From Gracilinema caldarium DSM 7334 (GTDB lineage: Bacteria > Spirochaetota > Spirochaetia > Treponematales > Breznakiellaceae): DNA of 64,000 nt. The notes below the pieces were generated by a model. It ran no database searches. It was not told the DNA's origin and saw only the letters and a list, made by a program, of their open reading frames with translations. Both the position numbers and the translations under genes were made by a program. Below are positions 1-64,000 of the stretch, piece after piece. Positions within the stretch are counted from its first letter, which is position 1. Each line of letters opens with the position of its first letter. The stretch lies in NCBI RefSeq assembly GCF_000219725.1, contig NC_015732.1, forward strand, positions 1,736,001-1,800,000, written 5' to 3'.

Positions 1-215
1 TTTACATCATATATCTGCGCTGATGTTTGATGTGCTGCAGAAAGCGTTTCCTTACTAAGGGATTGTTTTTCTTTCCCTCGAGCAGTTTGTAGTTGTTTGA
101 AAAGACCTTCGAAGGCACCAAATAGGGATGTTCTTTTTGAATCCGCCTTTGAAAAAAGATTCTTTTCAGACTGCCCTAAGGGCTGTTTGGCGGACACGTT
201 GGGGGGTGCAAGCAC
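1..215 (-). CDS. fliK: FliK-like flagellar hook-length control protein, N-terminal part (runs off the window)
   Basis: An open frame on the minus strand starts at a GTG (215-213) and stays open to base 1, giving about 71 residues; the rest lies outside the window. The start is chosen because a strong AGGAGGAGG ribosome site lies seven bases upstream. The visible part is hydrophilic, rich in Lys, Ser and Gln, with no membrane segment, as is usual for the poorly conserved N-terminus of FliK. Identification rests mainly on position: in spirochaete flagellar operons the gene after flbB is a FliK-like gene (flbC in Borrelia). A different flagellar gene is possible. Confidence 0.5.
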   Translation of the reverse strand, partial: MLAPPNVSAKQPLGQSEKNLFSKADSKRTSLFGAFEGLFKQLQTARGKEKQSLSKETLSAAHQTSAQIYDV

Positions 216-273
216 GATCCATCCTCCTCCTGAAACACCGGACAGGCCGGTGGCCGGGGAAGGAAAGAAGGGC

Positions 274-906
274 TCAATTCAGGGTCCGGGGCTTTCCGGC
301 CATTTTTCTCTGCAGTTCGGCGGATCGTTCCGGCGGCAGCAGGGAGAGCCAGTAGGCAACCAGGGAGGCCTTTCCCTCCTTCTGAGCTATTTCCTCGGTC
401 ATCCGGAATACGTCGATAATATCCTGATCATCCATAGCCGCTAGTATTTTAACAGCCTTATCAGGCGGCATACCAACCAGGTATCGCGCATTCTGTTCGA
501 TGTTTACCCTTCTATTTTCGAACTGTTGGACCGTAAGGTTAAAGGTTTTTTCCCGTTCATCCTGTGCTTTTTGCCGTTCCTGTAATTCCTGGGCTTTTTG
601 TTCTATTTCAGCCTCTTTTTTCTGCAATTCCGCTTCTTTTTTATCCAATTCAAGACTTCGCAAATTGAGTTCTTCCAAACGCACCGCAAGCCGTTCTGCA
701 TCAAGGGAAAGGGTCTGTACATCCGTAAGGGTTTGCTGAGTTCGGGGCTTTAAGCCAAGTAAAGAATACAACGGGGAGAGGAGTACCTTTGCATCAATAA
801 CGGCAAGATAATCGAACCAAATAAGCCCACCTATAGCGAGCACGATGATGAGAAGAATAAGCACAATCACTCTGCCTAAAACCCGTTGTGATCCGTAACC
901 AGCCAC
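274..906 (-). CDS. flbB: Flagellar collar/motor protein FlbB (MotE-like)
   Basis: 210 residues starting at GTG with an AAAGGGG ribosome site. One membrane segment (about residues 12-33) is followed by a long charged coiled coil (about 65-125, heptad-like Glu/Lys/Gln) and a small globular C-terminal domain containing MPPDKAVKILAAMDDQDII, the MotE/MgtE-N type sequence. FlbB in spirochaetes is an inner-membrane protein at the base of the periplasmic flagellar motor that organises the collar. It lies 58 bases upstream of a FliK-like start, matching the conserved flbB-fliK order. The usual upstream neighbour (fliJ/flbA) is absent; a metallophosphoesterase gene precedes it. Confidence 0.75.
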   Translation of the reverse strand: MAGYGSQRVLGRVIVLILLIIVLAIGGLIWFDYLAVIDAKVLLSPLYSLLGLKPRTQQTLTDVQTLSLDAERLAVRLEELNLRSLELDKKEAELQKKEAEIEQKAQELQERQKAQDEREKTFNLTVQQFENRRVNIEQNARYLVGMPPDKAVKILAAMDDQDIIDVFRMTEEIAQKEGKASLVAYWLSLLPPERSAELQRKMAGKPRTLN

Positions 907-961
907 TCTGTATCCCCTTTCGATAATTTCTTCCCTAGTATCACCTAAGGACTACGGTACG

Positions 962-2035
962 TCAAGGATTTCCTAACAATTCAATCTTAGCTTTAATATA
1001 ATCGAGCCGGTCCGTATTGAGGACTGAACGCCGTTGTGCTGTACCTTCAAGTATATCGATAGTATAGGAGCCTCGGTGCACAAACTTTTTCCCCTTGCCT
1101 TCGGTAAACCAATAGACCAGAGAAATGGAAGTACTGTCCAGTTCTATTGCATTAACACCTTTTTTACCAATTGCACAACCGGAATTAAACAGACAGGGCA
1201 CGGGGAGTTCATCACCATAAAGACTTTCTTTGATACTGGTACGCCGCTCTGACCGCTTAAGTTTGGCAAGTTCAATCCTTAGAAAGAGTACTTCATCAGC
1301 AATCCTTTTGCGATCTTCGCCGGTAGCCAGAGGATATTCCCGACAAAGCCGTTCAATTTCAAATTTAATATAGTCAAAACGACCTAAGGATTCGAACAGT
1401 GGCCGATGTGTATGACCAATAACAGCAATGATACCATTGGTTCTGGCATAATCATAGGCTTTTTTTTCGACAGCAAACCGATGTCGGGGACTGCGGCCCG
1501 AAGAAATATTACGGATACCCAAAGGCTTTAAAAGGTATCTGAGACCGGCCCTGATGATATGGTTATAATGGGTATAGATTTTTGAACCCTGATGCCCATG
1601 AAACACATAGATCGGTAGTACTGGGGTTTCTATTCTGAGGGAGTCCAGTAACGGATAGGGATAATGCTTTTCTAAGATTAGATCATCATCATGGTTACCA
1701 AGAATTTTATAAAACCGGCCCCTCTCATGAAAGGTATCAAAGAGTTCATAAAGCCTTTTCCAATAGGTTCGTATGTTCGTGTAGGAATAACGTTGGAGTT
1801 CTTCAATATCTCCGTTTAATACAAGATACCAGTTTTGGGATAGATAATATTTTTCAAGAATATCCTGAATCAGTTCCTGATTTTTTAACAGATCATCGCT
1901 GCGGCCGCCATTACCCATATGAAAATCACTGATAATTAAAACCTTATCGTCCGGTGCGAGTTGCAGTACTTCCGCTTTGGTAAACCCCTGGTGCAAATCC
2001 TGTGCTGTTGCTGTAAGACCAGCAGCCACGATCAA
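962..2035 (-). CDS. Calcineurin-like metallophosphoesterase
   Basis: Cytosolic enzyme of about 355 residues with the full metallophosphoesterase motif series: SDFHMGNGG (about residues 36-44), [14 protein letters not shown] and GHTHRP. These bind two metal ions. The overall spacing resembles UDP-2,3-diacylglucosamine hydrolase (LpxH-like) but the middle is diverged, so the substrate is unknown. The annotated start is TTG, overlapping the psuG stop (TTGA). An AAGGAGG site lies only four bases before it; GTG six bases further in is a possible alternative. Its overlap with psuG suggests a role linked to nucleotide or sugar phosphate turnover, but this is inference. Confidence 0.75.
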
Positions 2036-2982
2036 TAAACCTCCTTAATATTAAGAGAACCTAAACTGGCCGCAATCTGGCCAGCAAGGGCTGCATTGTT
2101 CAATACTAATTGTATATTGGCTTCGAGGCTTTTACCACCGGAGAGTTCCACAATTTTAGCCAGCAAAAAGGGGGTAGTTTCTTTTCCTTTAATCCCCCGC
2201 TGACGAGCTTCGGTGAGGGCTTGTTCAATGACCCGGTCGATTTCTGACTTGGGAAGTGCATAGACTTCGGGTATTGGATTGGCAATAACCACACCGCCGG
2301 CAAGCCCGGTTTTCCATTTCAGATTTAAAACCTCAGCAATTTCCTGAGGTGTATCAAGCCGGTAATCTACAGAAAAGCCCGATGTTCTACAGTAGAAGGC
2401 AGGAAGTTCTCTGGTCTGGTAGCCGATGACAGGTACACCACGGGTTTCAAGGTATTCCAGAGTAAGGCCCAGATCGAGGATGCTTTTTGCACCTGCACAG
2501 ACAACAGCCACACTGGTTTGGGCTAATTCTTCCAGATCCGCAGAAATATCAAAGGTTTCCTGGGCGAAGCGATGGACACCCCCAATACCGCCGGTTGCAA
2601 AGACCTGAATACCTGCCATTTCTGCCACAATCATGGTAGCCGCTACGGTGGTAGCGCCGGTTTCTTTTTTAGCGAGTACAAAGGGGATATCCCGTCGGCT
2701 GCATTTAATCACTTCCTGGCCTTTTTTACCTAGAAACTCAATTTCATCGGTGGTCAGCCCCGCCTTTAGTTTGCCGTCCATAATGGCAATGGTGGCTGGA
2801 ATGGCCCCATAAGAGCGGACCTGGGCTTCTACCTGCAGGGCAGTCTCTACGTTCTTTGGATAGGGCATACCATGGCTAATAATGGTAGATTCCAGGGCAA
2901 CCACCGGTTTGCCACCGGATATGGCCGAAGCAACCTCTTCAGATAATACAAGATAGTTTGCAGTTGCATCCTTCGTCTTCAT
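2032..2982 (-). CDS. psuG: Pseudouridine-5'-phosphate glycosidase
   Basis: 316 residues, the full length of PsuG/IndA. The N-terminal [14 protein letters not shown] block and the central [10 protein letters not shown] block are diagnostic for the family. PsuG reversibly cleaves the C-C glycosidic bond of pseudouridine 5'-phosphate to uracil and ribose 5-phosphate, the second step of pseudouridine breakdown. The ATG start has a GAGGAG site. It sits 19 bases after a gene carrying a PsuK-type kinase domain, the enzyme for step one, so the pair forms a complete salvage route. It overlaps the metallophosphoesterase downstream. Confidence 0.93.
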
Positions 2983-3001
2983 ATATACTCCTCATAAAAA
3001 A

Positions 3002-4909
3002 TTAATCGTGAACCAGTAAGTTAAAAGCTTTGTTTTTCTTCCAGGCTTGTAAAAGCCGGTATAAAGCAAGTGGGCACATCTGCGGGCTTACTGCATTCTG
3101 ATCCTGCAAGGTAATAGCAGAGGCTGCACACCCGGATCGAACCACAAGGTCATGTGCTCCAACAAGAGATTCAAGACATCTGGTTCGAACGATAGCAGCC
3201 AGATAAGAATCTCCTGCACCGGTAGCACTGATCATGGGTAGGACCGGAGGACGCCCCCACATAATGGAAACACTGTTCATCACTATGACTCCTTCGGTGC
3301 CAAGACTGACATGTAATTCCTGACAACCTTTGTCAAGTAAAAACCGGGAAGCCATAAGAATCCGTTCTAGATCTCTTCGTGGAATCGACGAATGCTCCTG
3401 TGGAGAAATCGATTCTATAAATTGATGAATAGACTTGGGTATTATCTTTGATTCCCCCCAGTTCAGACTTTCTGCTATGGCAAAGAGCTCATCCCTGTTC
3501 GGTTTGATACCAAAGAAGCGGCCTATAAGGGCTCCTCCTTTGTAAGAGGCAATGCTGCGGGCCTTGGTAATAGAAACTGGGTCAAACCAGACTGGAATAC
3601 CTGGGCACCTATCGAGGAGTGCTTCTATGGTTTCGGGAATGAGGTTGCCATCAATGATCACCATAGAATAGACTAGGCCAGCGCTGGTAGCACCAGTAGC
3701 GCTGGGGGACCTTGCATCGAAAGCGCTATCCCCGGCACAGGTCTGATCAGAGAGCGCTGAGAGGCAGGCCTCCAGAACATCAGGGGTGAGCCGCTTGATT
3801 GAATCCATCGATGAAAGGGCTAGCTTCATATCCCCAGTTTCATCAAGAATGGAAAGGTAGCAGGAAGGACTATCGGCTTCTACTAAGAGACACCCATCGA
3901 GTCCGACTCCTGCTGCTTTAGTTTCTTCAAGAAGCATACGAGACAGAGGATCTTTACCGAATACAGAAATAAATTGTACCGGAATGTTAAGCCGAGCCAA
4001 ATTTTCCGCTATGTTCCGCCCTGCACCACCCCGGGAAAAACGCACCCTTCCGGGATTAGAATCCCGATCGTTAAGAGGTCCAAAGGGGCGTCCTTCGATA
4101 TCAACATTTGCACCACCTGCTACCAAAACAGGCAGAGGCTTAATGAAATAGTGTAATGTTCCCTCATCTGAGCCATCTCCATGTTCGTAGTGAAGACCGC
4201 ATACAAAACCAAGGGTCCTCAAGGTAATTTCTGAATAAAAGGCAACATGGGTGGGATCCTCCTTGTACCACCAGGAGCTAAAAAAACGTGAAATTTCATC
4301 ATTTTTTATAGAAAAATATTGATCTGGCAGTGTATGGGTATGGACTGCAAGGAGACCGCCGGGCTTTAAGTAGTGGTTCATAGCAGCAAAATCAGCGAGA
4401 GGATTTTTAAAGTGTTCCGCTACTTCAATGCAAATAATAATGTCAAATCGTTGCTGTTCTTGAGGAAGGGATGGCCCAAAAAAGGGATCATAAGACTCAA
4501 CCTGGAACCCCTGTTCGCGGAGCAGCTCTGAGGCTACTGGCTCAGGTCCTGAGCCCCAGTCTAAAATACGTGGGGCCGCATCATTTACTATTATATTCCA
4601 TCGCTGCAAAACCCTGTTTAAAATTGTCGAAATAAACTGAACATACTCTTTATTGTAGCGATTGTTATTATGGAGCATATACCGATTCTGTTCAGCCTCC
4701 CGGTCCAGGAAGGACTTCGGATCGGCCCATACAAAACCACAGGAATCACAGGCAAAAAAAGACCTTTTTTTTGTCATAAAACTTTTGCTTGGAACACTGT
4801 CGCAGAACGGACACTTCATAGAATGATTACTGTACTGCAGATTTTCCTGATTCGCAAGAGATAGGATGAACCCAATGATATCTCTCTTGACATATCGATA
4901 AAAATACAT
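3002..4909 (-). CDS. Fusion: zinc-ribbon class I methyltransferase + PfkB pseudouridine kinase
   Basis: One uninterrupted frame of 635 codons. Residues about 31-58 carry a four-Cys zinc ribbon (CPFC and CDSC), followed by a class I SAM methyltransferase (ILDWGSGPEP about 115-124; IEVAEHF; LKPGGLL). From about 260 a PfkB kinase begins with AGGANVDIEGRPFGPL and SRGGAGRNIAENLARL, the PsuK pattern, and ends with the catalytic GAGD motif (SATGAGDSYL). The kinase would phosphorylate pseudouridine for PsuG next door. The target of the methyltransferase is unknown. The first ATG has a weak AAGG site; an internal ATG at 4819, just before the zinc ribbon, is an alternative start. Kinase call firm, methyltransferase role open. 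Confidence 0.8.
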   Translation of the reverse strand: MYFYRYVKRDIIGFILSLANQENLQYSNHSMKCPFCDSVPSKSFMTKKRSFFACDSCGFVWADPKSFLDREAEQNRYMLHNNNRYNKEYVQFISTILNRVLQRWNIIVNDAAPRILDWGSGPEPVASELLREQGFQVESYDPFFGPSLPQEQQRFDIIICIEVAEHFKNPLADFAAMNHYLKPGGLLAVHTHTLPDQYFSIKNDEISRFFSSWWYKEDPTHVAFYSEITLRTLGFVCGLHYEHGDGSDEGTLHYFIKPLPVLVAGGANVDIEGRPFGPLNDRDSNPGRVRFSRGGAGRNIAENLARLNIPVQFISVFGKDPLSRMLLEETKAAGVGLDGCLLVEADSPSCYLSILDETGDMKLALSSMDSIKRLTPDVLEACLSALSDQTCAGDSAFDARSPSATGATSAGLVYSMVIIDGNLIPETIEALLDRCPGIPVWFDPVSITKARSIASYKGGALIGRFFGIKPNRDELFAIAESLNWGESKIIPKSIHQFIESISPQEHSSIPRRDLERILMASRFLLDKGCQELHVSLGTEGVIVMNSVSIMWGRPPVLPMISATGAGDSYLAAIVRTRCLESLVGAHDLVVRSGCAASAITLQDQNAVSPQMCPLALYRLLQAWKKNKAFNLLVHD

Positions 4910-4924
4910 ATAATTGCCTTATAA

Positions 4925-4952
4925 AACAGTTGTTAGTAACAACTGTTAACAG
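4925..4952. promoter_or_regulatory. Inverted-repeat operator between divergent genes
   Basis: A perfect 10-bp inverted repeat, AACAGTTGTT / AACAACTGTT with a 3-base centre (4925-4947), runs into a second overlapping palindrome CTGTTAACAG (4943-4952), giving three AACAG/CTGTT half-sites. It lies in the 51-bp gap between the divergent methyltransferase-PfkB gene and a MarR-type regulator. TTGTT..AACAA arms suit a MarR-family dimer, so autoregulation, and perhaps control of both directions, is inferred. Confidence 0.65.
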
Positions 4953-4960
4953 AAGCAATC

Positions 4961-5326
4961 ATGCATCAACAATTATGTGCCTTAAAAGATATTTTACGCT
5001 CGATTACCCAGCTGGAAGAAGCCATACAGGCAACCTATCACATCAGCCTGACCGAAGCGATGGTGCTCTGCGCCATTGATGGGGGCTGCCGCTATGCCCA
5101 TGACCTGGCCGAAGATGTGGGGCTTTCCCCATCCCGGCTTTCCCGCATCATCGCCGGCCTTGAACGGAAAGGGCTCCTGGAACGGGAACAGAACCGGGAA
5201 GACCGCCGTCACTGGCAGAACCGGCCGACCGAGGCGGGCAAAACACTGTTAGTACATATGAAGACCGAAGGCATCGATATTCCTCCGGCCTTGGAATCCA
5301 TAATTTTAGTTCATGAGAAGGAGTAA
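4961..5326 (+). CDS. MarR-family transcriptional regulator
   Basis: 121 residues with a winged helix-turn-helix: the recognition region reads AHDLAEDVGLSPSRLSRIIAGLERKGLLERE and is followed by the wing NREDRRHWQNRPTEAG, the typical MarR DRR..LTxxG shape. It is slightly shorter than most MarR proteins, with a short C-terminal dimer helix. It is the first gene of the plus-strand sulfur locus, three bases before the sulfur-relay protein, and has its own inverted-repeat operator. Cys35 and Cys48 could make it a thiol or sulfide sensor, but that is conjecture. Confidence 0.8.
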   Translation: MHQQLCALKDILRSITQLEEAIQATYHISLTEAMVLCAIDGGCRYAHDLAEDVGLSPSRLSRIIAGLERKGLLEREQNREDRRHWQNRPTEAGKTLLVHMKTEGIDIPPALESIILVHEKE

Positions 5327-5329
5327 ATC

Positions 5330-7921
5330 ATGGCGAAATACATTATCATCGGCGGCGTTGCCGGCGGGGCCACCACCGCGGCCCGGCTTCGCAGAAATGA
5401 TGAGCATGCGGAAATCATCCTGGTAGAACGGGGAGATTACATTTCCTATGCCAACTGCGGTCTGCCCTACTATACAGGAGGAGTGATCTCGGAGCGGGAA
5501 AAGCTCTTCGTAATGACCCCCGAAAAATTCAATCAAACCCTTCATGTTGACGTACGGATAGCCACTGAGGCTACCGCCATTGATCGGGCACATAAAACCG
5601 TAACCCTGGTTGAACGGAAAACCGGCAAAACCTATACCGAATCCTATGATACCCTGGTTCTCTCCCCCGGCGCTGAACCGGTCCGACCTCCCATACCCGG
5701 CCTGGACCTGGAAGGAATTTTCACCCTCCGTTCTGTCCCCGATGTGGATGGCATTAAGGCCTGGCTCGACATGAAACGGCCCGAGCGGGCGGTGGTGGTG
5801 GGCGGCGGCTTTATCGGCCTTGAAATGGCGGAAAACCTGGCCCATCGGGGTATGGCAGTTACCATTATAGAAGCCCTGGATCAGGTCATGGCTCCCATCG
5901 ATTTTGAAATGGCCGCCCTGGTACACCGGCACCTACGGGACAAGGATATCGAGCTCCGGCTTAAGGACGGCGTATCCGCCTTTGAAAAGCGGGGAAGCCG
6001 TATTTTTGTAAAACTGGCCTCTGGCGACGAGGTTCCCACCGATGTGGTAATTTTCTCTGTTGGTGTCCGGCCTGACACCAAGCTTGCCCGGGATGCGGGT
6101 CTAGAGACTACACCCCAGGGGAAACCCGGTGCCGGCGCCATCCTCGTGGATGAGCACTTCCGCACCTCGGACCCGAACATCCGGGCTGTGGGGGACGCCA
6201 TCGCTTTCCGCAATCCCTTGAGCAATGAGGTCGGTATTGTCCCCCTGGCTGGTCCTGCCAACAAACAGGGCCGGCTTGTAGCCGATGCAATCGTATTTGG
6301 TGATGACCAGGTCCCGGCCTGGAAGGGCGCAATCGGAACCTCAGCCGCTAAGGTGTTTGATCTTACTGTTGCCGCCACGGGACTTAATGAAAAGGTCCTG
6401 GCCCGAATCGGGAAACCCTGTGTTTCTGTCATCATCCATCCTAATAACCATGCTAGCTATTACCCCAACGCGGTGCCCCTGACACTGAAGGTAATTTTCG
6501 ATCCCCAGACGACCCGTATCCTGGGTGCCCAGGCTGTAGGATACGATGGGGTTGATAAACGGATCGATGTTATTTCCGCCCTTATCCGAAAGGAAGGGAC
6601 CGTGGCTGACCTTTGCGAGTTTGAGCATGTATACGCCCCGCCCTTCTCTTCCGCTAAAGACCCGGTCAATATGGCGGGCTTTGTGGCAGAAAACATCCTG
6701 CAAGGCCGCTCCAAGGTCGTTTCCTGGAAACAATTTGAGGAACTGCGGGCAAAGGGAGCCTTTGTACTCGATGTGCGAACCCGGGAAGAATTTGAACTTG
6801 GAGCCATCCCCGGTGCGGTCTGCATTCCCAACACGGAACTGCGCCACCGGCTCAATGAAGTCCCCAGGGACAGAAAAGTCCTGGTGTACTGCGGCGTCGG
6901 GCTGCGGGGCTACCTGGCAGAGCGGATCCTCAGACAGAATGGCTGGACCGACCTGTACAACCTGACCGGCGGATACAAGACCTGGTCAGCGGCGGTAGAA
7001 AAGCAGGACAACCCGGGAGCTCTTAAGGACTGGAAGCCGGCCAACACCTGCGTCGATCCTAATGTAGCCAAGGCAATGGCAGACCGGACCGTTACCTACG
7101 GCGAAGGCACCGGTATTCCCGAAGGTATCACAAAAAGCGGAGCGGGTAAAACTATCCTGGTGGATGCCTGCGGCCTCCAGTGCCCCGGCCCCATCATGCG
7201 GCTCAAAACAGAAATGGATAAGGCCGAGGAAGGCACACGGATCCTCGTATCCGCCACGGACCCCGGTTTTGCACGGGATGTACAGTCCTGGGCAAAACTG
7301 ACCGGAAACCTCCTTATCAGCCTGGAACATTCAGGCGGACGGATCGAAGCGGTCATTGAGAAAACCGTTGCCCAATCCAAGCTCGCAGCCGCCGGTCAGA
7401 TGGCAGGGACCGCCATGGCAGGTTCCGGCCTTCGGATGGTATCTGCCGGTACAGATGCGGCAAGCCTCATTGTCTTCTCCAACGATTTCGACAAGGCCCT
7501 TGCCTCCTTCGTATTAGCTAACGGCGCCGCAGCGGTGGGCAAAAAGGTTACCATGTTCTTTACCTTCTGGGGCCTCTCGGTAATCATGAAAAAAGATAAG
7601 CCCCGAGTTGCTAAGGACTTTATGGGCAAGATGTTCGGCATGATGCTCCCCAAGCATGCGGGTCAGCTGTCCCTGTCCAAGATGAACTTTGGTGGCATGG
7701 GACCGGTCATGATGAAGTCCCGGATGAAGGCAAAGCAGGTTGATCAGCTGGAACAGATGATCCAGGCTGCTAAGGCCGCCGGTGTTCGCATGGTAGCCTG
7801 CCAGATGTCCATGGATATTATGGGGGTCAGCAAGGAAGAACTGCTTGAGGGTGTTGAAATTGGCGGCGTGGCTACCTACATGGAAGCAGCCTCGGAGGCC
7901 AAGGTAAATCTCTTTATCTAA
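5330..7921 (+). CDS. Four-domain sulfur-relay protein: CoA-disulfide reductase-like / rhodanese / TusA / DsrE
   Basis: 863 residues. Domain 1 (about 1-450) is an FAD/NAD(P)H disulfide oxidoreductase with two Rossmann motifs (IIIGGVAGGATTAARL; VVVGGGFIGLEMAENL) and the single active Cys43 in SYANCGLPYY, as in CoA-disulfide reductase. Domain 2 (about 464-560) is a rhodanese with Cys521 in VYCGVGLRG. Domain 3 (about 608-685) is TusA-like with CPGP at 618-621. Domain 4 (about 700-863) is DsrE-like with Cys824 in ACQMSMD. The four cysteines suggest persulfide hand-over along one chain in the cytosol. Translationally close to the MarR gene (3-bp gap, AGAAGGAG site) and upstream of sulfur-assimilation genes. 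The architecture is known in anaerobes; the substrate here is inferred. Confidence 0.88.
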   Translation: MAKYIIIGGVAGGATTAARLRRNDEHAEIILVERGDYISYANCGLPYYTGGVISEREKLFVMTPEKFNQTLHVDVRIATEATAIDRAHKTVTLVERKTGKTYTESYDTLVLSPGAEPVRPPIPGLDLEGIFTLRSVPDVDGIKAWLDMKRPERAVVVGGGFIGLEMAENLAHRGMAVTIIEALDQVMAPIDFEMAALVHRHLRDKDIELRLKDGVSAFEKRGSRIFVKLASGDEVPTDVVIFSVGVRPDTKLARDAGLETTPQGKPGAGAILVDEHFRTSDPNIRAVGDAIAFRNPLSNEVGIVPLAGPANKQGRLVADAIVFGDDQVPAWKGAIGTSAAKVFDLTVAATGLNEKVLARIGKPCVSVIIHPNNHASYYPNAVPLTLKVIFDPQTTRILGAQAVGYDGVDKRIDVISALIRKEGTVADLCEFEHVYAPPFSSAKDPVNMAGFVAENILQGRSKVVSWKQFEELRAKGAFVLDVRTREEFELGAIPGAVCIPNTELRHRLNEVPRDRKVLVYCGVGLRGYLAERILRQNGWTDLYNLTGGYKTWSAAVEKQDNPGALKDWKPANTCVDPNVAKAMADRTVTYGEGTGIPEGITKSGAGKTILVDACGLQCPGPIMRLKTEMDKAEEGTRILVSATDPGFARDVQSWAKLTGNLLISLEHSGGRIEAVIEKTVAQSKLAAAGQMAGTAMAGSGLRMVSAGTDAASLIVFSNDFDKALASFVLANGAAAVGKKVTMFFTFWGLSVIMKKDKPRVAKDFMGKMFGMMLPKHAGQLSLSKMNFGGMGPVMMKSRMKAKQVDQLEQMIQAAKAAGVRMVACQMSMDIMGVSKEELLEGVEIGGVATYMEAASEAKVNLFI

Positions 7922-7954
7922 TTAACTAAAAAACAGGCAACTCGGTTGCATAAG

Positions 7955-7989
7955 GGCCCATAGTTCAGGTATACCATGAACTATGGGCC
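7955..7989 (+). promoter_or_regulatory. Hairpin that buries the aspartate kinase start codon
   Basis: A perfect 13-bp stem (7955-7967 with 7977-7989) and a 9-base loop. The ATG at 7983-7985 lies inside the right arm, and the only purine-rich candidate ribosome site (AGG) lies in the loop. There is no T-run after it, so it is not a normal terminator. A translational or transcriptional operator at the head of the aspartate kinase operon is inferred. Confidence 0.55.
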
Positions 7990-9353
7990 AAATTGTTGTT
8001 AAATTCGGCGGATCTAACCTTAAGAGCCCCGCAGACATAGAGCGGTCGGCCCGGGTGGCTGCCGCATATAAAGAACCACTGGTTGTTGTGGTTTCTGCTT
8101 TTTCCGGTGTAACCGATATGCTGATTCAGGGTATCGATGAAGCAATGCTTTCAGAGCATGCACCGGACATACTCTGTTCAAAGCTGGAAACTATTCATGA
8201 GTCTGCCCTCAGGCTTCATATTCAATCGGAAGCTGAAATAGGGGCTGTAATGGAAGTGCTTAAACAGCGGCTTGCACAGCTTAAGAAATTGCTCATGGGG
8301 ATTCATTACATCAGTGCGGTGCCCGATTTTACCCGGGACCACATTATATCTACCGGGGAACGGCTCTCGGCCCCCATTATTGCGGCGGTCTTGCGAAAAG
8401 CTGGACTGCAAGCCCGGGAAATACTTCCCGAAACTATGGGGCTTCTCACCGATGGTACCTTTGGCAACGCCGCGGCAGACCTGGCTGTTTGTGCCGAGCG
8501 GCTTTCATCAATAGTAACCTCTGATATAACACCGGTAGTGCCCGGGTTTTATGGCATTACGAAAGAAGGGAAAATTGCTGTTTTTGGCCGGGGGGGCTCG
8601 GATTATACCGCCGCGGTGATTGCCCGCTCCATACAGGCAGAGAGCCTCGATTTATGGAAAGATGTGGATGGTTTCCTTTCAGGCGATCCTCGGATCATTC
8701 AGGATTCTAAAACCATCCCCTATGTGAGCTACGAAGAAGCGGCAGAACTTTCCTATTTCGGTGCCAAGGTATTGCATCCCAGGACGGTTGAACCTTTGGA
8801 ACAGGATCATATACCGATCCGGGTGATGAATGTGGACCAGTTTGATGGTACCATAAGGCCCTATACGATTGTTGGACCGGATCGGGAACACTCCTGTACC
8901 TTAAAAAGTGTGGCTGCCACAGAAAACATGGGGATCATTCGACTTGAAGGCCCTGGGGTCGGGAGCAGACCGGGTATTCTTGCCCGGGCAACCACCGGAC
9001 TTGATGCAGCGGGGATTAACATCAGCAGTGTTATTACATCACAGACAAGCATTAACCTGCTCTTTCATAAAAAGGATATGCCCCGCGCCCTGGCGGTACT
9101 GCGATCAGAATCGGTACCGTCGGTAGTGTCCGTAGAAAGTCTGGAAGATATTGCAATTATTGCTGTGGTAGGTGACGGGCTTCGTCATAGACCGGGACTT
9201 GCAGCCCAAGTTTTCGGCTCCCTGGCGGAAGGGGGCATTAACATCCTGCTTACCCAGGCAGGAGCCAGCCCGGTGGCTATGTATATTATTGTAAGCAAAG
9301 AAGATACAGCGAAGGCCCTGAAGGCTATTCACCGTACCATACATCGGGGGTAA
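7983..9353 (+). CDS. lysC: Aspartate kinase
   Basis: 456 residues, full length for a monofunctional aspartokinase. The N-terminal VVKFGGSNL and VVVSAFSGVTDMLI motifs bind ATP and aspartate; STGERLSAPI is the catalytic block, and GRGGSDYTAAVIAR is typical. Two ACT repeats follow from about residue 300 for feedback control. It makes aspartyl phosphate, the precursor of aspartate semialdehyde. The next three genes are tied to homocysteine formation from that semialdehyde, with only a 4-bp gap to the first, so a dedicated supply role is likely. The start lies in an unusual hairpin. No semialdehyde dehydrogenase gene is present in the window. Confidence 0.93.
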   Translation: MGQIVVKFGGSNLKSPADIERSARVAAAYKEPLVVVVSAFSGVTDMLIQGIDEAMLSEHAPDILCSKLETIHESALRLHIQSEAEIGAVMEVLKQRLAQLKKLLMGIHYISAVPDFTRDHIISTGERLSAPIIAAVLRKAGLQAREILPETMGLLTDGTFGNAAADLAVCAERLSSIVTSDITPVVPGFYGITKEGKIAVFGRGGSDYTAAVIARSIQAESLDLWKDVDGFLSGDPRIIQDSKTIPYVSYEEAAELSYFGAKVLHPRTVEPLEQDHIPIRVMNVDQFDGTIRPYTIVGPDREHSCTLKSVAATENMGIIRLEGPGVGSRPGILARATTGLDAAGINISSVITSQTSINLLFHKKDMPRALAVLRSESVPSVVSVESLEDIAIIAVVGDGLRHRPGLAAQVFGSLAEGGINILLTQAGASPVAMYIIVSKEDTAKALKAIHRTIHRG

Positions 9354-9357
9354 CAAT

Positions 9358-10524
9358 ATGGGGGAAACAAAGAAAAGCTGGGAAGAAATTAACCAGAAAC
9401 TGGCTGCGGGCAAGGCGGTGGTCCTGACTGCAGAAGAAACCGCGGAACTCGCTAAGACGGAAACACCGGAAGAGGTGGCAAAAAAGGTTGATGTGGTTAC
9501 TACAGGAACCTTTGGGGCCATGTGTTCCTCCGGTATGTTCATCAACTTTGGACATCCTGAGCCACCCATCAGAATGGAGCTCATTACGCTGGATGGGGTC
9601 CCCGTTTTTGGCGGGGTGGCAGCTGTGGACGCCTATATTGGGGCTACCGAAACCCATCCCGATGATGGCCGCTTTGGAGGCGCCCATATCATCGAAAAGC
9701 TTATCAGAGGTGAGGAAGTGTTCCTTAAAGCTCATGCCAAGGGAACCGACTGCTACCCCCGGAGAGATATCGAAACCTATATTCATAAGGACCGGGTGAA
9801 CGAGATGATCCTCACTAATCCCCGGAATGCCTACCAGAACTATCCTGCAGCTACCAACTCAACCCATAAAACCCTGCACACCTACATGGGGACCCTGCTG
9901 CCTTCTTTCATGAATGTGAATTATTCCACCTCAGGCTGTCTCTCTCCACTCCTGAATGATCCCTATTTGCGCACTATAGGAATCGGGTCTCCGGTTTTCC
10001 TGGGAGGGGCCATCGGCTCGGTAGCCTGGAACGGTACCCAGTTTAACACGGAAAAACCGGTAAATGACCGGGGCATTCCCCTCTCTAACGCCAGGACTCT
10101 CATGCTGGTGGGAAATGCCAAGGAAATGTCCGCCGACTGGATCCGGGCAGGATACTATGAAAAATACGGCGTTACCATGTACGTCGGCGTAGGCTTTGCC
10201 ATCCCCGTGCTGGATGAAGATATGGCTTACCGGGTGATGATCCGGAACGAGGACATCGAAACAAGCCTCTGCGATTATGGGGTCGATGGCCACCCTGCCC
10301 TTGCCCGGGTTAATTACCGGGACCTTATGTCGGGAACCATCGAGCTCCGGGGCAAAAGGGTCCGTACGGCGCCCCTTTCTAGCTACCGCAGAGCCCGGCT
10401 TCTGGCGGAACAGCTGAAAACTATGGTCCTGCAGGGATCCTTCCCCCTTACTCCCCCGGCACGGCCCCTTCCGGAACACAGCCGGGTACAGGGATTAAGC
10501 ATTATTCGGGACCGGAGGGCATAA
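9358..10524 (+). CDS. DUF39 / COG1900 homocysteine biosynthesis protein
   Basis: 388 residues lacking the CBS domains that some archaeal relatives carry. Characteristic blocks are VTTGTFGAMCSSGMFINFGH, the GGVAAVDAYIGATE segment and STSGCLSPLLNDP, with conserved cysteines likely to handle sulfur. In methanogens this family, with a NIL-ferredoxin partner, is genetically required for direct conversion of aspartate semialdehyde and sulfide to homocysteine. Here the partner follows one base later and aspartate kinase precedes it, which fits that role closely. Function is by family and context. Confidence 0.85.
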   Translation: MGETKKSWEEINQKLAAGKAVVLTAEETAELAKTETPEEVAKKVDVVTTGTFGAMCSSGMFINFGHPEPPIRMELITLDGVPVFGGVAAVDAYIGATETHPDDGRFGGAHIIEKLIRGEEVFLKAHAKGTDCYPRRDIETYIHKDRVNEMILTNPRNAYQNYPAATNSTHKTLHTYMGTLLPSFMNVNYSTSGCLSPLLNDPYLRTIGIGSPVFLGGAIGSVAWNGTQFNTEKPVNDRGIPLSNARTLMLVGNAKEMSADWIRAGYYEKYGVTMYVGVGFAIPVLDEDMAYRVMIRNEDIETSLCDYGVDGHPALARVNYRDLMSGTIELRGKRVRTAPLSSYRRARLLAEQLKTMVLQGSFPLTPPARPLPEHSRVQGLSIIRDRRA

Positions 10525-10525
10525 G

Positions 10526-10939
10526 ATGGCGGGTAAATATGTTTTAGGATATTCGGCAGAGACTGTTTCGGAACCCATCCTTTGGAAACTGACCAAGGAT
10601 TACGATATACGGGTAAACATCCTGCGGGCTGAGATTTCCCCCGGCCAGGAAGGGAACCTTCTGGTAGAGCTCGATGCGGAAAGCGAGGCTAAACTCAATG
10701 CGGCACTGCAATGGCTCGAAACCATTGGGGTTACCTGGGTTAATGTGGCCAAGCGCTTAAGCTGGGATGAAGATCGTTGTATTGATTGCGGCGGCTGTTC
10801 CGGAGTCTGCTTTTCCGGAGCCATCACCCTGGACCGCAGCAACTGGAAGCTGGTTGTTGATCGGGATAAGTGCATCGCCTGTGGTGGCTGTGTGAAAGCC
10901 TGCCCTATGGGCTGTTTTACCCTCGACTTCGGAGAATAG
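10526..10939 (+). CDS. NIL-domain ferredoxin, partner of DUF39 protein
   Basis: 137 residues. The N-terminal half (about 8-75) is a NIL ligand-binding domain (ILRAEISPGQEGNLLVEL). The C-terminal half holds two [4Fe-4S] motifs, CIDCGGCSGVC and CIACGGCVKACP. The start has a GGAG site overlapping the end of the DUF39 gene. It is presumed to deliver electrons for reductive sulfur insertion in homocysteine formation together with the DUF39 protein. Confidence 0.9.
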   Translation: MAGKYVLGYSAETVSEPILWKLTKDYDIRVNILRAEISPGQEGNLLVELDAESEAKLNAALQWLETIGVTWVNVAKRLSWDEDRCIDCGGCSGVCFSGAITLDRSNWKLVVDRDKCIACGGCVKACPMGCFTLDFGE

Positions 10940-10942
10940 TCC

Positions 10943-11776
10943 CTGTACCGCCACCGTTTTTATCGGGAACATATGGGAACTGGCCGCTTCAGGTCTATCA
11001 CAGTGGCTGAAGGAGAATCGGACCTCTGGATCGGCTGGAACCGGTTTGGTGAGGCCCCTATCAACCAAGCCCAATCCGAAGAGTCCATATTGATGAATAG
11101 AGCCGGCGAAGTTGTGGCACTGGAGGCGGAGCTTCGTTACCAGGCTTCGGAGCTGTTGCACGAGCTCCGGTCAAACATTCAGGACTATGCCGCAATGCAC
11201 CCGGAATTCCTTACCTCTTTAGAGCCCCTCCCCTCTGATGCCGATGCCCCCGAACCGGTTCGGTCCATGTTGCTGGCGGGCCGCATTGCCGGCGTGGGGC
11301 CCATGGCCGCCGTGGCGGGGGCCATTGCTGAGCACCTTGGCATGGCCCTGCAGGACCGGTTCCATTTTGATGAATTGGTCATAGAAAATGGGGGGGACTA
11401 TTGGCTTACGGTGAAAGCTCCCCTTCCGGTGCGGGTCTATGGGGGGCTCTCTTCCCTCTCGGAAAAAATTTCGGTGATTGTAAACCCTGAGCAAAGCCCC
11501 TGCGGCCTCGCCTGCTCTTCCGGCACGGTGGGGCCTTCATTAAGCTTCGGCAAGGCCGATGGGGCCCTCGTTGTGGCCCCTGCCGCCGCCGCCGCTGACG
11601 CCTGGGCAACAGCCCTGGGAAACCGATTACGATACCAAAGCGACCTGGCCACCGAGGTAGAGGCCCTCATCACTATGAATAGGGATACTGATTACGACGA
11701 AGCATACCGCCCCCAGGGAGCCCTGGCCATCATGGCGGACCAGCTCGCCGCCTGCGGGAATATCAAGCTGGGGTAA
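10943..11776 (+). CDS. UPF0280 / COG2122 sulfur-assimilation protein, probable CTG start
   Basis: ApbE-related UPF0280 family, about 277 residues. The first ATG (10973) has no ribosome site and would cut off the conserved family start. In frame upstream, a CTG at 10943 is preceded by GGAG (10931-10934, eight bases away) and adds YRHRFYREHMG, which matches the usual N-terminal FYREWMG pattern of this family; a stop codon lies at 10937. The central GVGPMAAVAGAIAE and ENGGD motifs are typical. In Methanosarcina the COG2122 protein improves sulfide assimilation into homocysteine. It is the last gene of the aspartate kinase-DUF39-NIL operon. Confidence 0.82.
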   Translation: MYRHRFYREHMGTGRFRSITVAEGESDLWIGWNRFGEAPINQAQSEESILMNRAGEVVALEAELRYQASELLHELRSNIQDYAAMHPEFLTSLEPLPSDADAPEPVRSMLLAGRIAGVGPMAAVAGAIAEHLGMALQDRFHFDELVIENGGDYWLTVKAPLPVRVYGGLSSLSEKISVIVNPEQSPCGLACSSGTVGPSLSFGKADGALVVAPAAAAADAWATALGNRLRYQSDLATEVEALITMNRDTDYDEAYRPQGALAIMADQLAACGNIKLG

Positions 11777-11785
11777 GGGGCAATT

Positions 11786-12007
11786 CTAGTCTGCTAGTGC
11801 TTTAATAAATTCCTCCGGTGTAATACCAGCTTGTTTAAGAATTCCTGTCAAAGTTCCTAATTTTAATTCGCGATGATTTGGTATTACGCAACCTTTCGAA
11901 CCTCGCCGCATTACAATATGACTACCCCGTTGTCGAACAACTACAAATCCCAAATTTTTCAATGCACAAATTACATCTGCGCCTGAAAGGACCGGCAACT
12001 TAGGCAT
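11786..12007 (-). CDS. hicA: HicA-type mRNA interferase toxin
   Basis: 73 residues, the normal HicA length. The double-stranded-RNA-binding-like fold is shown by SGADVICALKNLGF, the catalytic His in QRGSHIVMRR and the C-terminal LKLGTLTGILKQAGITPEEF. It would cleave mRNA until bound by the HicB product. The start overlaps the end of hicB by 8 bp, with antitoxin first. It is convergent with the sulfur operon, 9 bp from the UPF0280 stop. Confidence 0.93.
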   Translation of the reverse strand: MPKLPVLSGADVICALKNLGFVVVRQRGSHIVMRRGSKGCVIPNHRELKLGTLTGILKQAGITPEEFIKALAD

Positions 12008-12206
12008 GATTTGGGATTCTAAAAGTAGTTAATAAAGAAGGACCACGGTAAGAAAGAGGAAATTCTTCTAAATACAGTTCTGTCGCTTCCTGCAAATTAG
12101 AAAGCGCTTCTTCTACTGTTTCACCTTGAGTGGTAGTTCCAGTTTCAGGATTATAAGCAATATATCCACCTTCAGGAGCAGGAGTTAAAACCGCTGACAA
12201 TTCCAT
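12000..12206 (-). CDS. hicB: HicB-type antitoxin
   Basis: 68 residues forming only the partial RNase H-like HicB domain: EGGYIAYNPETGTTTQGETVEEALSNLQEATELYLEE. No C-terminal DNA-binding domain is present, so autoregulation would need HicA or another factor. A GGGAGAAC site precedes the ATG, and a good sigma-70 promoter lies just upstream, so the pair can be expressed independently of the methyltransferase gene before it. Confidence 0.92.
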   Translation of the reverse strand: MELSAVLTPAPEGGYIAYNPETGTTTQGETVEEALSNLQEATELYLEEFPLSYRGPSLLTTFRIPNHA

Positions 12207-12225
12207 ATAGTTCTCCCTGTAATTC

Positions 12226-12255
12226 AGTATAATTTTTAATCTTTTTACTCGTCAA
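12226..12255 (-). promoter_or_regulatory. Promoter of hicBA
   Basis: Minus-strand TTGACG (12255-12250) and TATACT (12231-12226) are separated by 18 bases. Transcription would start near 12219, giving a short leader that contains the hicB ribosome site. Confidence 0.6.
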
Positions 12256-12267
12256 GCTTGCAGCCGT

Positions 12268-12304
12268 AGGGGCCTCTAAAAATCAACATTTCCATAAGGT
12301 CCCT
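12268..12304. repeat. Dispersed hairpin repeat, copy 1
   Basis: 37 bp starting AGGGGCCTCTAAAAAT and ending ATAAGGTCCCT; the ends form an imperfect hairpin. It shares this shape and the TCTAAAAA core with four other copies in the window. This copy overlaps the last codons and stop of the RsmI-like gene. Confidence 0.5.
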
Positions 12305-13109
12305 TATTATTATCCTGCATTCCTTTTTTTCCCTGACCAGAGAGCCGGCCTTTTCTATCTGTTTTAAATCTACCGGCACCTTTAGATACCTTTGCAGGGA
12401 CCGCAGGCAAGGCCTGGATGGCAAACACCGTGGGGCTTTTCCGCAGTTCCGGAGCACGCTGTTTCCATTCGCCCACCGTACTGGTAAAAATATATTCTTC
12501 CTTAGTCATCAGAGCCTGGGCTATGGTAAGGTTCGTTTCTTCCCGGAGGGTAGCACAGAGGCTTGTAAAGAGACGCTGTACCCGATAGGGTGTTTCAATC
12601 CAGAGGATGGTCATGTTTTCCCGGCCCGAGAGTGCTTCCAGATACTTAAGCCGGGCAGAACGTTCCTGTTCCGGTATGGGCAGGTAGCCCTCGAACATGA
12701 AGCGCTGGCCGTTCAGGCCGCTGGCCATAAGGGTCTGAAATATGGAGGAAGGGCCAGGATGGGGGATAACCCGGATATGGTGACGATGGGCCAGTGCTAC
12801 CAGGGCGGAGCCCGGGTCGGCCACACAGGGGAGGCCTGCTTCGGAGATAATGGCCCCATCCTGGCCCGCAAGCAGCGGTGACAGGAGGGCCGGAATATCC
12901 TGGAAGGGGGTGTGCTCATCCAGGGTGGCAAAGGTTTTCGCTGCAAGGACTTCCTGCGAAATATGACTCGAAAGGAAACGGCGGACCGTCTTTTCATGTT
13001 CCGCAACAATATAGGGCACCGACTCGAGTATAGCCACCATATAGGGTGCAAGCACATCCATCGATGTACCGATAGGACTTGGTATGAGATGCAAAGTACC
13101 GGTTTTCAT
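12276..13109 (-). CDS. RsmI-like SAM-dependent methyltransferase (tetrapyrrole methylase fold)
   Basis: 277 residues. The N-terminus TLHLIPSPIGTSMDVL, the core AIISEAGLPCVADPGSALV and HPGPSSIFQTLMASGLNGQRFMFEGYLP follow RsmI, which 2'-O-methylates C1402 of 16S rRNA with RsmH. The first block differs from the common VATPIGNLxD, so this may be a paralog with another target. The C-terminal 35 residues are a basic tail (KTDRKGRLSGQGKKG), and the final codons lie in a dispersed repeat, suggesting the original end was replaced. It is divergent from the uracil-DNA glycosylase gene. Confidence 0.78.
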   Translation of the reverse strand: MKTGTLHLIPSPIGTSMDVLAPYMVAILESVPYIVAEHEKTVRRFLSSHISQEVLAAKTFATLDEHTPFQDIPALLSPLLAGQDGAIISEAGLPCVADPGSALVALAHRHHIRVIPHPGPSSIFQTLMASGLNGQRFMFEGYLPIPEQERSARLKYLEALSGRENMTILWIETPYRVQRLFTSLCATLREETNLTIAQALMTKEEYIFTSTVGEWKQRAPELRKSPTVFAIQALPAVPAKVSKGAGRFKTDRKGRLSGQGKKGMQDNNKGPYGNVDF

Positions 13110-13209
13110 AGGACCTCGTTCCGTTGCTAAGGTCCTCCCAGTGTATCAGATGAAGCCCTTACAATACATCCCCCTTGCGTTTTCTTGCTTCATAGGATTG
13201 AATAGAACC

Positions 13210-13932
13210 ATGACCGCCGATGAAAAACGACAACTGCTCACCTTTCTTGACCTTGCTTCAGATTATCTTGATACAGGATATCGCCGAGAACGGGAAGCAT
13301 ATCATATTGATGATGACCGGCCGTTGGCTCCTGCGGCAGAAGCTGACAGCCTTGCGGCCATTGCGGAGGAGGTCCGCGCATGCCGGGCCTGCAGGCTCTG
13401 CGAAGGGCGGCATCATGCGGTCCCCGGCGAAGGGGTTGCTGAACCCTTGGTGGTGGTCATCGGCGAAGGGCCCGGGGCCGATGAAGACAGCACGGGCCGG
13501 CCCTTCGTCGGCAGGGCAGGACAACTGCTGGACAAGATGCTTGCGGCCATCAATCTGGATAGAAATACCAATTGTTTTATTGCGAACGTGGTGAAATGCA
13601 GGCCCCCGAACAACCGGGATCCTGAAAGCGATGAAATTGCTGCCTGCGGGCCCTTTTTACAGCGCCAGCTGGCCCTGCTGAAGCCCCAGGCCATCCTCAC
13701 GGTGGGCCGGGTACCGACCCAAGCCCTGCTGGGTACCGCCGAGGGTATCAGCCGCCTGCGGGGCCGCTTTTTTGAGTATCAGGGCATTCCTCTCCTCCCC
13801 ACCTATCACCCCAGTGCATTGTTACGAGACGAAAGCCTCAAGCGGCCTGCATGGGAAGACCTGAAACAGCTCCGGGCTTTTTTAAACGGGGGAACGGCGG
13901 CTCGCGAAACTCCCGAGCGAAAGCCTGAGTAA
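13210..13932 (+). CDS. Family 4 uracil-DNA glycosylase ([4Fe-4S])
   Basis: About 240 residues from ATG 13210. Upstream ATGs at 13150 and 13084 would reach into the divergent gene and have no better ribosome site. Cluster ligands CRACRLC (plus later Cys residues), the active block GEGPGADEDSTGRPFVGRAG, NVVKCRPPNNRDP and the C-terminal TYHPSALLR mark family 4 UDG. It removes uracil from DNA. The N-terminal extension before the cluster (about 55 residues) is longer than in minimal members. It is followed after 9 bp by priA. Confidence 0.9.
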   Translation: MTADEKRQLLTFLDLASDYLDTGYRREREAYHIDDDRPLAPAAEADSLAAIAEEVRACRACRLCEGRHHAVPGEGVAEPLVVVIGEGPGADEDSTGRPFVGRAGQLLDKMLAAINLDRNTNCFIANVVKCRPPNNRDPESDEIAACGPFLQRQLALLKPQAILTVGRVPTQALLGTAEGISRLRGRFFEYQGIPLLPTYHPSALLRDESLKRPAWEDLKQLRAFLNGGTAARETPERKPE

Positions 13933-13941
13933 GGAACACAG

Positions 13942-15921
13942 ATGTACCTGGACCTGGTTTTTGATATACCTCTGCAACAGCGTTATACCTATGCCATGGA
14001 TGATAAGGGGGAAGCCGCGGTGGGAAAGCGGGTCATGGCCCCCTTTGGCCGAAGGGAAATGCTTGGTTATGTCATAGGAAGGCGGGAAAATCTCCCTGAT
14101 GGGGTAGCGGTTGAAGCAATTAAAAAAATCCGCCGGGTTGTAGATAAGGAACCCATTTTCGGCACCAATGAAATCGATCTTGCCCTCTGGATGGCAAGTT
14201 ATTATCTCTGCGGTACCGGAGAAGCCCTGGCAACCATGGTCCCCTCAGGCCGGCGGGAAACAAGTTCCGAAGCATCTCTGGATGAGGAAGTACAGATTAC
14301 CGAAAAAGCCCTGGACCTGTCGGAGGAACAACAGGAAGCTCTGGAAAGGATTGTGGCTGGTAGTGCTATAATGAAATCGGGGCCCCCTATGTTTTACCTG
14401 TATGGTATTACCGGTTCGGGTAAAACCGAGGTTTTTCTTCGAACCGCTGAGGCCATGTTGCAGGCAGGGAAATCGGTCATCTACCTGGTCCCGGAAATTG
14501 CCCTCACCCACCAGGTTGAGGAAGCGGTACAGCGTCGTTTTGGTTCGGTCGCCACCACCATTCATTCGGGAATGACCGGAAGTGCCCGGCTCACCGAGTG
14601 GGGCCGGATACGCCGGGGGGAGGTCCGCATCGTGGTAGGCCCTCGCAGTGCGGTCTTTGCGCCGGTACAGGATCTGGGGCTCCTCATTATTGATGAAGAG
14701 CACGACGGGTCCTATAAGTCGGGTAACACACCCCGCTACCATGCCCGGCAGGTTGCCTTTAAGCGCTGTGCCATGCAGGGGGCCACCCTGGTCATGGGTT
14801 CTGCCACCCCCTCCGCAGAGGCCTGGCGTCTTATGGAAAATGGCACCATCCGACGGCTTTCCCTTTCAAAAAGATTATCCGGCGGAGCACCACCAAACAT
14901 TAAGATTATTGATCTGGCGGGCACTGAAGGCTGTCTCAGTGAGGAACTTAAGGAAGAAATTCGCGAAACTGCCCGGATGGGCCGCCAGACGATCCTGTTT
15001 CTTAATCGACGGGGCTTTTCCTATTTTTATCACTGCCGCCAATGCGGGTACGAACTGACCTGTAGGCACTGTTCGGTATCCCTCACCTACCATAAACAAC
15101 TGGGCAAAGCGGTCTGCCACTACTGCGGTTTTTCAGCACCTCCACCCCGAGTATGTCCCCAATGCGGATCCCTCGAAGCAGGTTTTGCCGGCTTTGGTAC
15201 CGAGATGATTGAAGAGGAGGTCCGGAGAACCTTTCCCGATCTCCGGATCCGCCGGGCCGATGCAGATTCGACGGCAAAAAAGGGGAGTCTCCGGGAAACC
15301 CTGGAAGTGTTTCGGGCTGGTGGCATCGATATACTCCTGGGGACCCAGATGGTTGCCAAGGGGCTTAATTTTCCCGGGGTGCGCCTCGTTGGGGTAGTTC
15401 TAGCAGACACGGCCCTGAACCTGCCGGACTTTAGGTCCGCGGAACGGACCTTTGCTCTCATTGTACAGGTTGCCGGCCGGGCGGGCCGCTATTTTCCCGA
15501 CGGCAAGGTACTGGTTCAAACCTTTCGGCCCCAGGATCCGGCGATTACCTACGCCTGCAATGCGGATATTGAAGGCTTTTACCGGCAGGAACTGGCCCAG
15601 CGAAAAGAACTGGGTTTTCCCCCCTATACCCGGCTGATCCGCATGACAGCCCGATCAAAACAGGAAGCCCTGGCGGAACGAACCATACGGCGGCTCGCCG
15701 CCTTGCTCAAAGAGAGACTGCCAAGTAACTGTGATGTACTAGGCCCTGCGGACTGCCCAATCAGTCTTATGGCGGGGAACTACCGGAAACAACTCATCCT
15801 GAGGGGCAGTGCCATGTCCGGCATCCATGAGGCAGTCCAGAAGGCCCTCGCCATATACGAAGCAAAAAAAACAAACGGCGTCTATGTGGAGGTCGATGTT
15901 GACCCGGTCCAGCTTTTGTAA
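13942..15921 (+). CDS. priA: Primosomal replication-restart helicase PriA
   Basis: 659 residues. An N-terminal DNA-binding domain is followed by a DEAH-type helicase (GITGSGKTEVFL Walker A; LLIIDEEHD Walker B), an eight-Cys zinc module (CRQCGYELTCRHC ... CHYCG ... CPQCG) and the C-terminal helicase lobe (LLGTQMVAKGLNFPGV; QVAGRAGR). PriA reloads the replicative helicase at stalled forks. The length is at the short end for the family because the N-terminal domain is compact. Likely cotranscribed with the UDG. Confidence 0.96.
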   Translation: MYLDLVFDIPLQQRYTYAMDDKGEAAVGKRVMAPFGRREMLGYVIGRRENLPDGVAVEAIKKIRRVVDKEPIFGTNEIDLALWMASYYLCGTGEALATMVPSGRRETSSEASLDEEVQITEKALDLSEEQQEALERIVAGSAIMKSGPPMFYLYGITGSGKTEVFLRTAEAMLQAGKSVIYLVPEIALTHQVEEAVQRRFGSVATTIHSGMTGSARLTEWGRIRRGEVRIVVGPRSAVFAPVQDLGLLIIDEEHDGSYKSGNTPRYHARQVAFKRCAMQGATLVMGSATPSAEAWRLMENGTIRRLSLSKRLSGGAPPNIKIIDLAGTEGCLSEELKEEIRETARMGRQTILFLNRRGFSYFYHCRQCGYELTCRHCSVSLTYHKQLGKAVCHYCGFSAPPPRVCPQCGSLEAGFAGFGTEMIEEEVRRTFPDLRIRRADADSTAKKGSLRETLEVFRAGGIDILLGTQMVAKGLNFPGVRLVGVVLADTALNLPDFRSAERTFALIVQVAGRAGRYFPDGKVLVQTFRPQDPAITYACNADIEGFYRQELAQRKELGFPPYTRLIRMTARSKQEALAERTIRRLAALLKERLPSNCDVLGPADCPISLMAGNYRKQLILRGSAMSGIHEAVQKALAIYEAKKTNGVYVEVDVDPVQLL

Positions 15922-15955
15922 AAAAAGCGCAGAACCAGAACGAGGTCCTGCGCTT
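15920..15955 (-). terminator. Rho-independent terminator of the outer-membrane protein gene
   Basis: AAGCGCAG (15925-15932) pairs with CTGCGCTT (15948-15955), with an inner ACC/GGT extension. On the minus strand the stem runs into a T-run complementary to 15920-15926. It lies 28 bases after the stop of the minus-strand gene and directly after the priA stop, so it may also slow plus-strand transcripts. Confidence 0.75.
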
Positions 15956-15982
15956 GTGCTTATTCAGCATTTTTGTAGCATA

Positions 15983-16666
15983 TTAGAAGAGCAACAGCTT
16001 CGCCCCAAAGGTCCAGCGTAAGGGCATGACAAACCAGGGATCAATATAATATTCATCCCCAGGCGTGCCATTAACAGAATCGCTATCATAGGTTCCCTTT
16101 ATAAAGTTATCACTCGCTTTACACCAGTTCAGTTTAAAAAAGAAACCGATTGGTTTTAAGTTCATGCCCAGGCCCAGCCCAACTGTAGTATAGGCGGAGG
16201 CAAAGAGGGGATCATCATCGTCAACATAGCGGGCAACCTCTACATCCTTATTCAATTTGTCCTTATCTTGATAGTCAAAGGCAACCATACCCAAACCAGC
16301 TTCTACAAAGGGATCCAGGAACGCTGCACCACCAAAGAAATGATAAGACACATAGAGATTGACATCATAGGACCAAAAATCACCATAGGGATCTGGATTT
16401 CCAGTCACTGGGTTAATACCATCCTGAAGAGGATTGTAATTAAAAGCTAATCCAAGCCCCCAGTGGCGGCCTAGAATTTCTGCAAAACCGCCATAGTAGA
16501 CTCCGTTTCCCTCCTGGAAATCCGACCATGCCCGACCAAGGCTCGGCCAATTACCATTCTCATCTTCTATATAGTATTGGACTCCGCTTATACCGAAACA
16601 AAGTTCTGCCGAGGCACTTGCTACAACTAAGGCACTAAGGGTCAGAGTTATTATAAACTTCTTCAA
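15983..16666 (-). CDS. Putative outer-membrane beta-barrel protein, TTG start
   Basis: About 227 residues. The start is placed at TTG 16666 because a GGAGGAA ribosome site lies five bases before it; the ATG 12 bases upstream actually contains that site and lacks its own. This gives a clean signal peptide, MKKFIITLTLSALVVASASA. The mature part is rich in Gly, Tyr and aromatic alternations (YYGGFAEILGRHWGLGLAFN; NLYVSYHFFGGAAF; final FGAKLLLF), typical of a small porin-like barrel with a C-terminal aromatic. No exact family is recognised. Confidence 0.65.
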   Translation of the reverse strand: MKKFIITLTLSALVVASASAELCFGISGVQYYIEDENGNWPSLGRAWSDFQEGNGVYYGGFAEILGRHWGLGLAFNYNPLQDGINPVTGNPDPYGDFWSYDVNLYVSYHFFGGAAFLDPFVEAGLGMVAFDYQDKDKLNKDVEVARYVDDDDPLFASAYTTVGLGLGMNLKPIGFFFKLNWCKASDNFIKGTYDSDSVNGTPGDEYYIDPWFVMPLRWTFGAKLLLF

Positions 16667-16776
16667 AGGTTCCTCCATAAACCATGATCTACTACATATT
16701 ATAATAATAGCACAGAAAAACAGAAAAACAATGGAATTGGCCTTTTAAATTACCTGGGCCTTACAAACAAAATGAG

Positions 16777-16808
16777 CTATAATGATAGTAACTATAATGA
16801 TAGTTACT
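16777..16808. promoter_or_regulatory. Tandem dyad operator upstream of the PEGA-DtxR-cob genes
   Basis: The 13-mer CTATAATGATAGT occurs at 16777-16789 and again at 16792-16804, 15 bases apart. Each unit is a dyad (CTAT-AATG-ATAG), and the second extends to a perfect 9-bp inverted repeat AGTAACTAT / ATAGTTACT. Such ATAATGATA dyads resemble metal-regulator boxes. The DtxR-type protein encoded two genes downstream is a candidate ligand; this is inference. Confidence 0.55.
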
Positions 16809-16834
16809 CGTGGAATCTTATTTTTCTACACTCG

Positions 16835-16864
16835 TTGAGTATTGGTAAAGATTTCGTGTATACT
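16835..16864 (+). promoter_or_regulatory. Candidate promoter for the PEGA gene
   Basis: TTGAGT (16835-16840) and TATACT (16859-16864) are 18 bases apart. Transcription would begin near 16871, just before the AAGAGGT ribosome site. The tandem dyads lie 27 bases upstream of the -35 box. Confidence 0.5.
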
Positions 16865-16886
16865 AAGGATCGTAAGAGGTAATGTA

Positions 16887-17846
16887 ATGAACAGAAAAAT
16901 TCATCTCATCACAATGTTTTGTCTGCTTTTTCTTGGGGCGGCTGGTCTTTTTGCCCAGGCTACTGCGTTGCTTACTGTAGAAGCCAGTGAAGGACCTGCC
17001 CAGGTTATTCTTAATGGAAAACTTATGGGGATCGCTAATCCTAAGTATGTGGGCCGGGTAAGCCCCGGGACCTATGATCTTCTCGTTCGTAAAACAGGAC
17101 TACCCGAATTCCGCCAAAAAATTACAATTCCTGCAGGCGGGCTAACTGTCCGAGCTCAACTGGGAGCTGCACAGGTTCTTCCTGCACCCCAACCGGTGAA
17201 ACAGCTCTTTACCTTGTCTATCAGTGCCAATGCACCGAATGCCCAGGTTTCAGTCAATGGAGCCCCCATGGGGAATGCTCCAATCAATGTAAGTGTAGAA
17301 ACGGGGATCTACAGGGTTCAGATTTCAGCTCCCGGTTATGAACCCTATGATGCAAATGTATCGGTTAATAATAATACAAATCTCGCAGCAACCTTGAAAC
17401 AACAGGCTGGAAAATTAACTATTTCTGCCAATGTAATCGGTGCAGAGGTATATCTCAACAATATTAAAGCAGGAGTAATACCCTTTACTACAGAACTTCC
17501 CTTTGGCAGTTATAATCTTAAAATCACTGCTCCCGGCTATCAAGATTATGTTGCAGGCATTGTTGTATCGGGTCCCCAGAATATAATAATTAATCTGGTT
17601 CCGCTTATGGCAACTGTAAGGCTCAATATTTCAGATCGTTTCTTCGGGAAACAGCATAAAAATCCTATGGGACTCATTGATTTTTATGTGGATAATATAA
17701 AACAGAAGGATTTTACCGTCAGCGTTGTACCGGGAACCCATAACTTCAAGCTAGAATTCGGGGTTATAGCCCTAGAAACAACCCTCGTAGTCGAAGCGGG
17801 TAAAACCTATACCCTGGAACCCAATTTTGTACTGACGGTAAAGTAG
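16887..17846 (+). CDS. PEGA-domain envelope protein
   Basis: About 319 residues from ATG 16887, which has an AAGAGGT site and gives a signal peptide ending LFAQA; the upstream in-frame start would hide it. Three PEGA-like beta domains follow: VEASEGPAQVILNGKLMG ... VSPGTYDL, ISANAPNAQVSVNGAPMG ... VETGIYRV and ISANVIGAEVYLNNIKAG ... LPFGSYNL, and a fourth beta-rich C-terminal domain. PEGA domains are common in surface or periplasmic proteins of spirochaetes. A role in envelope or S-layer-like attachment is possible, but unproven. It ends 9 bp before the DtxR-type regulator. Confidence 0.82.
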   Translation: MNRKIHLITMFCLLFLGAAGLFAQATALLTVEASEGPAQVILNGKLMGIANPKYVGRVSPGTYDLLVRKTGLPEFRQKITIPAGGLTVRAQLGAAQVLPAPQPVKQLFTLSISANAPNAQVSVNGAPMGNAPINVSVETGIYRVQISAPGYEPYDANVSVNNNTNLAATLKQQAGKLTISANVIGAEVYLNNIKAGVIPFTTELPFGSYNLKITAPGYQDYVAGIVVSGPQNIIINLVPLMATVRLNISDRFFGKQHKNPMGLIDFYVDNIKQKDFTVSVVPGTHNFKLEFGVIALETTLVVEAGKTYTLEPNFVLTVK

Positions 17847-17855
17847 GACTATTGG

Positions 17856-18218
17856 ATGACCCAATCCCTCGAAGATTATTTAGAAGCAGTATCGTTCCTT
17901 GCCGATGACGGTGCGGTTCGGGTTACTGACATCGCCCAGAGATTGGGTGTATCCAAACCCTCAGTGCTCACCGCCCTTCGGGCCCTAGAAGACCGGGGAC
18001 TATTAGAACATGAACGATACCGGGGAGTAGTTCTGACCCAAAAGGGCGAACAAGAGGCTCAAGCCATCCGGGAACGGCATACTTTTTTAACCAATTTTCT
18101 TCGTGATGTGGTGGGGGTTTCCCAGGAAACCGCCGAAAAGGATGCCTGCCGGATGGAACATGTACTTTCCGAAGAAACTCTGGAACGGATGCGGGCCATT
18201 GTGTCCTGCAGCGGTTAG
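17856..18218 (+). CDS. DtxR/MntR-family metal-dependent regulator
   Basis: 120 residues: an N-terminal winged helix (SLEDYLEAVSFLADDGAVRVTDIAQRLGVSKPSVLTALRALEDRGLL) and the dimerisation/metal domain (RHTFLTNFLRDVVGVSQETAEKDACRMEHVLSEETLERM) with the usual His, Cys, Glu and His ligand candidates. There is no SH3-like third domain, as in MntR. It lies between the PEGA gene and cobU, so it probably senses a transition metal (Mn, Fe or possibly Co) and controls this operon through the tandem dyads upstream. Confidence 0.88.
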   Translation: MTQSLEDYLEAVSFLADDGAVRVTDIAQRLGVSKPSVLTALRALEDRGLLEHERYRGVVLTQKGEQEAQAIRERHTFLTNFLRDVVGVSQETAEKDACRMEHVLSEETLERMRAIVSCSG

Positions 18219-18248
18219 TACAAACAGGCCTTACTCAGGGTATCAACC

Positions 18249-18785
18249 ATGAGATATCTTCTCACCGGTGCCGTTAAGGCAGGGAAAAGCCATCGAGCCA
18301 TTGAAATTGCCAGGACCGAATTCTCAAGTGCCCGGGCTTTTATAGCTACCGCCGAAGTTACCGACGAAGAAATGGCGGAGCGCATTCAGAAACACCAAGC
18401 TGAACGGCGCCGCAGGGATAGCACGGAAGAGTTTATCACGATAGAGGAACCCCTAGAACTGGACCGGGCAATCCTGAAAGCCAGAACCCTACTTGCGACC
18501 ACACAGGAACGACCGGGCATCATCATCGATTGCATTCCCATGTGGGTTAACAACCTGCTCTATTATCAGCGAGAAAAGGACCTCCATGCCATCCTGGAAC
18601 AGACCATCGCAGCCCTGCCAGAGGATGCAATCATTGTAACCAACGAAATTGGCTGGGGGAATATCCCCTATGATGAACTCTCACGTCGTTACAACCGGCT
18701 GGTTGCAGAAGTAAATATCCGCCTAGCCAAAGCGGTTGACCATGTGGAGCTTCTCGTTGTGGGGATACCGGTACGTATAAAATGA
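18249..18785 (+). CDS. cobU: Adenosylcobinamide kinase / guanylyltransferase
   Basis: 178 residues, normal CobU length. The P-loop reads LLTGAVKAGKSHRAIEIA; RIQKHQAERRRRD carries the guanylylated-His region, and VTNEIGWGNIPYDELSRRYNRLVAEVNIRLAKAVDHVELLVVGIP is the conserved C-terminal block. It phosphorylates adenosylcobinamide and transfers GMP to form AdoCbi-GDP. It overlaps the cbiR gene by four bases, so the two are translationally coupled. Confidence 0.93.
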   Translation: MRYLLTGAVKAGKSHRAIEIARTEFSSARAFIATAEVTDEEMAERIQKHQAERRRRDSTEEFITIEEPLELDRAILKARTLLATTQERPGIIIDCIPMWVNNLLYYQREKDLHAILEQTIAALPEDAIIVTNEIGWGNIPYDELSRRYNRLVAEVNIRLAKAVDHVELLVVGIPVRIK

Positions 18786-19525
18786 ATCAATTCAGGCTCT
18801 CCTGCCCTTCCTGGGTTATACCCGGTACCTACGGGGAAAATCTGGCATTTCTTGAAGATAAAGCGGCCATTCAGAATGTGGAGCTTTTATTTTTCTTATA
18901 TGACGAATCGGTGCAGCGAGAGCTGGAAGCAGACCTTGAATCGATTACTAAGTACCGGGGCCGCTTTACCTACACAGCCCATCTGCCGGATAAGCTCAGT
19001 CAGAACCATCAGGAACTTATCGAAAGGCTCCTTCCTCTGGCAGAACATTTCATTGTTCATCCGACGAACCCAGAGCATCCCCATAAGGTTGATGAATTGG
19101 CAAAGCTCCTGCAAACCTGGCGGATGCAGTATGGCAACATTTTTCTTGCAGAAAATACCAAGCCCCGCTGGTTGGAAGCCCTGGAGGCGCGGATTCCGGA
19201 TATACCGGTCTGCATGGACACGGGACATCTAGAGCATACCGAGGCAATCCTGGCATTTTGGCTAGACCGTCAGAGCCGCATCCGGGAAATCCACCTACAC
19301 AGCACCGATAGAAAAGCCGCACAGCTTGATGGACGGCTCCCGGACCACCGGCCGCTCCGGGGTGACGAAGCCTGGCTGCGGCCCCTGATGCATGAAGCAA
19401 TGGGGCAAAACCCCCAGATACTCATCAACCTGGAACTCTTTTCCTGGGCTGAAGTAGCGCAAAGCCTCGAAATAGTAGATACTGAGAACCTCTGCCACTG
19501 TACGTGGCAGTTACCCTCAATATAA
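18782..19525 (+). CDS. cbiR: CbiR-type cobamide-remodelling amidohydrolase (TIM barrel)
   Basis: 247 residues of the AP-endonuclease/xylose-isomerase-like TIM barrel. Metal-ligand-type motifs are AHLP, FIVHPTNP, LAENTK, VCMDTGHLEHT, EIHLHSTD and LINLELFSW. A protein of this family, CbiR of Akkermansia, hydrolyses the phosphoribosyl bond of cobamides so that the lower ligand can be exchanged. Placement between cobU and cobT/cobS is what one expects for remodelling: CbiR yields cobinamide-type product and the Cob enzymes rebuild a preferred cobamide. No corrin-ring synthesis genes are in the window, consistent with salvage. Confidence 0.82.
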   Translation: MNQFRLSCPSWVIPGTYGENLAFLEDKAAIQNVELLFFLYDESVQRELEADLESITKYRGRFTYTAHLPDKLSQNHQELIERLLPLAEHFIVHPTNPEHPHKVDELAKLLQTWRMQYGNIFLAENTKPRWLEALEARIPDIPVCMDTGHLEHTEAILAFWLDRQSRIREIHLHSTDRKAAQLDGRLPDHRPLRGDEAWLRPLMHEAMGQNPQILINLELFSWAEVAQSLEIVDTENLCHCTWQLPSI

Positions 19526-19553
19526 CAACATACAAACCTGAGGAGAAAAACCC

Positions 19554-20660
19554 ATGAATAACCCTATTGCGGCACAAATGCAGGCTCATCTGGATAATCT
19601 AACAAAACCCAGGGGAAGCCTCGGCCGGCTCGAGAACCTGGTCATCCAACTGGCAGTCATTCAGGAACGGGTGCCTCCCAAAATAGATAAAAAGGCAGTC
19701 TATGTGTTTGCGGGGGACCACGGGATTGTGGCCGAGGGGGTTTCCCTCTACCCCCAGGAAGTAACCTATCAGATGCTGGTTAATTTTTTAAGCGGCGGTG
19801 CGGCCATTAACGCCCTGGCATCGGGGCTCGACGGGGTAAACGATGACGGTCTTCACAGCAGTGAGCCGTCCCGGTCTGCATGGGACCTGGTGGCGGTTGA
19901 TGCGGGGGTAGCCGCCGATACGACGGAGCTTCAGAAATCCGCCGCAGAACTGCCGAAGGGCCGCCGTTTTATCAATGCAAAGATAGGTCCGGGAACCGCC
20001 AATTTTTTACATCAGCCGGCCATGACCGAAGCAGCGCTGGAGGAGGCCCTCGAAGCCGGCAAAAATCTTGCTGAGGATGCATCCCGGCAGGGCTATGACC
20101 TCGTGGCCATCGGCGATATGGGTATTGGCAATACGAGCACCGCAGCGGCACTCCTGGTGGCTAGCGGCTTTCCCCTGGAAAGCATTGTAGACCGGGGAAC
20201 CGGTATCGATTATAAAACCTTGGCCCATAAACAGCAGGTTATTGCCCAAGCTATAAAAAGGCATACACCCTTCTCCTCACCACTAGACATACTCTGTAAA
20301 GTTGGCGGCTATGACCTTGCCATGATGGCGGGCTTTATTCTCGGGCTTAGACAGCGCCGCATCGGCTGTATCATCGACGGGTTCCCCGTAACCAGTGCGG
20401 CCTACATGGCCTACAGCATAGACAAAACGGTACGAGACTTCCTCTTTGCAGGGCACCGGTCCAAAGTTCGGGGACATAGCCCAGTCCTGGAAGCCATGGG
20501 CCTTGAGCCGATTCTGGACCTGGGGATGCACCTTGGAGAAGGAACCGGTGCAGTCCTCGCAGGTTATATCATCGAACTTGCGGTCAAAACCAGCAGAACC
20601 ATGGCATCCTTCACAAGTGCCGGGGTATCGGACAGCACCCATGAAGAAGAAAAATATTGA
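19554..20660 (+). CDS. cobT: Nicotinate-nucleotide:dimethylbenzimidazole phosphoribosyltransferase
   Basis: 368 residues, slightly longer than usual because of an insert after GGAAINALA and a C-terminal tail that overlaps cobS. KPRGSLGRLENL, YVFAGDHGIVAEGVSLYPQEVT, AIGDMGIGNTSTAAAL and the catalytic Glu in MHLGEGTGAVLA are diagnostic. It activates the lower-ligand base as alpha-ribazole phosphate for CobS. It has a good GAGGAG site 28 bp after cbiR. Confidence 0.95.
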   Translation: MNNPIAAQMQAHLDNLTKPRGSLGRLENLVIQLAVIQERVPPKIDKKAVYVFAGDHGIVAEGVSLYPQEVTYQMLVNFLSGGAAINALASGLDGVNDDGLHSSEPSRSAWDLVAVDAGVAADTTELQKSAAELPKGRRFINAKIGPGTANFLHQPAMTEAALEEALEAGKNLAEDASRQGYDLVAIGDMGIGNTSTAAALLVASGFPLESIVDRGTGIDYKTLAHKQQVIAQAIKRHTPFSSPLDILCKVGGYDLAMMAGFILGLRQRRIGCIIDGFPVTSAAYMAYSIDKTVRDFLFAGHRSKVRGHSPVLEAMGLEPILDLGMHLGEGTGAVLAGYIIELAVKTSRTMASFTSAGVSDSTHEEEKY

Positions 20661-21651
20661 GCCACTGCCAACGAAGACCATATCAGCATCGACTGAGGTA
20701 AAACCAACCAGATCAGCACCAGACGGGATACTCAAACCTGACTCTGGACGACCAGGTCTAGCGGACCAGTTTTTCTCTACCCTTGCCCTAGTCTGCCGCA
20801 TTCCCCTGCCCTTTTCTTTCACCTTTCGTGCCCAGCGCCTCGACCTCTGGCTCCCGGTGACAGCCCTGTTCCAGTCACTTGTCTTTATCACCGGGTTAGG
20901 CCTTTTTGGGTTCATCTTTCGAGACCCGAACCTGGCCCTGATAGCTGCCTTCATGCTCCTGTATGGGTGCTTTAATCTCTTTCATTTCGACGGACTCCTG
21001 GACACCGCCGACGCTTTTTTAGGTGCCTTTGACTGGGATAAGCGCCTCGCAATTCTTAAAGATCCACGGGTTGGGGTTTATGGGATCTTTACCGCTTGTA
21101 TGTATCTCATCCTTAAATTGATGATCCTGCAATCGCTTCTAGGGCATTTACCTGCTCTTTCACTGAGCATTTATGTTTTTCCCCTGGCAGGAAAAACAGC
21201 AGCATCCCTCATTCCAGCCATCTATCCCCCCGCAAAAAATGAAGGACTGGGAGCTTTAGCCGCCGGGAGCCGTTTACGGTTTGTGGTAGCGGGTTTTCTG
21301 CTTGCCTGTGCCCTGTACACTCTGTTGTTTTTAGTTTTCTCTCTGTTTACCAACTTCAGCTTTTTACAGATTAAAAAGCCATATCAGGATGCAGCTTCTT
21401 TTTCGCTGAAGCACCATTTTTGGAATGTACCTTTGAATGATATATTTCTTATTCGTCTGCTTATAAGTCTAGGTTTTACAAGTTTGATCATCATCCTGTC
21501 GGCCTTGATTACAGCCCTCTTCCTCGGCAGGCTTTACCAAAAAGGCCTTGGGGGCTATACCGGCGACACGCTCGGGGCTGCGGTGGAACTGGGAGAACTA
21601 GTTTATCTGACAGGTCTTTTTTTGCTGGTGCAATGGGGAGTGCTGATTTGA
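20641..21651 (+). CDS. cobS: Adenosylcobinamide-GDP ribazoletransferase (cobalamin synthase)
   Basis: About 336 residues from ATG 20641 (20-bp overlap with cobT); longer frames further upstream lie wholly within cobT and are unlikely. A polar N-terminal stretch of about 40 residues precedes the membrane protein. FHFDGLLDTADAFLGAFDW and ILKDPRVGVYG are the CobS active-site motifs, between several membrane helices. It joins AdoCbi-GDP and alpha-ribazole at the inner membrane. The stop (TGA) overlaps the next start as TGATG. Confidence 0.93.
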   Translation: MKKKNIEPLPTKTISASTEVKPTRSAPDGILKPDSGRPGLADQFFSTLALVCRIPLPFSFTFRAQRLDLWLPVTALFQSLVFITGLGLFGFIFRDPNLALIAAFMLLYGCFNLFHFDGLLDTADAFLGAFDWDKRLAILKDPRVGVYGIFTACMYLILKLMILQSLLGHLPALSLSIYVFPLAGKTAASLIPAIYPPAKNEGLGALAAGSRLRFVVAGFLLACALYTLLFLVFSLFTNFSFLQIKKPYQDAASFSLKHHFWNVPLNDIFLIRLLISLGFTSLIIILSALITALFLGRLYQKGLGGYTGDTLGAAVELGELVYLTGLFLLVQWGVLI

Positions 21652-22421
21652 TGAGCAATGCAGAGTTTGATGCCTATTACACGTCCATTTTTGGTAACCG
21701 TTGGGGAAGCCTGCGGGCCCTACTTATCGAGACAAACCAGGCAATAGCCTACAACGAAGGCTTACAGGAGCCTTATTTTATGGACCGGGCCTCTGTTCTG
21801 GCAGCCCAATCCTTACGAATTCCGGAAGAGGGTGAACTGCTCGATGCCTGTGCGGCGCCGGGCGGGAAAAGTCTTGTGATTGCAAGCCGTATGGGGACTG
21901 AAGTACGGCTCCTTTCAAATGAACTGTCCAGCGACCGGCGCCGCCGGCTTGTCGATGTCCTGAACCACCACCTGCCGCCGTCCCTTCGCGAGCGGGTTAC
22001 CGTATCCGGTTTTGATGCGGCGGCCCTTGCCCGGCGTGAAACCGAGCGGGGGCGGTTCCGGGCCATCCTTCTCGATGCTCCCTGTTCCAGTGAACGGCAT
22101 GTCATTGCAGATCCCAAAGCCCTTGCCCAGTGGACCCGAAACCGCCCCCGCTCCTTAAGTCAGCGGCAATGGGCCCTCCTCTCCAGCGCATTTCTGCTGC
22201 TTGCTCCCGGCGGATCCCTGGTCTATGCCACCTGTGCACTCAGCCCCGAAGAAAACGACGAGGTGGTACGACGGCTCATGAAAAAATACGGCCCCCAGCT
22301 TACATTAGACCGGCCTGATTTTACTGAAGGGGAAGAAACCGAATTCGGCAAACACATCCTGCCCGACACAACCGGCGGTATGGGCCCCATGTACGTGGCT
22401 CGGTTCATCAAACTGGAATAA
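21651..22421 (+). CDS. RsmB/NSUN-type RNA cytosine-5 methyltransferase
   Basis: About 256 residues from ATG 21651 (GGGGAG site, ten bases away). SAM-binding LLDACAAPGGKSLVIASRM, catalytic LDAPCSSERHV with its Cys, and YATCALSPEENDEVV with the second Cys are the NSUN/RsmB pattern. It lacks the N-terminal NusB-like domain of RsmB and the PUA domain of RsmF, so the RNA target is uncertain. It is coupled to cobS by a TGATG overlap although functionally unrelated. A dispersed repeat begins at its stop codon. Confidence 0.85.
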   Translation: MSNAEFDAYYTSIFGNRWGSLRALLIETNQAIAYNEGLQEPYFMDRASVLAAQSLRIPEEGELLDACAAPGGKSLVIASRMGTEVRLLSNELSSDRRRRLVDVLNHHLPPSLRERVTVSGFDAAALARRETERGRFRAILLDAPCSSERHVIADPKALAQWTRNRPRSLSQRQWALLSSAFLLLAPGGSLVYATCALSPEENDEVVRRLMKKYGPQLTLDRPDFTEGEETEFGKHILPDTTGGMGPMYVARFIKLE

Positions 22422-22461
22422 GGGCGCTTTTAAAAACATGGTTGGAATTTAAGAGGCCCCT
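22421..22461. repeat. Dispersed hairpin repeat, copy 2
   Basis: 41 bp beginning AGGGCGCTTTTAAAAA and ending TTTAAGAGGCCCCT. The two ends pair at 10 of 13 positions. It occupies the gap between convergent genes, where it could act as a shared terminator. Confidence 0.5.
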
Positions 22462-22471
22462 GAGAATGCAA

Positions 22472-23662
22472 CTATACAGCCTGATTTGCCAGGCTGTAGA
22501 TATCCCGGATCTTTTTCTGGTCCAGCACCATGAAGTTGCCGATGGTCCGAGCGCCAAAATAGGTACAGCGATAGGCCAGTTCGTCCAGTTCAGCATCGCC
22601 TAGGGTGCCAATGCCAAGTTCCTTAAAATTGGTGGGCATACCAAGAGACTTAAAATAGGCTACAGTAGCTTCGATACTGGCCAGGGCTGTTTGTTCATCA
22701 TCGCGCCCAGCATCGACAGCCCAGACATTCCGGGCATAGCGGGCAAAGCGGCGGGGGTTCACCTGATACACATAAAGAGCCCAAAACTTCCACATGGCAG
22801 AAAGGCTGGCCCCATGGGCTACATCAAACTTTGCGCTTAATTCATGACCCAGTTGATGTACCGCCCAGTCGCCCCGGCTGCCGAGGCCGGTTATTGAGTT
22901 ATGGGACAGGCTGCCGCACCACATGAGCTCGCTCATGGCCTGGTAATCCTGGGGATTCTTGATCGCTATTGTACCGTTTCGAATGACGGTTCTGAGCAGT
23001 GCCTCCGCAAGAGCATCGGAAGTTTCGTTGTCCTCTTCGGGCACAAAATACCGGTCCAGGGTATGCATGAGAATATCCGTAATGCCGCAGGCAACCTGAT
23101 ACAGCGGCAGGGTAAAGGTAAGTTCCGGATTCAGAATGGCAAAAACTGGTCGGTTAAACTCGGAAGAAAGCCCCCGTTTTTGTCCAATTTCAGTGTTTGT
23201 GAGGACCGCCGAAGCGCTGGTTTCACTCCCTGCAGCGGGAATAGTGAGCACTACCCCTACAGGGGTGCTCTGGCGGAGGTTCGTCGTGCCGGTCCAGAAG
23301 TCCCAGATGTCGGTACCCGGATTGGCGTTTCCGTGGGCTATGCCCTTGGCAGTGTCGATAACACTGCCGCCGCCAACAGCCAGGATGAAATCAGCCTTCA
23401 TGGCAATGGCCTGCTCCACCCCTTTCCGGGCAAGGTCTACGGTGGGGTTTGGTTTTACCCCGCCAAGGCTCTGGTACTCAAGGCCTGCATCTTCAAGCCG
23501 CTTATAAATTCGGTCCAATAAGCCGCTCTTTTGAGCACTGCCGCCGCCATACACTACAAGAACCCTGTGGCCGCCATGTTTCTGTATTAAATCTGCTACT
23601 TTATGTTCCGTATCCTTACCAAACTCAACTTCGGTAGGAACGTAATAGGTAAAATTGCGCAT
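22472..23662 (-). CDS. Iron-containing NAD(P)H-dependent alcohol dehydrogenase (butanol dehydrogenase type)
   Basis: 396 residues, group III alcohol dehydrogenase. It has the N-terminal YYVPTEVEFGKD start, the nucleotide-binding AVGGGSVIDTAKGIAHG and the iron-ligand series ITDILMHTLDRYF and HQLGHELSAKFDVAHGASLSAM. The closest pattern is the BdhA/YqhD group, which reduces aldehydes with NADPH. It would dispose of fermentation reductant in the cytosol. It is monocistronic with an AGGAGG site and converges with the m5C methyltransferase gene. Confidence 0.92.
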   Translation of the reverse strand: MRNFTYYVPTEVEFGKDTEHKVADLIQKHGGHRVLVVYGGGSAQKSGLLDRIYKRLEDAGLEYQSLGGVKPNPTVDLARKGVEQAIAMKADFILAVGGGSVIDTAKGIAHGNANPGTDIWDFWTGTTNLRQSTPVGVVLTIPAAGSETSASAVLTNTEIGQKRGLSSEFNRPVFAILNPELTFTLPLYQVACGITDILMHTLDRYFVPEEDNETSDALAEALLRTVIRNGTIAIKNPQDYQAMSELMWCGSLSHNSITGLGSRGDWAVHQLGHELSAKFDVAHGASLSAMWKFWALYVYQVNPRRFARYARNVWAVDAGRDDEQTALASIEATVAYFKSLGMPTNFKELGIGTLGDAELDELAYRCTYFGARTIGNFMVLDQKKIRDIYSLANQAV

Positions 23663-23676
23663 TTAAGCCTCCTGAA

Positions 23677-25122
23677 TCAGGTGTTTGTTTCATCCCCATT
23701 TATATATGTATTGACATCGTTAATTTTAGATGAAGGGGCTAATACATACAATGTATCATTTGCAAGTAGACTTGTATTTCCCTTAGGAATGATGAGTCGA
23801 CCATGACGAACAATGGAAGTGATAAGCATGGATGTATCTAAATGTAATTCGGATATGCTATGCCCTACATGAGGTGAATCCGCTTCGACCGATACTTCGA
23901 CCATCTCATAGTCGCTTAACTGCAAAGAATGTAGTTCGATGACATGGGGAACAGGTGATTTTTTCTGTTCGGTAAACCGGAAGAATTTTGCTAATGGTGC
24001 GAGGGTTGTGCCTTGCACAATACAGGACAGAAATACCGCGAAAAATATGGTATCAAATATAAAGCCGTTTGTATCAATCCCGCTCGCAAAAGGATAGGTT
24101 GCAAGTACAATGGGAACCGCCCCTTTAATTCCTCCCCAAGTAATAAAAATCTTTTCCTTATGAGTATACTTAAATGGAAGCATTGAAAGAAATACTGCCA
24201 GAGGACGGGCTATAAACATCAGGATCCCGACTATAATGAGCGATTCTTTCCATATAAACACAAATCTATGGGGAAATGCCAAGAGCCCAAGCATAATAAA
24301 AAGACCGATATTAAATATGGTCGATATACTTTCCAGAAAACTGCTGACACTCTGTTTGGCGGGGAATCTATGATTACCGAGTAGAAAACCAAGAAAAAAA
24401 ACTGCAATAATACCGTTGGCTTTTAAGACATCGGCAAAGCCGTAGGTGAGCAGAATACAGCCAACCATGAGAACATGATAACTACCCCTGCTTTCAGATT
24501 TTATACTATTTAGAAAAAAGACAGATACTTTATAACAAATACATCCAATAAGAGCGCCTCCAAGGAATTGCCAGAGAAGCATAATGATGGCGGTAAAGGG
24601 AGAAGAAAAAGCCTTCGTTATAACCTGAAGAAAGGTTATGGTCAGCATAATCGCCATGGGGTCATTCGCGGCGGATTCCACATTGAGTGTTGCAGCTAAT
24701 TTATGCTTAATTGGATTTGCATTGGTAATCATAAAAACCGCTGCTGCGTCGGTAGATGAAATAATAGATGCGATGAGAAAGGCATAGGCAAGCTCAAAAC
24801 CTAGCAAAAAGTGGATACATAGGCCTAAAAACGTTGCAGTCAGGACGACACCCAGGGTCGCAAGGGTCAAAGATGGGCCAGCAACCTTACGAAAGGTATC
24901 CCGCGGGATTCGAAAGGCACCATCAAAAATAATAAAAATTAAGAGTATTTCCGCTATCTGTTTTGTTAAAAGAGCGTTATCAAAATAAAACCAATTTAAA
25001 ACATCGCTTCCTACAATAATTCCAATGAGGATAAAGCCAATAAGTAACGGAAGACCCAACCGAGTACTTATTTTCATCGATATAACTGCTAAAATTATTA
25101 AAAAAGAAATAAATAAAAGCAT
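23677..25122 (-). CDS. CPA1-type K+(Na+)/H+ antiporter with TrkA-C domain
   Basis: 481 residues. About 12 membrane helices form an NhaP2/CvrA-like transporter, with the paired acidic motif SIISSTDAAAVFMI and ESAANDPMAIMLTITF. The C-terminal 80 residues (VSVEADSPHVGHSISELHL ... LLANDTLYVLAP) are a TrkA-C (RCK-C) ligand-binding domain, as in NhaP2. It would exchange K+ or Na+ for H+ for pH and ion control. The previous gene, a CPBP protease, ends 9 bp upstream. Confidence 0.88.
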   Translation of the reverse strand: MLLFISFLIILAVISMKISTRLGLPLLIGFILIGIIVGSDVLNWFYFDNALLTKQIAEILLIFIIFDGAFRIPRDTFRKVAGPSLTLATLGVVLTATFLGLCIHFLLGFELAYAFLIASIISSTDAAAVFMITNANPIKHKLAATLNVESAANDPMAIMLTITFLQVITKAFSSPFTAIIMLLWQFLGGALIGCICYKVSVFFLNSIKSESRGSYHVLMVGCILLTYGFADVLKANGIIAVFFLGFLLGNHRFPAKQSVSSFLESISTIFNIGLFIMLGLLAFPHRFVFIWKESLIIVGILMFIARPLAVFLSMLPFKYTHKEKIFITWGGIKGAVPIVLATYPFASGIDTNGFIFDTIFFAVFLSCIVQGTTLAPLAKFFRFTEQKKSPVPHVIELHSLQLSDYEMVEVSVEADSPHVGHSISELHLDTSMLITSIVRHGRLIIPKGNTSLLANDTLYVLAPSSKINDVNTYINGDETNT

Positions 25123-25131
25123 ATGGTTATC

Positions 25132-25974
25132 CTAGAATCTGTTATTTTTTTTAAACCAAGGACGCATGTTTGGTGTCCCAATAACAATAAAAGTCGTAAT
25201 AAAAATGTAACCAATAAGCATATAGGGGAATAATATTGAATCAATCCCTAGAAATTCACCTGTGAAATTCATTATACCATGAAATAAAACCGCTGCTAAA
25301 ATACTTCGATTTGTCTTATTATAAATCCAGACTATAAGTACTGTATGAAGCACAATGGATGGCAGCCACCACCATAGTTCTGGATAAAATGATGTATTAA
25401 TATAATATCCGGGAAACCATACAAAGGGAGTATGCCAAATAGCCCAGAAAATGCCATTAATAAGCGCAGCAAAAAATGGATTTAAGCGATTTTGAAGTTC
25501 ATCAATCCAATAACCACGAAGCCCAATTTCCTCAATTGTGGGAAATATGAAAGATAGTACAAACATAAAAGCAAGATTCTGTGGCTTTAAAACTGTATCT
25601 GTATGGATTCGTATTGGCTGCTCTGTTATACCAATAAAAAATCCTATGCCAGCTATAACAAGATCGAATATTATCCAAAAACTTAGAATGATTCCCATCC
25701 ATTTTAAAGATATATTTTTAGTGTTTATCAGCCGGTTACCGATAGAAATAAGCCCCTTTAAGCCATCTTTTACAAGAGCTAATATTACACCTGCAAGCAG
25801 TGGACTTGATCCTCCGATAAAGAAAAATAGTATTTTAGGGAATGACCATATTGATTCTTTTGAAAAAAAGATAGGAAACCAAAATAGGTAAGCCCATAGG
25901 ATATAAAAAACGGGAAAAATAAAGACTCCGTTTTTTGAGATTCTATTCCGTAATGTGATGTTTAGTGAGTGCAT
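25132..25974 (-). CDS. CPBP-family intramembrane metalloprotease
   Basis: 280 residues, very hydrophobic, with about eight membrane helices. The CPBP (Abi/CAAX protease) motifs are visible: FPTIEEIGLRGYW (EExxxR) and NGIFWAIWHTPFVW (FxxxH-like), then VLFHGIMN (H and N). It may be a bacteriocin-immunity or protein-processing peptidase. The gene is AT-rich with a GAGGAG site. It stands at the border where the AT-rich accessory region begins. Confidence 0.87.
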   Translation of the reverse strand: MHSLNITLRNRISKNGVFIFPVFYILWAYLFWFPIFFSKESIWSFPKILFFFIGGSSPLLAGVILALVKDGLKGLISIGNRLINTKNISLKWMGIILSFWIIFDLVIAGIGFFIGITEQPIRIHTDTVLKPQNLAFMFVLSFIFPTIEEIGLRGYWIDELQNRLNPFFAALINGIFWAIWHTPFVWFPGYYINTSFYPELWWWLPSIVLHTVLIVWIYNKTNRSILAAVLFHGIMNFTGEFLGIDSILFPYMLIGYIFITTFIVIGTPNMRPWFKKNNRF

Positions 25975-26064
25975 TATACTCCTCTTTTTTGATGCCTTGT
26001 TGTAATGATTGTAAGAAAGGAACAGTAGAAAATCAAATCATTTGGTTTCAATTTTGTATAAAGT

Positions 26065-26425
26065 TTAACTTAAACTATAAACAACATCATTGTATGCTTT
26101 TTTTATTTTAACATTAAAATTTGATTCCTGTATAGTTAATTCCATTATATTTATAGACTTATCTAAATTGTCATTTGGTTCAAGATCTTTAATAGAGATT
26201 GCTTTAGCCCATTGAAAAGAATCTTCTGTAATTTTTTCGACTTCTTGAAAGACTCTTATATATCCGAATTTACCGTCTTTTTCTGACTCTCCCCCACCGC
26301 AGCAGGTAAGGAAATACAGTTTTTTAAATTGTTTACGGTACTTATTAATAAAATCCCGTAAAGGGGCAATAAGCTGACCCATCCATATAGGTCCGCAAAG
26401 GACCACTGCATCGTAATCAGCTTTT
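26065..26425 (-). pseudogene. Truncated flavodoxin copy, 5' part missing
   Basis: The readable frame encodes about 120 residues beginning near DYDAVVLCGPIWMGQLIAPL and is closely related at both DNA and protein level to the intact flavodoxin at 30146-30688. The FMN-phosphate loop and first 65 residues (YYSHTGNN in the intact copy) are missing. The break at about 26425 abuts a decayed transposase fragment, so the 5' part was probably lost through insertion or deletion. The C-terminal 50 residues have diverged from the intact copy. It is unlikely to bind FMN. Confidence 0.8.
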
Positions 26426-26429
26426 TTGG

Positions 26430-26588
26430 AATACCTGAATCAAGACTATCATTTTTTACCTGTTGCATTCACTTTTAGATAGTCTGAACGGATATTCTAA
26501 ACTCCTTGCTTACTTCGTGTCCCGGCTAGTTATTTGGCGGCAACACCTTCTGAAGAATCAGCATTTTATACTTAATTGAATAGCCCAT
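26430..26588 (-). pseudogene. Remnant of a transposase OrfA (helix-turn-helix)
   Basis: Reading from ATG 26588 gives MGYSIKYKMLILQKVLPPNN, a stop, then GHEVSKEFRISVQTI, two more stops and MQQVKNDSLDS. With the stops read through this is a typical insertion-sequence OrfA helix-turn-helix (LPPNN..EVSKEFGISVQTIYxW). Three in-frame stops make it non-functional. Its end touches the truncated flavodoxin. Confidence 0.6.
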
Positions 26589-26589
26589 T

Positions 26590-26748
26590 AATGACCTCTC
26601 CTTTACATAGGGCATACCAGCTATCTTGACTCATAGGGGGACCTTCTGGCCACAGTTGTTGCACGAGGGCCGCTAGTTCATTGATTTGCTTTCACATGTC
26701 GGTAAACCCGAGCCGTACAAAGATCTGTTTTTCTTTTCCCAGTTCCAT
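26590..26748 (-). pseudogene. Remnant of an IS66-type Orf2 (TnpB-like) gene
   Basis: From ATG 26748, after a GGAGG site, the frame reads MELGKEKQIFVRLGFTDM, then TGA, then KQINELAALVQQ. With the stop replaced by Arg this is the opening of IS66 Orf2 (VRLGYTDMRKQINGLAALV). The later part is diverged or deleted. The fragment is followed by the OrfA remnant, so the two are probably pieces of one or two decayed elements. Confidence 0.5.
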
Positions 26749-26873
26749 GTTGCATATCCTCCGTTATGAGGAAGTTGTAACAACTTTTTTGTATCTAAAA
26801 GATGGAGTGAAATTGAGGGGTACGTTATGTTTTAGTCATGTTATTGGTTAATGATTATTGCTATTTGTCTAAA

Positions 26874-27275
26874 TTAGTTTTCTATGATAGGTATTCCATA
26901 CTGTTTGGCAATTGAATTTAATTTTTTATCCATTGTAACGAGCATAGCTCCATTCCTTCTAGCTGTTACTAAATAAAACATATCATAGGTTGAACTTTGA
27001 TTTTTAATTCCTTCGAAATAGGATTCACGCCATAGATTATTTGAATCAACAAAATCATCTATAAGATTGATACAAAACTCAATTCCTTTTAAACAAATCT
27101 CATCATTAAATTGAGAAAACTTTCGGTATTTCCAAAAAACATTTGTTGCTTCTGAAATAAATATATCAGGCGAAATTGTTATATCAGCCACCTTCAGTAA
27201 ATCCAGAATTTGTTTCCCTTTTTCTCGGTCTAAAGCTGCTTCAACAGCTCCACTTGCATCCAGTACAATTATCAT
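26874..27275 (-). CDS. PIN-domain ribonuclease toxin (VapC/FitB-like)
   Basis: 133 residues with the PIN acidic set: VLDASGAVEAAL (Asp6), ISEATNVFWKY (Glu), STYDMFYLVTARRNG (Asp) and VTMDKKLNSIAKQYGI (Asp). It would cut RNA using Mg2+. It overlaps the RHH antitoxin gene by 4 bp, antitoxin first, the usual toxin-antitoxin order. It is AT-rich, between transposase relics. Confidence 0.9.
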   Translation of the reverse strand: MIIVLDASGAVEAALDREKGKQILDLLKVADITISPDIFISEATNVFWKYRKFSQFNDEICLKGIEFCINLIDDFVDSNNLWRESYFEGIKNQSSTYDMFYLVTARRNGAMLVTMDKKLNSIAKQYGIPIIEN

Positions 27276-27517
27276 CGGCTATCCCTATCTTCACGTATTA
27301 ATTCTTCCGGTGTAGGTAGATTATTTGTATTTATTCCAAGTCCGGTAAAAGATTCGATCACTTTTTTTCGTCTATTTTTGTTATCCAATCTTTTTTCAAC
27401 ACCTTCTTTTAACAAGACAATAGTTTCTTGAGCTAAACTTCTGTGTTCTTTTTTTGCTAGGTAGTCTAATTTATTATAAAGTTCTTGAGGTAAGTCTCTG
27501 ACTTGTAAAGTAGGCAT
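27272..27517 (-). CDS. Ribbon-helix-helix antitoxin (FitA/VapB-like)
   Basis: 81 residues. The N-terminal half is a ribbon-helix-helix DNA-binding domain: LQVRDLPQELYNKLDYLAKKEHRSLAQETIVLL, the FitA pattern. The C-terminal tail (LPTPEELIREDRDSR) is flexible and acidic and would block the PIN active site. A GGAG site precedes the ATG. A strong promoter with a 10-bp palindrome over its start region supports autoregulation by the complex. Confidence 0.9.
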   Translation of the reverse strand: MPTLQVRDLPQELYNKLDYLAKKEHRSLAQETIVLLKEGVEKRLDNKNRRKKVIESFTGLGINTNNLPTPEELIREDRDSR

Positions 27518-27527
27518 ATTTCACTCC

Positions 27528-27564
27528 ATGCATGCATTATACTGTATTTTTTCATGCAAGTCAA
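27528..27564 (-). promoter_or_regulatory. Promoter and operator of the PIN/RHH pair
   Basis: Minus-strand TTGACT (27564-27559) and a perfect TATAAT (27541-27536) with a 17-base spacer. The palindrome ATGCATGCAT (27528-27537) covers the end of the -10 box and the start point, where a bound RHH dimer would block transcription. Confidence 0.75.
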
Positions 27565-27845
27565 TGATTTTTACATCGAAGCCGTTCTTCATTTACTTAA
27601 GCCAGATGCTCAAATATCCTTAATGACTGCTTCATCTTGTTTAATAAGTTTTAATCAGCTTGATTGTATCTCTTTCCTGAAACATAGATCCCGTGGGACA
27701 GTTGTTGCTTGGTTTCCCTGGATCTCATCCCCCCCCCTGCAGGTTTGCGGTTATCTATATAAAACTGTAACATTCAAGGCAGAATACACCTATTGTAAAA
27801 TCATGCTATTAGAGCTAAAGATTCACTCTTACGAAGGTTTCGCAC
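27565..27845. other. Gene-free stretch upstream of the IS256 relic
   Basis: No convincing gene, RNA or repeat is seen here. Frames crossing it are short and show no recognisable motif. It is probably decayed DNA between the toxin-antitoxin promoter and the transposase fragment. Confidence 0.4.
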
Positions 27846-28238
27846 AAGGAAAAGGCATTGTTCGCCAGCAGGCTGAAACAGATATGGCTGCAACCGGACC
27901 AAACATCCGCACTTTCCTACTGCCGAGAAATAATCGACCAGTACGAGGATGTTCTTTCGGAAACAATCGCCATTCTCGAAGATGGCCTAGAAGACTCGCT
28001 ACAGTTCTACGGGTTCCCTGAAATCGATTCCCGAAAGATTGCTTCGACGAATACGCTGGAGCGACTGAACAAGGAAATCAGGCGACGTTCAAGAGTGATA
28101 GGCATATTCCGAGCGTCACTTCCTACCTTCGTTTGATTTGTTCCTACCTCATGGAATACGAAGAAGACTGGCAGACCGGACGAAGTTATATCAAAGTAGG
28201 GCTTCCTGAAAAACAAACAACTCTTTACAAAAGAAGCA
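27846..28238 (+). pseudogene. IS256-family transposase, C-terminal fragment with frameshift
   Basis: The frame opening at 27858 reads FASRLKQIWLQPD ... LEDGLEDSLQFYGFPEIDSRKI and LERLNKEIRRRSRVIGIF, the C-terminal third of an IS256 (Mutator-type) transposase. A one-base shift near 28106 moves the rest to another frame: SVTSYLRLICSYLMEYEEDW and TGRSYI. The N-terminal two thirds, with the catalytic Asp residues, are absent. It directly precedes the intact IS5-family transposase, which may have landed beside it. Confidence 0.85.
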
Positions 28239-28261
28239 AATACAGAGATAATCTCAATAAG

Positions 28262-28305
28262 AAGTGCACGGAAGAAAGGGGTAAGGCCTTAAAAAGCGTG
28301 CACTT
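28262..28305. repeat. Inverted repeat before the IS5-family transposase
   Basis: AAGTGCACG (28262-28270) and CGTGCACTT (28297-28305) form a perfect 9-bp inverted repeat with a 26-base centre, 16 bases before the transposase start. It could be a terminator-like hairpin protecting the element from outside transcription, or the edge of the IS256 relic. It is not matched at the right side of the IS5-family gene. Confidence 0.45.
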
Positions 28306-28320
28306 TACTATGGGGTAACG

Positions 28321-29784
28321 ATGTATAAGGAAAAGGAACAGGTACCTGAGTTTGAAGACTTTTATGTACCCTTCGGAGGACATTTACGAGAAGATAATCG
28401 ATGGGTACGATTAGCCGCAATTATTCCATGGGAAGAGATAGAAGCTGAATATAAAAAATGTTTTTCAAAACGAATTGGAAGAACAGCCAAGACCGTACGG
28501 CTCGCCTTGGGATCATTATTGATAAAAGAGAAATTACAATTAACAGATGAAGAAACGGTAGAAACAATACGAGAGAACCATTACCTGCAATATTTTTTAG
28601 GATATGAATCTTACAAAGATGAAAAACCCTTTGATCCAAGCATGATGGTTCATTTTCGAAAACGGCTTGGACCTGATGCAATAGCAAAGATAAATGAGTT
28701 GATAGCGAAACGGTATCAAGAACAGGTAGAAGCAGAATCTGAAAAAAAACAGAACAAAGAAAACCAAAAGGATGACCATGATCATGGAAATCGAGGGCAA
28801 CTCATTATAGATGCCACGTGCGTCCCCCAGGATATCCGGCATCCCCATGATGTCACTTTATTGGATGAAGCGCGAAGGAAAACAGAAAAGATAATTGATA
28901 CGTTATATGAAGCGAGTGAGCTCACCATAAAATCACGAACCTATAGAAAACAGGCCCGTATCAAATATCTCAATTTTATACGAGGGCGACGAAGAACAAA
29001 AAAAGAAATACGCAGAGCGATTCGGACCCAACTCCAATACATACGACGTAATTTACGGACTATCAATGAATTACAAAACAAGGTTCCCAGTACAACGTTG
29101 AGTGCAAAACAGCGACGTGATCTTATCGTGATACATGAGGTTTACCGGCAACAGGTACAGATGTATAAGGGAAAGACCCATTCGATATCGGGAAAAATCG
29201 TCAGTATCAGTCAACCCCATGTACGACCAATAGCCCGAGGTAAAGCAAAAGCGGCCTTTGAATTCGGAGCAAAACTATCAGCATCGATGACCGAACACGG
29301 GATGATTTTTATAGATCGATTACAATGGGAACCCTATAACGAACAAGAAGATTTGCCAACACAAATAGAAAAATATAAGAGGCGATGTGGTCGATATCCG
29401 GAATCGGTGCATGCCGATAAAATATATCGGACACGAGCAAACCGAGCCTATTGTGAAGCTCGAGGAATACGATTGTCTGGACCACCCTTAGGCAGACCGA
29501 TTAAAGAAACATTAGAGAATAAAAAGATAGTACGACAGCTACGAAAGATTCAAAGACTTGACGAAGCCATTCGACAAGCGATTGAAGGTGGCTTTGGATA
29601 TATGAAACGAAAGTTTGGTCTTGGTACAATCTATGAAAAATTACGCGAAACTAGTGAAACAGCAATCATGGTATGTGTATTGCTGACCAACTGTGAAAAG
29701 ATCCTGAGGGATCTTTTTATGCGCTTTTTATTTTTACTTGGTTTTAAACCTCATAAATCATATTTGAAAGTTTTAGTATACTAA
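28321..29784 (+). CDS. IS5-family (IS1182-like) transposase
   Basis: 487 residues, uninterrupted, so possibly active. The N-terminus RWVRLAAIIPWEEIEAEY and KPFDPSMMVHFRKRLG are the DUF772/InsH-type start. Catalytic DDE positions are suggested by LIIDATCVPQDIRHPHD, SVHADKIYRT and the C-terminal EGGFGYMKRKFGL. A lysine-rich insert follows residue 140. Clear terminal inverted repeats were not found by eye: a GGCCTTAAAAAG stretch at about 28284 and GGGCCTACTGAAAATG on the opposite strand at about 29835-29850 are only weakly alike. IS256 relics lie on both sides. Confidence 0.9.
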   Translation: MYKEKEQVPEFEDFYVPFGGHLREDNRWVRLAAIIPWEEIEAEYKKCFSKRIGRTAKTVRLALGSLLIKEKLQLTDEETVETIRENHYLQYFLGYESYKDEKPFDPSMMVHFRKRLGPDAIAKINELIAKRYQEQVEAESEKKQNKENQKDDHDHGNRGQLIIDATCVPQDIRHPHDVTLLDEARRKTEKIIDTLYEASELTIKSRTYRKQARIKYLNFIRGRRRTKKEIRRAIRTQLQYIRRNLRTINELQNKVPSTTLSAKQRRDLIVIHEVYRQQVQMYKGKTHSISGKIVSISQPHVRPIARGKAKAAFEFGAKLSASMTEHGMIFIDRLQWEPYNEQEDLPTQIEKYKRRCGRYPESVHADKIYRTRANRAYCEARGIRLSGPPLGRPIKETLENKKIVRQLRKIQRLDEAIRQAIEGGFGYMKRKFGLGTIYEKLRETSETAIMVCVLLTNCEKILRDLFMRFLFLLGFKPHKSYLKVLVY

Positions 29785-29925
29785 ATTAAACCCATTTTAA
29801 CGTAAAAAAGTTTTGAAATATCATTTTTAGACATTTTCAGTAGGCCCAAAGTAGATTCGCTTGACAAACAGCAGGCGTTATTGAAAATGGGCAGCATAAT
29901 GGATACCATTCCCAATGGGCTGATT

Positions 29926-30065
29926 AACATTAAATTGCGAACAAGACTGAACACAATCAGACTTTGTTTCGTCGCAACGCTGTTGCTCGAACAAAACGAT
30001 CAATGGCAAAATGATAAACGGTATTTGCCTGAGTCAAAAGATCGTCCTGCTTTAAATGAAATTTA
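29926..30065 (+). pseudogene. Second IS256-type transposase C-terminal scrap
   Basis: The peptide LRTRLNTIRLCFVATLLLEQ followed by NDQWQNDKRYLPESKD resembles the extreme C-terminus of another IS256 subgroup (LRLIGAVLxEQxDxWQxxxRYLSEES). It differs from the relic at 27846-28238, so it comes from a separate element. No start or upstream domain remains. Confidence 0.5.
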
Positions 30066-30107
30066 AAGAAAAAAGGTTGCTTAATCGTAAAAATCAGCAA
30101 TTTATAT

Positions 30108-30129
30108 ACATCAATATTTATATTGATGT
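30108..30129 (-). terminator. Hairpin after the flavodoxin gene
   Basis: ACATCAATAT (30108-30117) and ATATTGATGT (30120-30129) form a perfect 10-bp inverted repeat with two bases between, 16 bases beyond the flavodoxin stop. It has no strong T-run, so termination is only likely. Confidence 0.4.
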
Positions 30130-30145
30130 GTATAGATACCACAGA

Positions 30146-30688
30146 TTAGTTTCTCAGTTTATTTTTAAATTGCATATAGTAATCTTTAAACGTACCTGTG
30201 AAATATTGCTCAGTAAGTCTTATACCCATCATCGTTTCAGGGTTCGCGTTTTGGTTTTCTGTGGGTATTAAAGAAAGAGAAATGGCGTGAGCTTCCACGA
30301 ATGCAGAGCCTGCTGTCTGTTCAACCTTTCTGAACACTCCCATACATCCAAACGTACCGTCTTTTTCTGCCTCTCCCCCACCGCAGCAGGTAAGGAAATA
30401 AAGCTTTTTAAATTGGTTCCTATACTTCTTGATAAAATCCCGTAAAGGAGCAATGAGTTGCCCCATCCATATGGGTCCGCAAAGAACCACTGCATCGTAA
30501 TCAGCTACAGATGTCGAGAGCTTTTTATTTCCAAAGGAAATATGCAGAAGACTTGAAAAAATGAGTAATAAAAAGTTCTTTACCCGTGGCACGAGTTCCT
30601 GGATATCTGCAGATATATCTTGAGCAAGCTTTTCAGCAATAAAGCGGTTGTTTCCAGTATGAGAATAATACACCACCAGATATTTCAT
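30146..30688 (-). CDS. Flavodoxin-family protein
   Basis: About 180 residues from ATG 30688, chosen for its GAGGAGA site; the upstream in-frame start lacks one. LVVYYSHTGNNRFIAEKLAQ is the FMN-phosphate loop, VLCGPIWMGQLIAPLRDFI and LTCCGGGEAEKDGTFG are the isoalloxazine-side loops. It is a single-domain FMN electron carrier or quinone-reductase-like protein. A truncated close copy in the same orientation lies 4 kb away, so the segment between them is flanked by direct repeats. Confidence 0.87.
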   Translation of the reverse strand: MKYLVVYYSHTGNNRFIAEKLAQDISADIQELVPRVKNFLLLIFSSLLHISFGNKKLSTSVADYDAVVLCGPIWMGQLIAPLRDFIKKYRNQFKKLYFLTCCGGGEAEKDGTFGCMGVFRKVEQTAGSAFVEAHAISLSLIPTENQNANPETMMGIRLTEQYFTGTFKDYYMQFKNKLRN

Positions 30689-30718
30689 TGTTTTCTCCTC
30701 TATTTCCACTTTGAAATT

Positions 30719-30756
30719 AGGGGACTTCTAAAAACTTCATCTTATAGAAGTCTCCT
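30719..30756. repeat. Dispersed hairpin repeat, copy 3
   Basis: 38 bp beginning AGGGGACTTCTAAAAA; GACTTCTA pairs exactly with TAGAAGTC. With copy 4 (35 bp away) it fills part of the 350-bp gap between the flavodoxin gene and the next gene. The remainder of the gap is AT-rich with no gene seen. Confidence 0.55.
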
Positions 30757-30790
30757 ATAGCTTACATGCAAAACCTGTAATGAATTACGC

Positions 30791-30830
30791 AGGGACCTAT
30801 AAAAATCTAACCGAATTGTTAGAGGGCCCT
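30791..30830. repeat. Dispersed hairpin repeat, copy 4
   Basis: 40 bp beginning AGGGACCTATAAAAAT and ending TTAGAGGGCCCT, in the same orientation as copy 3. Confidence 0.5.
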
Positions 30831-31038
30831 ATTATATACAGTTTGCTCTTCAAATACAATTTTGGAAGAATATTATAGATTCTCCTATTAGTAATGCTAT
30901 AGCCTTTGGTTTTATGGAGTAGAAATGTTGGGATGACATATTTAATAGAGTTATACTAGTCATCTACAAACCTCTTTTATAAAAAGAATAAATGTTCTAT
31001 ATTCTCATCTGTGACTTTCAAATAAGGTATGTTGCTAA

Positions 31039-31812
31039 ATGAATAAACCTATATATTATATTTTTTTGTTTTTACTTCTCCAAGCTCAAATGCTTCTCGC
31101 TGTTGATTCTTTCCCGCTATTAAAAATAAATGAAAAAAACAGTGATATTATAAACATCTTAAAAAAAGAACGTATTATTATTCATTCTATCAATTCATTG
31201 CAAGATAGCGCTTTAGACTTTTCAAAACCTAATATGGATAGATTAGGTAACATCTTTAAAAGCCTCAAACCTAATTTTCTCACCGAAGGCATTAGTATTG
31301 TTCCTTTAAAGAAGGGTGATGAATTAACGGTGATGAAAATAATTATTAATAGATTAAAAGACATTACCTTTCTTGATTCAATACCTTATTACAGTAAAAG
31401 AAATAAAACCACACAACCCTTATTTACGAATAGTAAAATTATCGAAAACAACATACATGGAATGAATACTGCAATTATCGCAGAACAAAAAATGTTGCCC
31501 TTCGAAACGGCACGCTTTTCATACTCATATATAGAAACAGAAAACACCTTTTTATTCAGTTCAGAAAACATATCACCATTAGTGTATAATGGGATAACAA
31601 CAGCTGGACCAGGATCAATGAGAACTGCAATCCTTATAGAAGTACATCCTGGATTTTTAGTCTGTTATGGACTCGGTGGCGCAAAAGCATTTACTTTTTT
31701 TGGATTATTTAATGACCGTTTAGAAACTGCAATTGTCGGTCGTATTGAAGCTTTTTATAGCTGGTTCTTTAATCAATATTTAGTCAATATCGAAGTTGAC
31801 CAACAGAGTTGA
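31039..31812 (+). CDS. Secreted protein of unknown function (possibly DUF6675-like)
   Basis: 257 residues, AT-rich. The N-terminus PIYYIFLFLLLQAQMLLAVD is a signal peptide. The mature part has no motif I can assign with certainty; the pattern LKPNFLTEGISIVPL, LDSIPYYSKRNKTTQPLF and FLVCYGLGGAKAFTFFGLF resembles short secreted treponemal proteins. It stands alone, between the mobile-element region and tRNA-Gly, and ends in a clear terminator. It may be a periplasmic or outer-membrane-associated protein. Confidence 0.6.
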   Translation: MNKPIYYIFLFLLLQAQMLLAVDSFPLLKINEKNSDIINILKKERIIIHSINSLQDSALDFSKPNMDRLGNIFKSLKPNFLTEGISIVPLKKGDELTVMKIIINRLKDITFLDSIPYYSKRNKTTQPLFTNSKIIENNIHGMNTAIIAEQKMLPFETARFSYSYIETENTFLFSSENISPLVYNGITTAGPGSMRTAILIEVHPGFLVCYGLGGAKAFTFFGLFNDRLETAIVGRIEAFYSWFFNQYLVNIEVDQQS

Positions 31813-31814
31813 TC

Positions 31815-31847
31815 CGATCCTGTAGAGGGCTACAGGATCGTCGTTTT
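31815..31847 (+). terminator. Rho-independent terminator
   Basis: CGATCCTGTA (31815-31824) pairs perfectly with TACAGGATCG (31831-31840) around a 6-base loop and is followed by a short T-run. It lies immediately after the stop of the secreted-protein gene. Confidence 0.85.
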
Positions 31848-32007
31848 ATGTTGCCCTGGGCTTACTGTTAGTGAAACAGATTCGAAGTCTATGGATTGTT
31901 GCTGTAGATATTCACCTTTTGCTTCACTACCTAGTTTCTGGTTTTCGATCAGAAGCTGTAATTTCTCTATTTACTTGGATTATCGCCCATTAAATCACAC
32001 ATAATTG

Positions 32008-32031
32008 AAAAGCCACACCGTTTGGTGTGGC
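32008..32031 (-). terminator. Terminator of the tRNA-Gly transcript
   Basis: On the minus strand GCCACACC (32031-32024) pairs with GGTGTGGC (32019-32012) around a 4-base loop and is followed by TTTTC. It lies 12 bases after the tRNA 3' end. Confidence 0.75.
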
Positions 32032-32043
32032 CTTAAAACCTTA

Positions 32044-32115
32044 AGCGGCTGAAGGGAGTCGAACCCTCGTCTCCAGCTTGGAAGGCTGGGGTAATAGCCG
32101 TTATACGACAGCCGC
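32044..32115 (-). tRNA. tRNA-Gly (anticodon TCC)
   Basis: Minus-strand cloverleaf: acceptor GCGGCTG (32115-32109) pairs with CAGCCGC (32051-32045), discriminator T at 32044, anticodon stem CCAGC/GCTGG enclosing CTTCCAA, and a GGGTTCGACTCCC T-arm. The CCA end is not encoded. Its first 13 bases are part of a 45-bp direct repeat just upstream. Confidence 0.95.
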
Positions 32116-32147
32116 GATTTTATTTGTTCGCCTTCGGCGAACTACAT
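32103..32147. repeat. 45-bp direct repeat, copy overlapping the tRNA-Gly 5' end
   Basis: Identical to 32198-32242. It includes the first 13 bases of the tRNA and the hairpin GTTCGCC-TTC-GGCGAAC upstream of it. Confidence 0.9.
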
Positions 32148-32197
32148 CTAAAGTAGCTTTCGTGTTACTCGCTGGCGGGCTGCGCCCTTGGCTCGTA

Positions 32198-32242
32198 ATA
32201 CGACAGCCGCGATTTTATTTGTTCGCCTTCGGCGAACTACAT
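32198..32242. repeat. 45-bp direct repeat, second copy
   Basis: Identical to 32103-32147, 95 bp away. It carries the tRNA 5' end sequence without the rest of a tRNA, so it is a tRNA stub left by a duplication or insertion. The 50 bp between the copies hold another imperfect palindrome (CGTGTTACTCGC ... CTCGTAATACG). Confidence 0.9.
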
Positions 32243-32297
32243 TGTGAACATACATTTATCAATTTTACTAAAAAAAGTCAAGGGTGCGGAACAAGGT

Positions 32298-33230
32298 TTA
32301 CCTGACAACAATCTTAAGAGACCAGCCTAATTGTTCTCCACCTTGTATAGTCTTTATTTCTTTCCACTTCTCAGCTGCGATAGTAAGGGAATCGGGGATA
32401 CCGGTGCAGGGTTCCAGGGCTACATGATGAAAGCCCCCTAAACCGCGGTTTATCCAAAGTCCCAGATAGGGAACAAGCTTGGGATCCCAATACAGATCGA
32501 GGCGATCTCCGGTATGCTGGTTTTCTATTGCAGCCCAGCCATGCTGCAGGGGCCCAGCAAATCCCTTAACACAGAGCTCATTTCCCGTTCCGGGTACCTG
32601 GCATAGGTCCAGCCTTGTGCCAGAAAATGGTTCCGGATATTTCCATACATCGCCCCTTGCAATAAGGACGCCGATACCACCATCGAGACGGAGGGAGTTC
32701 ACTTCTTCTGGTAAAAGCAAGCGGTCCCCTTCATAAATATTTTTAAGGGGATGGATACACCAGATAAATGGTTCTTCTTCAAAGCCCTTGTTCTCGAGTA
32801 CATAGTCGAAGAGAAAGGTATGTTCATCCATCAGGCGGATAGTCCTGCTGAATTTAAGCGGGGAAATCTGAAGCTCCAATGTAGAAGTCAGCATGCCCTG
32901 GTCAAGAGCCTTTATATCCAGATCCCAGGCCTGATACCAGACTTCGCCATGGTCAGGAATCTGCCGTCCTTTAAAATTGCAAGACGCCACAGAGGGAATA
33001 CATTCATCAATCCCAGCCTGAGGACTTAACCCAAAATTATCCCCTGCTTTATTAGCCCAGAGCCAGTCAGGCCTGTCCTGGTGCCATAACCATTCACGGT
33101 TTGATTTACGATTTTTAAGGCTGATGACCCGCCCCCCAAGCTGGGGAACCATCATAAGCTCAGCGGCTTCACTGCGAAGGCCTACCGCAGGATAGCCGAG
33201 AACTTCGGTTGTCATAATTTCTGGTTTCAT
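32298..33230 (-). CDS. Aldose 1-epimerase-like (mutarotase-fold) protein
   Basis: 310 residues of galactose-mutarotase-like beta-sandwich type. VPQLGGRVISLKNRKSNREWLWH is the usual opening, followed by GIDECIPSV, DHGEVWYQAWDL and FIWCIHPL with candidate acid/base His residues, and GGFHHVALEPCTGIPDSL near the end. It would act on sugars in the cytosol, but the substrate cannot be inferred. Monocistronic; the downstream tRNA is on the same strand. Confidence 0.75.
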   Translation of the reverse strand: MKPEIMTTEVLGYPAVGLRSEAAELMMVPQLGGRVISLKNRKSNREWLWHQDRPDWLWANKAGDNFGLSPQAGIDECIPSVASCNFKGRQIPDHGEVWYQAWDLDIKALDQGMLTSTLELQISPLKFSRTIRLMDEHTFLFDYVLENKGFEEEPFIWCIHPLKNIYEGDRLLLPEEVNSLRLDGGIGVLIARGDVWKYPEPFSGTRLDLCQVPGTGNELCVKGFAGPLQHGWAAIENQHTGDRLDLYWDPKLVPYLGLWINRGLGGFHHVALEPCTGIPDSLTIAAEKWKEIKTIQGGEQLGWSLKIVVR

Positions 33231-33274
33231 AGCTGTTAGTAACTATAAATGAATTTATTGTTTAATGAAAAGAT

Positions 33275-33312
33275 GAGGTTCCTGATAACTTTTATTGTTT
33301 TTCAGGAACCTC
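33275..33312 (-). terminator. Hairpin terminator after the membrane ferredoxin gene
   Basis: GAGGTTCCTGA (33275-33285) and TCAGGAACCTC (33302-33312) form a perfect 11-bp stem with a 16-base loop. On the minus strand it is followed by ATCTTTTC. It is 54 bases beyond the minus-strand stop at 33366. Confidence 0.65.
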
Positions 33313-33365
33313 AAAAACTAGCCAGGACATTAAATGGGTCAGAAGTTTTTACCGCACTCTATTGT

Positions 33366-34862
33366 TCACTGTTTAATTTTTTCCTTTAAAGCACCCATAC
33401 TATAGCCATACTGGTCTTTCATATCCTTGAGGGGCTTATCAACAGGGATATCCGCAGGAAGGCCAAGCTTTTCGATGACCTGTTTCGCAGAAACTGAAAG
33501 AACCTTTGCCACGTCTTGGATAGTCATAGTACCTTCAAGTACAAAATCTACAGGGACTACAAAGGCAGTTGGCGATTTGGTTTCAGACACCGGCTGAGCT
33601 GTTTGAACGGAAGTTTGTGTAGGAGTTTCAATGCTCGTGGAGTTTGTTTTCTCAGTCTCTTGTTTTGCAGTTGTCTGTGCTTCAGCCCCCTCGCCACTTT
33701 CACCGGCATAAGGAACACCCAGGATTTTTGCTACAGCAAAACGTACTGTATCGGTCTCGAATTCTTCTATACCTGCAACTGCGGCTGTATCCTTTAATTT
33801 GGTGGTCTCAGGAACCTTTTTCATGTCGAGCCCCAGCTCACGATAAAGCTGTTCTGTCTCAATTCCAAAGGCCGTAGCAACTTCTGCAAAGGTTGATGAA
33901 CCCTTAATATCAGCGACATTGATTGCCCCTTTCGAAGCCAGATCGGTTAATTTTGGGGGAACAAACTGAAGCATTCCTGTAACTTGCCCTATAAGAACGG
34001 CTCCAACATAAATGGCAAGTCCTATAATAACTACAGTCCACAGGTTAAGGACTTTGCCTCCCAGCGTTGCAACCAAGGATGGTTTTTTCGTCGGACAGGC
34101 GGTCACACATTCCATACAGGCGATACATTCGGGTGAATTGATAGCCTGCACTGTAGAAACTTCTACATTCATGGGGCAGACCTTGTCGCATTTGGAACAG
34201 GAAATACAGGTATTTTCGACCCGTTTTATTCTGAATAGGGGAACTCTGCTGAGGATGGCATTTACTGCTCCTAATGGACAGACATATTTGCAAAACACCC
34301 GATCATACAACAGAGAACCCAGAAGGGTAAGAATCAAAATAATAAGACCGACACCAAATTCGCCCCATAATTCACTCAAACCTGCAGATACATGTCCATA
34401 GGTTGCTACAGGATCATAGGGGCGAATCACCAGTGTGGCTGTTGTCCAGGTGAAATAGAGAATGCCCACAAGCACCGGATACTTAACCCATCGTAAAATG
34501 CTATCTATTCTTTTGGGGACCTCAAACCGCCTTTTAAATAGCTTCTTTCCGATCCAGCCAAAGACCCCTTGTAATGCGCCAAAGGCACAGAACCAACCAC
34601 AGAAGAAACGTGATAAAACAATTCCAAGTGCAACTATGGCACCAAATAATACTATATTGCCCGCAGTGATTCGTTTTATCAACTCGCCTCCTGCAACATA
34701 CTTCAGCAATGTTTCAAGTCCTCCAAAAGGACACAGTGCATCAACTGCCGGGAACCCCTGCAGTTTTTGATGCAGAATGGTAAGTAGAGTAAAACCAATT
34801 AGGACAATGCCTAAAGAAATTCTCCGCGTAATCTGTACCGGGTGCATTTTCTTAAAAACCAT
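33366..34862 (-). CDS. NapH/YccM-type membrane protein with two [4Fe-4S] clusters
   Basis: 498 residues. About six membrane helices, with FCGWFCAFGALQG and CKYVCPLGAVNA loops, are followed by two ferredoxin motifs (CISCSKCDKVCPMN and CIACMECVTACPTKKP). The C-terminal half holds two related small helical modules (STFAEVATAFGIETEQLYRE; MTIQDVAKVLSVSAKQVIEK) joined by a Thr/Gln-rich linker. NapH-like proteins pass electrons across or along the inner membrane. The partner is unknown here. The helical modules look like repeats that dock a protein or ligand. Confidence 0.82.
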   Translation of the reverse strand: MVFKKMHPVQITRRISLGIVLIGFTLLTILHQKLQGFPAVDALCPFGGLETLLKYVAGGELIKRITAGNIVLFGAIVALGIVLSRFFCGWFCAFGALQGVFGWIGKKLFKRRFEVPKRIDSILRWVKYPVLVGILYFTWTTATLVIRPYDPVATYGHVSAGLSELWGEFGVGLIILILTLLGSLLYDRVFCKYVCPLGAVNAILSRVPLFRIKRVENTCISCSKCDKVCPMNVEVSTVQAINSPECIACMECVTACPTKKPSLVATLGGKVLNLWTVVIIGLAIYVGAVLIGQVTGMLQFVPPKLTDLASKGAINVADIKGSSTFAEVATAFGIETEQLYRELGLDMKKVPETTKLKDTAAVAGIEEFETDTVRFAVAKILGVPYAGESGEGAEAQTTAKQETEKTNSTSIETPTQTSVQTAQPVSETKSPTAFVVPVDFVLEGTMTIQDVAKVLSVSAKQVIEKLGLPADIPVDKPLKDMKDQYGYSMGALKEKIKQ

Positions 34863-35137
34863 CTTAATCCTCCTTTAATATTTACAGCAAATATCATGCC
34901 AAATCTAATTTTTAGGACCAATATATTACCTTGTACCTGGCAGAGCGCTGATATAGAACCCTACTGTTTGTAAAACATCTGTTATATCTTTTCTGTATTT
35001 ATATTTAGATTAATTTTATGTTTTTTAGCAGAGTAATTTTAGAAGAACGCATAAAAATCGAGGAACCTGAAATCTCTAAAACAAGAAGTTCCAATTATTT
35101 TTATCTGGATAGTATTTTCCCTATATTTGAGAAAAAA

Positions 35138-35977
35138 TTACTCCTGTATCATGTAGCGGCCCGATTGTTCTGCTACCATCTGCTCTTGTACAAGTGAGTC
35201 GAGGGCTGTTTTTAGCCGTTCATATGAAATCGTGGTCGATGCGGCAAGCCTCTCCAGGCTTATGGGGCCTCGTGTGGCAAGTTCTCGAACTATAAAACCA
35301 CGGGCTTCCCGTAAAGATCCCTTAAAGGGTGATTGTCGGCTATAATGGGCGCTGCGTCGGTTTGGATTTACGGTAATTTTTTTCAACTGAGCTCCATAAT
35401 CCATAAGCGCATAGTACCATTCACGGGGATTTTGCCGATCTAAGGTTTGTTCCAGGATTGGTATCAGCTGGCTGTCGGGGACCTTTTTTTCGTCCTGAAA
35501 GAAAAAATGCAGCAGAACCGAGCGTATATTCGTTTCTATAAATACTACTGGTTCGTTAAAGGCAAAACAAAGAATAGCTCCCGCAGTATAGGGGCCGATA
35601 CCGGGAAGCTGTAGAAGAGAATCCCTTGTTCTGGGAACCTGTCCATTAAAGGTGGAAACAATGGTTTCCGCCGCAAGCTTCAGATTGCGGCCCCGGCGGT
35701 TATAACCAAGACCAGCCCATTCCCGCAGGACCTCATCCATGCTGACTGATGCTAAGGCCAGAGGTGTGGGCCATTTTTCCATCCAGCGGAGCCAGTAGGG
35801 AACAACCCGGTTCGTTTGGGTCTGCTGAAGCATAACCTCGGACACAAGAATGCCCCAACTATCATTAATATGGCGCCAGGGGAAACTCCGCCCCTGCTCA
35901 CGGTAATTTTTCCATACCGTCCGTCGAAACTCTGCCAGTTGATGTTGTTCAGGGAGCTGAGAATGATCAGTTTCCAT
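35138..35977 (-). CDS. mutY: MutY-like adenine DNA glycosylase lacking the [4Fe-4S] cluster
   Basis: 279 residues. FPWRHINDSWGILVSEVMLQQTQTNRV is the MutY-specific start with catalytic Glu47, and LPGIGPYTAGAI (about 124-135) is the helix-hairpin-helix. Two departures from classical MutY: the HhH-GPD aspartate position reads FIETNIR, with Glu148 in place of Asp, and the four cluster cysteines after the glycosylase domain are absent (MDYGAQLKKITVNPNRRS). The C-terminus is a winged-helix-like domain instead of the NUDIX-like 8-oxoG reader. Cluster-less MutY proteins are known, mostly in anaerobes. It should excise A opposite damaged G, but activity needs testing. Confidence 0.8.
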   Translation of the reverse strand: METDHSQLPEQHQLAEFRRTVWKNYREQGRSFPWRHINDSWGILVSEVMLQQTQTNRVVPYWLRWMEKWPTPLALASVSMDEVLREWAGLGYNRRGRNLKLAAETIVSTFNGQVPRTRDSLLQLPGIGPYTAGAILCFAFNEPVVFIETNIRSVLLHFFFQDEKKVPDSQLIPILEQTLDRQNPREWYYALMDYGAQLKKITVNPNRRSAHYSRQSPFKGSLREARGFIVRELATRGPISLERLAASTTISYERLKTALDSLVQEQMVAEQSGRYMIQE

Positions 35978-35981
35978 AAAA

Positions 35982-37826
35982 TCATGCAGTTCTGGTTTCG
36001 AGTAATTTTCTCATCGAAGCGACCGCTTGTTGGCCCTTTCGGTTTTCCTGTGCCAGCTCTTGTATCAGCTGAACAATACTGCTATTTTCCTGAACAATAG
36101 CATCAATTGACTTTTTCAATTGTTCTGATGCACGCTGTTGTGATGAAAGAGCATTCCGAATGGACACAATACTATCAAGGGTACGCCGTGAGCTTCTTGA
36201 TACCATAGTACCAGATAAGTTTTTTATTTTCCCTATAGATTCGGTCATTTCCCGTGATGCTGCTAACCCCTGTTCTGCCGATTCCTGAAGTGCCTCAGCT
36301 GAACGGGCGGTCTGTTCCATATGGGTTGCTACGTTAGCTACAGCATCTGCAACAACAGAAATAGAATCAGCAGACTGTTTTATTCCTTCAGCCTGGCGAT
36401 GCACTCCTGTGGTTACCTTATCAAGTGAAAGGGTAAAATTCTGAATTGATTGTCGGGATTCCAGCATGGCTTTCATCTGGGTATTTGCCCCTTGCCGAAT
36501 TTGTTCGGCTCCCTTTGCCATAGTCTCTGCCGAATTTGCAGCCTTACCGGCATCTTCATCAATATCCTGAGAAAGAGAAACAACTGTTTGGGCTGTTTTA
36601 TCAAGTTGTTCGATGAACTGGCTCAATTGCTCGGTTTTTTTATGAACTTCTTGAGAATAGCTTTCTAAATCTTTATACAGATGGGAGGATCTAAAGGTAA
36701 GGGAGATAAATAACGAAAGATTCATACAAAAGAATCCAATGCCCTGAAGCCACATGAGTGGTTTTTTACCAAGCATTGAATATAGTACATCATGGGTGCC
36801 TAGGCCTACACCAAGGATTACACCAATAAGCAAAGGGACAGCTTCTTTGTTACCTTTTATGACAGCCCATATAGTAATAATTGCAATAAAAAGTATACAA
36901 AATTGAATGAACAAAAGTGCAGCATTAAAGACATTTCCTATTGCAATAAGGTCATTACTTGAAGCAAGAAATGCTATGGTAATAACCGTAGGGATAAGCA
37001 GGAGCAACCAAGAAAACCATCGGGGAATCTTTAAAGTTAAAAAGTTCATGAAAAATTGTACGAGACTAGACATGGAAATACTGAGACAGAATTTTGCGAT
37101 TGCTCGATTCACAGTATAGGGAAGCAGGGTTGTATCGGCTCCTATTTCAGCAAAATAAAAGGCAACAGAAATCGCTGCAATGGCATACCATAAATTTGGC
37201 TTATCAGTTTTTCTAGCAAGCCAAAGGGCGAAGAAATATACACCAATAAAACCACAGAGGGCGGCTAAAATAGTATATACGGTTGCATTTAAAAAGGAGA
37301 CAATCTGGTTTTCAAATTGAGCACCCCTTGCATCGGTTATTTCTATGGGAAATAACGGTACTGCCCGGGCAGGACAATATAATCTGATAGCAAGCTGATT
37401 TTTACCAGAGGTTTTTACAAGACCTGAAGGAAGGAGAAAGCAAGCCGATTGATTACCCGGCAATGAAAATGATTCTGAAGAAGTTGGTATGTGGCCTCGG
37501 GATGCAATAAAGCTGTCGTTCAGGAAGACCTCATAGGCTGCATCAATCCTGCCGAGCACCATATAATAGGGTTGCCGGAAGGGTATGTCGTTAAAATCAA
37601 ATTCCCTGTATATCCAGGCAGAGTTATTTTCCAGGAGAAGTTGTGCAGGAAGCGTTATAGTGTTCCACCCTGAACGATCCAAAGTACTAGAGGTCCCATT
37701 CTGAATTTCCCCTGCCTTAGTCTGCCAGGAAGGTAAGAGATATCGTTTTCCACTATCTTGTTGTGCAAAGACTGAATACGAAACTGTCAGGCAAATCAGT
37801 AATAGTAGGACCTCTTTGTGTTTCAT
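35982..37826 (-). CDS. 7TM-DISM sensor receptor with MCP-like coiled coil
   Basis: 614 residues. Signal peptide (ending SVFAQQ), periplasmic jelly-roll sensor domain (about 25-170), seven membrane helices (about 180-385, the 7TMR-DISM module) and a long cytoplasmic helical region (about 390-614) rich in Ala, Ser and Gln. The helical part resembles a methyl-accepting chemotaxis domain (SAETMAKGAEQIRQGANTQ; SIVSIRNALSSQQRASEQ) but lacks the conserved CheA-binding hairpin core. It may therefore signal through a partner other than CheA. It overlaps cmk by 4 bp. Confidence 0.78.
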   Translation of the reverse strand: MKHKEVLLLLICLTVSYSVFAQQDSGKRYLLPSWQTKAGEIQNGTSSTLDRSGWNTITLPAQLLLENNSAWIYREFDFNDIPFRQPYYMVLGRIDAAYEVFLNDSFIASRGHIPTSSESFSLPGNQSACFLLPSGLVKTSGKNQLAIRLYCPARAVPLFPIEITDARGAQFENQIVSFLNATVYTILAALCGFIGVYFFALWLARKTDKPNLWYAIAAISVAFYFAEIGADTTLLPYTVNRAIAKFCLSISMSSLVQFFMNFLTLKIPRWFSWLLLLIPTVITIAFLASSNDLIAIGNVFNAALLFIQFCILFIAIITIWAVIKGNKEAVPLLIGVILGVGLGTHDVLYSMLGKKPLMWLQGIGFFCMNLSLFISLTFRSSHLYKDLESYSQEVHKKTEQLSQFIEQLDKTAQTVVSLSQDIDEDAGKAANSAETMAKGAEQIRQGANTQMKAMLESRQSIQNFTLSLDKVTTGVHRQAEGIKQSADSISVVADAVANVATHMEQTARSAEALQESAEQGLAASREMTESIGKIKNLSGTMVSRSSRRTLDSIVSIRNALSSQQRASEQLKKSIDAIVQENSSIVQLIQELAQENRKGQQAVASMRKLLETRTA

Positions 37827-38356
37827 TCCTTTTCCCTTAAGGCCTTCATGATAAGCTCGGCAATCGCTTCTGGCTCCATGTGGTCTGTATCAACAATTAT
37901 ATCAGCAAAATGGTAATTGTTGTTGTCAATATTGTACAAACGGAGATACCGTTCCCAGTCTTGGCGGTCCCGCTCTGCAGTAAACGAAGCCAGGGCTGAG
38001 CGGTCTCCCCCTTCTCGTTTGTAGATCCGTTCAAGCCGTACTTCGGGAGAAGCCTTGAGATACACCTTAAGATCCGCTTCAGGAAGCATCCAGATAGCTA
38101 GCCGGGACCCCAGCACACAGCCCCCATCCTGACGAGCCAATTCTACCTGACGCCGGTCTACTTCCCGATCCCACCATTCATCATCCTTAGCCTTTAATAA
38201 TACATCTTCAAGGGTCAGACCCATTTCCTGAGCTAAGGACCGAAATGTAAAATTGATGAATCGCAGCCCCAGTTTTTCAGCAACCAGGCGGCTCACCGTA
38301 GTGTTACCACAGCCACTTTTCCCAGAAATCGCAATTTTAGGCTCTAATTTACTCAT
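37823..38356 (-). CDS. cmk: Cytidylate kinase-like nucleotide kinase
   Basis: 177 residues, close to the short archaeal-type CMP kinase. The P-loop reads ISGKSGCGNTTVSRL, where the usual Lys of GxGK is Asn; this variant occurs in the cytidylate-kinase-like group. VLGSRLAIWMLPEADLKVYL and the LID-region Arg residues (RIYKREGGDRS; ERDRQDWERY) support NMP-kinase function. It is coupled by 4-bp overlaps to the genes on both sides. Confidence 0.8.
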   Translation of the reverse strand: MSKLEPKIAISGKSGCGNTTVSRLVAEKLGLRFINFTFRSLAQEMGLTLEDVLLKAKDDEWWDREVDRRQVELARQDGGCVLGSRLAIWMLPEADLKVYLKASPEVRLERIYKREGGDRSALASFTAERDRQDWERYLRLYNIDNNNYHFADIIVDTDHMEPEAIAELIMKALREKE

Positions 38357-39219
38357 TCAACATTCCTTAACTGTTCTCTAACATTTTCAAGGGCATCCTT
38401 CATGGTAACCACTGCCCGGCTCACTTCCAGGATTGGACTCTTCGAACCGATTGTATTCACCTCTCGGTTTATTTCCTGACAGAGGAAATCTAACTTTTTA
38501 CCCGGTGCTGGATTCCGTTCAAGTTCTGCCCTGAATTCTGCAAGGTGGGCCTTTAAGCGAGCTATTTCTTCAGAAATAGTGTACTTCATAAGAAGGACCG
38601 CAGTTTCTGCTAGAATTCGGTTTTCATCAATACTGTCACCTAAAAGTTCAGCAAAACGGTTTCGCAGATTTTCCTTTATCTGTGTTTCGAGGGTCGGTGC
38701 ATACTGTTCAACCACAGCAGCAGCGTGCTCTAAAGCGGAAATGTGCCCCAGAATATCATCTTCGGTTGCTTTGCCTTCACGGATTCGTTCTGTATCAAAC
38801 TGATCCATAGCAGAGCGTAAAACTGGTTCTATAAGCGACCAGTACCGTTCTGGGTCCCTGATCTTTTCTATCTGTAGAACACCCTCCATACCAAGAATGG
38901 TATGGAGTTTGGGTTTTTCATCGATCTTCAGGGTCTCAGCTAATTCAACAATAGCATGATAATAAGCCTGAGCTGCATTTTTATCGATAGACACAGAAAC
39001 ATCAGTGGCTAATTCTTTTAGTCGCAAAGACAGCTCAATTTTTCCCCGTTCACAGCGGCTAGCAACATAGTCTCGGAGACGATTCTCAAGCATACTGAGA
39101 AAAGGAGGAAGGTTGATGTATATTTCGAGAAATCGATTATTGTAACCCTTTATTTCTATTGAAAGGGAGACCGATTCATCCCGGAATTCCTTATAGGCAT
39201 AGCCGGTCATGCTCTTCAT
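38353..39219 (-). CDS. yicC: YicC/YloC-family endoribonuclease
   Basis: About 288 residues from ATG 39219, which has a GAGGAG site; the longer frame upstream lies in murC. MKSMTGYAYKE, the NNRFLEIYINLP block and the C-terminal DFLCQEINREVNTIGSKS are diagnostic. YicC proteins are a recently recognised family of RNases that act on small RNAs. Here the gene overlaps murC by 29 bp and cmk by 4 bp. Confidence 0.92.
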   Translation of the reverse strand: MKSMTGYAYKEFRDESVSLSIEIKGYNNRFLEIYINLPPFLSMLENRLRDYVASRCERGKIELSLRLKELATDVSVSIDKNAAQAYYHAIVELAETLKIDEKPKLHTILGMEGVLQIEKIRDPERYWSLIEPVLRSAMDQFDTERIREGKATEDDILGHISALEHAAAVVEQYAPTLETQIKENLRNRFAELLGDSIDENRILAETAVLLMKYTISEEIARLKAHLAEFRAELERNPAPGKKLDFLCQEINREVNTIGSKSPILEVSRAVVTMKDALENVREQLRNVE

Positions 39220-40663
39220 GCTGCAACTCCTCGTAAAGGGCTTTACCCAATTTCCAGTTATCCCCTGCTCCAAGGGTAACAAAAAGGTCTCCCCTTCGTA
39301 ATTCCTGTTTTAAAAAAGGCAGGGCATCCATAATCTCATCAAAATAATAGACCTGATCCCGGAAGGTTCTAGTTTTTTCGTAAAGGGTTCTACCAGTTAC
39401 ACCGCCTGAATAGTGTTCTCTGGCAGAACCATAAATTTTATGTAAAATGACTACATCGGCGGCTTTGAGAGAATCGGCAAATTCATCGAGCAGAGCCGCA
39501 GTCCGCGTGTAAGTATGGGACATAAAACTAACCACAAGCCTACGCTGAGGATAAAAGGCACGAAGACCCTCCAGGGTCGTTTTAATAGCTGTAGGATGAT
39601 GTCCATAGTCATCCATAATGAGTATGCCCTTGGCCTCGCCAATAATTTCAGAACGCCGCTTGCTGCCCTTAAATGATTCCAGGGCTTTATTAAGAACTTC
39701 GAGGGTCGATTCATCTAACAACTCGGTACCGAGATAGTGCTTACGGATCGACAGGGTTAAGGCAAGGGCTGCGACTGCATTGAGCACTGTATGTTTTCCT
39801 GGTACCGGAAGTTTGAAGGTTACGGGCAAACCCTGGATTGAAAACAGAGTACGTTCTGCTTCGTTTTGTATACTCAGTATCCGATAAATACCATCTGCTG
39901 TAAAACCATAAGGGATGAATACAATATCGTTCCGCTCCTTATGTACAAGATCTGCAACTTCGCAGGCACCCCTGTCATCGGCACAATAGATCAGCTCTCC
40001 CCCTTTTGGAAGTAACAGGACATATTCAACAAAGGCATCCCGAATAGATTCATAGCTTGGATAATAGTCTTGGTGATCGCTTTCCACACTGGTCAGGACA
40101 ATACGCTGGGGATGAAAAGACAGAAAATGTCGCCGATATTCACAGGTTTCAGCCACAAAAAACTCATTCCCCAACACCAGGGTAGACCGTCCTCCAAAGT
40201 TTCCAACCGCACTGCCTGCCAATATTTGAGCTGGCAATGCCAGACCTTGAAGAAGCGTCCCTGTAAGAGCGGTAGTCGTTGTTTTTCCATGAACTCCCGC
40301 AATACCCGATGAATCGAAACGCACTGAATAAGCACCTAAAGCGTCGGTATATTTAAGAATAGGTACAGAGCGGGATAACGCAGCTTTCAGTTCTTCGTTC
40401 GTTTCAGGACTGTATGCGGCAGAATAAATGACCAGGTCTGTATCAATAGGTAGGTTCTCTGCAGAAAAAGTTTCAACATAGGGAATACCCAATTCCTGTA
40501 AAATGGCATCAGTATAAAACTGTTCAGATCTGTCTGAACCGGTAACTCTCGCGCCGGAACGATGAAATAGTTCTGCCAGGGCACACATGCCAGTTCCCTT
40601 TATACCGACAAAGTGTACTGTCATACCTGAAATTGTTTGTGGTAAACTATAGGGGTTCTCCAT
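39191..40663 (-). CDS. murC: UDP-N-acetylmuramate--L-alanine ligase
   Basis: 490 residues with the three Mur ligase domains: nucleotide-binding HFVGIKGTGMCALAELF, ATP-binding SSGIAGVHGKTTTTALTG and the C-terminal MDDYGHHPTAIKTTLEGLR. It adds L-Ala to UDP-MurNAc in peptidoglycan synthesis. The segment ETCEYRRHFLSFHPQ is the usual MurC region with a local variation. It is first in a minus-strand set murC-yicC-cmk-receptor-mutY. Confidence 0.93.
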   Translation of the reverse strand: MENPYSLPQTISGMTVHFVGIKGTGMCALAELFHRSGARVTGSDRSEQFYTDAILQELGIPYVETFSAENLPIDTDLVIYSAAYSPETNEELKAALSRSVPILKYTDALGAYSVRFDSSGIAGVHGKTTTTALTGTLLQGLALPAQILAGSAVGNFGGRSTLVLGNEFFVAETCEYRRHFLSFHPQRIVLTSVESDHQDYYPSYESIRDAFVEYVLLLPKGGELIYCADDRGACEVADLVHKERNDIVFIPYGFTADGIYRILSIQNEAERTLFSIQGLPVTFKLPVPGKHTVLNAVAALALTLSIRKHYLGTELLDESTLEVLNKALESFKGSKRRSEIIGEAKGILIMDDYGHHPTAIKTTLEGLRAFYPQRRLVVSFMSHTYTRTAALLDEFADSLKAADVVILHKIYGSAREHYSGGVTGRTLYEKTRTFRDQVYYFDEIMDALPFLKQELRRGDLFVTLGAGDNWKLGKALYEELQHEEHDRLCL

Positions 40664-40749
40664 AAAAGTATCCTATCCTATGCGGCACCTTTTTTCAACG
40701 GACCTTACCTAGTTCATCTTGAATGCTTGAGATATTTCGTAACATTTAT

Positions 40750-40786
40750 GAGGACTTCTAAAAATTTCAATTCGTAGAGTCGCCCT
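40750..40786. repeat. Dispersed hairpin repeat, copy 5
   Basis: 37 bp beginning GAGGACTTCTAAAAAT and ending TAGAGTCGCCCT, in the gap between the divergent murC and folC genes, where it may overlap promoter elements. Confidence 0.5.
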
Positions 40787-40826
40787 TATGCTTCCCAAAG
40801 AATGAAATGCCTGCTACAAATAAGGC

Positions 40827-42215
40827 ATGAAGTCCTTTGCAAATTCACAAGAGGTTTTTGAATGGCTCTCCGGTTATATCAACTTTGAACGGGGACTTTC
40901 CTCCAAAACATTCAGAATAGATAGAATGCAGATCCTGGCGGAACTGGCAAACAACCCGGAACGTTGTGCCCCAGTAATTCATGTGGCGGGTTCCAAAGGT
41001 AAAGGATCTGTCACCACCATGATTGCGGACATGCTCCATGAGGCAGGATACCGCACGGGTCGTTACGTATCTCCTCATATCACCGAATACCGTGAACGGG
41101 TTTCCCGGGCAGAGGGGTTCTTTGATGAAACTATATACGCCACAGCAGGAGATGAACTGCGGATACTTGTAAAAGAAGCGGTACAACACTATCCAGAACT
41201 TTTTGATCCAACTGCCCCGGAAGGTGAAGAGCCTACTTTTTTTGAATTACTCACCCTATACTTTTTTCTCTGCTGCCGTCTGGATCATTGTGATGTTATG
41301 GTTGTTGAAACCGGTATGGGAGGCCGCCTGGATGCAACCAATATTGTAACCCCCCTCGTGTCGGTCATTACCCCCATAGAGCTTGAACATACCCAATATT
41401 TAGGAACCACCTATGCTGCCATAGCAGGAGAAAAGGCAGGTATTATCAAGGTCGGCCGTCCTGTAGTACTAGCTGAACAGCAGGTAGAAGCCCTCATGGT
41501 ATTGAGAACCACGGCAGCAGATCGCCAGGCTCCTCTCTGGTACTTGCCAGAACTGGCGGATATCCATGATATTCAGGTAACCCGCCAGGGGACAAGGTTT
41601 TCCATCAATATAAAACCACAAAGACTCCCCTCACCCCTTGACATTATTACAGCCCAAGATCGGCCATCTTTAGAACTTTCCATGGTTGGAGCAATTCAGG
41701 CCCAGAACGCACTCCAGGCATTAACCGCAGTCCGCATCGCCTATCCAGATATACCTATGGCAACGCTATTTAAAAGCCTCAAAAATACTTGTATCCCCGG
41801 ACGGTTTGAACGGATTCATGAAAACCCCGATATCATCATTGATGGGGCCCACACACCCCGCAGTGTAAAACTATGTACCGACACCTTTCTACATCTTTAT
41901 GGACGGGACAACCTTTTACTCTTCGGTTGTGCTGCAGATAAGGATGTTGAGACGATGGCCCGTACCGTAATGCCTTCTTTTTCCCACATTATTATAACAA
42001 AACCAGGGAATTTTAAGAAAAGTAACATGGAGAGAACTGAAAAAGCCTTTACAGATACGAAAGTTGGCTTTAATGTAATAGTAGAAAGTATTCCGGATAC
42101 ACTGTTAGCCATAGAAAGAGCCACTTTTCTGACAAAAGCCACGAAAAAACCCCTTCTAGTAACCGGTTCTTTCTACCTGGCAGCGGATACCCGCGCTTTT
42201 TGTACATCAATTTAG
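40827..42215 (+). CDS. folC: Folylpolyglutamate / dihydrofolate synthase
   Basis: 462 residues. VIHVAGSKGKGSVTTMIADML is the P-loop, YVSPHITEYRERV and VVETGMGGRLDATNIV are the FolC motifs, and GAHTPRSVKLC lies in the C-terminal domain. It adds glutamate to folates, and may also act on dihydropteroate. An AAGG site precedes the ATG. It is divergent from murC and followed by a histidine kinase gene after 18 bp. Confidence 0.9.
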   Translation: MKSFANSQEVFEWLSGYINFERGLSSKTFRIDRMQILAELANNPERCAPVIHVAGSKGKGSVTTMIADMLHEAGYRTGRYVSPHITEYRERVSRAEGFFDETIYATAGDELRILVKEAVQHYPELFDPTAPEGEEPTFFELLTLYFFLCCRLDHCDVMVVETGMGGRLDATNIVTPLVSVITPIELEHTQYLGTTYAAIAGEKAGIIKVGRPVVLAEQQVEALMVLRTTAADRQAPLWYLPELADIHDIQVTRQGTRFSINIKPQRLPSPLDIITAQDRPSLELSMVGAIQAQNALQALTAVRIAYPDIPMATLFKSLKNTCIPGRFERIHENPDIIIDGAHTPRSVKLCTDTFLHLYGRDNLLLFGCAADKDVETMARTVMPSFSHIIITKPGNFKKSNMERTEKAFTDTKVGFNVIVESIPDTLLAIERATFLTKATKKPLLVTGSFYLAADTRAFCTSI

Positions 42216-42233
42216 TATTACAAGGATGTTTTC

Positions 42234-43388
42234 ATGGATGAAAATGCACCTGCCAAGTATGACGAGGATGTCATTCGGATTATTAATCAGTTAAAAACAG
42301 AGATTATCGAACGAAAATGGGCTGAAAAGAAATCTCGGGACGCCTTGGATTATGCAGAAAGCATCATCGATTCGGTAAAACATCCCCTCGTTGTGCTGGA
42401 TGAAACCAAAAAAGTTATTTCAGCAAATCTTGCTTTTTATGATCTCTTTAACCTTACTCCCGGTGTTGTATTGGGGCAGAATTTTTTAACGCTGGCCGAT
42501 GGCTTTTTCGATTTTGATGAAATGAACCAACTATTTGAGAAAAAGCAAAGTATAGAACCACAGGTTGTGGACATCTACCGCACCTTTCATCTTATCGGCA
42601 GGAAATATCTTAAAGCCGCAATTCAGGGATTACAGTACAATGTGAAACATCTCCGTTTTTCATTTCTTACTATCGAAGATATTACTGAGCAAAAACTAGC
42701 GGAAATGCGGCTCAGAAAGGCACTGGAAGATAAGAGCATCTTGATCCGGGAGGTACATCACCGGGTAAAAAATAACCTGCAAATACTTTCAAGCCTTCTG
42801 TCTCTGCAAATTACTACGCTCAATGATGAAAGTCCTTTTCAAGTTTTACAGGAAGCTCAAACAAGAATTATGGCAATTGCGGCGGTCCATGAAAGTCTTT
42901 CTGACAAAGGCCAATTGGGGAAAATATCTATTGAGGAACCCATTCGCCGTATGATAGAAGGGCTTGATGCCCTCTATGATGATAATGTCCACGTCGCTCT
43001 TACGGTTGATCCTATACAGCTCACCATTAACCAAGCGACGCTTCTCTGCCTGGTCCTCAACGAAATAGTAAGTAACTCCCATAAGAATTCCTTTACAAAC
43101 CATACGAAATCAGAAAAGCGAATCTTTATTGAAATTAAAGAAGCAAAGGAGCATGTCGTTCTTACCATATCGGATAATGGAAGCGGTTTTGGTATCGGCC
43201 AAAATCGATTAAAATCGGAAGGAAGCGATTACTCTCTTGGATTTATCCTGATAAAAAATCTTGTTGAACAACAGTTGAGAGGTCAATGGAATGTAAAACA
43301 GATGGGCGGACTCATCCATGAAATCCGTTTTACGATAGAGGAAGATCAAACAATACCGCCAGTAATCGTAGAAGAGATCACTTCATAA
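42234..43388 (+). CDS. Soluble PAS-HisKA_2 sensor histidine kinase
   Basis: 384 residues, no membrane segment. A short coiled coil is followed by a PAS domain (about 40-150: ESIIDSVKHPLVVLDETKKVISANLAFYDLF) and the HisKA_2 motif LIREVHHRVKNNLQILSSLLSL with the phosphoryl His. HATPase motifs are LVLNEIVSNSHKNSF (N box) and ISDNGSGFG. It should sense a cytosolic signal and phosphorylate a response regulator not encoded nearby. It converges with a pseudouridine synthase gene, overlapping by 6 bp. Confidence 0.9.
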   Translation: MDENAPAKYDEDVIRIINQLKTEIIERKWAEKKSRDALDYAESIIDSVKHPLVVLDETKKVISANLAFYDLFNLTPGVVLGQNFLTLADGFFDFDEMNQLFEKKQSIEPQVVDIYRTFHLIGRKYLKAAIQGLQYNVKHLRFSFLTIEDITEQKLAEMRLRKALEDKSILIREVHHRVKNNLQILSSLLSLQITTLNDESPFQVLQEAQTRIMAIAAVHESLSDKGQLGKISIEEPIRRMIEGLDALYDDNVHVALTVDPIQLTINQATLLCLVLNEIVSNSHKNSFTNHTKSEKRIFIEIKEAKEHVVLTISDNGSGFGIGQNRLKSEGSDYSLGFILIKNLVEQQLRGQWNVKQMGGLIHEIRFTIEEDQTIPPVIVEEITS

Positions 43389-44144
43389 TAACAATGAATA
43401 AGCGACAGGTTGTCGGGTATCAGGATCTAAAAACTCAAGACCATAGGCCTGGAGCGCAAGAAGATGCTTACATGGACCGAGGGAATACCGTGGATTATAC
43501 AGCGGGTCTCCTACTATGGGGAAACCAAGCCATGCTAGGTGACAGCGAATCTGGTGTCTGAATCCCCGTTCTATCTGAACATCCAGTAAATAAATAGTTG
43601 AAGCATGCTCTTCTCGTTCTATGGACCGAATAAGGGTTTTATAGGGCTGACCATGGTCCAATGTAAGCCCCTTCTGTGTCCTGGATACAACCGGCCGAAC
43701 CTGTTTCCGGCCTGGACCATAGGGCCGGAATAGACTGGCTACTTCGAGGGGTTGTGATAAGGGAGGAACCAACTGAACTGGCGGTGGTGGGAACCCAGGA
43801 CCGATAAGGGTCTTTTCAGCATCCCACATTTGACACCAGGCCCGGTACTGTTTTAATATCCTGCCATATGCTTGCTGTTCCAAAAGATTCTCATAGGCAG
43901 CTTGGTTTCGGGCGAAGAGCACGAGTCCATTGGTATCTGTGTCGAGCCTATGAAGCAGTCCACCTTCTATGGCTTTTTTACCCACCACATCACCGACTTC
44001 AGGGAAACGGGTCACACACCAGGAAACCAGTGTGTACTGTTCTCCTTTAACAAGGGGTGCTGTTGCAAGGCCTGGAGGTTTATAAATAATGAGATAGGAA
44101 TTAGAACTCGCTACAATAAAGGGGTCAGGACTGGTGTGCATCAT
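43383..44144 (-). CDS. RluA-family RNA pseudouridine synthase
   Basis: About 253 residues if started at ATG 44144; the frame remains open to a TTG at 44195 and no start has a well-placed ribosome site. LIIYKPPGLATAPL and GLLHRLDTDTNGLVLFARN (catalytic Asp) and GFRHQIRCHLAWLGFPIVGDPLYNPR are the family motifs. There is no S4 domain. A hydrophilic insert (about 95-160, Pro-rich) is unusual. The RNA target is unknown. Confidence 0.85.
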   Translation of the reverse strand: MMHTSPDPFIVASSNSYLIIYKPPGLATAPLVKGEQYTLVSWCVTRFPEVGDVVGKKAIEGGLLHRLDTDTNGLVLFARNQAAYENLLEQQAYGRILKQYRAWCQMWDAEKTLIGPGFPPPPVQLVPPLSQPLEVASLFRPYGPGRKQVRPVVSRTQKGLTLDHGQPYKTLIRSIEREEHASTIYLLDVQIERGFRHQIRCHLAWLGFPIVGDPLYNPRYSLGPCKHLLALQAYGLEFLDPDTRQPVAYSLLL

Positions 44145-44230
44145 AGACTTTGCGATAATACTCCAGAATAAGCATACTTGCAATGTGAAGTACAAGAATT
44201 ATATCAAAGGTATCTGCAGCAGGTTTAAAA

Positions 44231-45178
44231 TCAGAACTCTTTAAGTTTTTTAAGTATAGCCTTAAAACGTTCTGGCAAAGGTGCTTTAAAGCAGGTAGGT
44301 GTCTTATTTCCTGGAATGGTAATAGTAAGTCGGAGTGCATGGAGCATCAGCGTAGCTTCGGGAAAACGTGGATCCCTGCTTGAGTACAGGGGATCACCCA
44401 GAATAGGACACCCCAGGTAGCGCATATGCACCCGGAGCTGATGAGTGCGGCCGGTTTTTGGCCGCAGAAGTACTAAGGAATAGGATCCATAATTTCGTAC
44501 AACCCTGTAAAGGGTTACTGCATGTTTCCCCATATCTTTTGTGGCACAGAAAAGTTTGCGGTTATGCTTATCCCGAGAGATAAAGGTTTCAATCCTTCCC
44601 TTGTGCTGAGGCAAGCGGCCTCGTATAATTGCCACATAGGTTTTTCTTGTTTTCCGGTGTTTAAATTGATTAGCTAAAAAGGAAAGAGCCGCATCATCAT
44701 AGGTAGCTATGATAACACCGCTTGTGTCCTTGTCAAGACGGTGTACTATACCAGGCCGCAGTAGGGGTGAATGTAACATCATGGTTACATCGCTGTTTGC
44801 TATTCCGTTTTTAATCCGATGAAACCGGCGGTAAAGAATACCATTGGCCATGGTCCCCTGTTTATTTCCAGCGCCGGGATGAACCACCATGCCCTGGGGC
44901 TTATTGATTACTATTACCCGATCATCTTCGTATATCACATCAAAAAGGATATCCTCAGGTATAAGTTCCGTAGGTTCAGGGGTATCCCATGAAAGTTCAA
45001 TACGGTTTCCCGGTTCTACCACTCGGGATACCTTTGCCGTTTTTCCATTAACAAGGGCCTTCATATTACGTGCTTTTACCTGAGACCGACTTACAAGTTT
45101 GAGCACCTCTGAAACATATCGATCAAGCCTGATCCCACCCTGGGCTTCATGACCTACAATACCACTATAATGTTCCAC
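44231..45178 (-). CDS. rluD: RluD-family 23S rRNA pseudouridine synthase with S4 domain
   Basis: About 315 residues from GTG 45178, preceded by AGGA; the longer frame to 45265 lies in the upstream gene. The S4 RNA-binding domain is GIRLDRYVSEVLKLVSRSQVKARNMKALVNG, and the catalytic block is GIVHRLDKDTSGVIIATYD, with GRTHQLRVHMRYLGCPILGDPLY later. RluD makes the pseudouridines of helix 69. It is last in the operon that begins at the PilZ gene. Confidence 0.85.
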   Translation of the reverse strand: MEHYSGIVGHEAQGGIRLDRYVSEVLKLVSRSQVKARNMKALVNGKTAKVSRVVEPGNRIELSWDTPEPTELIPEDILFDVIYEDDRVIVINKPQGMVVHPGAGNKQGTMANGILYRRFHRIKNGIANSDVTMMLHSPLLRPGIVHRLDKDTSGVIIATYDDAALSFLANQFKHRKTRKTYVAIIRGRLPQHKGRIETFISRDKHNRKLFCATKDMGKHAVTLYRVVRNYGSYSLVLLRPKTGRTHQLRVHMRYLGCPILGDPLYSSRDPRFPEATLMLHALRLTITIPGNKTPTCFKAPLPERFKAILKKLKEF

Positions 45179-45209
45179 TATGTTATTCCTGAATTTCTTT
45201 CTGATTAGG

Positions 45210-45752
45210 TTACTGAGAAGGTTCAGAATCTCGATTCTGAGACGGAGCTTCATTTTCATTACCATTAGGTGACCAAGGTTCTATCGTTATACGAGGGGTT
45301 ACGATAGGAGGGGCCAATTTTTTTTGTTTCTCCCATTTATGCTTAACAATTAAATAGTCTACCACAGCAACAACAACCGATAATCCCACTGCGACTGAAA
45401 AAGAAGCAATCCTCTGGTTCTCATCCATCTCAATAGCCCCCGAGGCTTTGAGCGGCCAAGGGGCATAACGTCGGTCCCAGTCGTTCATATAGTATCGATA
45501 GGAATCAACCGCGAAGGTAGTAAAAAACATCATAAAAGGGAGAGAACCAAAAGCGACGATATCAGCTCTTCGCAGATCTAAAAGCCAAGTCGGAAATTCT
45601 TCTCGCTGATATGGTACAGGGACATTCTGTGTTTGGTTGGTCTGAGTAGTAGTTTTTGACTGCTGGCCAAAAACTGAAAGAGGTACCAGAAAAGGGAAGA
45701 CCCCAGACCAGAGTAATAGATTTATAAAAATATATCTTTTAAAAGTACTCAT
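45210..45752 (-). CDS. Conserved-type membrane protein of unknown function
   Basis: 180 residues. A signal peptide or first helix (YIFINLLLWSGVFPFLVPLSVFGQ) is followed by a Gln/Thr-rich linker and two further membrane segments (DIVAFGSLPFMMFFTTFAVD; IASFSVAVGLSVVVAVVDYL), with a polar Pro/Asn-rich tail. No known domain. It lies one base after yggS and before rluD in the same operon. Confidence 0.6.
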   Translation of the reverse strand: MSTFKRYIFINLLLWSGVFPFLVPLSVFGQQSKTTTQTNQTQNVPVPYQREEFPTWLLDLRRADIVAFGSLPFMMFFTTFAVDSYRYYMNDWDRRYAPWPLKASGAIEMDENQRIASFSVAVGLSVVVAVVDYLIVKHKWEKQKKLAPPIVTPRITIEPWSPNGNENEAPSQNRDSEPSQ

Positions 45753-45753
45753 G

Positions 45754-46443
45754 TTATTTCCCCTTAAACAAAGCAGTACCTATGCGTAGCAAATTTGATC
45801 CCTCTTCTATAGCTAATTCAAAATCATTTGACATCCCCATGGAAAGCACATTAAAGGTGATTTCTGGGAAACGTTGCTGAAGTATTTTTTGCGCTCCCAC
45901 AAGTGTTTTAAAAGATTGACGAATCAACATTGGATCATCAGTGTAGGGAGCCATGGTCATAAGTCCTCGAAGATGAAGCAGCGGAGAAGCTAAAACAAGT
46001 TCTACCGCACAAGCAAGAGCATCTACATTGGGGTACCCAGTTTTTGAACGTTCCCCGGTATGCAGCTCAAGCAATATTTCTATGGACCTTTGGAATCGCT
46101 GACACTGATTTGCCAATTCCAAAATAAGTTCATTTCGATCTACCGATTGGATACATGAAAAAAGCTGTAGAGCAGGCTTTACTTTATTCCGCTGAAGCTG
46201 ACCTATACAATGCAGCTCCAGGTCCGGCATTTCAGGCAATGGAGTACCGAACTTCGTCTTTGCTTCTTGGACCCGGCTTTCTCCGAAAAGCCGAAGACCA
46301 GCACCGTACGCTTCTCCTATGGCTTCAAGACTCTGGAATTTACTTACCGCCATAAGCTGGATATCTTCCCGTTTTCGGCCAGATCGATCACAGGCTTTTT
46401 GAATCCGTTCTTCGACCCTTGCTATATTATCCTTTATAGACAT
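45754..46443 (-). CDS. yggS: YggS/PLPBP family pyridoxal-phosphate homeostasis protein
   Basis: 229 residues. The PLP-binding Lys is in LMAVSKFQS (about residue 35); LFGESRVQEA, LHCIGQLQRNKVKPAL and LLELHTGERSKTG and LSMGMSNDFELAIEEGSNLLRIG are family motifs. It buffers PLP and amino-acid pools rather than catalysing a reaction. It overlaps rsmA by 10 bp. Confidence 0.93.
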   Translation of the reverse strand: MSIKDNIARVEERIQKACDRSGRKREDIQLMAVSKFQSLEAIGEAYGAGLRLFGESRVQEAKTKFGTPLPEMPDLELHCIGQLQRNKVKPALQLFSCIQSVDRNELILELANQCQRFQRSIEILLELHTGERSKTGYPNVDALACAVELVLASPLLHLRGLMTMAPYTDDPMLIRQSFKTLVGAQKILQQRFPEITFNVLSMGMSNDFELAIEEGSNLLRIGTALFKGK

Positions 46444-47366
46444 ATCAGTGATTCCACCTTACTTGCCAATCGAATAAAAGCATCAAGATCAAGTTCCTCT
46501 GCCCGCTGCTGACTGCGGAGTCCAGCCTGGGTAATGGCTGTTTCGACAAGGGATGAAAGATCTTTCCCTAAACTCGAATAACGACTAGAAAGAAAGGAAA
46601 TCAGGTTATTTTTAAGGTTCTTTCTTCTGTTGGAAAATATGCTCCGTACCATCGACCGAAACAATGGGGTATCTGTCATCGGATTTCTATCTGTTCTGAG
46701 ATCCATTAAAACTGCCTGAGAATCTACATTCGGTACAGGATAAAAGGAAGGCCCTTTTAACACCATAAGCGGTTTTATGGTATACGCAGAACTACAAAGT
46801 ACGGTAAAGGATGAATAATCCTTGCTCCCCGATTTCGCAAGCATTCTTTGGGCTACCTCTTTCTGAATAGTCACCACAAGACGCTTAAAAAACCGCCCCT
46901 TCTCTATAAAATCGGCAAGCAGCGTGGCCGCAATATTATAGGGTAAATTTCCAAGAAAATAATTACAGAGCTTTCCCTCTGCTTGTTCTTTTGCTGCTTC
47001 ACGGGGCCAGGTTTTAAGCACATCCCCCTCAATCAGGGTAAAGACTGAAGGAACTGGAATAAGCTCATACAAAGCCCGGACAAAGCCCCGATCAATTTCA
47101 AAGGCCTTTACGAGAGCGCCTTGGCGGATTAGTTCAACCGTCATAGAACCAAGACCAGGACCAACTTCCCAAACCACTGCACCAATAGGCAGCTCCAGGG
47201 CTTGGACGAGCCGTTTCCGTACATCACCGTTGATTAAAAAATTCTGACCAAATTTTTTTTGCATCCCCAGACCATGCTCATCTAAATATCGCCTGAGTGC
47301 AGAGGGAGCATCATAATCAAGTAAAGGATGAAATGGTTCGTTTTTCTTTTCCACGATAATGACCAT
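46434..47366 (-). CDS. rsmA: 16S rRNA dimethyladenosine transferase
   Basis: About 310 residues. The ATG at 47366 is preferred to the TTG six bases upstream. MQKKFGQNFLINGDVRKRLVQ, VVWEVGPGLGSMTVELI and LGNLPYNIAATLL are the KsgA motifs. It dimethylates A1518 and A1519 of 16S rRNA. The N-terminal 30 residues form a short lead-in. It starts inside the end of comEC (about 50-bp overlap), so it is translationally coupled. Confidence 0.93.
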   Translation of the reverse strand: MVIIVEKKNEPFHPLLDYDAPSALRRYLDEHGLGMQKKFGQNFLINGDVRKRLVQALELPIGAVVWEVGPGLGSMTVELIRQGALVKAFEIDRGFVRALYELIPVPSVFTLIEGDVLKTWPREAAKEQAEGKLCNYFLGNLPYNIAATLLADFIEKGRFFKRLVVTIQKEVAQRMLAKSGSKDYSSFTVLCSSAYTIKPLMVLKGPSFYPVPNVDSQAVLMDLRTDRNPMTDTPLFRSMVRSIFSNRRKNLKNNLISFLSSRYSSLGKDLSSLVETAITQAGLRSQQRAEELDLDAFIRLASKVESLICL

Positions 47367-48834
47367 ACACAAAGAGGGCTGTCATAGCAATACTAAAAAT
47401 CACAACAAGACTCCAATGTACTTGCTTTATCTCAAATGAGTAATCTGCAAACTTCCTCAACATTATAAGTTGAAACTTGTATATATAAGCTAGTACAACA
47501 CCTATCAAGGCACTTATCATTGGCAAAAAGGAGAAGAAAACTAAAAACAGTATACTCCCCAGCATAAACAGGGAGACTATAAGTCCAAGTATTGATCCAG
47601 CTAAAATCCCTATAGGATACAGTACGCCAAAATAGGCTGTCACCAGAGGGGCTGTTACCGTAAAGGCTCCCAAGGAGGTAGCAAGAGCTCCAGCAAGTGG
47701 TAGAGGTACCCATCCCTTAAGCACATTAAGGATAGGTGGTCCCAACAATACAATACCTACCAGGGCACTATAGGAAAGTATCGCTGAAAGGCTAGCCATT
47801 CCCAAAGGGTCCAGGAAAAGCTGAATCAAAAACGACAGGGCAATCACTGATATAAAAGAAGTTGAAATTCCCTTAAAAAAACAAAACATCAGGAGCATAT
47901 ACATGATAAGAGAACGGATGAGAGAAGGCTGAAATCCAACAAGATTCACATAGAGAAAAAGAACGATAAGACTTACCACAGACGATGGTCGTACCCCCAA
48001 AGGCCTACGTAATAAAAAGGCTAGGAAAGCAGCGATGATACCTATATGCATACCTGAGAGGGCCAATACATGAGCACTTCCAGCACGATGGAATAACAAA
48101 GACACTTCCTGATCCAGATCATCCCGCACCCCTAAAAGCAATGCAATAGCGAATCCCGCCCACACCTGGTTTCGAAAGCTTTCCCACAAAGTTTTTCGGA
48201 TAACAAATCGCATATACTCTAAGCCCTTAGGAGTATTTGCTTGTATAACCCTTTGAACATAAAAGGTCGGGACCGACAGATCGTCTCCTCCATCATGCTT
48301 ACATGGTAGCAGTGAACCTTCCACAACAAGGCTGCTTCCCTGTCCAGCAAAACTGTGAAGTTGAGAGAGAGAATCAGAAACTATCAGATTGATGACACCC
48401 CGGGCAGATATTCTTTTACCAGTTGCGTCTTCGCAAAAATGTACGGTTCCCTGACCTGAAAGATTTCCCTTTGGTAAAAGACGAAAATCTGTTCTCATGG
48501 TGAGATGTATTTTTTGTATAGATTTAACAGGCATCGGAGATATAAAAAGGGCTTGTTTCTCCCGATATAAAGCAACAATGCCGATAGAGGATCCAACTGA
48601 TACTACAAGAATAATCTTCACATAGTAAAAAATATTTCTCTGTACATCATGTGGCATCACAACCGCAAGGGCTTTTAAAAAACCTGTAAGGGTAACCACT
48701 ACGATGAATACTATAAAAAATACATAACAAACCCTTGAAAGAGGGATGAGACCACTTATACCGCCATAAAACATAAGCCCAGCGCCACATGCTGTACTGA
48801 CCCCAGATGAAATCCTATGCATAGGGTTCACCAT
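47317..48834 (-). CDS. comEC: ComEC/Rec2-type DNA uptake channel
   Basis: 505 residues. An N-terminal DUF4131-like part (about 1-190) leads into the Competence domain: RAGSAHVLALSGMHIGIIAAFL, GFQPSLIRSLIMYMLL and many membrane helices. The C-terminal metallo-beta-lactamase nuclease domain of full ComEC is missing. It would carry single-stranded DNA across the inner membrane. No other competence genes are in the window. The start overlaps the HEAT gene by 7 bp. Confidence 0.85.
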   Translation of the reverse strand: MVNPMHRISSGVSTACGAGLMFYGGISGLIPLSRVCYVFFIVFIVVVTLTGFLKALAVVMPHDVQRNIFYYVKIILVVSVGSSIGIVALYREKQALFISPMPVKSIQKIHLTMRTDFRLLPKGNLSGQGTVHFCEDATGKRISARGVINLIVSDSLSQLHSFAGQGSSLVVEGSLLPCKHDGGDDLSVPTFYVQRVIQANTPKGLEYMRFVIRKTLWESFRNQVWAGFAIALLLGVRDDLDQEVSLLFHRAGSAHVLALSGMHIGIIAAFLAFLLRRPLGVRPSSVVSLIVLFLYVNLVGFQPSLIRSLIMYMLLMFCFFKGISTSFISVIALSFLIQLFLDPLGMASLSAILSYSALVGIVLLGPPILNVLKGWVPLPLAGALATSLGAFTVTAPLVTAYFGVLYPIGILAGSILGLIVSLFMLGSILFLVFFSFLPMISALIGVVLAYIYKFQLIMLRKFADYSFEIKQVHWSLVVIFSIAMTALFVYGHYRGKEKRTISSFT

Positions 48835-50036
48835 TTTAAGCGGTTCATGGCTTCACGGGCTGTAGTCTGTATAGATTCTGGATAAGGCAAATATCCAATA
48901 TATAAAAGATAGTCGAAGGCAATTTTATCCCCGATGTTTCCCAGAGCCTCAATAACAGTAGTTAATACTTCTTCATCAAATTTTTTCGTTCGCTCCATAG
49001 TAGTATTGATAAGCCCTAATTGCAATGAAAGCGCTTGGGCTGCTTCAGAGGTGCCCATGGCCCCAAGGCACTGAATAGCTTCGATAAATCTACTTTTTAA
49101 TTCTGTTTCATTGGAATAATCAGTCTGAAGCCGATAAAAATGTTTAATAACTAAGGTGGTAGCCCGACTCCATCGATGTTCTGTTAATACCCGTATAGCA
49201 GCATAACGAAGTTCATCAAGAGACTGCTGGTCAGATTCTAAAGGCGCAATAAAGGAGAGAGAAATATCCAGAGCATTTTCTGCAATTTCACCTCTATCGG
49301 CAGGAGTAAAATCAGTATGCTCCATTGCAGCTTTAAAGGCTGCAAGTTTTTCTACAGGAGAATTCTTTCTAATCACATCGATAAGATACTTTTTAAAATC
49401 ACCCTTTATGGAACCAAGCGCTTGCGCTGCAAGACGGGAATAGGTTTCTGGGTACCCTGCAATCATCGTTGAAAAGAGTACCGGAAACGACGAACCATCT
49501 CCTAGTTTCCCCAGAGTATTAATACAGGCAGAAAGAACCTGATAATCTGGTATAAGCCCCGTACGGTATACATTATTCTGGTTCGAAAGAAATTGATTTA
49601 AATTTTCAATAACTCTACCATCGCCCTTACCAAGCACAGCTAAAGCGTCCAATACAGCTACCCTCGTTTCGGTATCCCGATAGGCCATAAAAAGTCGCCA
49701 TAGGGCATCCCGGTTCTGGGCTTCCCCAGCATGTAAAGCCGCCCTGGCAATAGTACTAGCCAACCGGATCATTTCAGGATCATCTTTAAGCACATCTGCA
49801 TATTGTAATACAAAACTAAGTGTATAATCAAAAAATGAACCAAGATTATTTTTCATGTCCGTATCTTGTACTGCGTTTTCAATTATTTCTGGTTTTGTTG
49901 CTAGGGCTGTGCGAATAAATAGTTTCTGATAACTTTGTAATACCGTGTTTCCTGTTTGGGCAACAAGAAATGGAACAAATAAAAAAGAAAAAAGAGCAAG
50001 CATCAAGATACTCAAAGACAATTTATCGCACTTCAT
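48828..50036 (-). CDS. Secreted HEAT-repeat protein
   Basis: About 402 residues from ATG 50036, where a GGAGGG site lies six bases away; the frame extends further but into the PilZ gene. Signal peptide KLSLSILMLALFSFLFVPFLVAQ. The rest is alpha-helical with HEAT/PBS-lyase-like repeats (RVAVLDALAVLGKGDGRVIENL; ACINTLGKLGDGSSFPVLF; VIEALGNIGDKIAFDYLLYIGYL). It is probably a periplasmic scaffold. It overlaps both neighbours in the PilZ operon. Confidence 0.8.
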   Translation of the reverse strand: MKCDKLSLSILMLALFSFLFVPFLVAQTGNTVLQSYQKLFIRTALATKPEIIENAVQDTDMKNNLGSFFDYTLSFVLQYADVLKDDPEMIRLASTIARAALHAGEAQNRDALWRLFMAYRDTETRVAVLDALAVLGKGDGRVIENLNQFLSNQNNVYRTGLIPDYQVLSACINTLGKLGDGSSFPVLFSTMIAGYPETYSRLAAQALGSIKGDFKKYLIDVIRKNSPVEKLAAFKAAMEHTDFTPADRGEIAENALDISLSFIAPLESDQQSLDELRYAAIRVLTEHRWSRATTLVIKHFYRLQTDYSNETELKSRFIEAIQCLGAMGTSEAAQALSLQLGLINTTMERTKKFDEEVLTTVIEALGNIGDKIAFDYLLYIGYLPYPESIQTTAREAMNRLKW

Positions 50037-51132
50037 TGGTACCCTCCATTGATAGTACAGGAGTTTTTTCAGATTTGATTTCATCTTCATAAAAAAGATA
50101 ATCAAAGGTATTATCAGGTTTCACACCAAACACCTCTGCTAATATCCGATTCCTTGTAGTAAGGGATAGAGGCACGGCTTCTACATGTAATAGGGAACGT
50201 TTTTTCTCTTCATCATAATCAACGGAACGAACAGTGCCATTCATTACTACCGGTTGATTATCAATTTCAAACTGTACCTTGACCCTAAGCCCCTCCACCC
50301 CTTTACCACCTATAGTAATTGCACAACCAGTATCAGAAAGATCCTCGATTATACAACGTAATCCCGGCTTTATCTCGATTTTTTCTGGCGCTTCCTCAAT
50401 TGGAGGTAAATAAAGATATGCCGGCTTGTGGGTACGAGCGCGAATTGAACGACGTTTTTGTGTTCTAAAAAGCGAATCAGAATGGGCAATTTGAAGAACG
50501 ATCATACCCCTCGCCATAGCTTCATCTAAGACATAACTGTCAAAAACATATCCCGCATCATCCTTCCGCCAAAAATAAATAGCAAGTCGTTTCCCTTTCC
50601 AGACGATATAGCCCTTTTGTGGTGGAATATTTGGCTTTTGTATTGTTAAAAATCGATCCGAATTGGCTACAACCTGAGATTTATATACACCCATTCCATC
50701 TATCAGTATCTTAATAGGCTGAGTTTCACCAATTGATCGAGAACTCGTAATTCCCTTTTTATACCGCGGATGCTCAAATTCGATTTTTTTTCGGTATTCG
50801 TATAATTTGGAGAGAAAATCTTGAGTTTCCTGATTTCGGCTTGCTCCGGTAACTTCTGCTTTTTTTATCAGCTCCCTGATACAACGGTCTAACTGCTTCT
50901 CTGACCAGAAAAGGGTAGTAGGATCTTCCAGTTCAGCACTGATAGCTAATTTCCGTAATAACTGCAGTTCTCCAAAGGAAAAGCCTGCATCCTTACCTTT
51001 TGCAAAAAACTCTAACCAGGAATACTTTTCCTTAGAATCAGATCTAAATGTAAGAAGAATGATGAGACTAATCGTTGCAATTATAATTAACATAAAATAC
51101 AGCATCTTAGTATATTTCCCTCTGTCCGGCAC
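50023..51132 (-). CDS. Membrane-anchored PilZ-domain protein (c-di-GMP receptor)
   Basis: 369 residues by the GTG start; no ribosome site is visible, and ATG 51105 (MLYFMLIII) is a possible alternative. One N-terminal membrane helix is followed by an alpha-helical region (about 40-130), a beta-rich middle domain and a C-terminal PilZ domain. Both c-di-GMP-binding motifs are intact: RRSIRAR (RxxxR) and DLSDTGCAI (DxSxxG). The architecture is that of YcgR-like regulators. It is the first gene of the operon with HEAT, comEC, rsmA, yggS and rluD. Confidence 0.87.
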   Translation of the reverse strand: MPDRGKYTKMLYFMLIIIATISLIILLTFRSDSKEKYSWLEFFAKGKDAGFSFGELQLLRKLAISAELEDPTTLFWSEKQLDRCIRELIKKAEVTGASRNQETQDFLSKLYEYRKKIEFEHPRYKKGITSSRSIGETQPIKILIDGMGVYKSQVVANSDRFLTIQKPNIPPQKGYIVWKGKRLAIYFWRKDDAGYVFDSYVLDEAMARGMIVLQIAHSDSLFRTQKRRSIRARTHKPAYLYLPPIEEAPEKIEIKPGLRCIIEDLSDTGCAITIGGKGVEGLRVKVQFEIDNQPVVMNGTVRSVDYDEEKKRSLLHVEAVPLSLTTRNRILAEVFGVKPDNTFDYLFYEDEIKSEKTPVLSMEGTNEVR

Positions 51133-51224
51133 TGCATAAGTTACGATGGTCTTTTACAAAAACCGTTCACCTTGTATAATAGAATATATCCTAGCTACGA
51201 TAGCATGTCAAAAAGGAGCCCCCT

Positions 51225-51860
51225 ATTTCTGCGTTAGTTGAAGCTTTTTTACTTTATTGGGCCTTTTTTTTACCAGGGATATCCCTTCCAAATCCCAATG
51301 CAACCTTTATACCCTATGATAAAATACGGGAATTGTCCCGGATATTTTTTTATGATCTCCCTGTTATTGCTTTACTTTGTTTCATATTATGGCGTGAAAA
51401 TATAAGTATATTAACATCAAAATTAGCTATACAGGGACGAACTTTTTTTTGGAGTCTTATCAATTTTATGCTAATTCTCACCAGTGCACTTGGTATATCC
51501 TTAGTTGCCCAGTATCTTCTGCCTGCTTACCGGCCGCCGTTAATACAGGCACCACAAACGCTAGACGCATGGCTTATTATGCTGACAGGAAGTTTTGCTA
51601 CGGCATACTTGGAAGAAGTATTTTTCCGATTATACTTGCTCCACCGTTTTGATACATCAGGAATCCCTCTTATAACAGGAAACCTACTGTCTATACTTCT
51701 TTTTTCCCTTTGCCATCTTTACGAGGGCCCACTGGGTGCCCTTAATGCAGCCATTGCCAGCATTTTCTTTACAGTTATTTACCGTAAAACAAGCTCTGTT
51801 CATAGCCCAGCCTGGGCGCATGGCTTGTATAATGTACTTGCTTTCTCATTTGGTATATAA
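51225..51860 (+). CDS. CPBP-family intramembrane protease, probable ATT start
   Basis: About 211 residues. The first common start codon (TTG 51333) has no ribosome site and would delete the first membrane helix. In frame upstream, an ATT at 51225 is preceded by a full AAAAAGGAG site with six bases between, giving SALVEAFLLYWAFFLPG as the start. CPBP motifs: ATAYLEEVFFRLYLLHRF (EExxxR) and FSLCHLYEGP, with AWAHGLYNVLAF (H and N). The unusual start resembles that of infC, where it serves regulation. It is divergent from the PilZ operon. Confidence 0.75.
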   Translation: MSALVEAFLLYWAFFLPGISLPNPNATFIPYDKIRELSRIFFYDLPVIALLCFILWRENISILTSKLAIQGRTFFWSLINFMLILTSALGISLVAQYLLPAYRPPLIQAPQTLDAWLIMLTGSFATAYLEEVFFRLYLLHRFDTSGIPLITGNLLSILLFSLCHLYEGPLGALNAAIASIFFTVIYRKTSSVHSPAWAHGLYNVLAFSFGI

Positions 51861-51888
51861 TCACAACCAGAAATTTCTTTTATTATCA

Positions 51889-51917
51889 TTGACAGCTCTT
51901 TATTATATATTTATTAT
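51889..51917 (+). promoter_or_regulatory. Promoter of tlpA-ccdA
   Basis: TTGACA (51889-51894), a 17-base spacer and TATTAT (51912-51917), in an AT-only stretch. The AAGGAG ribosome site of tlpA follows. Confidence 0.7.
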
Positions 51918-51947
51918 ATATACTATAATATATATTAAGGAGTTCCA

Positions 51948-52538
51948 ATGAGACATTATAGAACCACATTTTTTACCGTTTCATTGTTATTTTTTTTCCT
52001 ATTGGCAGCAACCTTTGCCACTGAAGGTCCAAAATTGTCTGGCGCTAATGAATCTCATACCTGGAAAAAAGCACTGCAAGATATAGGCTTTACGGTGTTT
52101 CCCGAAGCCCAGACCTTGCCAGTACTTAATGTGCCCGGCTTGGATAGTAAATATATTAATATAAAGGACTTTTCAGGTTCCTATGTACTGCTTAATTTTT
52201 GGGCTACCTGGTGTCCCCCCTGCAAAGCAGAAATGCCCTCTATGGAAACCTTTTATAAAACCTTTAAAGATAAAAAACTAACTATTTTTGCCATCTCGAC
52301 CGGGGAAAAACCAGACACGGTGAAAGCCTTCATTAAAGCAAACCCACATAGCTTTCCCATTGGGCTTGACGTCTCGGGTCAGCTTGGTGCCATATTTGCC
52401 AGCCGGGGTATACCGACAACCTATATCATCAATCCTGAAGGCAAGGCTATTGCTGGCACTATCGGTGGTAGGGACTGGATGGATAAGAAAACAGTAGAAG
52501 CCTTTGCAATACTCCTCTCCAGTAACAGGACAAACTAA
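51948..52538 (+). CDS. TlpA/ResA-type exported thioredoxin
   Basis: 196 residues. Signal peptide ending about AATFATE, so the protein is periplasmic. The thioredoxin fold carries WATWCPPCKAEMPSMETF with the WCPPC active site, and the GIPTTYIINPEG cis-Pro loop. It reduces disulfides outside the membrane and would be kept reduced by the CcdA protein encoded next, with which it overlaps by 1 bp (TAATG). Confidence 0.92.
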   Translation: MRHYRTTFFTVSLLFFFLLAATFATEGPKLSGANESHTWKKALQDIGFTVFPEAQTLPVLNVPGLDSKYINIKDFSGSYVLLNFWATWCPPCKAEMPSMETFYKTFKDKKLTIFAISTGEKPDTVKAFIKANPHSFPIGLDVSGQLGAIFASRGIPTTYIINPEGKAIAGTIGGRDWMDKKTVEAFAILLSSNRTN

Positions 52539-53521
52539 TGGCCTTCTTATTTGAAGCTATCACCGCCGCAGCTGCGGGGTTTCTCTCCTTCTTATCTCCC
52601 TGTGTTTTCCCGTTAATTCCATCCTACCTGGCCATGCTTTCGGGGACTTCAGTTAAAACCCTAAAAGAAAGTACCGGAGAAAAGGGATTTCAGGTTGATG
52701 AACAGCTGCGGCTTATTCGACGTACTGCACTGCTCCGCTCCATTGCTTTTTCGTTAGGCTTTACATTTGTTTTTGTAATTTTGGGACTTATCTTCTCCCA
52801 GGCTTCCGCCATGATCGGCGGTTCAGGCCGTACCTGGGCCCTTATTGCCGGCCTCGTGATTATCATCCTGGGTCTCGACACCATCTTCGATTTCATCAGT
52901 TTTCTCAGAATGGAAAAACGGATACAGATACAAAAACGGCCCCAGGGCTATGTTTCAGCCTTTCTTTTTGGTTCAGCCTTTGGAGCGGGCTGGAGTCCCT
53001 GCGTGGGCCCCATGCTGGCCTCAATCCTCTTTATGGCCGGTTCGGGCTCTCTTGTAAAAGCGGGTATACTCCTGACAATCTATTCGCTGGGCCTGGCGGT
53101 TCCCTTTATTGCAGCAAGCCTCTTCTTAGGCTCCCTTCAGGGCCTTATGCAGAAACTAAAGGAACACCTGGGAACGGTAAAACTCATCTCCGGCCTTATT
53201 TTAATCAGCATTGGACTCTATATGATGCTGGGGGATCTGCGCCAACTTTCCGCCCTCTTTACCCGTTGGGGATACACCCTGCAGAGCTCCGCAGAAGCCC
53301 AGCCCCAGTTGTTTCAGATGGGAACGGCGGTATTGTATGCATTGCTCGCGGTGATCATCCTTTTTGCAGGAAAACAGTCAGGGAAAGGGGCAAAAAACTC
53401 GCGCTTTATCCTAAAAGCAGTCCTGGCCGCGCTATTCGCCCTGCTTGCTGTCCTTGAACTTACCGGCACCATATCCACCATCCGCCTCATTTCCAGCTGG
53501 CTTATGTTTCAGGGGGTGTAA
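52538..53521 (+). CDS. ccdA: CcdA-type thiol:disulfide electron transporter
   Basis: 327 residues, at the long end for CcdA. AAAAGFLSFLSPCVFPLIPSYLAMLSG and SAFGAGWSPCVGPMLASIL carry the two functional cysteines (SPC...P and SPCVGP) in membrane helices. It moves reducing equivalents from cytosolic thioredoxin to the exported TlpA. A C-terminal region after the core adds two more helices. Context confirms the pair. Confidence 0.93.
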   Translation: MAFLFEAITAAAAGFLSFLSPCVFPLIPSYLAMLSGTSVKTLKESTGEKGFQVDEQLRLIRRTALLRSIAFSLGFTFVFVILGLIFSQASAMIGGSGRTWALIAGLVIIILGLDTIFDFISFLRMEKRIQIQKRPQGYVSAFLFGSAFGAGWSPCVGPMLASILFMAGSGSLVKAGILLTIYSLGLAVPFIAASLFLGSLQGLMQKLKEHLGTVKLISGLILISIGLYMMLGDLRQLSALFTRWGYTLQSSAEAQPQLFQMGTAVLYALLAVIILFAGKQSGKGAKNSRFILKAVLAALFALLAVLELTGTISTIRLISSWLMFQGV

Positions 53522-53566
53522 AAACGATTATGGGCCCTGGAAACTGTGCCCAAAAAATGTATCAAT

Positions 53567-53598
53567 CAACAACCCCGCAGCAAGTTGCGGGGTTGTTG
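53567..53598 (+). terminator. Strong hairpin after ccdA
   Basis: CAACAACCCCGCA (53567-53579) and TGCGGGGTTGTTG (53586-53598) pair perfectly over 13 bp around a 6-base loop, 46 bases after the ccdA stop. No long T-run follows. Confidence 0.75.
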
Positions 53599-53742
53599 GT
53601 TGCTCAAAGAATTTTTATTGTATGCAGAAATACTTTCCTACCCAGGAGATCGGTAGAGGAGGCTCTCACTGCTTGAGTTCCCATACTCTTTCCACCTTAT
53701 TTTTTCTTTAAATTGGTCTTGACAGTTGGGCTCACCATATCC

Positions 53743-53856
53743 ATCTAACATTTGCTTAAGCAGTGAGCCGTAATTGGCGCTATTCTTGCCGAGGAGCGAA
53801 GCGACAAAAAGCAAGAATCGCGCCATAGCCGAGTCAGGTTGAAGCAGTTGTTAGCT
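53743..53856 (-). other. Integron attC-like site downstream of an orphan gene
   Basis: A roughly 107-bp imperfect palindrome directly after the stop of the minus-strand gene. On the minus strand it opens with AGCTAAC (6 of 7 to the RYYYAAC core) and ends with GTTAGAT (a full match to GTTRRRY). Between these, GCTT, TGA and a 13-of-14 inner stem (GGCGC-ATTCTTGC at 53776-53789 with 53811-53824) pair across a loop. Length, terminal cores and placement right behind a stop are those of a gene-cassette attC. No integrase is present here. Confidence 0.5.
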
Positions 53857-54944
53857 TAATCTATTTCTTTTAGTCGTCGTATTCTATTTTTTTCTGGCCA
53901 GATTGCATCTTCAATTCTACTAGCAATAGATTTAACGCTAGTGTAGACAATTTTATATTTAATATTCTCTGTAGTTCCAAAATCTGAACTATGAAGGATT
54001 CCACCAGTCTTATCAAATATTATTTCTATTTCTTTTTTTTGTTCATTAATCTTTATATCTTTTAAAGAATATACTATAAACCCTCTTTCTCCAAACTCTG
54101 TGAGACTGACATAATAATAAGTATTTATACTCTTATCGAAAATAACTAAAGATGAATGGATGATATAATCTAGAACATAGAAGGTTGTTTTTTGTTTTGT
54201 TGCGTATTTAATTTGATAGATATTTATCATGTTCCCATTAAATAAAAGTTGACCTACTTTATTACTTTCTACATATACACTGTTTTCATTTTTTTTCTTG
54301 AGTTTATGATAGGCCTTTACAATTTCAAAATTGTCTACAACTAAATTAGAATCTTCTTGTATTTCAAGTTCTGTTCCCTTCTTAATGAAATAGCCTATTT
54401 GAGAATCCATAGAAACATCTTGATAACCTGTACAGTCTTCAATTGTAAAGTATGGAGAATCTTTATATTGTTTTGTGAAATTTATTGCATCGACTCTTAC
54501 TCCAATATCTATAATAAATGGATATTTCGTAATAGATTTTTGTCCATTATTTTCAGGAATTATCTCTACGACTGCTTCATATTTTAAATACCTTTTTTCT
54601 AAGTAATCTGGATGAGATTCTGCTAAATATATTAGATTAAAAATATAATGTTCTGTACTAGAATAATATTGTTTATTAAGTTGATACGTTTGTGAATATA
54701 CAAGTTTATTACTGTCTGAAATGGCAATAATATTTAATCGTTGTTTCCCTTTAATGCTAAAGTCTTGGTAATATTCAGGAATTGTCCAAAATATTTCATG
54801 ACAACCATAAGGATCGCCATTAAGCATATTTAATATTTTTGCATTGGAAGGTCGTATTTCAATAATAGTTTTATCATTTAAATCTTGTGACATGAGACGA
54901 GTTGTGATGACAAAAAGCATAAAAAATTGTTCTCTTGATATCAT
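53856..54944 (-). CDS. Unknown protein, possible gene-cassette product
   Basis: 362 residues, strongly AT-rich against its neighbours, rich in Ile, Lys, Asn and Tyr. The first 18 residues could be a weak signal peptide (FFMLFVITTRLMSQ). The rest looks beta-rich (YFIKKGTELEIQEDSNLVV; YYYVSLTEFGERGFIVYSL) with no motif I recognise. A GGAGG site precedes the ATG. It lies between an attC-like palindrome on its 3' side and a GTTAGAA heptamer 5' of it, so capture by an integron is a possible origin. Confidence 0.6.
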   Translation of the reverse strand: MISREQFFMLFVITTRLMSQDLNDKTIIEIRPSNAKILNMLNGDPYGCHEIFWTIPEYYQDFSIKGKQRLNIIAISDSNKLVYSQTYQLNKQYYSSTEHYIFNLIYLAESHPDYLEKRYLKYEAVVEIIPENNGQKSITKYPFIIDIGVRVDAINFTKQYKDSPYFTIEDCTGYQDVSMDSQIGYFIKKGTELEIQEDSNLVVDNFEIVKAYHKLKKKNENSVYVESNKVGQLLFNGNMINIYQIKYATKQKTTFYVLDYIIHSSLVIFDKSINTYYYVSLTEFGERGFIVYSLKDIKINEQKKEIEIIFDKTGGILHSSDFGTTENIKYKIVYTSVKSIASRIEDAIWPEKNRIRRLKEID

Positions 54945-55089
54945 GATTTACTATTCTACCTCCGCCCGAAGCGTCCTTCTAACATCTCCCCTATTATACC
55001 CCACCATAAGCGGTCCCGCAATTATTACTGGTAATTGCTACCGGCTATAAATCTTCTCTTTTAATCTTATATTTCATACGGATATAGGC

Positions 55090-55497
55090 TTATGGCAATA
55101 CTTGAGTCAACAGGTCTGCGATTCTTCTGGCAGCCTTTTCTCCGGCGTACTGCTTAATCAATCCTTCCTTGGCTGTTCCAATAATTACTAGCTTTGTTAT
55201 ATTTTCTTTGGTTGACACTACATAAACTTCCACAAGAGCCGGATTGAGATTCCCTAGTCCCGACCCCACAATCGCACAGACCGCAGGTTTATTAGGATCA
55301 ATTCTGCGGTCTTCAATTACCTTTCCTTCTGTGCTTAATATGGTAAAAGCTTTCTCTAATGCTGTCTCTGGGGGACTATGGGTCTCTATTGTGAGCTCAA
55401 AAATATTTTTAGGCAGTAATCCAGCTACCAGCCTGGCACCAAACCCTCCAAGCTTACCAATTTCACGAGAGAGGATTGTGTCTTTCTTTTGAGTCAT
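55090..55497 (-). CDS. Small protein of unknown function
   Basis: 135 residues, soluble, alpha/beta. Features: SREIGKLGGFGARLVAGLLP near the start, an IETHSPPETALEKAFTIL helix and PAVCAIVGSGLGNLNPALVEVYV, then a basic helical tail (AGEKAARRIADLLTQVLP). No family is recognised. It lies alone on the same strand as the orphan gene downstream; TGTTAAGA stands just before its ribosome site. A short dyad (GCAATTA/TAATTGC at 55018-55038) follows in its 3' gap. Confidence 0.55.
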   Translation of the reverse strand: MTQKKDTILSREIGKLGGFGARLVAGLLPKNIFELTIETHSPPETALEKAFTILSTEGKVIEDRRIDPNKPAVCAIVGSGLGNLNPALVEVYVVSTKENITKLVIIGTAKEGLIKQYAGEKAARRIADLLTQVLP

Positions 55498-55615
55498 ATC
55501 TTCCTCTTAACAGTTGTGCGCTTTCAAGCCAAACCTTCCCCCAATTCCCCCCGCAACGATTACTGGCAATTTTGATTACTGCATAGTTTCTCATCCAAGA
55601 TTTTTCTTTACAGTA

Positions 55616-57538
55616 TTACAATCTCCTGCGGGAGTCTACCTGGAGGTAGGTGTAGCGTTTAAGGCCCGCTTCGTAATCTGCTAAGATCTTCATACCTTCG
55701 TTGGGTTTTACCACATCCTTTTTAATGGCCTGCTCCACCTGGGTTTTAATGGAACGGATGAGTTCCGCAATGGCATACTCATTTTCTTCCAAAACTTCCC
55801 GGATGGTATCCCCTTCGATAATTTCATCAATATACCATCCGGCTTCCTCGTCGCTGTCCAGGACGATGTGGGCCTCATCCATGCGGCCGAAGAGGTTATG
55901 CATATCCCCCAGGGTATCCTGGTATGCTCCAGTCAGGAATATACCCACGTAGTAGGGCTTGTCGTTCAAGTCATGGAGCCAGAGGTATTCCCGCTGGTCC
56001 TGGTCTTCCCCATCGCCGATAAAGGTGTCTACCTTACCATCCGAATCGCAGGTGATATCCGCAATGGTCCCCTTAATAGTAGGTTCTTCGTTAAGCCGGG
56101 TAAGGGGTGTCATGGGGAAGAGCTGGCCCAGGGCCCATGAATCCGGCAGGGAACGGAAGACGGAGAAGTTTAATAGGTACTGATCTTTAAGTCCTGCCAC
56201 CAGTTCCTTCATTTCTTCGCTCATCCGCGCCTTGCCTTCATAATGGCGGCTGATTTCTGCTAAAATTTCCCAGGAAAGGGATTCCACGACTGCTCGGCTC
56301 TGTAAATCCAGGTACCCCAGATCAAAGAGGCTCATAGCCTGCTGGCGGTAAAACACCAGGTCGTGGAAAGCTTCATCGTAATGCCCCGCATCGACCGTTT
56401 CTTTGACCTCCAGAATGTCCCGGACTACCTTCGGGGCATTTTTAGGAACTACAAGATTTTTAATAGTATTGAGTTTGGCAATGCGTCCAAAGGCTTCTAC
56501 AGCAATCATAGAATGATGGGCTACCAGGGCACGGCCGCTTTCTGACACGATGGTAGGATGTTCTACTTTTTCTTCATCGCAGATATCCATGATGCCATAA
56601 ACAATTGTATTGGCGTATTCCCGCAGGCTGTAGTTGGCTGAAGAGGCAACCGTACTGCGGCTGCCATCGTAATCCACCCCAAGACCGCCCCCTACATCAA
56701 TATATGAAATGGGACAGCCCATACGTACGAGCTTGGCGTAAAAGCGGGCACCTTCCCGAACACAACGGGTAATGACCTGAATGTCCGGGATTTGGCTTCC
56801 CACATGAAAATGCAGAAGGGTTACACATTCTTTGAGTCCTGCCTGTTCAAGCAGGTTCATCGCTTCCAGGAGGTCCACCGTAGAAAGGCCGAATTTAGCC
56901 GCTTCTCCCGATGAAGTTGCCCATTTACCGGAACTTCGGGTGGCGAGCTTGATGCGGATGCCAATATAGGGTTTTACGCCCATTTCCTTGGATAATTCGA
57001 TGAGGCCCTTAATTTCTTCCAGCTTTTCAGCAACCACCACAACTTTTTTGCCAATCTTACATCCCATAAGGGCAAAACGGATAAACTCGTCGTCCTTGTA
57101 ACCGTTACAGAGGAGCAGCCGGTTACCATTTTTATGAATGGAAAGGGCTAGAAGCAGTTCAGGTTTGCTCCCCGCTTCGATCCCGAGGCCATAGGCTTCA
57201 CCGGCGTCCATGAGGGTTTCTACCACCTCACGCATCTGGTTTACCTTGACCGGATACACTCCCTGGTACTGGCCCTTGTAACCGGCTTCCTCAATAGCCT
57301 GAGCAAAGGCTTCATTAATCCGCTTTACCCGGTCCTGCAGAATATCCTGAAACCTGATATGGAGGGGAAGCCGCAGACCCCGCTTTTTGGCTTCTTCTAT
57401 AACATCGATAATACGGATGCGGGCACCGTCTTTACAGGGTTCTACGGTAATACAGCCATCTTCATCGATATTGAAGTATCCGGAACCCCATTTTGAAACA
57501 CCATAGAGTTTATTTGCGTCTTCCCTTGTCCAGGCCAT
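55616..57538 (-). CDS. speA: Biosynthetic arginine decarboxylase
   Basis: 640 residues, full length for SpeA. The PLP Lys lies in YQGVYPVKVNQMREV; HFHVGSQIPDIQ, DVGGGLGVDYDGS and the C-terminal GAYQDTLGDMHNLFGR are diagnostic. It decarboxylates arginine to agmatine in the cytosol. It is the last gene of aguA-aguB-speA, one base after aguB, so the three convert arginine to putrescine. Confidence 0.97.
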   Translation of the reverse strand: MAWTREDANKLYGVSKWGSGYFNIDEDGCITVEPCKDGARIRIIDVIEEAKKRGLRLPLHIRFQDILQDRVKRINEAFAQAIEEAGYKGQYQGVYPVKVNQMREVVETLMDAGEAYGLGIEAGSKPELLLALSIHKNGNRLLLCNGYKDDEFIRFALMGCKIGKKVVVVAEKLEEIKGLIELSKEMGVKPYIGIRIKLATRSSGKWATSSGEAAKFGLSTVDLLEAMNLLEQAGLKECVTLLHFHVGSQIPDIQVITRCVREGARFYAKLVRMGCPISYIDVGGGLGVDYDGSRSTVASSANYSLREYANTIVYGIMDICDEEKVEHPTIVSESGRALVAHHSMIAVEAFGRIAKLNTIKNLVVPKNAPKVVRDILEVKETVDAGHYDEAFHDLVFYRQQAMSLFDLGYLDLQSRAVVESLSWEILAEISRHYEGKARMSEEMKELVAGLKDQYLLNFSVFRSLPDSWALGQLFPMTPLTRLNEEPTIKGTIADITCDSDGKVDTFIGDGEDQDQREYLWLHDLNDKPYYVGIFLTGAYQDTLGDMHNLFGRMDEAHIVLDSDEEAGWYIDEIIEGDTIREVLEENEYAIAELIRSIKTQVEQAIKKDVVKPNEGMKILADYEAGLKRYTYLQVDSRRRL

Positions 57539-58435
57539 CTAATTGCTTCCTTTGCTGCCGATGTGGGTATTTTTTCCATCGTAGGTAGCCAGTGCGGTAT
57601 ATACATCGGGACGCCGGTCCCGGAAAATGCCCCAGGCACTTCGGGTGCGACGAATCGCATCCAGATCAAAGGTGTGAACCAGAATGGTTTCGCTGGTGCG
57701 GTCCGCCGATGCAACGAGCTGGCCATGTTCATCGGCAATAAAGGAAGAACCATAAAAGGTGATGCTGGAATCTTCTATTTGCTCCTTGCCGACCCGGTTT
57801 GCCACAATGACAGGCACCAGATTCGCCCCCGCATGGCCCCGCTGAACGATACGCCAGTGTTCCATAGAATCGATGGATGCATCCTGGGGTTCTGAACCAA
57901 TGGCGGTGGGATAAAAGAGCAGCTCCGCCCCTTCCAATACCATAGCCCGGGCAAGCTCAGGATACCACTGATCCCAGCAGATCCCCACGCCGATAGTTCC
58001 GTAGGCGGTGGCCCAGACCTTTACCCCCAGATCTCCCGGGTTAAAATAGAATTTTTCTTCATAGCCGGGACCATCCGGAATATGGCTTTTCCGGTACACA
58101 CCCAAGACGGTGCCATCCGCATCGATGACCGCAATTGAATTGTAATGGGCCTTATTGGCCCGTTCAAAAAAGCTCACCGGAATTACGACGGACAATTCCT
58201 TCGCCACCTGCTGGAAGTGACGGATCGCCGGATTGTTTTCCGGTTCGGTGGCAAGATCAAAATACTCAGGCTTTTCTTTCTGGCAAAAATAGGGAGTTTC
58301 AAATAATTCCTGAAGCAAGATTATTTGGGCCCCTTTTGCTGCGGCTTGGCGAAGGAACTGGTCTGCCTTTGTAATATTTTCTTCCCTGTTCCATGAACAG
58401 GACATCTGCACTGCCCCTACGGTAACATTTCTCAT
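57539..58435 (-). CDS. aguB: N-carbamoylputrescine amidase
   Basis: About 298 residues from ATG 58435 (AAGGAG site; ATGA overlap with aguA). Nitrilase triad: Glu in ILLQELFETPYF, Lys in YRKSHIPDGPGYEEKFYF and Cys in GVGICWDQWYPELAR. It hydrolyses N-carbamoylputrescine to putrescine, CO2 and ammonia. The IGSEPQDASIDSMEHW block is typical of AguB. Confidence 0.96.
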   Translation of the reverse strand: MRNVTVGAVQMSCSWNREENITKADQFLRQAAAKGAQIILLQELFETPYFCQKEKPEYFDLATEPENNPAIRHFQQVAKELSVVIPVSFFERANKAHYNSIAVIDADGTVLGVYRKSHIPDGPGYEEKFYFNPGDLGVKVWATAYGTIGVGICWDQWYPELARAMVLEGAELLFYPTAIGSEPQDASIDSMEHWRIVQRGHAGANLVPVIVANRVGKEQIEDSSITFYGSSFIADEHGQLVASADRTSETILVHTFDLDAIRRTRSAWGIFRDRRPDVYTALATYDGKNTHIGSKGSN

Positions 58436-59526
58436 GACTGCTCCTTGATACCCTTTGGAATCTGCTGGGTTATACAATGTACATTTCCACCACCCTTTAT
58501 AATTTTCATCCCGTCGATGGGAACAATCTTCCTTTCCGGATACTGTTCTCGCAGTATCCCTAAGGCCCGATCATCGGCCTTTTTCATTTCCGCATCCCCA
58601 TCTTTGCCAAACACCGGCACAATAAGTCCGCCGGAAACGGGATAAAAATTGATGTAACTCAGGGTAAGGCTTTCGCCCCTACAGGTACGCCGGGGCGGCT
58701 CTGGAATCGTAACAAATTCCAGTTTCCGGCCCCTTGCATCGCGACCTTCTTCCAGAATCGTCAGGTTTTTCTTGCTGTTTGGCATGTTAGGCGAATCAGG
58801 GTCCGCTGCAACCTGAATGAGTACCCGGCCGGGTTCAACAAAACAAGCCAGGTTATCCACATGACCATCGGTTTCATCCCCCCAAAGACCACGGTCCAAC
58901 CAAATGACGGTCGAAACCGAAAGGTAGGACCTAAGATATGCTTCGATAGTTTCTTTGGAAAGTGAGGGATTTCTGTTTTTCGCCAGGAGACACTCTTCTG
59001 TGGTCAGCAGGGTTCCTTCTCCATCCACGTGGATGGAACCACCTTCGAGGATAAGAGGCGCATCATAACGGGGGAGACCGAGCTTTTCCAGAATACGGGG
59101 AGCTAGTTCATTATCCGCTTCATAGGGATGGTACTTTTTTCCCCAGGCATTGAATTGCCAATTAACACCTGCCCGCCGGCCATCCTTATGAACAAGGATT
59201 GTGGGACCATTATCCCGGACCCAGGAATCATCATGGGGAAAATCCCAGACTTCTACCGAGGCAGGAAGCCGTTTCCGGGCATCATCATAGGGAACATAAC
59301 CCTTTGCATCTACCGAGGACCGGGCAATCATATAGAGCTGTTCAAATTCAGCGATAGCCCGGGCAACTTCCACATAGCCCTCCCGGGCTTCTTCTAAACC
59401 ATCGAGCCAGGCTTCAATCCGGACAGGCCAAGACATAAGGGTTCCTTCCCGGGGAAACCATTCAGGAGGCATCCAGAAATCATCTTCACGGGGAGTTCGT
59501 AAAGTAGAGGTATTAATCGTTTTCAC
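58432..59526 (-). CDS. aguA: Agmatine deiminase
   Basis: 364 residues, GTG start by the visible frame. WFPREGTLMSWPVR, WVRDNGPTILVHKDGRRAGVNWQFNAWG, LEGGSIHVDGEGTLLTTEECLL, DETDGHVDN and the catalytic Cys in IIKGGGNVHCITQQIP define the peptidylarginine-deiminase-type family. It converts agmatine to N-carbamoylputrescine. It heads the polyamine operon. Confidence 0.96.
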   Translation of the reverse strand: MKTINTSTLRTPREDDFWMPPEWFPREGTLMSWPVRIEAWLDGLEEAREGYVEVARAIAEFEQLYMIARSSVDAKGYVPYDDARKRLPASVEVWDFPHDDSWVRDNGPTILVHKDGRRAGVNWQFNAWGKKYHPYEADNELAPRILEKLGLPRYDAPLILEGGSIHVDGEGTLLTTEECLLAKNRNPSLSKETIEAYLRSYLSVSTVIWLDRGLWGDETDGHVDNLACFVEPGRVLIQVAADPDSPNMPNSKKNLTILEEGRDARGRKLEFVTIPEPPRRTCRGESLTLSYINFYPVSGGLIVPVFGKDGDAEMKKADDRALGILREQYPERKIVPIDGMKIIKGGGNVHCITQQIPKGIKEQS

Positions 59527-59565
59527 AAATTATGTTGTATAGCATTACAAGATGCCGTGCAAGTA

Positions 59566-60750
59566 CTAAATAATAAGCACTAAATTTACCGATGCAGTAC
59601 CTTTTCCCTGCCGTTCTTTAACAGCAGCCTCAAAATGAACACCCATATGTTCACAGGCTTCTCCAATAAATGATAAATAATACCATCCAAGCCCATCATC
59701 TCCATAGGGACCTGTTCCGTGTTCATAGAGCTCCTGTAAACTTCTTTCACCCAGCGAAATACGGCCCCGTTCATCAAACATCCGTTTGGTATCCTCAAAA
59801 CTGCTGGACCCATCATACAAGCTCAGTTTCAGCCGGTATCGCCAGCGTCCCAGGGACCATCGTTTGGAAAGGGACCACACCATAATAGAAGCTAAACCAT
59901 GGGGTAATTTAAGAATAAGTTCTTTTCGTTTATTAGGATTTTCAAGAATAGCACGAATTTCCGAAGGTTTTGTTTCTGGGCCCAGCAACTCGATTAAGGT
60001 GGAACGTTCGGCGGCACTCATCAACTCAAGGACCATAAGCGAAAGATAATCCGCCAGATCAACCCTTTCTAGAACAGAATGAATAATTTTTATAATATCC
60101 TGTTCAATTTTTTGCCGTTCCAAGGGGCTACTGCAAAGCAACACGAAATAGATGAGGGGATCAACCGTATCCAACAGCTCTTTTATAAAGTAAATAAGCC
60201 GTTTTCGTTCATCATCGGTTCTACGTTGGTCAATAAGCAGGCTTTTCATGATGGGCTCAGCAATTTCTTTTTTTATTACATCTATTGCATCAGAACGGCT
60301 TTTTAAGGCATTTTTCAGTTCAACTGGCGATACAGCATTTTGGGCATCCAAAGACTGATGTGGATGAGCCCGGTTCCATTTAGCTATTACCTCTGTCCGT
60401 ACAGCCCGGTCAATAATTGTAGAATTAAAATAACCATACAACATGGAAAACACAACAAGCCGCGCCAGATCACCTATTTCGCCTTTCACAGAGCTTAAAT
60501 CAGTAACTGGGAACTCAGCTTTGTCAACAAATCCCGCCAAAAGCAGCCGCTTAAGCCAGGGAATATCTACCATTTTTAACTTAAAACCATATCGAGTATC
60601 ACCCTCGGGGGTCGTAAAAGAATGTAATCCCGTTGCTCTATTTTTAAAAAAGGAAGCACCCTCTTTCGTTAAAACTATTTTTGATTTTAAATCAATACAA
60701 TGGGGTTTTTCTCCCATGGTATGCTGTGTAACAGCTTGTCCATTTGTCAC
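59566..60750 (-). CDS. Conserved-looking protein of unknown function
   Basis: About 394 residues. The frame runs to ATG 60786, but that lies at the predicted transcription start; a GGAGG site just before GTG 60750 makes that the better start. The protein is soluble and mainly helical, with no metal or nucleotide motif seen. Notable segments: RRTDDERKRLIYFIKELLDTVDPLIYF, ELLGPETKPSEIRAILENPNKRKELILKL, and a C-terminal beta part (LGRWRYRLKLSLYDGSSSF; FEAAVKERQGKGTASVNLVL). It is divergent from icd and upstream of the polyamine operon. Confidence 0.6.
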   Translation of the reverse strand: MTNGQAVTQHTMGEKPHCIDLKSKIVLTKEGASFFKNRATGLHSFTTPEGDTRYGFKLKMVDIPWLKRLLLAGFVDKAEFPVTDLSSVKGEIGDLARLVVFSMLYGYFNSTIIDRAVRTEVIAKWNRAHPHQSLDAQNAVSPVELKNALKSRSDAIDVIKKEIAEPIMKSLLIDQRRTDDERKRLIYFIKELLDTVDPLIYFVLLCSSPLERQKIEQDIIKIIHSVLERVDLADYLSLMVLELMSAAERSTLIELLGPETKPSEIRAILENPNKRKELILKLPHGLASIMVWSLSKRWSLGRWRYRLKLSLYDGSSSFEDTKRMFDERGRISLGERSLQELYEHGTGPYGDDGLGWYYLSFIGEACEHMGVHFEAAVKERQGKGTASVNLVLII

Positions 60751-60791
60751 TGTCGGTACCTCCGACCCTTTTTGTTGTGATACCATACTCT

Positions 60792-60819
60792 ATTGTATCA
60801 TGATCTGACGGATTGACAA
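60792..60819 (-). promoter_or_regulatory. Promoter of the unknown gene divergent from icd
   Basis: Minus-strand TTGTCA (60819-60814), a 16-base spacer and TACAAT (60797-60792). Predicted start near 60785, which favours the GTG 60750 translation start. Confidence 0.6.
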
Positions 60820-60884
60820 GAGGGAAAAAATCGTTGCAAATATATGCAGAATTTTTGCATACCCATACATTTTGGAGGCCCTTC

Positions 60885-62111
60885 ATGGCAGGCAACACCG
60901 CAACAAACAAAAAAATCACCATGACCAATCCGATCGTTGAAATAGATGGAGATGAAATGACCCGAGTGCTCTGGGCATTAGTTAAAGAAAAACTGATTCT
61001 TCCCTATGTGGATTTGAAAACTGAGTATTATGATCTTGGTCTTGAAAACCGGGATGCCACCGATGACCAGGTAACCCATGATGCGGCCAAGGCTATTCTG
61101 AAACATAAGGTTGGAGTTAAATGTGCTACCATAACCAGCAATAATGCCCGTAAAATTGAATACAATTTGAAACATCTACACCCCAGTCCCAATGCAACTA
61201 TCCGGGCTATTCTGGACGGGACTGTGTTCCGGAAACCCATTATTGTAAAATCCATACAGCCCACAGTGTCTACCTGGAAGAAGCCCATTGTGATCGCCCG
61301 TCATGCCTACGGGGATGTTTATAAAAATGCAGAACTAGCCATTCCCGGCCCAGGGACTGTAGAACTGGTCTATAAAGGTACCGATGGTACAGAACAGAAA
61401 ATTCTTGTATCAGAAATGAAAGGACCTGGTGTGGTTCAGGGAATGCACAACCTGGATGATTCTATTGCCAGTTTTGCCCGAGCTTGTTTTCTCTATGCTT
61501 TGGATGAAAAACTGGATCTCTGGTTTGCGACCAAGGATACCATTTCTAAAATTTACGATGGACGCTTTAAAGAACTATTCCAGCATATTTACGACAGAGA
61601 ATTTAAGGCTGCCTTTGAGAATGCAGGAATTCACTATTTTTATACCCTTATCGACGATGCGGTTGCCCGGGTAGTAAAAAGCGAGGGCGGCTTCCTCTGG
61701 GCATGTAAAAATTATGATGGGGATGTGATGAGTGATATGATTGCCAGTGCCTCCGGCAGCCTGGCCATGATGACCAGCGTCCTTGTATCACCCAATGGAG
61801 CATTTGAATATGAGGCAGCCCATGGAACCGTACAGCAGCATTATTACCGCTGGAAACGGGGTGAAAAAACGAGCACCAATCCGGTAGCCCTCATCTTTGC
61901 CTGGACAGGAGCCCTGGCAAAACGGGCCGATTTGGACAATAACGGTGCTTTGCAAGCTTTTGCAAAACAGCTTGAAGCGGCTACTCTTAACACCATTGAG
62001 TCGGGAGAAATGACAGGTGATCTTGCACGGCTTGCGAACCCTACACCTCAAAAAACTCTGGACTCTTGGGAATTTATTGAGGCTATAGCAAAACGTCTAG
62101 AAAGAGATTAA
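60885..62111 (+). CDS. icd: NADP-dependent isocitrate dehydrogenase (type II, eukaryote-like)
   Basis: About 408 residues from ATG 60885 (GGAGG site). [47 protein letters not shown] and [24 protein letters not shown] show the homodimeric subfamily shared with eukaryotic IDH1/2. The [23 protein letters not shown] block supplies Mg-binding Asp residues, and [15 protein letters not shown] closes the chain. It makes 2-oxoglutarate and NADPH. A 26-bp perfect palindrome follows the gene. Confidence 0.96.
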
Positions 62112-62152
62112 ACAAAGCGCTACAAAGGATCCTGCCTATAAGACTGTCCAAC

Positions 62153-62178
62153 TTATACCCTGTTTAAACAGGGTATAA
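62153..62178. promoter_or_regulatory. 26-bp perfect palindrome between icd and rex
   Basis: Bases 62153-62165 (TTATACCCTGTTT) are exactly repeated in reverse complement at 62166-62178. It is 42 bases after the icd stop. No T-run follows, so either a terminator hairpin with a tight loop or a protein-binding site. Confidence 0.5.
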
Positions 62179-62307
62179 TCAATCTGCAAAGGACTCACTA
62201 AAAACTAAGCATGGACAGCTTTGTTTTATCCTCAATTTATCGATATTTCTTGACTAATATGCCCTTTTCCCCTTATGGTACTATAATACACAGGAAAGGA
62301 ATAGATT

Positions 62308-62952
62308 ATGGCTAAACAAAAAATCCCTGCAACACCCTCCATACGCCGCCTACCATCTTATCTTCACATAATCCGCCAAGCAGAAAAAGAAGGGGACGAG
62401 TATATTTCAGGAACCGTTATTGCCAATGAACTCAATCTTGAACCTATTCAAGTACGCAAGGATTTAGCTATTACGGGGATTATTGGAAAACCTAAAAAAG
62501 GCTACCCAGTGCATGCCCTGATTACTGCTATTGAACACTTTTTAGGCTGGGATTCAATCAGGGATGCGGTACTCGTTGGAGTTGGCAACCTGGGTTCCGC
62601 ACTCATGGGCTACCAAGAATTTCAGTTTCATGGCCTCAATATTGTAGCTGCCTTTGATAAGGATCCCAAAAAGATTGGTTCTACAGTTCATGGTGTACCG
62701 ATACTACCCCTCGATACTATGGAACTACAGGTTCGGAATCTTGGAGTCCGAATGGCAATCCTTACGGTACCATCCGTTGCAGCCCAGGAGACTACCGATT
62801 TATTAATTAAAGCCGGTATTACTGCTATTTGGAATTTTACTAATGTGAAACTCAAGGTTCCTGATAACGTTGTGGTACAAAAGGAAGACCTCTCTTCCGG
62901 ATATGCCATGCTCTGTGTGATGATTCAAGCTAAAAAATTAGAGGGTCGATAA
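62308..62952 (+). CDS. rex: Redox-sensing transcriptional repressor Rex
   Basis: 214 residues. The N-terminal winged helix (PSIRRLPSYLHIIRQAEKEGDEYISGTVIANELNLEPIQVRKDL) is followed by a Rossmann domain (AVLVGVGNLGSALMGYQEFQFHGLNIVAAFDKDP) that senses NADH/NAD+. The C-terminal swapped helix is present. Rex represses fermentative and electron-transport genes when NADH is low. A GGAAAGG site precedes the ATG. The next gene follows after 5 bp. Confidence 0.95.
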   Translation: MAKQKIPATPSIRRLPSYLHIIRQAEKEGDEYISGTVIANELNLEPIQVRKDLAITGIIGKPKKGYPVHALITAIEHFLGWDSIRDAVLVGVGNLGSALMGYQEFQFHGLNIVAAFDKDPKKIGSTVHGVPILPLDTMELQVRNLGVRMAILTVPSVAAQETTDLLIKAGITAIWNFTNVKLKVPDNVVVQKEDLSSGYAMLCVMIQAKKLEGR

Positions 62953-62957
62953 ATCGG

Positions 62958-63995
62958 TTGTTTACAATACAGAAAGAAAAAACTAATTACCAAGCAGAAC
63001 TATTACGCAACCGGCTTACGAAACGATACAAACATCTTCGGAAATGGGCGAAACGGGTTGGAGTAGATGCATACCGGCTCTATGACCGGGACATTCCTGA
63101 AATTCCTTTACTCATTGATCTTTATGGTGATGCTGTTTCGGGGGCATTGTATGAGCGTCCCTACGAGAAGGATCAGCAGGAAGAAGCTGTCTGGCTTTCG
63201 ATTATGAAACATGTTATTGCAGAAACCCTTGAGCTTTCCATTGATCAGATTTTCATCAAAGAGCGCAAACGTCTTCGAAATCGGGCTGAAGGCCCTGCCC
63301 AATACCAGAAAATCGACTCAAAAACAGTAATTCGACAGGTACACGAAGGCGGACTTACCTTTCAAGTAAATCTTTCGGATTATCTTGATACGGGTCTCTT
63401 TCTCGATCACCGTTTAAGCAGGGCTTACATCCGTAACGAATCGAAAGGACGGCGGGTCCTTAATCTATTCTGCTACACCGGTTCCTTTTCAGTATATGCC
63501 GCCAGTGGGGGAGCAAGTCAGGTAGATTCGGTCGATTTATCGAACACCTACCTCGACTGGGCTCACATAAATTTCAAGCTTAATGGCTTTGCAAGCGATC
63601 ATATAGCTCCAGAGGATTATGTAAAAGGCCCACAGCAAAGAGGAAAAAATCTGCTGATTCGGGCGGACGTTCTTCGATTTTTACAGGAAGCGGTAAAACG
63701 GAAACTTCATTGGGACCTCATTGTTTTAGATCCTCCAACTTTTTCAAATTCAAAAAAGATGGCCGACATTTTGGACATCCGCAGGGATTATAAGGAACTC
63801 ATTGACCTCTGTTTAACCGTGTTGAATCCCCAAGGGCTGCTTCTGTTTTCAACCAATGCTCGATCCTTTCATTTTGATTCAGAGTATTTTGTTTCTACCT
63901 ATCAGAGAATTGTCATAAAGGACATCACCAGAACTACGGTTGATGAAGATTTTCGGGATAAGAAGGTTCGACTATGCTATACTCTCGAAAAGTAA
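62958..63995 (+). CDS. Class I SAM-dependent rRNA methyltransferase (RlmK/RlmI-like)
   Basis: 345 residues, TTG start directly after rex. It corresponds to the C-terminal half of E. coli RlmKL: NRLTKRYKHLRKWAKRVGVDAYRLYDRDIPE start, FLDHRLSRAYIRNESKGRRVLNLFCYTG SAM motif and IVLDPPTFSNSKK catalytic motif. RlmK makes m7G2069 in 23S rRNA. No PUA domain or RlmL half is fused. The end of the gene lies inside the window. Confidence 0.88.
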   Translation: MFTIQKEKTNYQAELLRNRLTKRYKHLRKWAKRVGVDAYRLYDRDIPEIPLLIDLYGDAVSGALYERPYEKDQQEEAVWLSIMKHVIAETLELSIDQIFIKERKRLRNRAEGPAQYQKIDSKTVIRQVHEGGLTFQVNLSDYLDTGLFLDHRLSRAYIRNESKGRRVLNLFCYTGSFSVYAASGGASQVDSVDLSNTYLDWAHINFKLNGFASDHIAPEDYVKGPQQRGKNLLIRADVLRFLQEAVKRKLHWDLIVLDPPTFSNSKKMADILDIRRDYKELIDLCLTVLNPQGLLLFSTNARSFHFDSEYFVSTYQRIVIKDITRTTVDEDFRDKKVRLCYTLEK

Positions 63996-64000
63996 TGTAT

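Follow-up and report, generated by a model that had tools for sequence, protein, structure and literature searches.

In Desulfovibrio vulgaris, homocysteine synthesis depends on each of the DUF39, NIL/ferredoxin, and COG2122 proteins and does not pass through homoserine (PMC5764234). In the M. acetivorans enzyme, the conserved cysteines are Cys54 and Cys131 (PMC12068725), and a conserved DUF39 cysteine is persulfidated in vivo in that organism (PMC5764234); the sulfur species reaching DUF39 has been called unclear (PMC12068725). Described separately are CoADR-rhodanese enzymes, which, where characterized, reduce persulfide and release H2S (PMC9405070, PMC7969121). The CoA-persulfide reductase of Enterococcus, for example, converts CoASSH to CoASH and H2S, and in cells its rhodanese cysteine alone is persulfidated (PMC9405070). 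In B. fragilis, the MarR protein BmoR represses the adjacent gene for a four-domain fusion, which helps against diamide (PMC6158253). Thus, a unit composed of a MarR regulator and a four-domain fusion was already known; no description of the six-gene arrangement reported here was found in the literature searched.

Gracilinema caldarium, a spirochaete of hot springs, carries members of these families side by side. Formerly named Spirochaeta caldaria H1T, it is obligately anaerobic and ferments no amino acids (PMC3739177). The window that we analyzed is a stretch of 64,000 nucleotides, positions 1736001-1800000 of the single 3,239,340-bp chromosome, and the locus lies at window positions 4925-11776. 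The ORF listing gives six ORFs there, all on the + strand, in the order MarR, CoADR-rhodanese-TusA-DsrE2 fusion, aspartate kinase, DUF39 (Pfam HcyBio), NIL-ferredoxin, and COG2122/UPF0280, separated by short gaps of 3, 61, 4, 1, and 33 nt, respectively. The features, in window coordinates, are:

4887..4914, + strand, sigma-70 promoter TTGACA-16-TATAAT, 12/12 consensus matches, preceding MarR
4892..4900, no strand assigned, ATATCGATA box in the spacer of the -35 and -10 elements, candidate operator associated with the fusion gene
4925..4947, no strand assigned, inverted repeat AACAGTTGTTA-G-TAACAACTGTT, perfect (11+1+11), before MarR
4961..5326, + strand, MarR-family regulator, 121 aa (PF01047, E 2e-10)
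5330..7921, + strand, CoA-disulfide/persulfide reductase-rhodanese-TusA-DsrE2 fusion, 863 aa, four domain matches
7955..7989, + strand, hairpin with a perfect 13-bp stem (z = -5.1), overlapping the aspartate kinase start codon
7983..9353, + strand, aspartate kinase of the DUF39-linked clade (TIGR00657, 3.6e-100, over cut-off)
9358..10524, + strand, DUF39/COG1900a, predicted L-aspartate-semialdehyde sulfurtransferase large subunit (PF01837 HcyBio, 9.6e-140)
10526..10939, + strand, NIL domain plus two 4Fe-4S clusters, predicted electron-donating subunit (NIL PF09383, 7.6e-14)
10973..11776, + strand, COG2122/UPF0280 protein (PRK04334.1-3, 3.9e-58, below that model's own cut-off)

The initial annotation had listed these six genes in this order on one strand with short gaps, which the ORFs and family matches bear out, and had proposed comparing gene order in related spirochaetes. 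The other three genomes of the genus have the same order as G. caldarium, although in two of these three a contig end cuts the locus at or after the NIL-ferredoxin gene. Phylum-wide, DUF39, NIL, and COG2122 are adjacent in 25 of the 30 loci searched, sometimes with NIL and COG2122 swapped; the 1.5-kb flanks of the remaining five showed no NIL or no COG2122. The shared order within the genus, together with the recurrence of DUF39-NIL-COG2122 across phyla, argues that the arrangement is not due to chance, and we infer that the locus is one transcription unit. Just 3' of it, on the - strand at 11786-12206, lie a HicA toxin gene and an overlapping HicB-like partner. On the other side, a 635-aa ORF (3002-4909, - strand) combines methyltransferase and PfkB (pseudouridine-kinase-like) domains and adjoins an Indigoidine_A (pseudouridine glycosidase-type) gene at 2032-2982.

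The last three genes had been assigned to a homocysteine pathway, and both the Desulfovibrio genetics (PMC5764234) and the conserved cysteines found here support that assignment. DUF39 Cys56 and Cys132 are invariant in 10 homologues and are equated with Cys54/Cys131 of M. acetivorans by position, not by alignment to MA1821. The NIL-ferredoxin carries two 4Fe-4S motifs, and the COG2122 protein has a solved relative (2o34) and no Pfam match. Two distant members of the phylum, G061 and G074, have two DUF39 copies per genome.

Three aspartate kinases are encoded in the genome: ThrA, a fusion with homoserine dehydrogenase; a copy at 1041885, with the only asd of the genome within 4 kb; and the copy in the locus. 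DUF39-linked kinases also occur in Breznakiella, in the relatives G020 and G025, and in one Cloacimonadota and one Neomarinimicrobiota genome. All of them fall into a single long-stemmed clade (100/100 support, 9 rows, three phyla, among which rows L170-L174, labelled 'mono', are DUF39-linked copies), apart from ThrA and from LysC-type and other single kinases. This clade looks pathway-specific, and the family models used do not distinguish it; the DUF39 tree is compatible both with an ancestral kinase link and with one transferred along with the operon. In the Cloacimonadota genome, aspartate kinase, DUF39, NIL-ferredoxin, COG2122, metF, an unnamed 209-aa gene, and metH, a B12 methionine synthase, stand in a row (L022:8596-16262), which is thus predicted to cover nearly the whole path from aspartate kinase to methionine, asd excepted. 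The clade and this row are good evidence that the locus kinase would serve homocysteine synthesis. The earlier suggestion that it adds carbon supply gains support from both, as well as from its being a third copy, and the distinct clade helps to assign carbon flow.

The initial annotation had also called the locus self-contained, naming a complete classical pathway elsewhere as the refuter, and had advised checking whether metB/metC/metY and O-acetylhomoserine routes are missing. A complete direct-sulfhydrylation route is encoded: MetA of the acetyl type (at 1666728; MetA_acetyl, 472 bits, cut-off 460.5), MetY (at 2156893; OAH sulfhydrylase TIGR01326, 590 bits, cut-off 495), and ThrA (AK-HSD, 1004 bits, cut-off 726) all exceed curated cut-offs, and there is no MetX match in the genome. 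The unit contains neither asd nor a methionine synthase gene; Asd and MetH are single copies outside it (MetH at 3196092). Self-containment therefore fails, and since ThrA, MetA, and MetY are encoded elsewhere, the locus is a second, parallel route. In most genomes of the family, MetA is accompanied by a MetY-sized protein belonging to MetY's family, and the seven DUF39 genomes have DUF39 additionally (no MetA was found in G001, 89% complete). Five order-level relatives (G042, G043, G047, G053, and G056) have DUF39 with no MetA and no strong MetB/MetY-family protein, so that DUF39 is probably their only homocysteine route. The parts of the locus are known individually and their arrangement is new; with the usual pathway also present, it is not a stand-alone replacement.

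The fusion matches CoADR (TIGR03385, 2e-143), rhodanese (PF00581, 1.6e-17), TusA (PF01206, 4.9e-18), and DrsE_2 (PF13686, 1.1e-56) models, and the cysteines expected for each step, Cys43, Cys521, Cys614/618, and Cys824, are invariant in 10 full-length homologues. Solved relatives of its CoADR and rhodanese domains are 3icr, 3nta, and 8a56. Because related enzymes reduce persulfide to sulfide, the fusion is likelier to supply or release sulfide than to capture it. A second CoADR-rhodanese protein, 45% identical, is encoded at G000:C1:2813879-2815528, and the matched stretch lacks TusA and DsrE domains.

DUF39 was found in 14 of 59 relatives, with the fusion directly upstream in six of these: the four of the genus, G018, and G025. 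A MarR-fusion pair directly precedes the core in the genus and in G018, and G025 has the fusion without MarR (an apparent frameshift in its fusion gene proved to be a run of N in the assembly). G018 lacks the intervening aspartate kinase, and fusion and DUF39 are still neighbours. Within the family, the DUF39 operon is patchy (7/36 genomes): Breznakiella has the core without an adjoining fusion and with an apparent transport cluster upstream, and in G020 (97% complete) the core is present and no full fusion was found. G043 and G049 carry fusion and DUF39 on separate contigs, several genomes have DUF39 plus only a CoADR-rhodanese protein at another site, and in families f4 and f5 fusion and DUF39 are unlinked or one occurs without the other. 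The relatives G041, G046, G052, and G058 have the full fusion and no DUF39, MetA, or strong MetB/MetY-family protein; they look like homocysteine auxotrophs in which the fusion has been retained. In G046, the fusion gene (L104:5555-7359) lies beside methionine-synthase-like genes. Its presence in spirochaetes without DUF39 indicates that the fusion has a function of its own and, as each partner occurs without the other, their joining is an innovation local to one family, where it has persisted in three genera. The linkage supports co-regulation or sulfur supply; direct transfer is not proven by linkage. The idea that persulfide capture is coupled to the pathway thus survives in part: linkage in three genera speaks for the coupling, whereas related enzymes run opposite to 'capture' (PMC9405070, PMC7969121). 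Persulfide-handling neighbours are a natural place to look for the DUF39 sulfur source.

The TTGACA-16-TATAAT promoter precedes the unit in 4/4 genomes of the genus; G018 and G025 also have the TTGACA-TATCGATA part of it. In these two other genera, the TTGACATATCGATA stretch is kept and the remaining upstream region has diverged. In 10 of 11 genomes, the motif ATATC[GT]ATA (ATATCKATA) precedes the fusion unit, whether or not DUF39 or MarR is there (further loci: L052, L053, L101, L102, L103, and L108); it occurs in 0.3-2.5% of shuffles, values that are only a guide because the motif was chosen by eye after looking at the sequences. Of five order-level relatives with no DUF39 downstream, four have it ahead of the fusion gene, and the TTGACATATCGATA box is present in G025, where the fusion locus has no MarR. 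Being kept without DUF39 and without MarR, the box apparently goes with the fusion gene.

The inverted repeat at 4925-4947 is the probable MarR operator, through which MarR would regulate its own expression. Its 8-nt arms are conserved within the genus with one substitution, in L015. Cys6, Cys37, and Cys43 of MarR are conserved in the 51%-identical G018 homologue and would suit a thiol- or persulfide-sensing MarR. Genome-wide, no second copy of the repeat had fewer than two mismatches to the 19-nt core; in a regulon search of the genome, the MarR repeat and the TTGACATATCGATA box occurred exactly only at a single locus, and for both the number of near matches was similar to that in the control. 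L113, a near match, was dropped as a regulon member because it showed neither a promoter nor a start context. The ATCGAT core prompted consideration of a SahR-type methionine regulon, which was set aside, SahR being described only in Proteobacteria in the source. Rfam models matched the window once, at a tRNA (32044-32115), and nowhere within or before the operon; thus no known SAM riboswitch controls the operon.

The weak point for single transcription is the 61-nt gap before aspartate kinase, which contains the strong hairpin at 7955-7989. The structure is kept within the genus by a compensatory G-C/C-G exchange, it matched no Rfam family, and it could possibly tune aspartate kinase translation, which we offer as a lead only. 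On the + strand, the gap yielded neither a promoter-like nor a plausible terminator-like site. A mini-ORF from 7976, considered as a leader peptide ahead of the kinase, was dropped because its start codon is not conserved in the genus.

Gene content and order, conserved cysteines, the kinase clade, the classical route, and the conserved promoter and repeat are all read from sequence, and from them we favour, at a probability of about 0.5, one regulated unit in which a MarR-controlled fusion supplies sulfur to a homoserine-independent homocysteine core as a second route beside ThrA-MetA-MetY. The core (aspartate kinase, DUF39, NIL-ferredoxin, and COG2122) would convert aspartate semialdehyde and sulfur to homocysteine without homoserine. 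The dedicated kinase would make aspartyl phosphate, which the single Asd encoded elsewhere would turn into the semialdehyde; DUF39 would add sulfur through a Cys56 persulfide, and the two 4Fe-4S clusters of the NIL subunit would reduce the adduct, with COG2122 assisting. MarR would repress the unit until sulfane sulfur or thiol oxidation relieves repression, and the fusion would then reduce sulfane sulfur to sulfide, or pass sulfur on, leaving more sulfur for DUF39. The single mRNA, the MarR ligand, the direction of the fusion reaction, and any metabolic coupling are the steps that we infer. The cell would run the locus as a second route beside ThrA-MetA-MetY. A more far-reaching version, in which a sulfane-sulfur-sensing MarR switches on the homoserine-independent pathway with its own kinase and its own sulfur supply (the four-domain reductase or relay feeding DUF39), so that the cell alternates two complete homocysteine routes according to sulfur form, is a tentative idea that we regard as doubtful.

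Several observations pull against a single unit. The gap and its hairpin could split the locus in two, the ATATCKATA box tracks the fusion and not DUF39, the core of Breznakiella has no fusion next to it and for that of G020 no full fusion was found, in f4 and f5 fusion and DUF39 are unlinked or occur singly, and MetA-MetY makes DUF39 dispensable on paper. Most of this would fit two neighbours with separate jobs, a BmoR-type thiol/sulfane-sulfur stress operon and a homocysteine operon that share at most read-through, as would the MarR-fusion pair that is a regulated unit by itself in B. fragilis (PMC6158253) and the four apparent auxotrophs with a full fusion. Yet within the family the full fusion is confined to DUF39 genomes and always sits directly upstream of the operon, in three genera and even without the kinase, and the + strand of the gap showed no promoter-like or plausible terminator-like site, so that we consider separate jobs possible but somewhat unlikely.

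The same adjacency in three genera could instead reflect a direct relay in which rhodanese, TusA, and DsrE2 hand sulfur to DUF39 Cys56, making protein-bound sulfur rather than free sulfide the substrate, close to the coupling that the initial annotation had inferred. All relay cysteines and Cys56 are conserved, and the conserved DUF39 cysteine does carry a persulfide in M. acetivorans (PMC5764234); but most DUF39 operons have no such fusion nearby, several genomes have DUF39 and only a CoADR-rhodanese protein elsewhere, and the characterized enzymes of that kind release H2S (PMC9405070, PMC7969121), which leaves a relay improbable. The complete ThrA-MetA-MetY route and the patchy distribution of the operon raise the further thought that it is a remnant or makes another thiol, homocysteine being supplied already. 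With all ORFs open, catalytic cysteines kept, and the kinase clade and Cloacimonadota metF/metH row tying the operon to methionine, we give this very little credence and retain one regulated unit as the preferred reading.

Compared with known systems, the core resembles L-ASST (MA1821/MA1822 and the Desulfovibrio trio) in its three proteins, adjacent here, its matching cysteine positions, and its two 4Fe-4S motifs. It differs in that the G. caldarium DUF39 has 388 aa and no CBS region, in the dedicated aspartate kinase and MarR-sulfur fusion added upstream, and in coexisting with a homoserine route. With the BmoR operon (BF638R_0572 and bmoR), the locus shares a MarR-family repressor beside a protein with four domains in identical order, and an inverted repeat, which lies in the promoter there and is the putative MarR-adjacent operator here; this likeness is one of gene family, domain order, and repeat. 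The gene order is reversed, with MarR first in G. caldarium, and homocysteine genes are not reported in B. fragilis. The CoA-persulfide reductase/CoADR-RHD enzymes (8a56, 3icr) and Shewanella 3nta correspond to the N-terminal 555 aa of the fusion, including the CoADR and rhodanese cysteines, whereas TusA and DsrE2 are two extra domains in G. caldarium. Direct sulfhydrylation by ThrA-MetA-MetY, encoded in the same genome, yields the same product, homocysteine, but passes through homoserine and O-acetylhomoserine and has its genes elsewhere; since a single cultured spirochaete has both routes, how they share the work can be tested directly.
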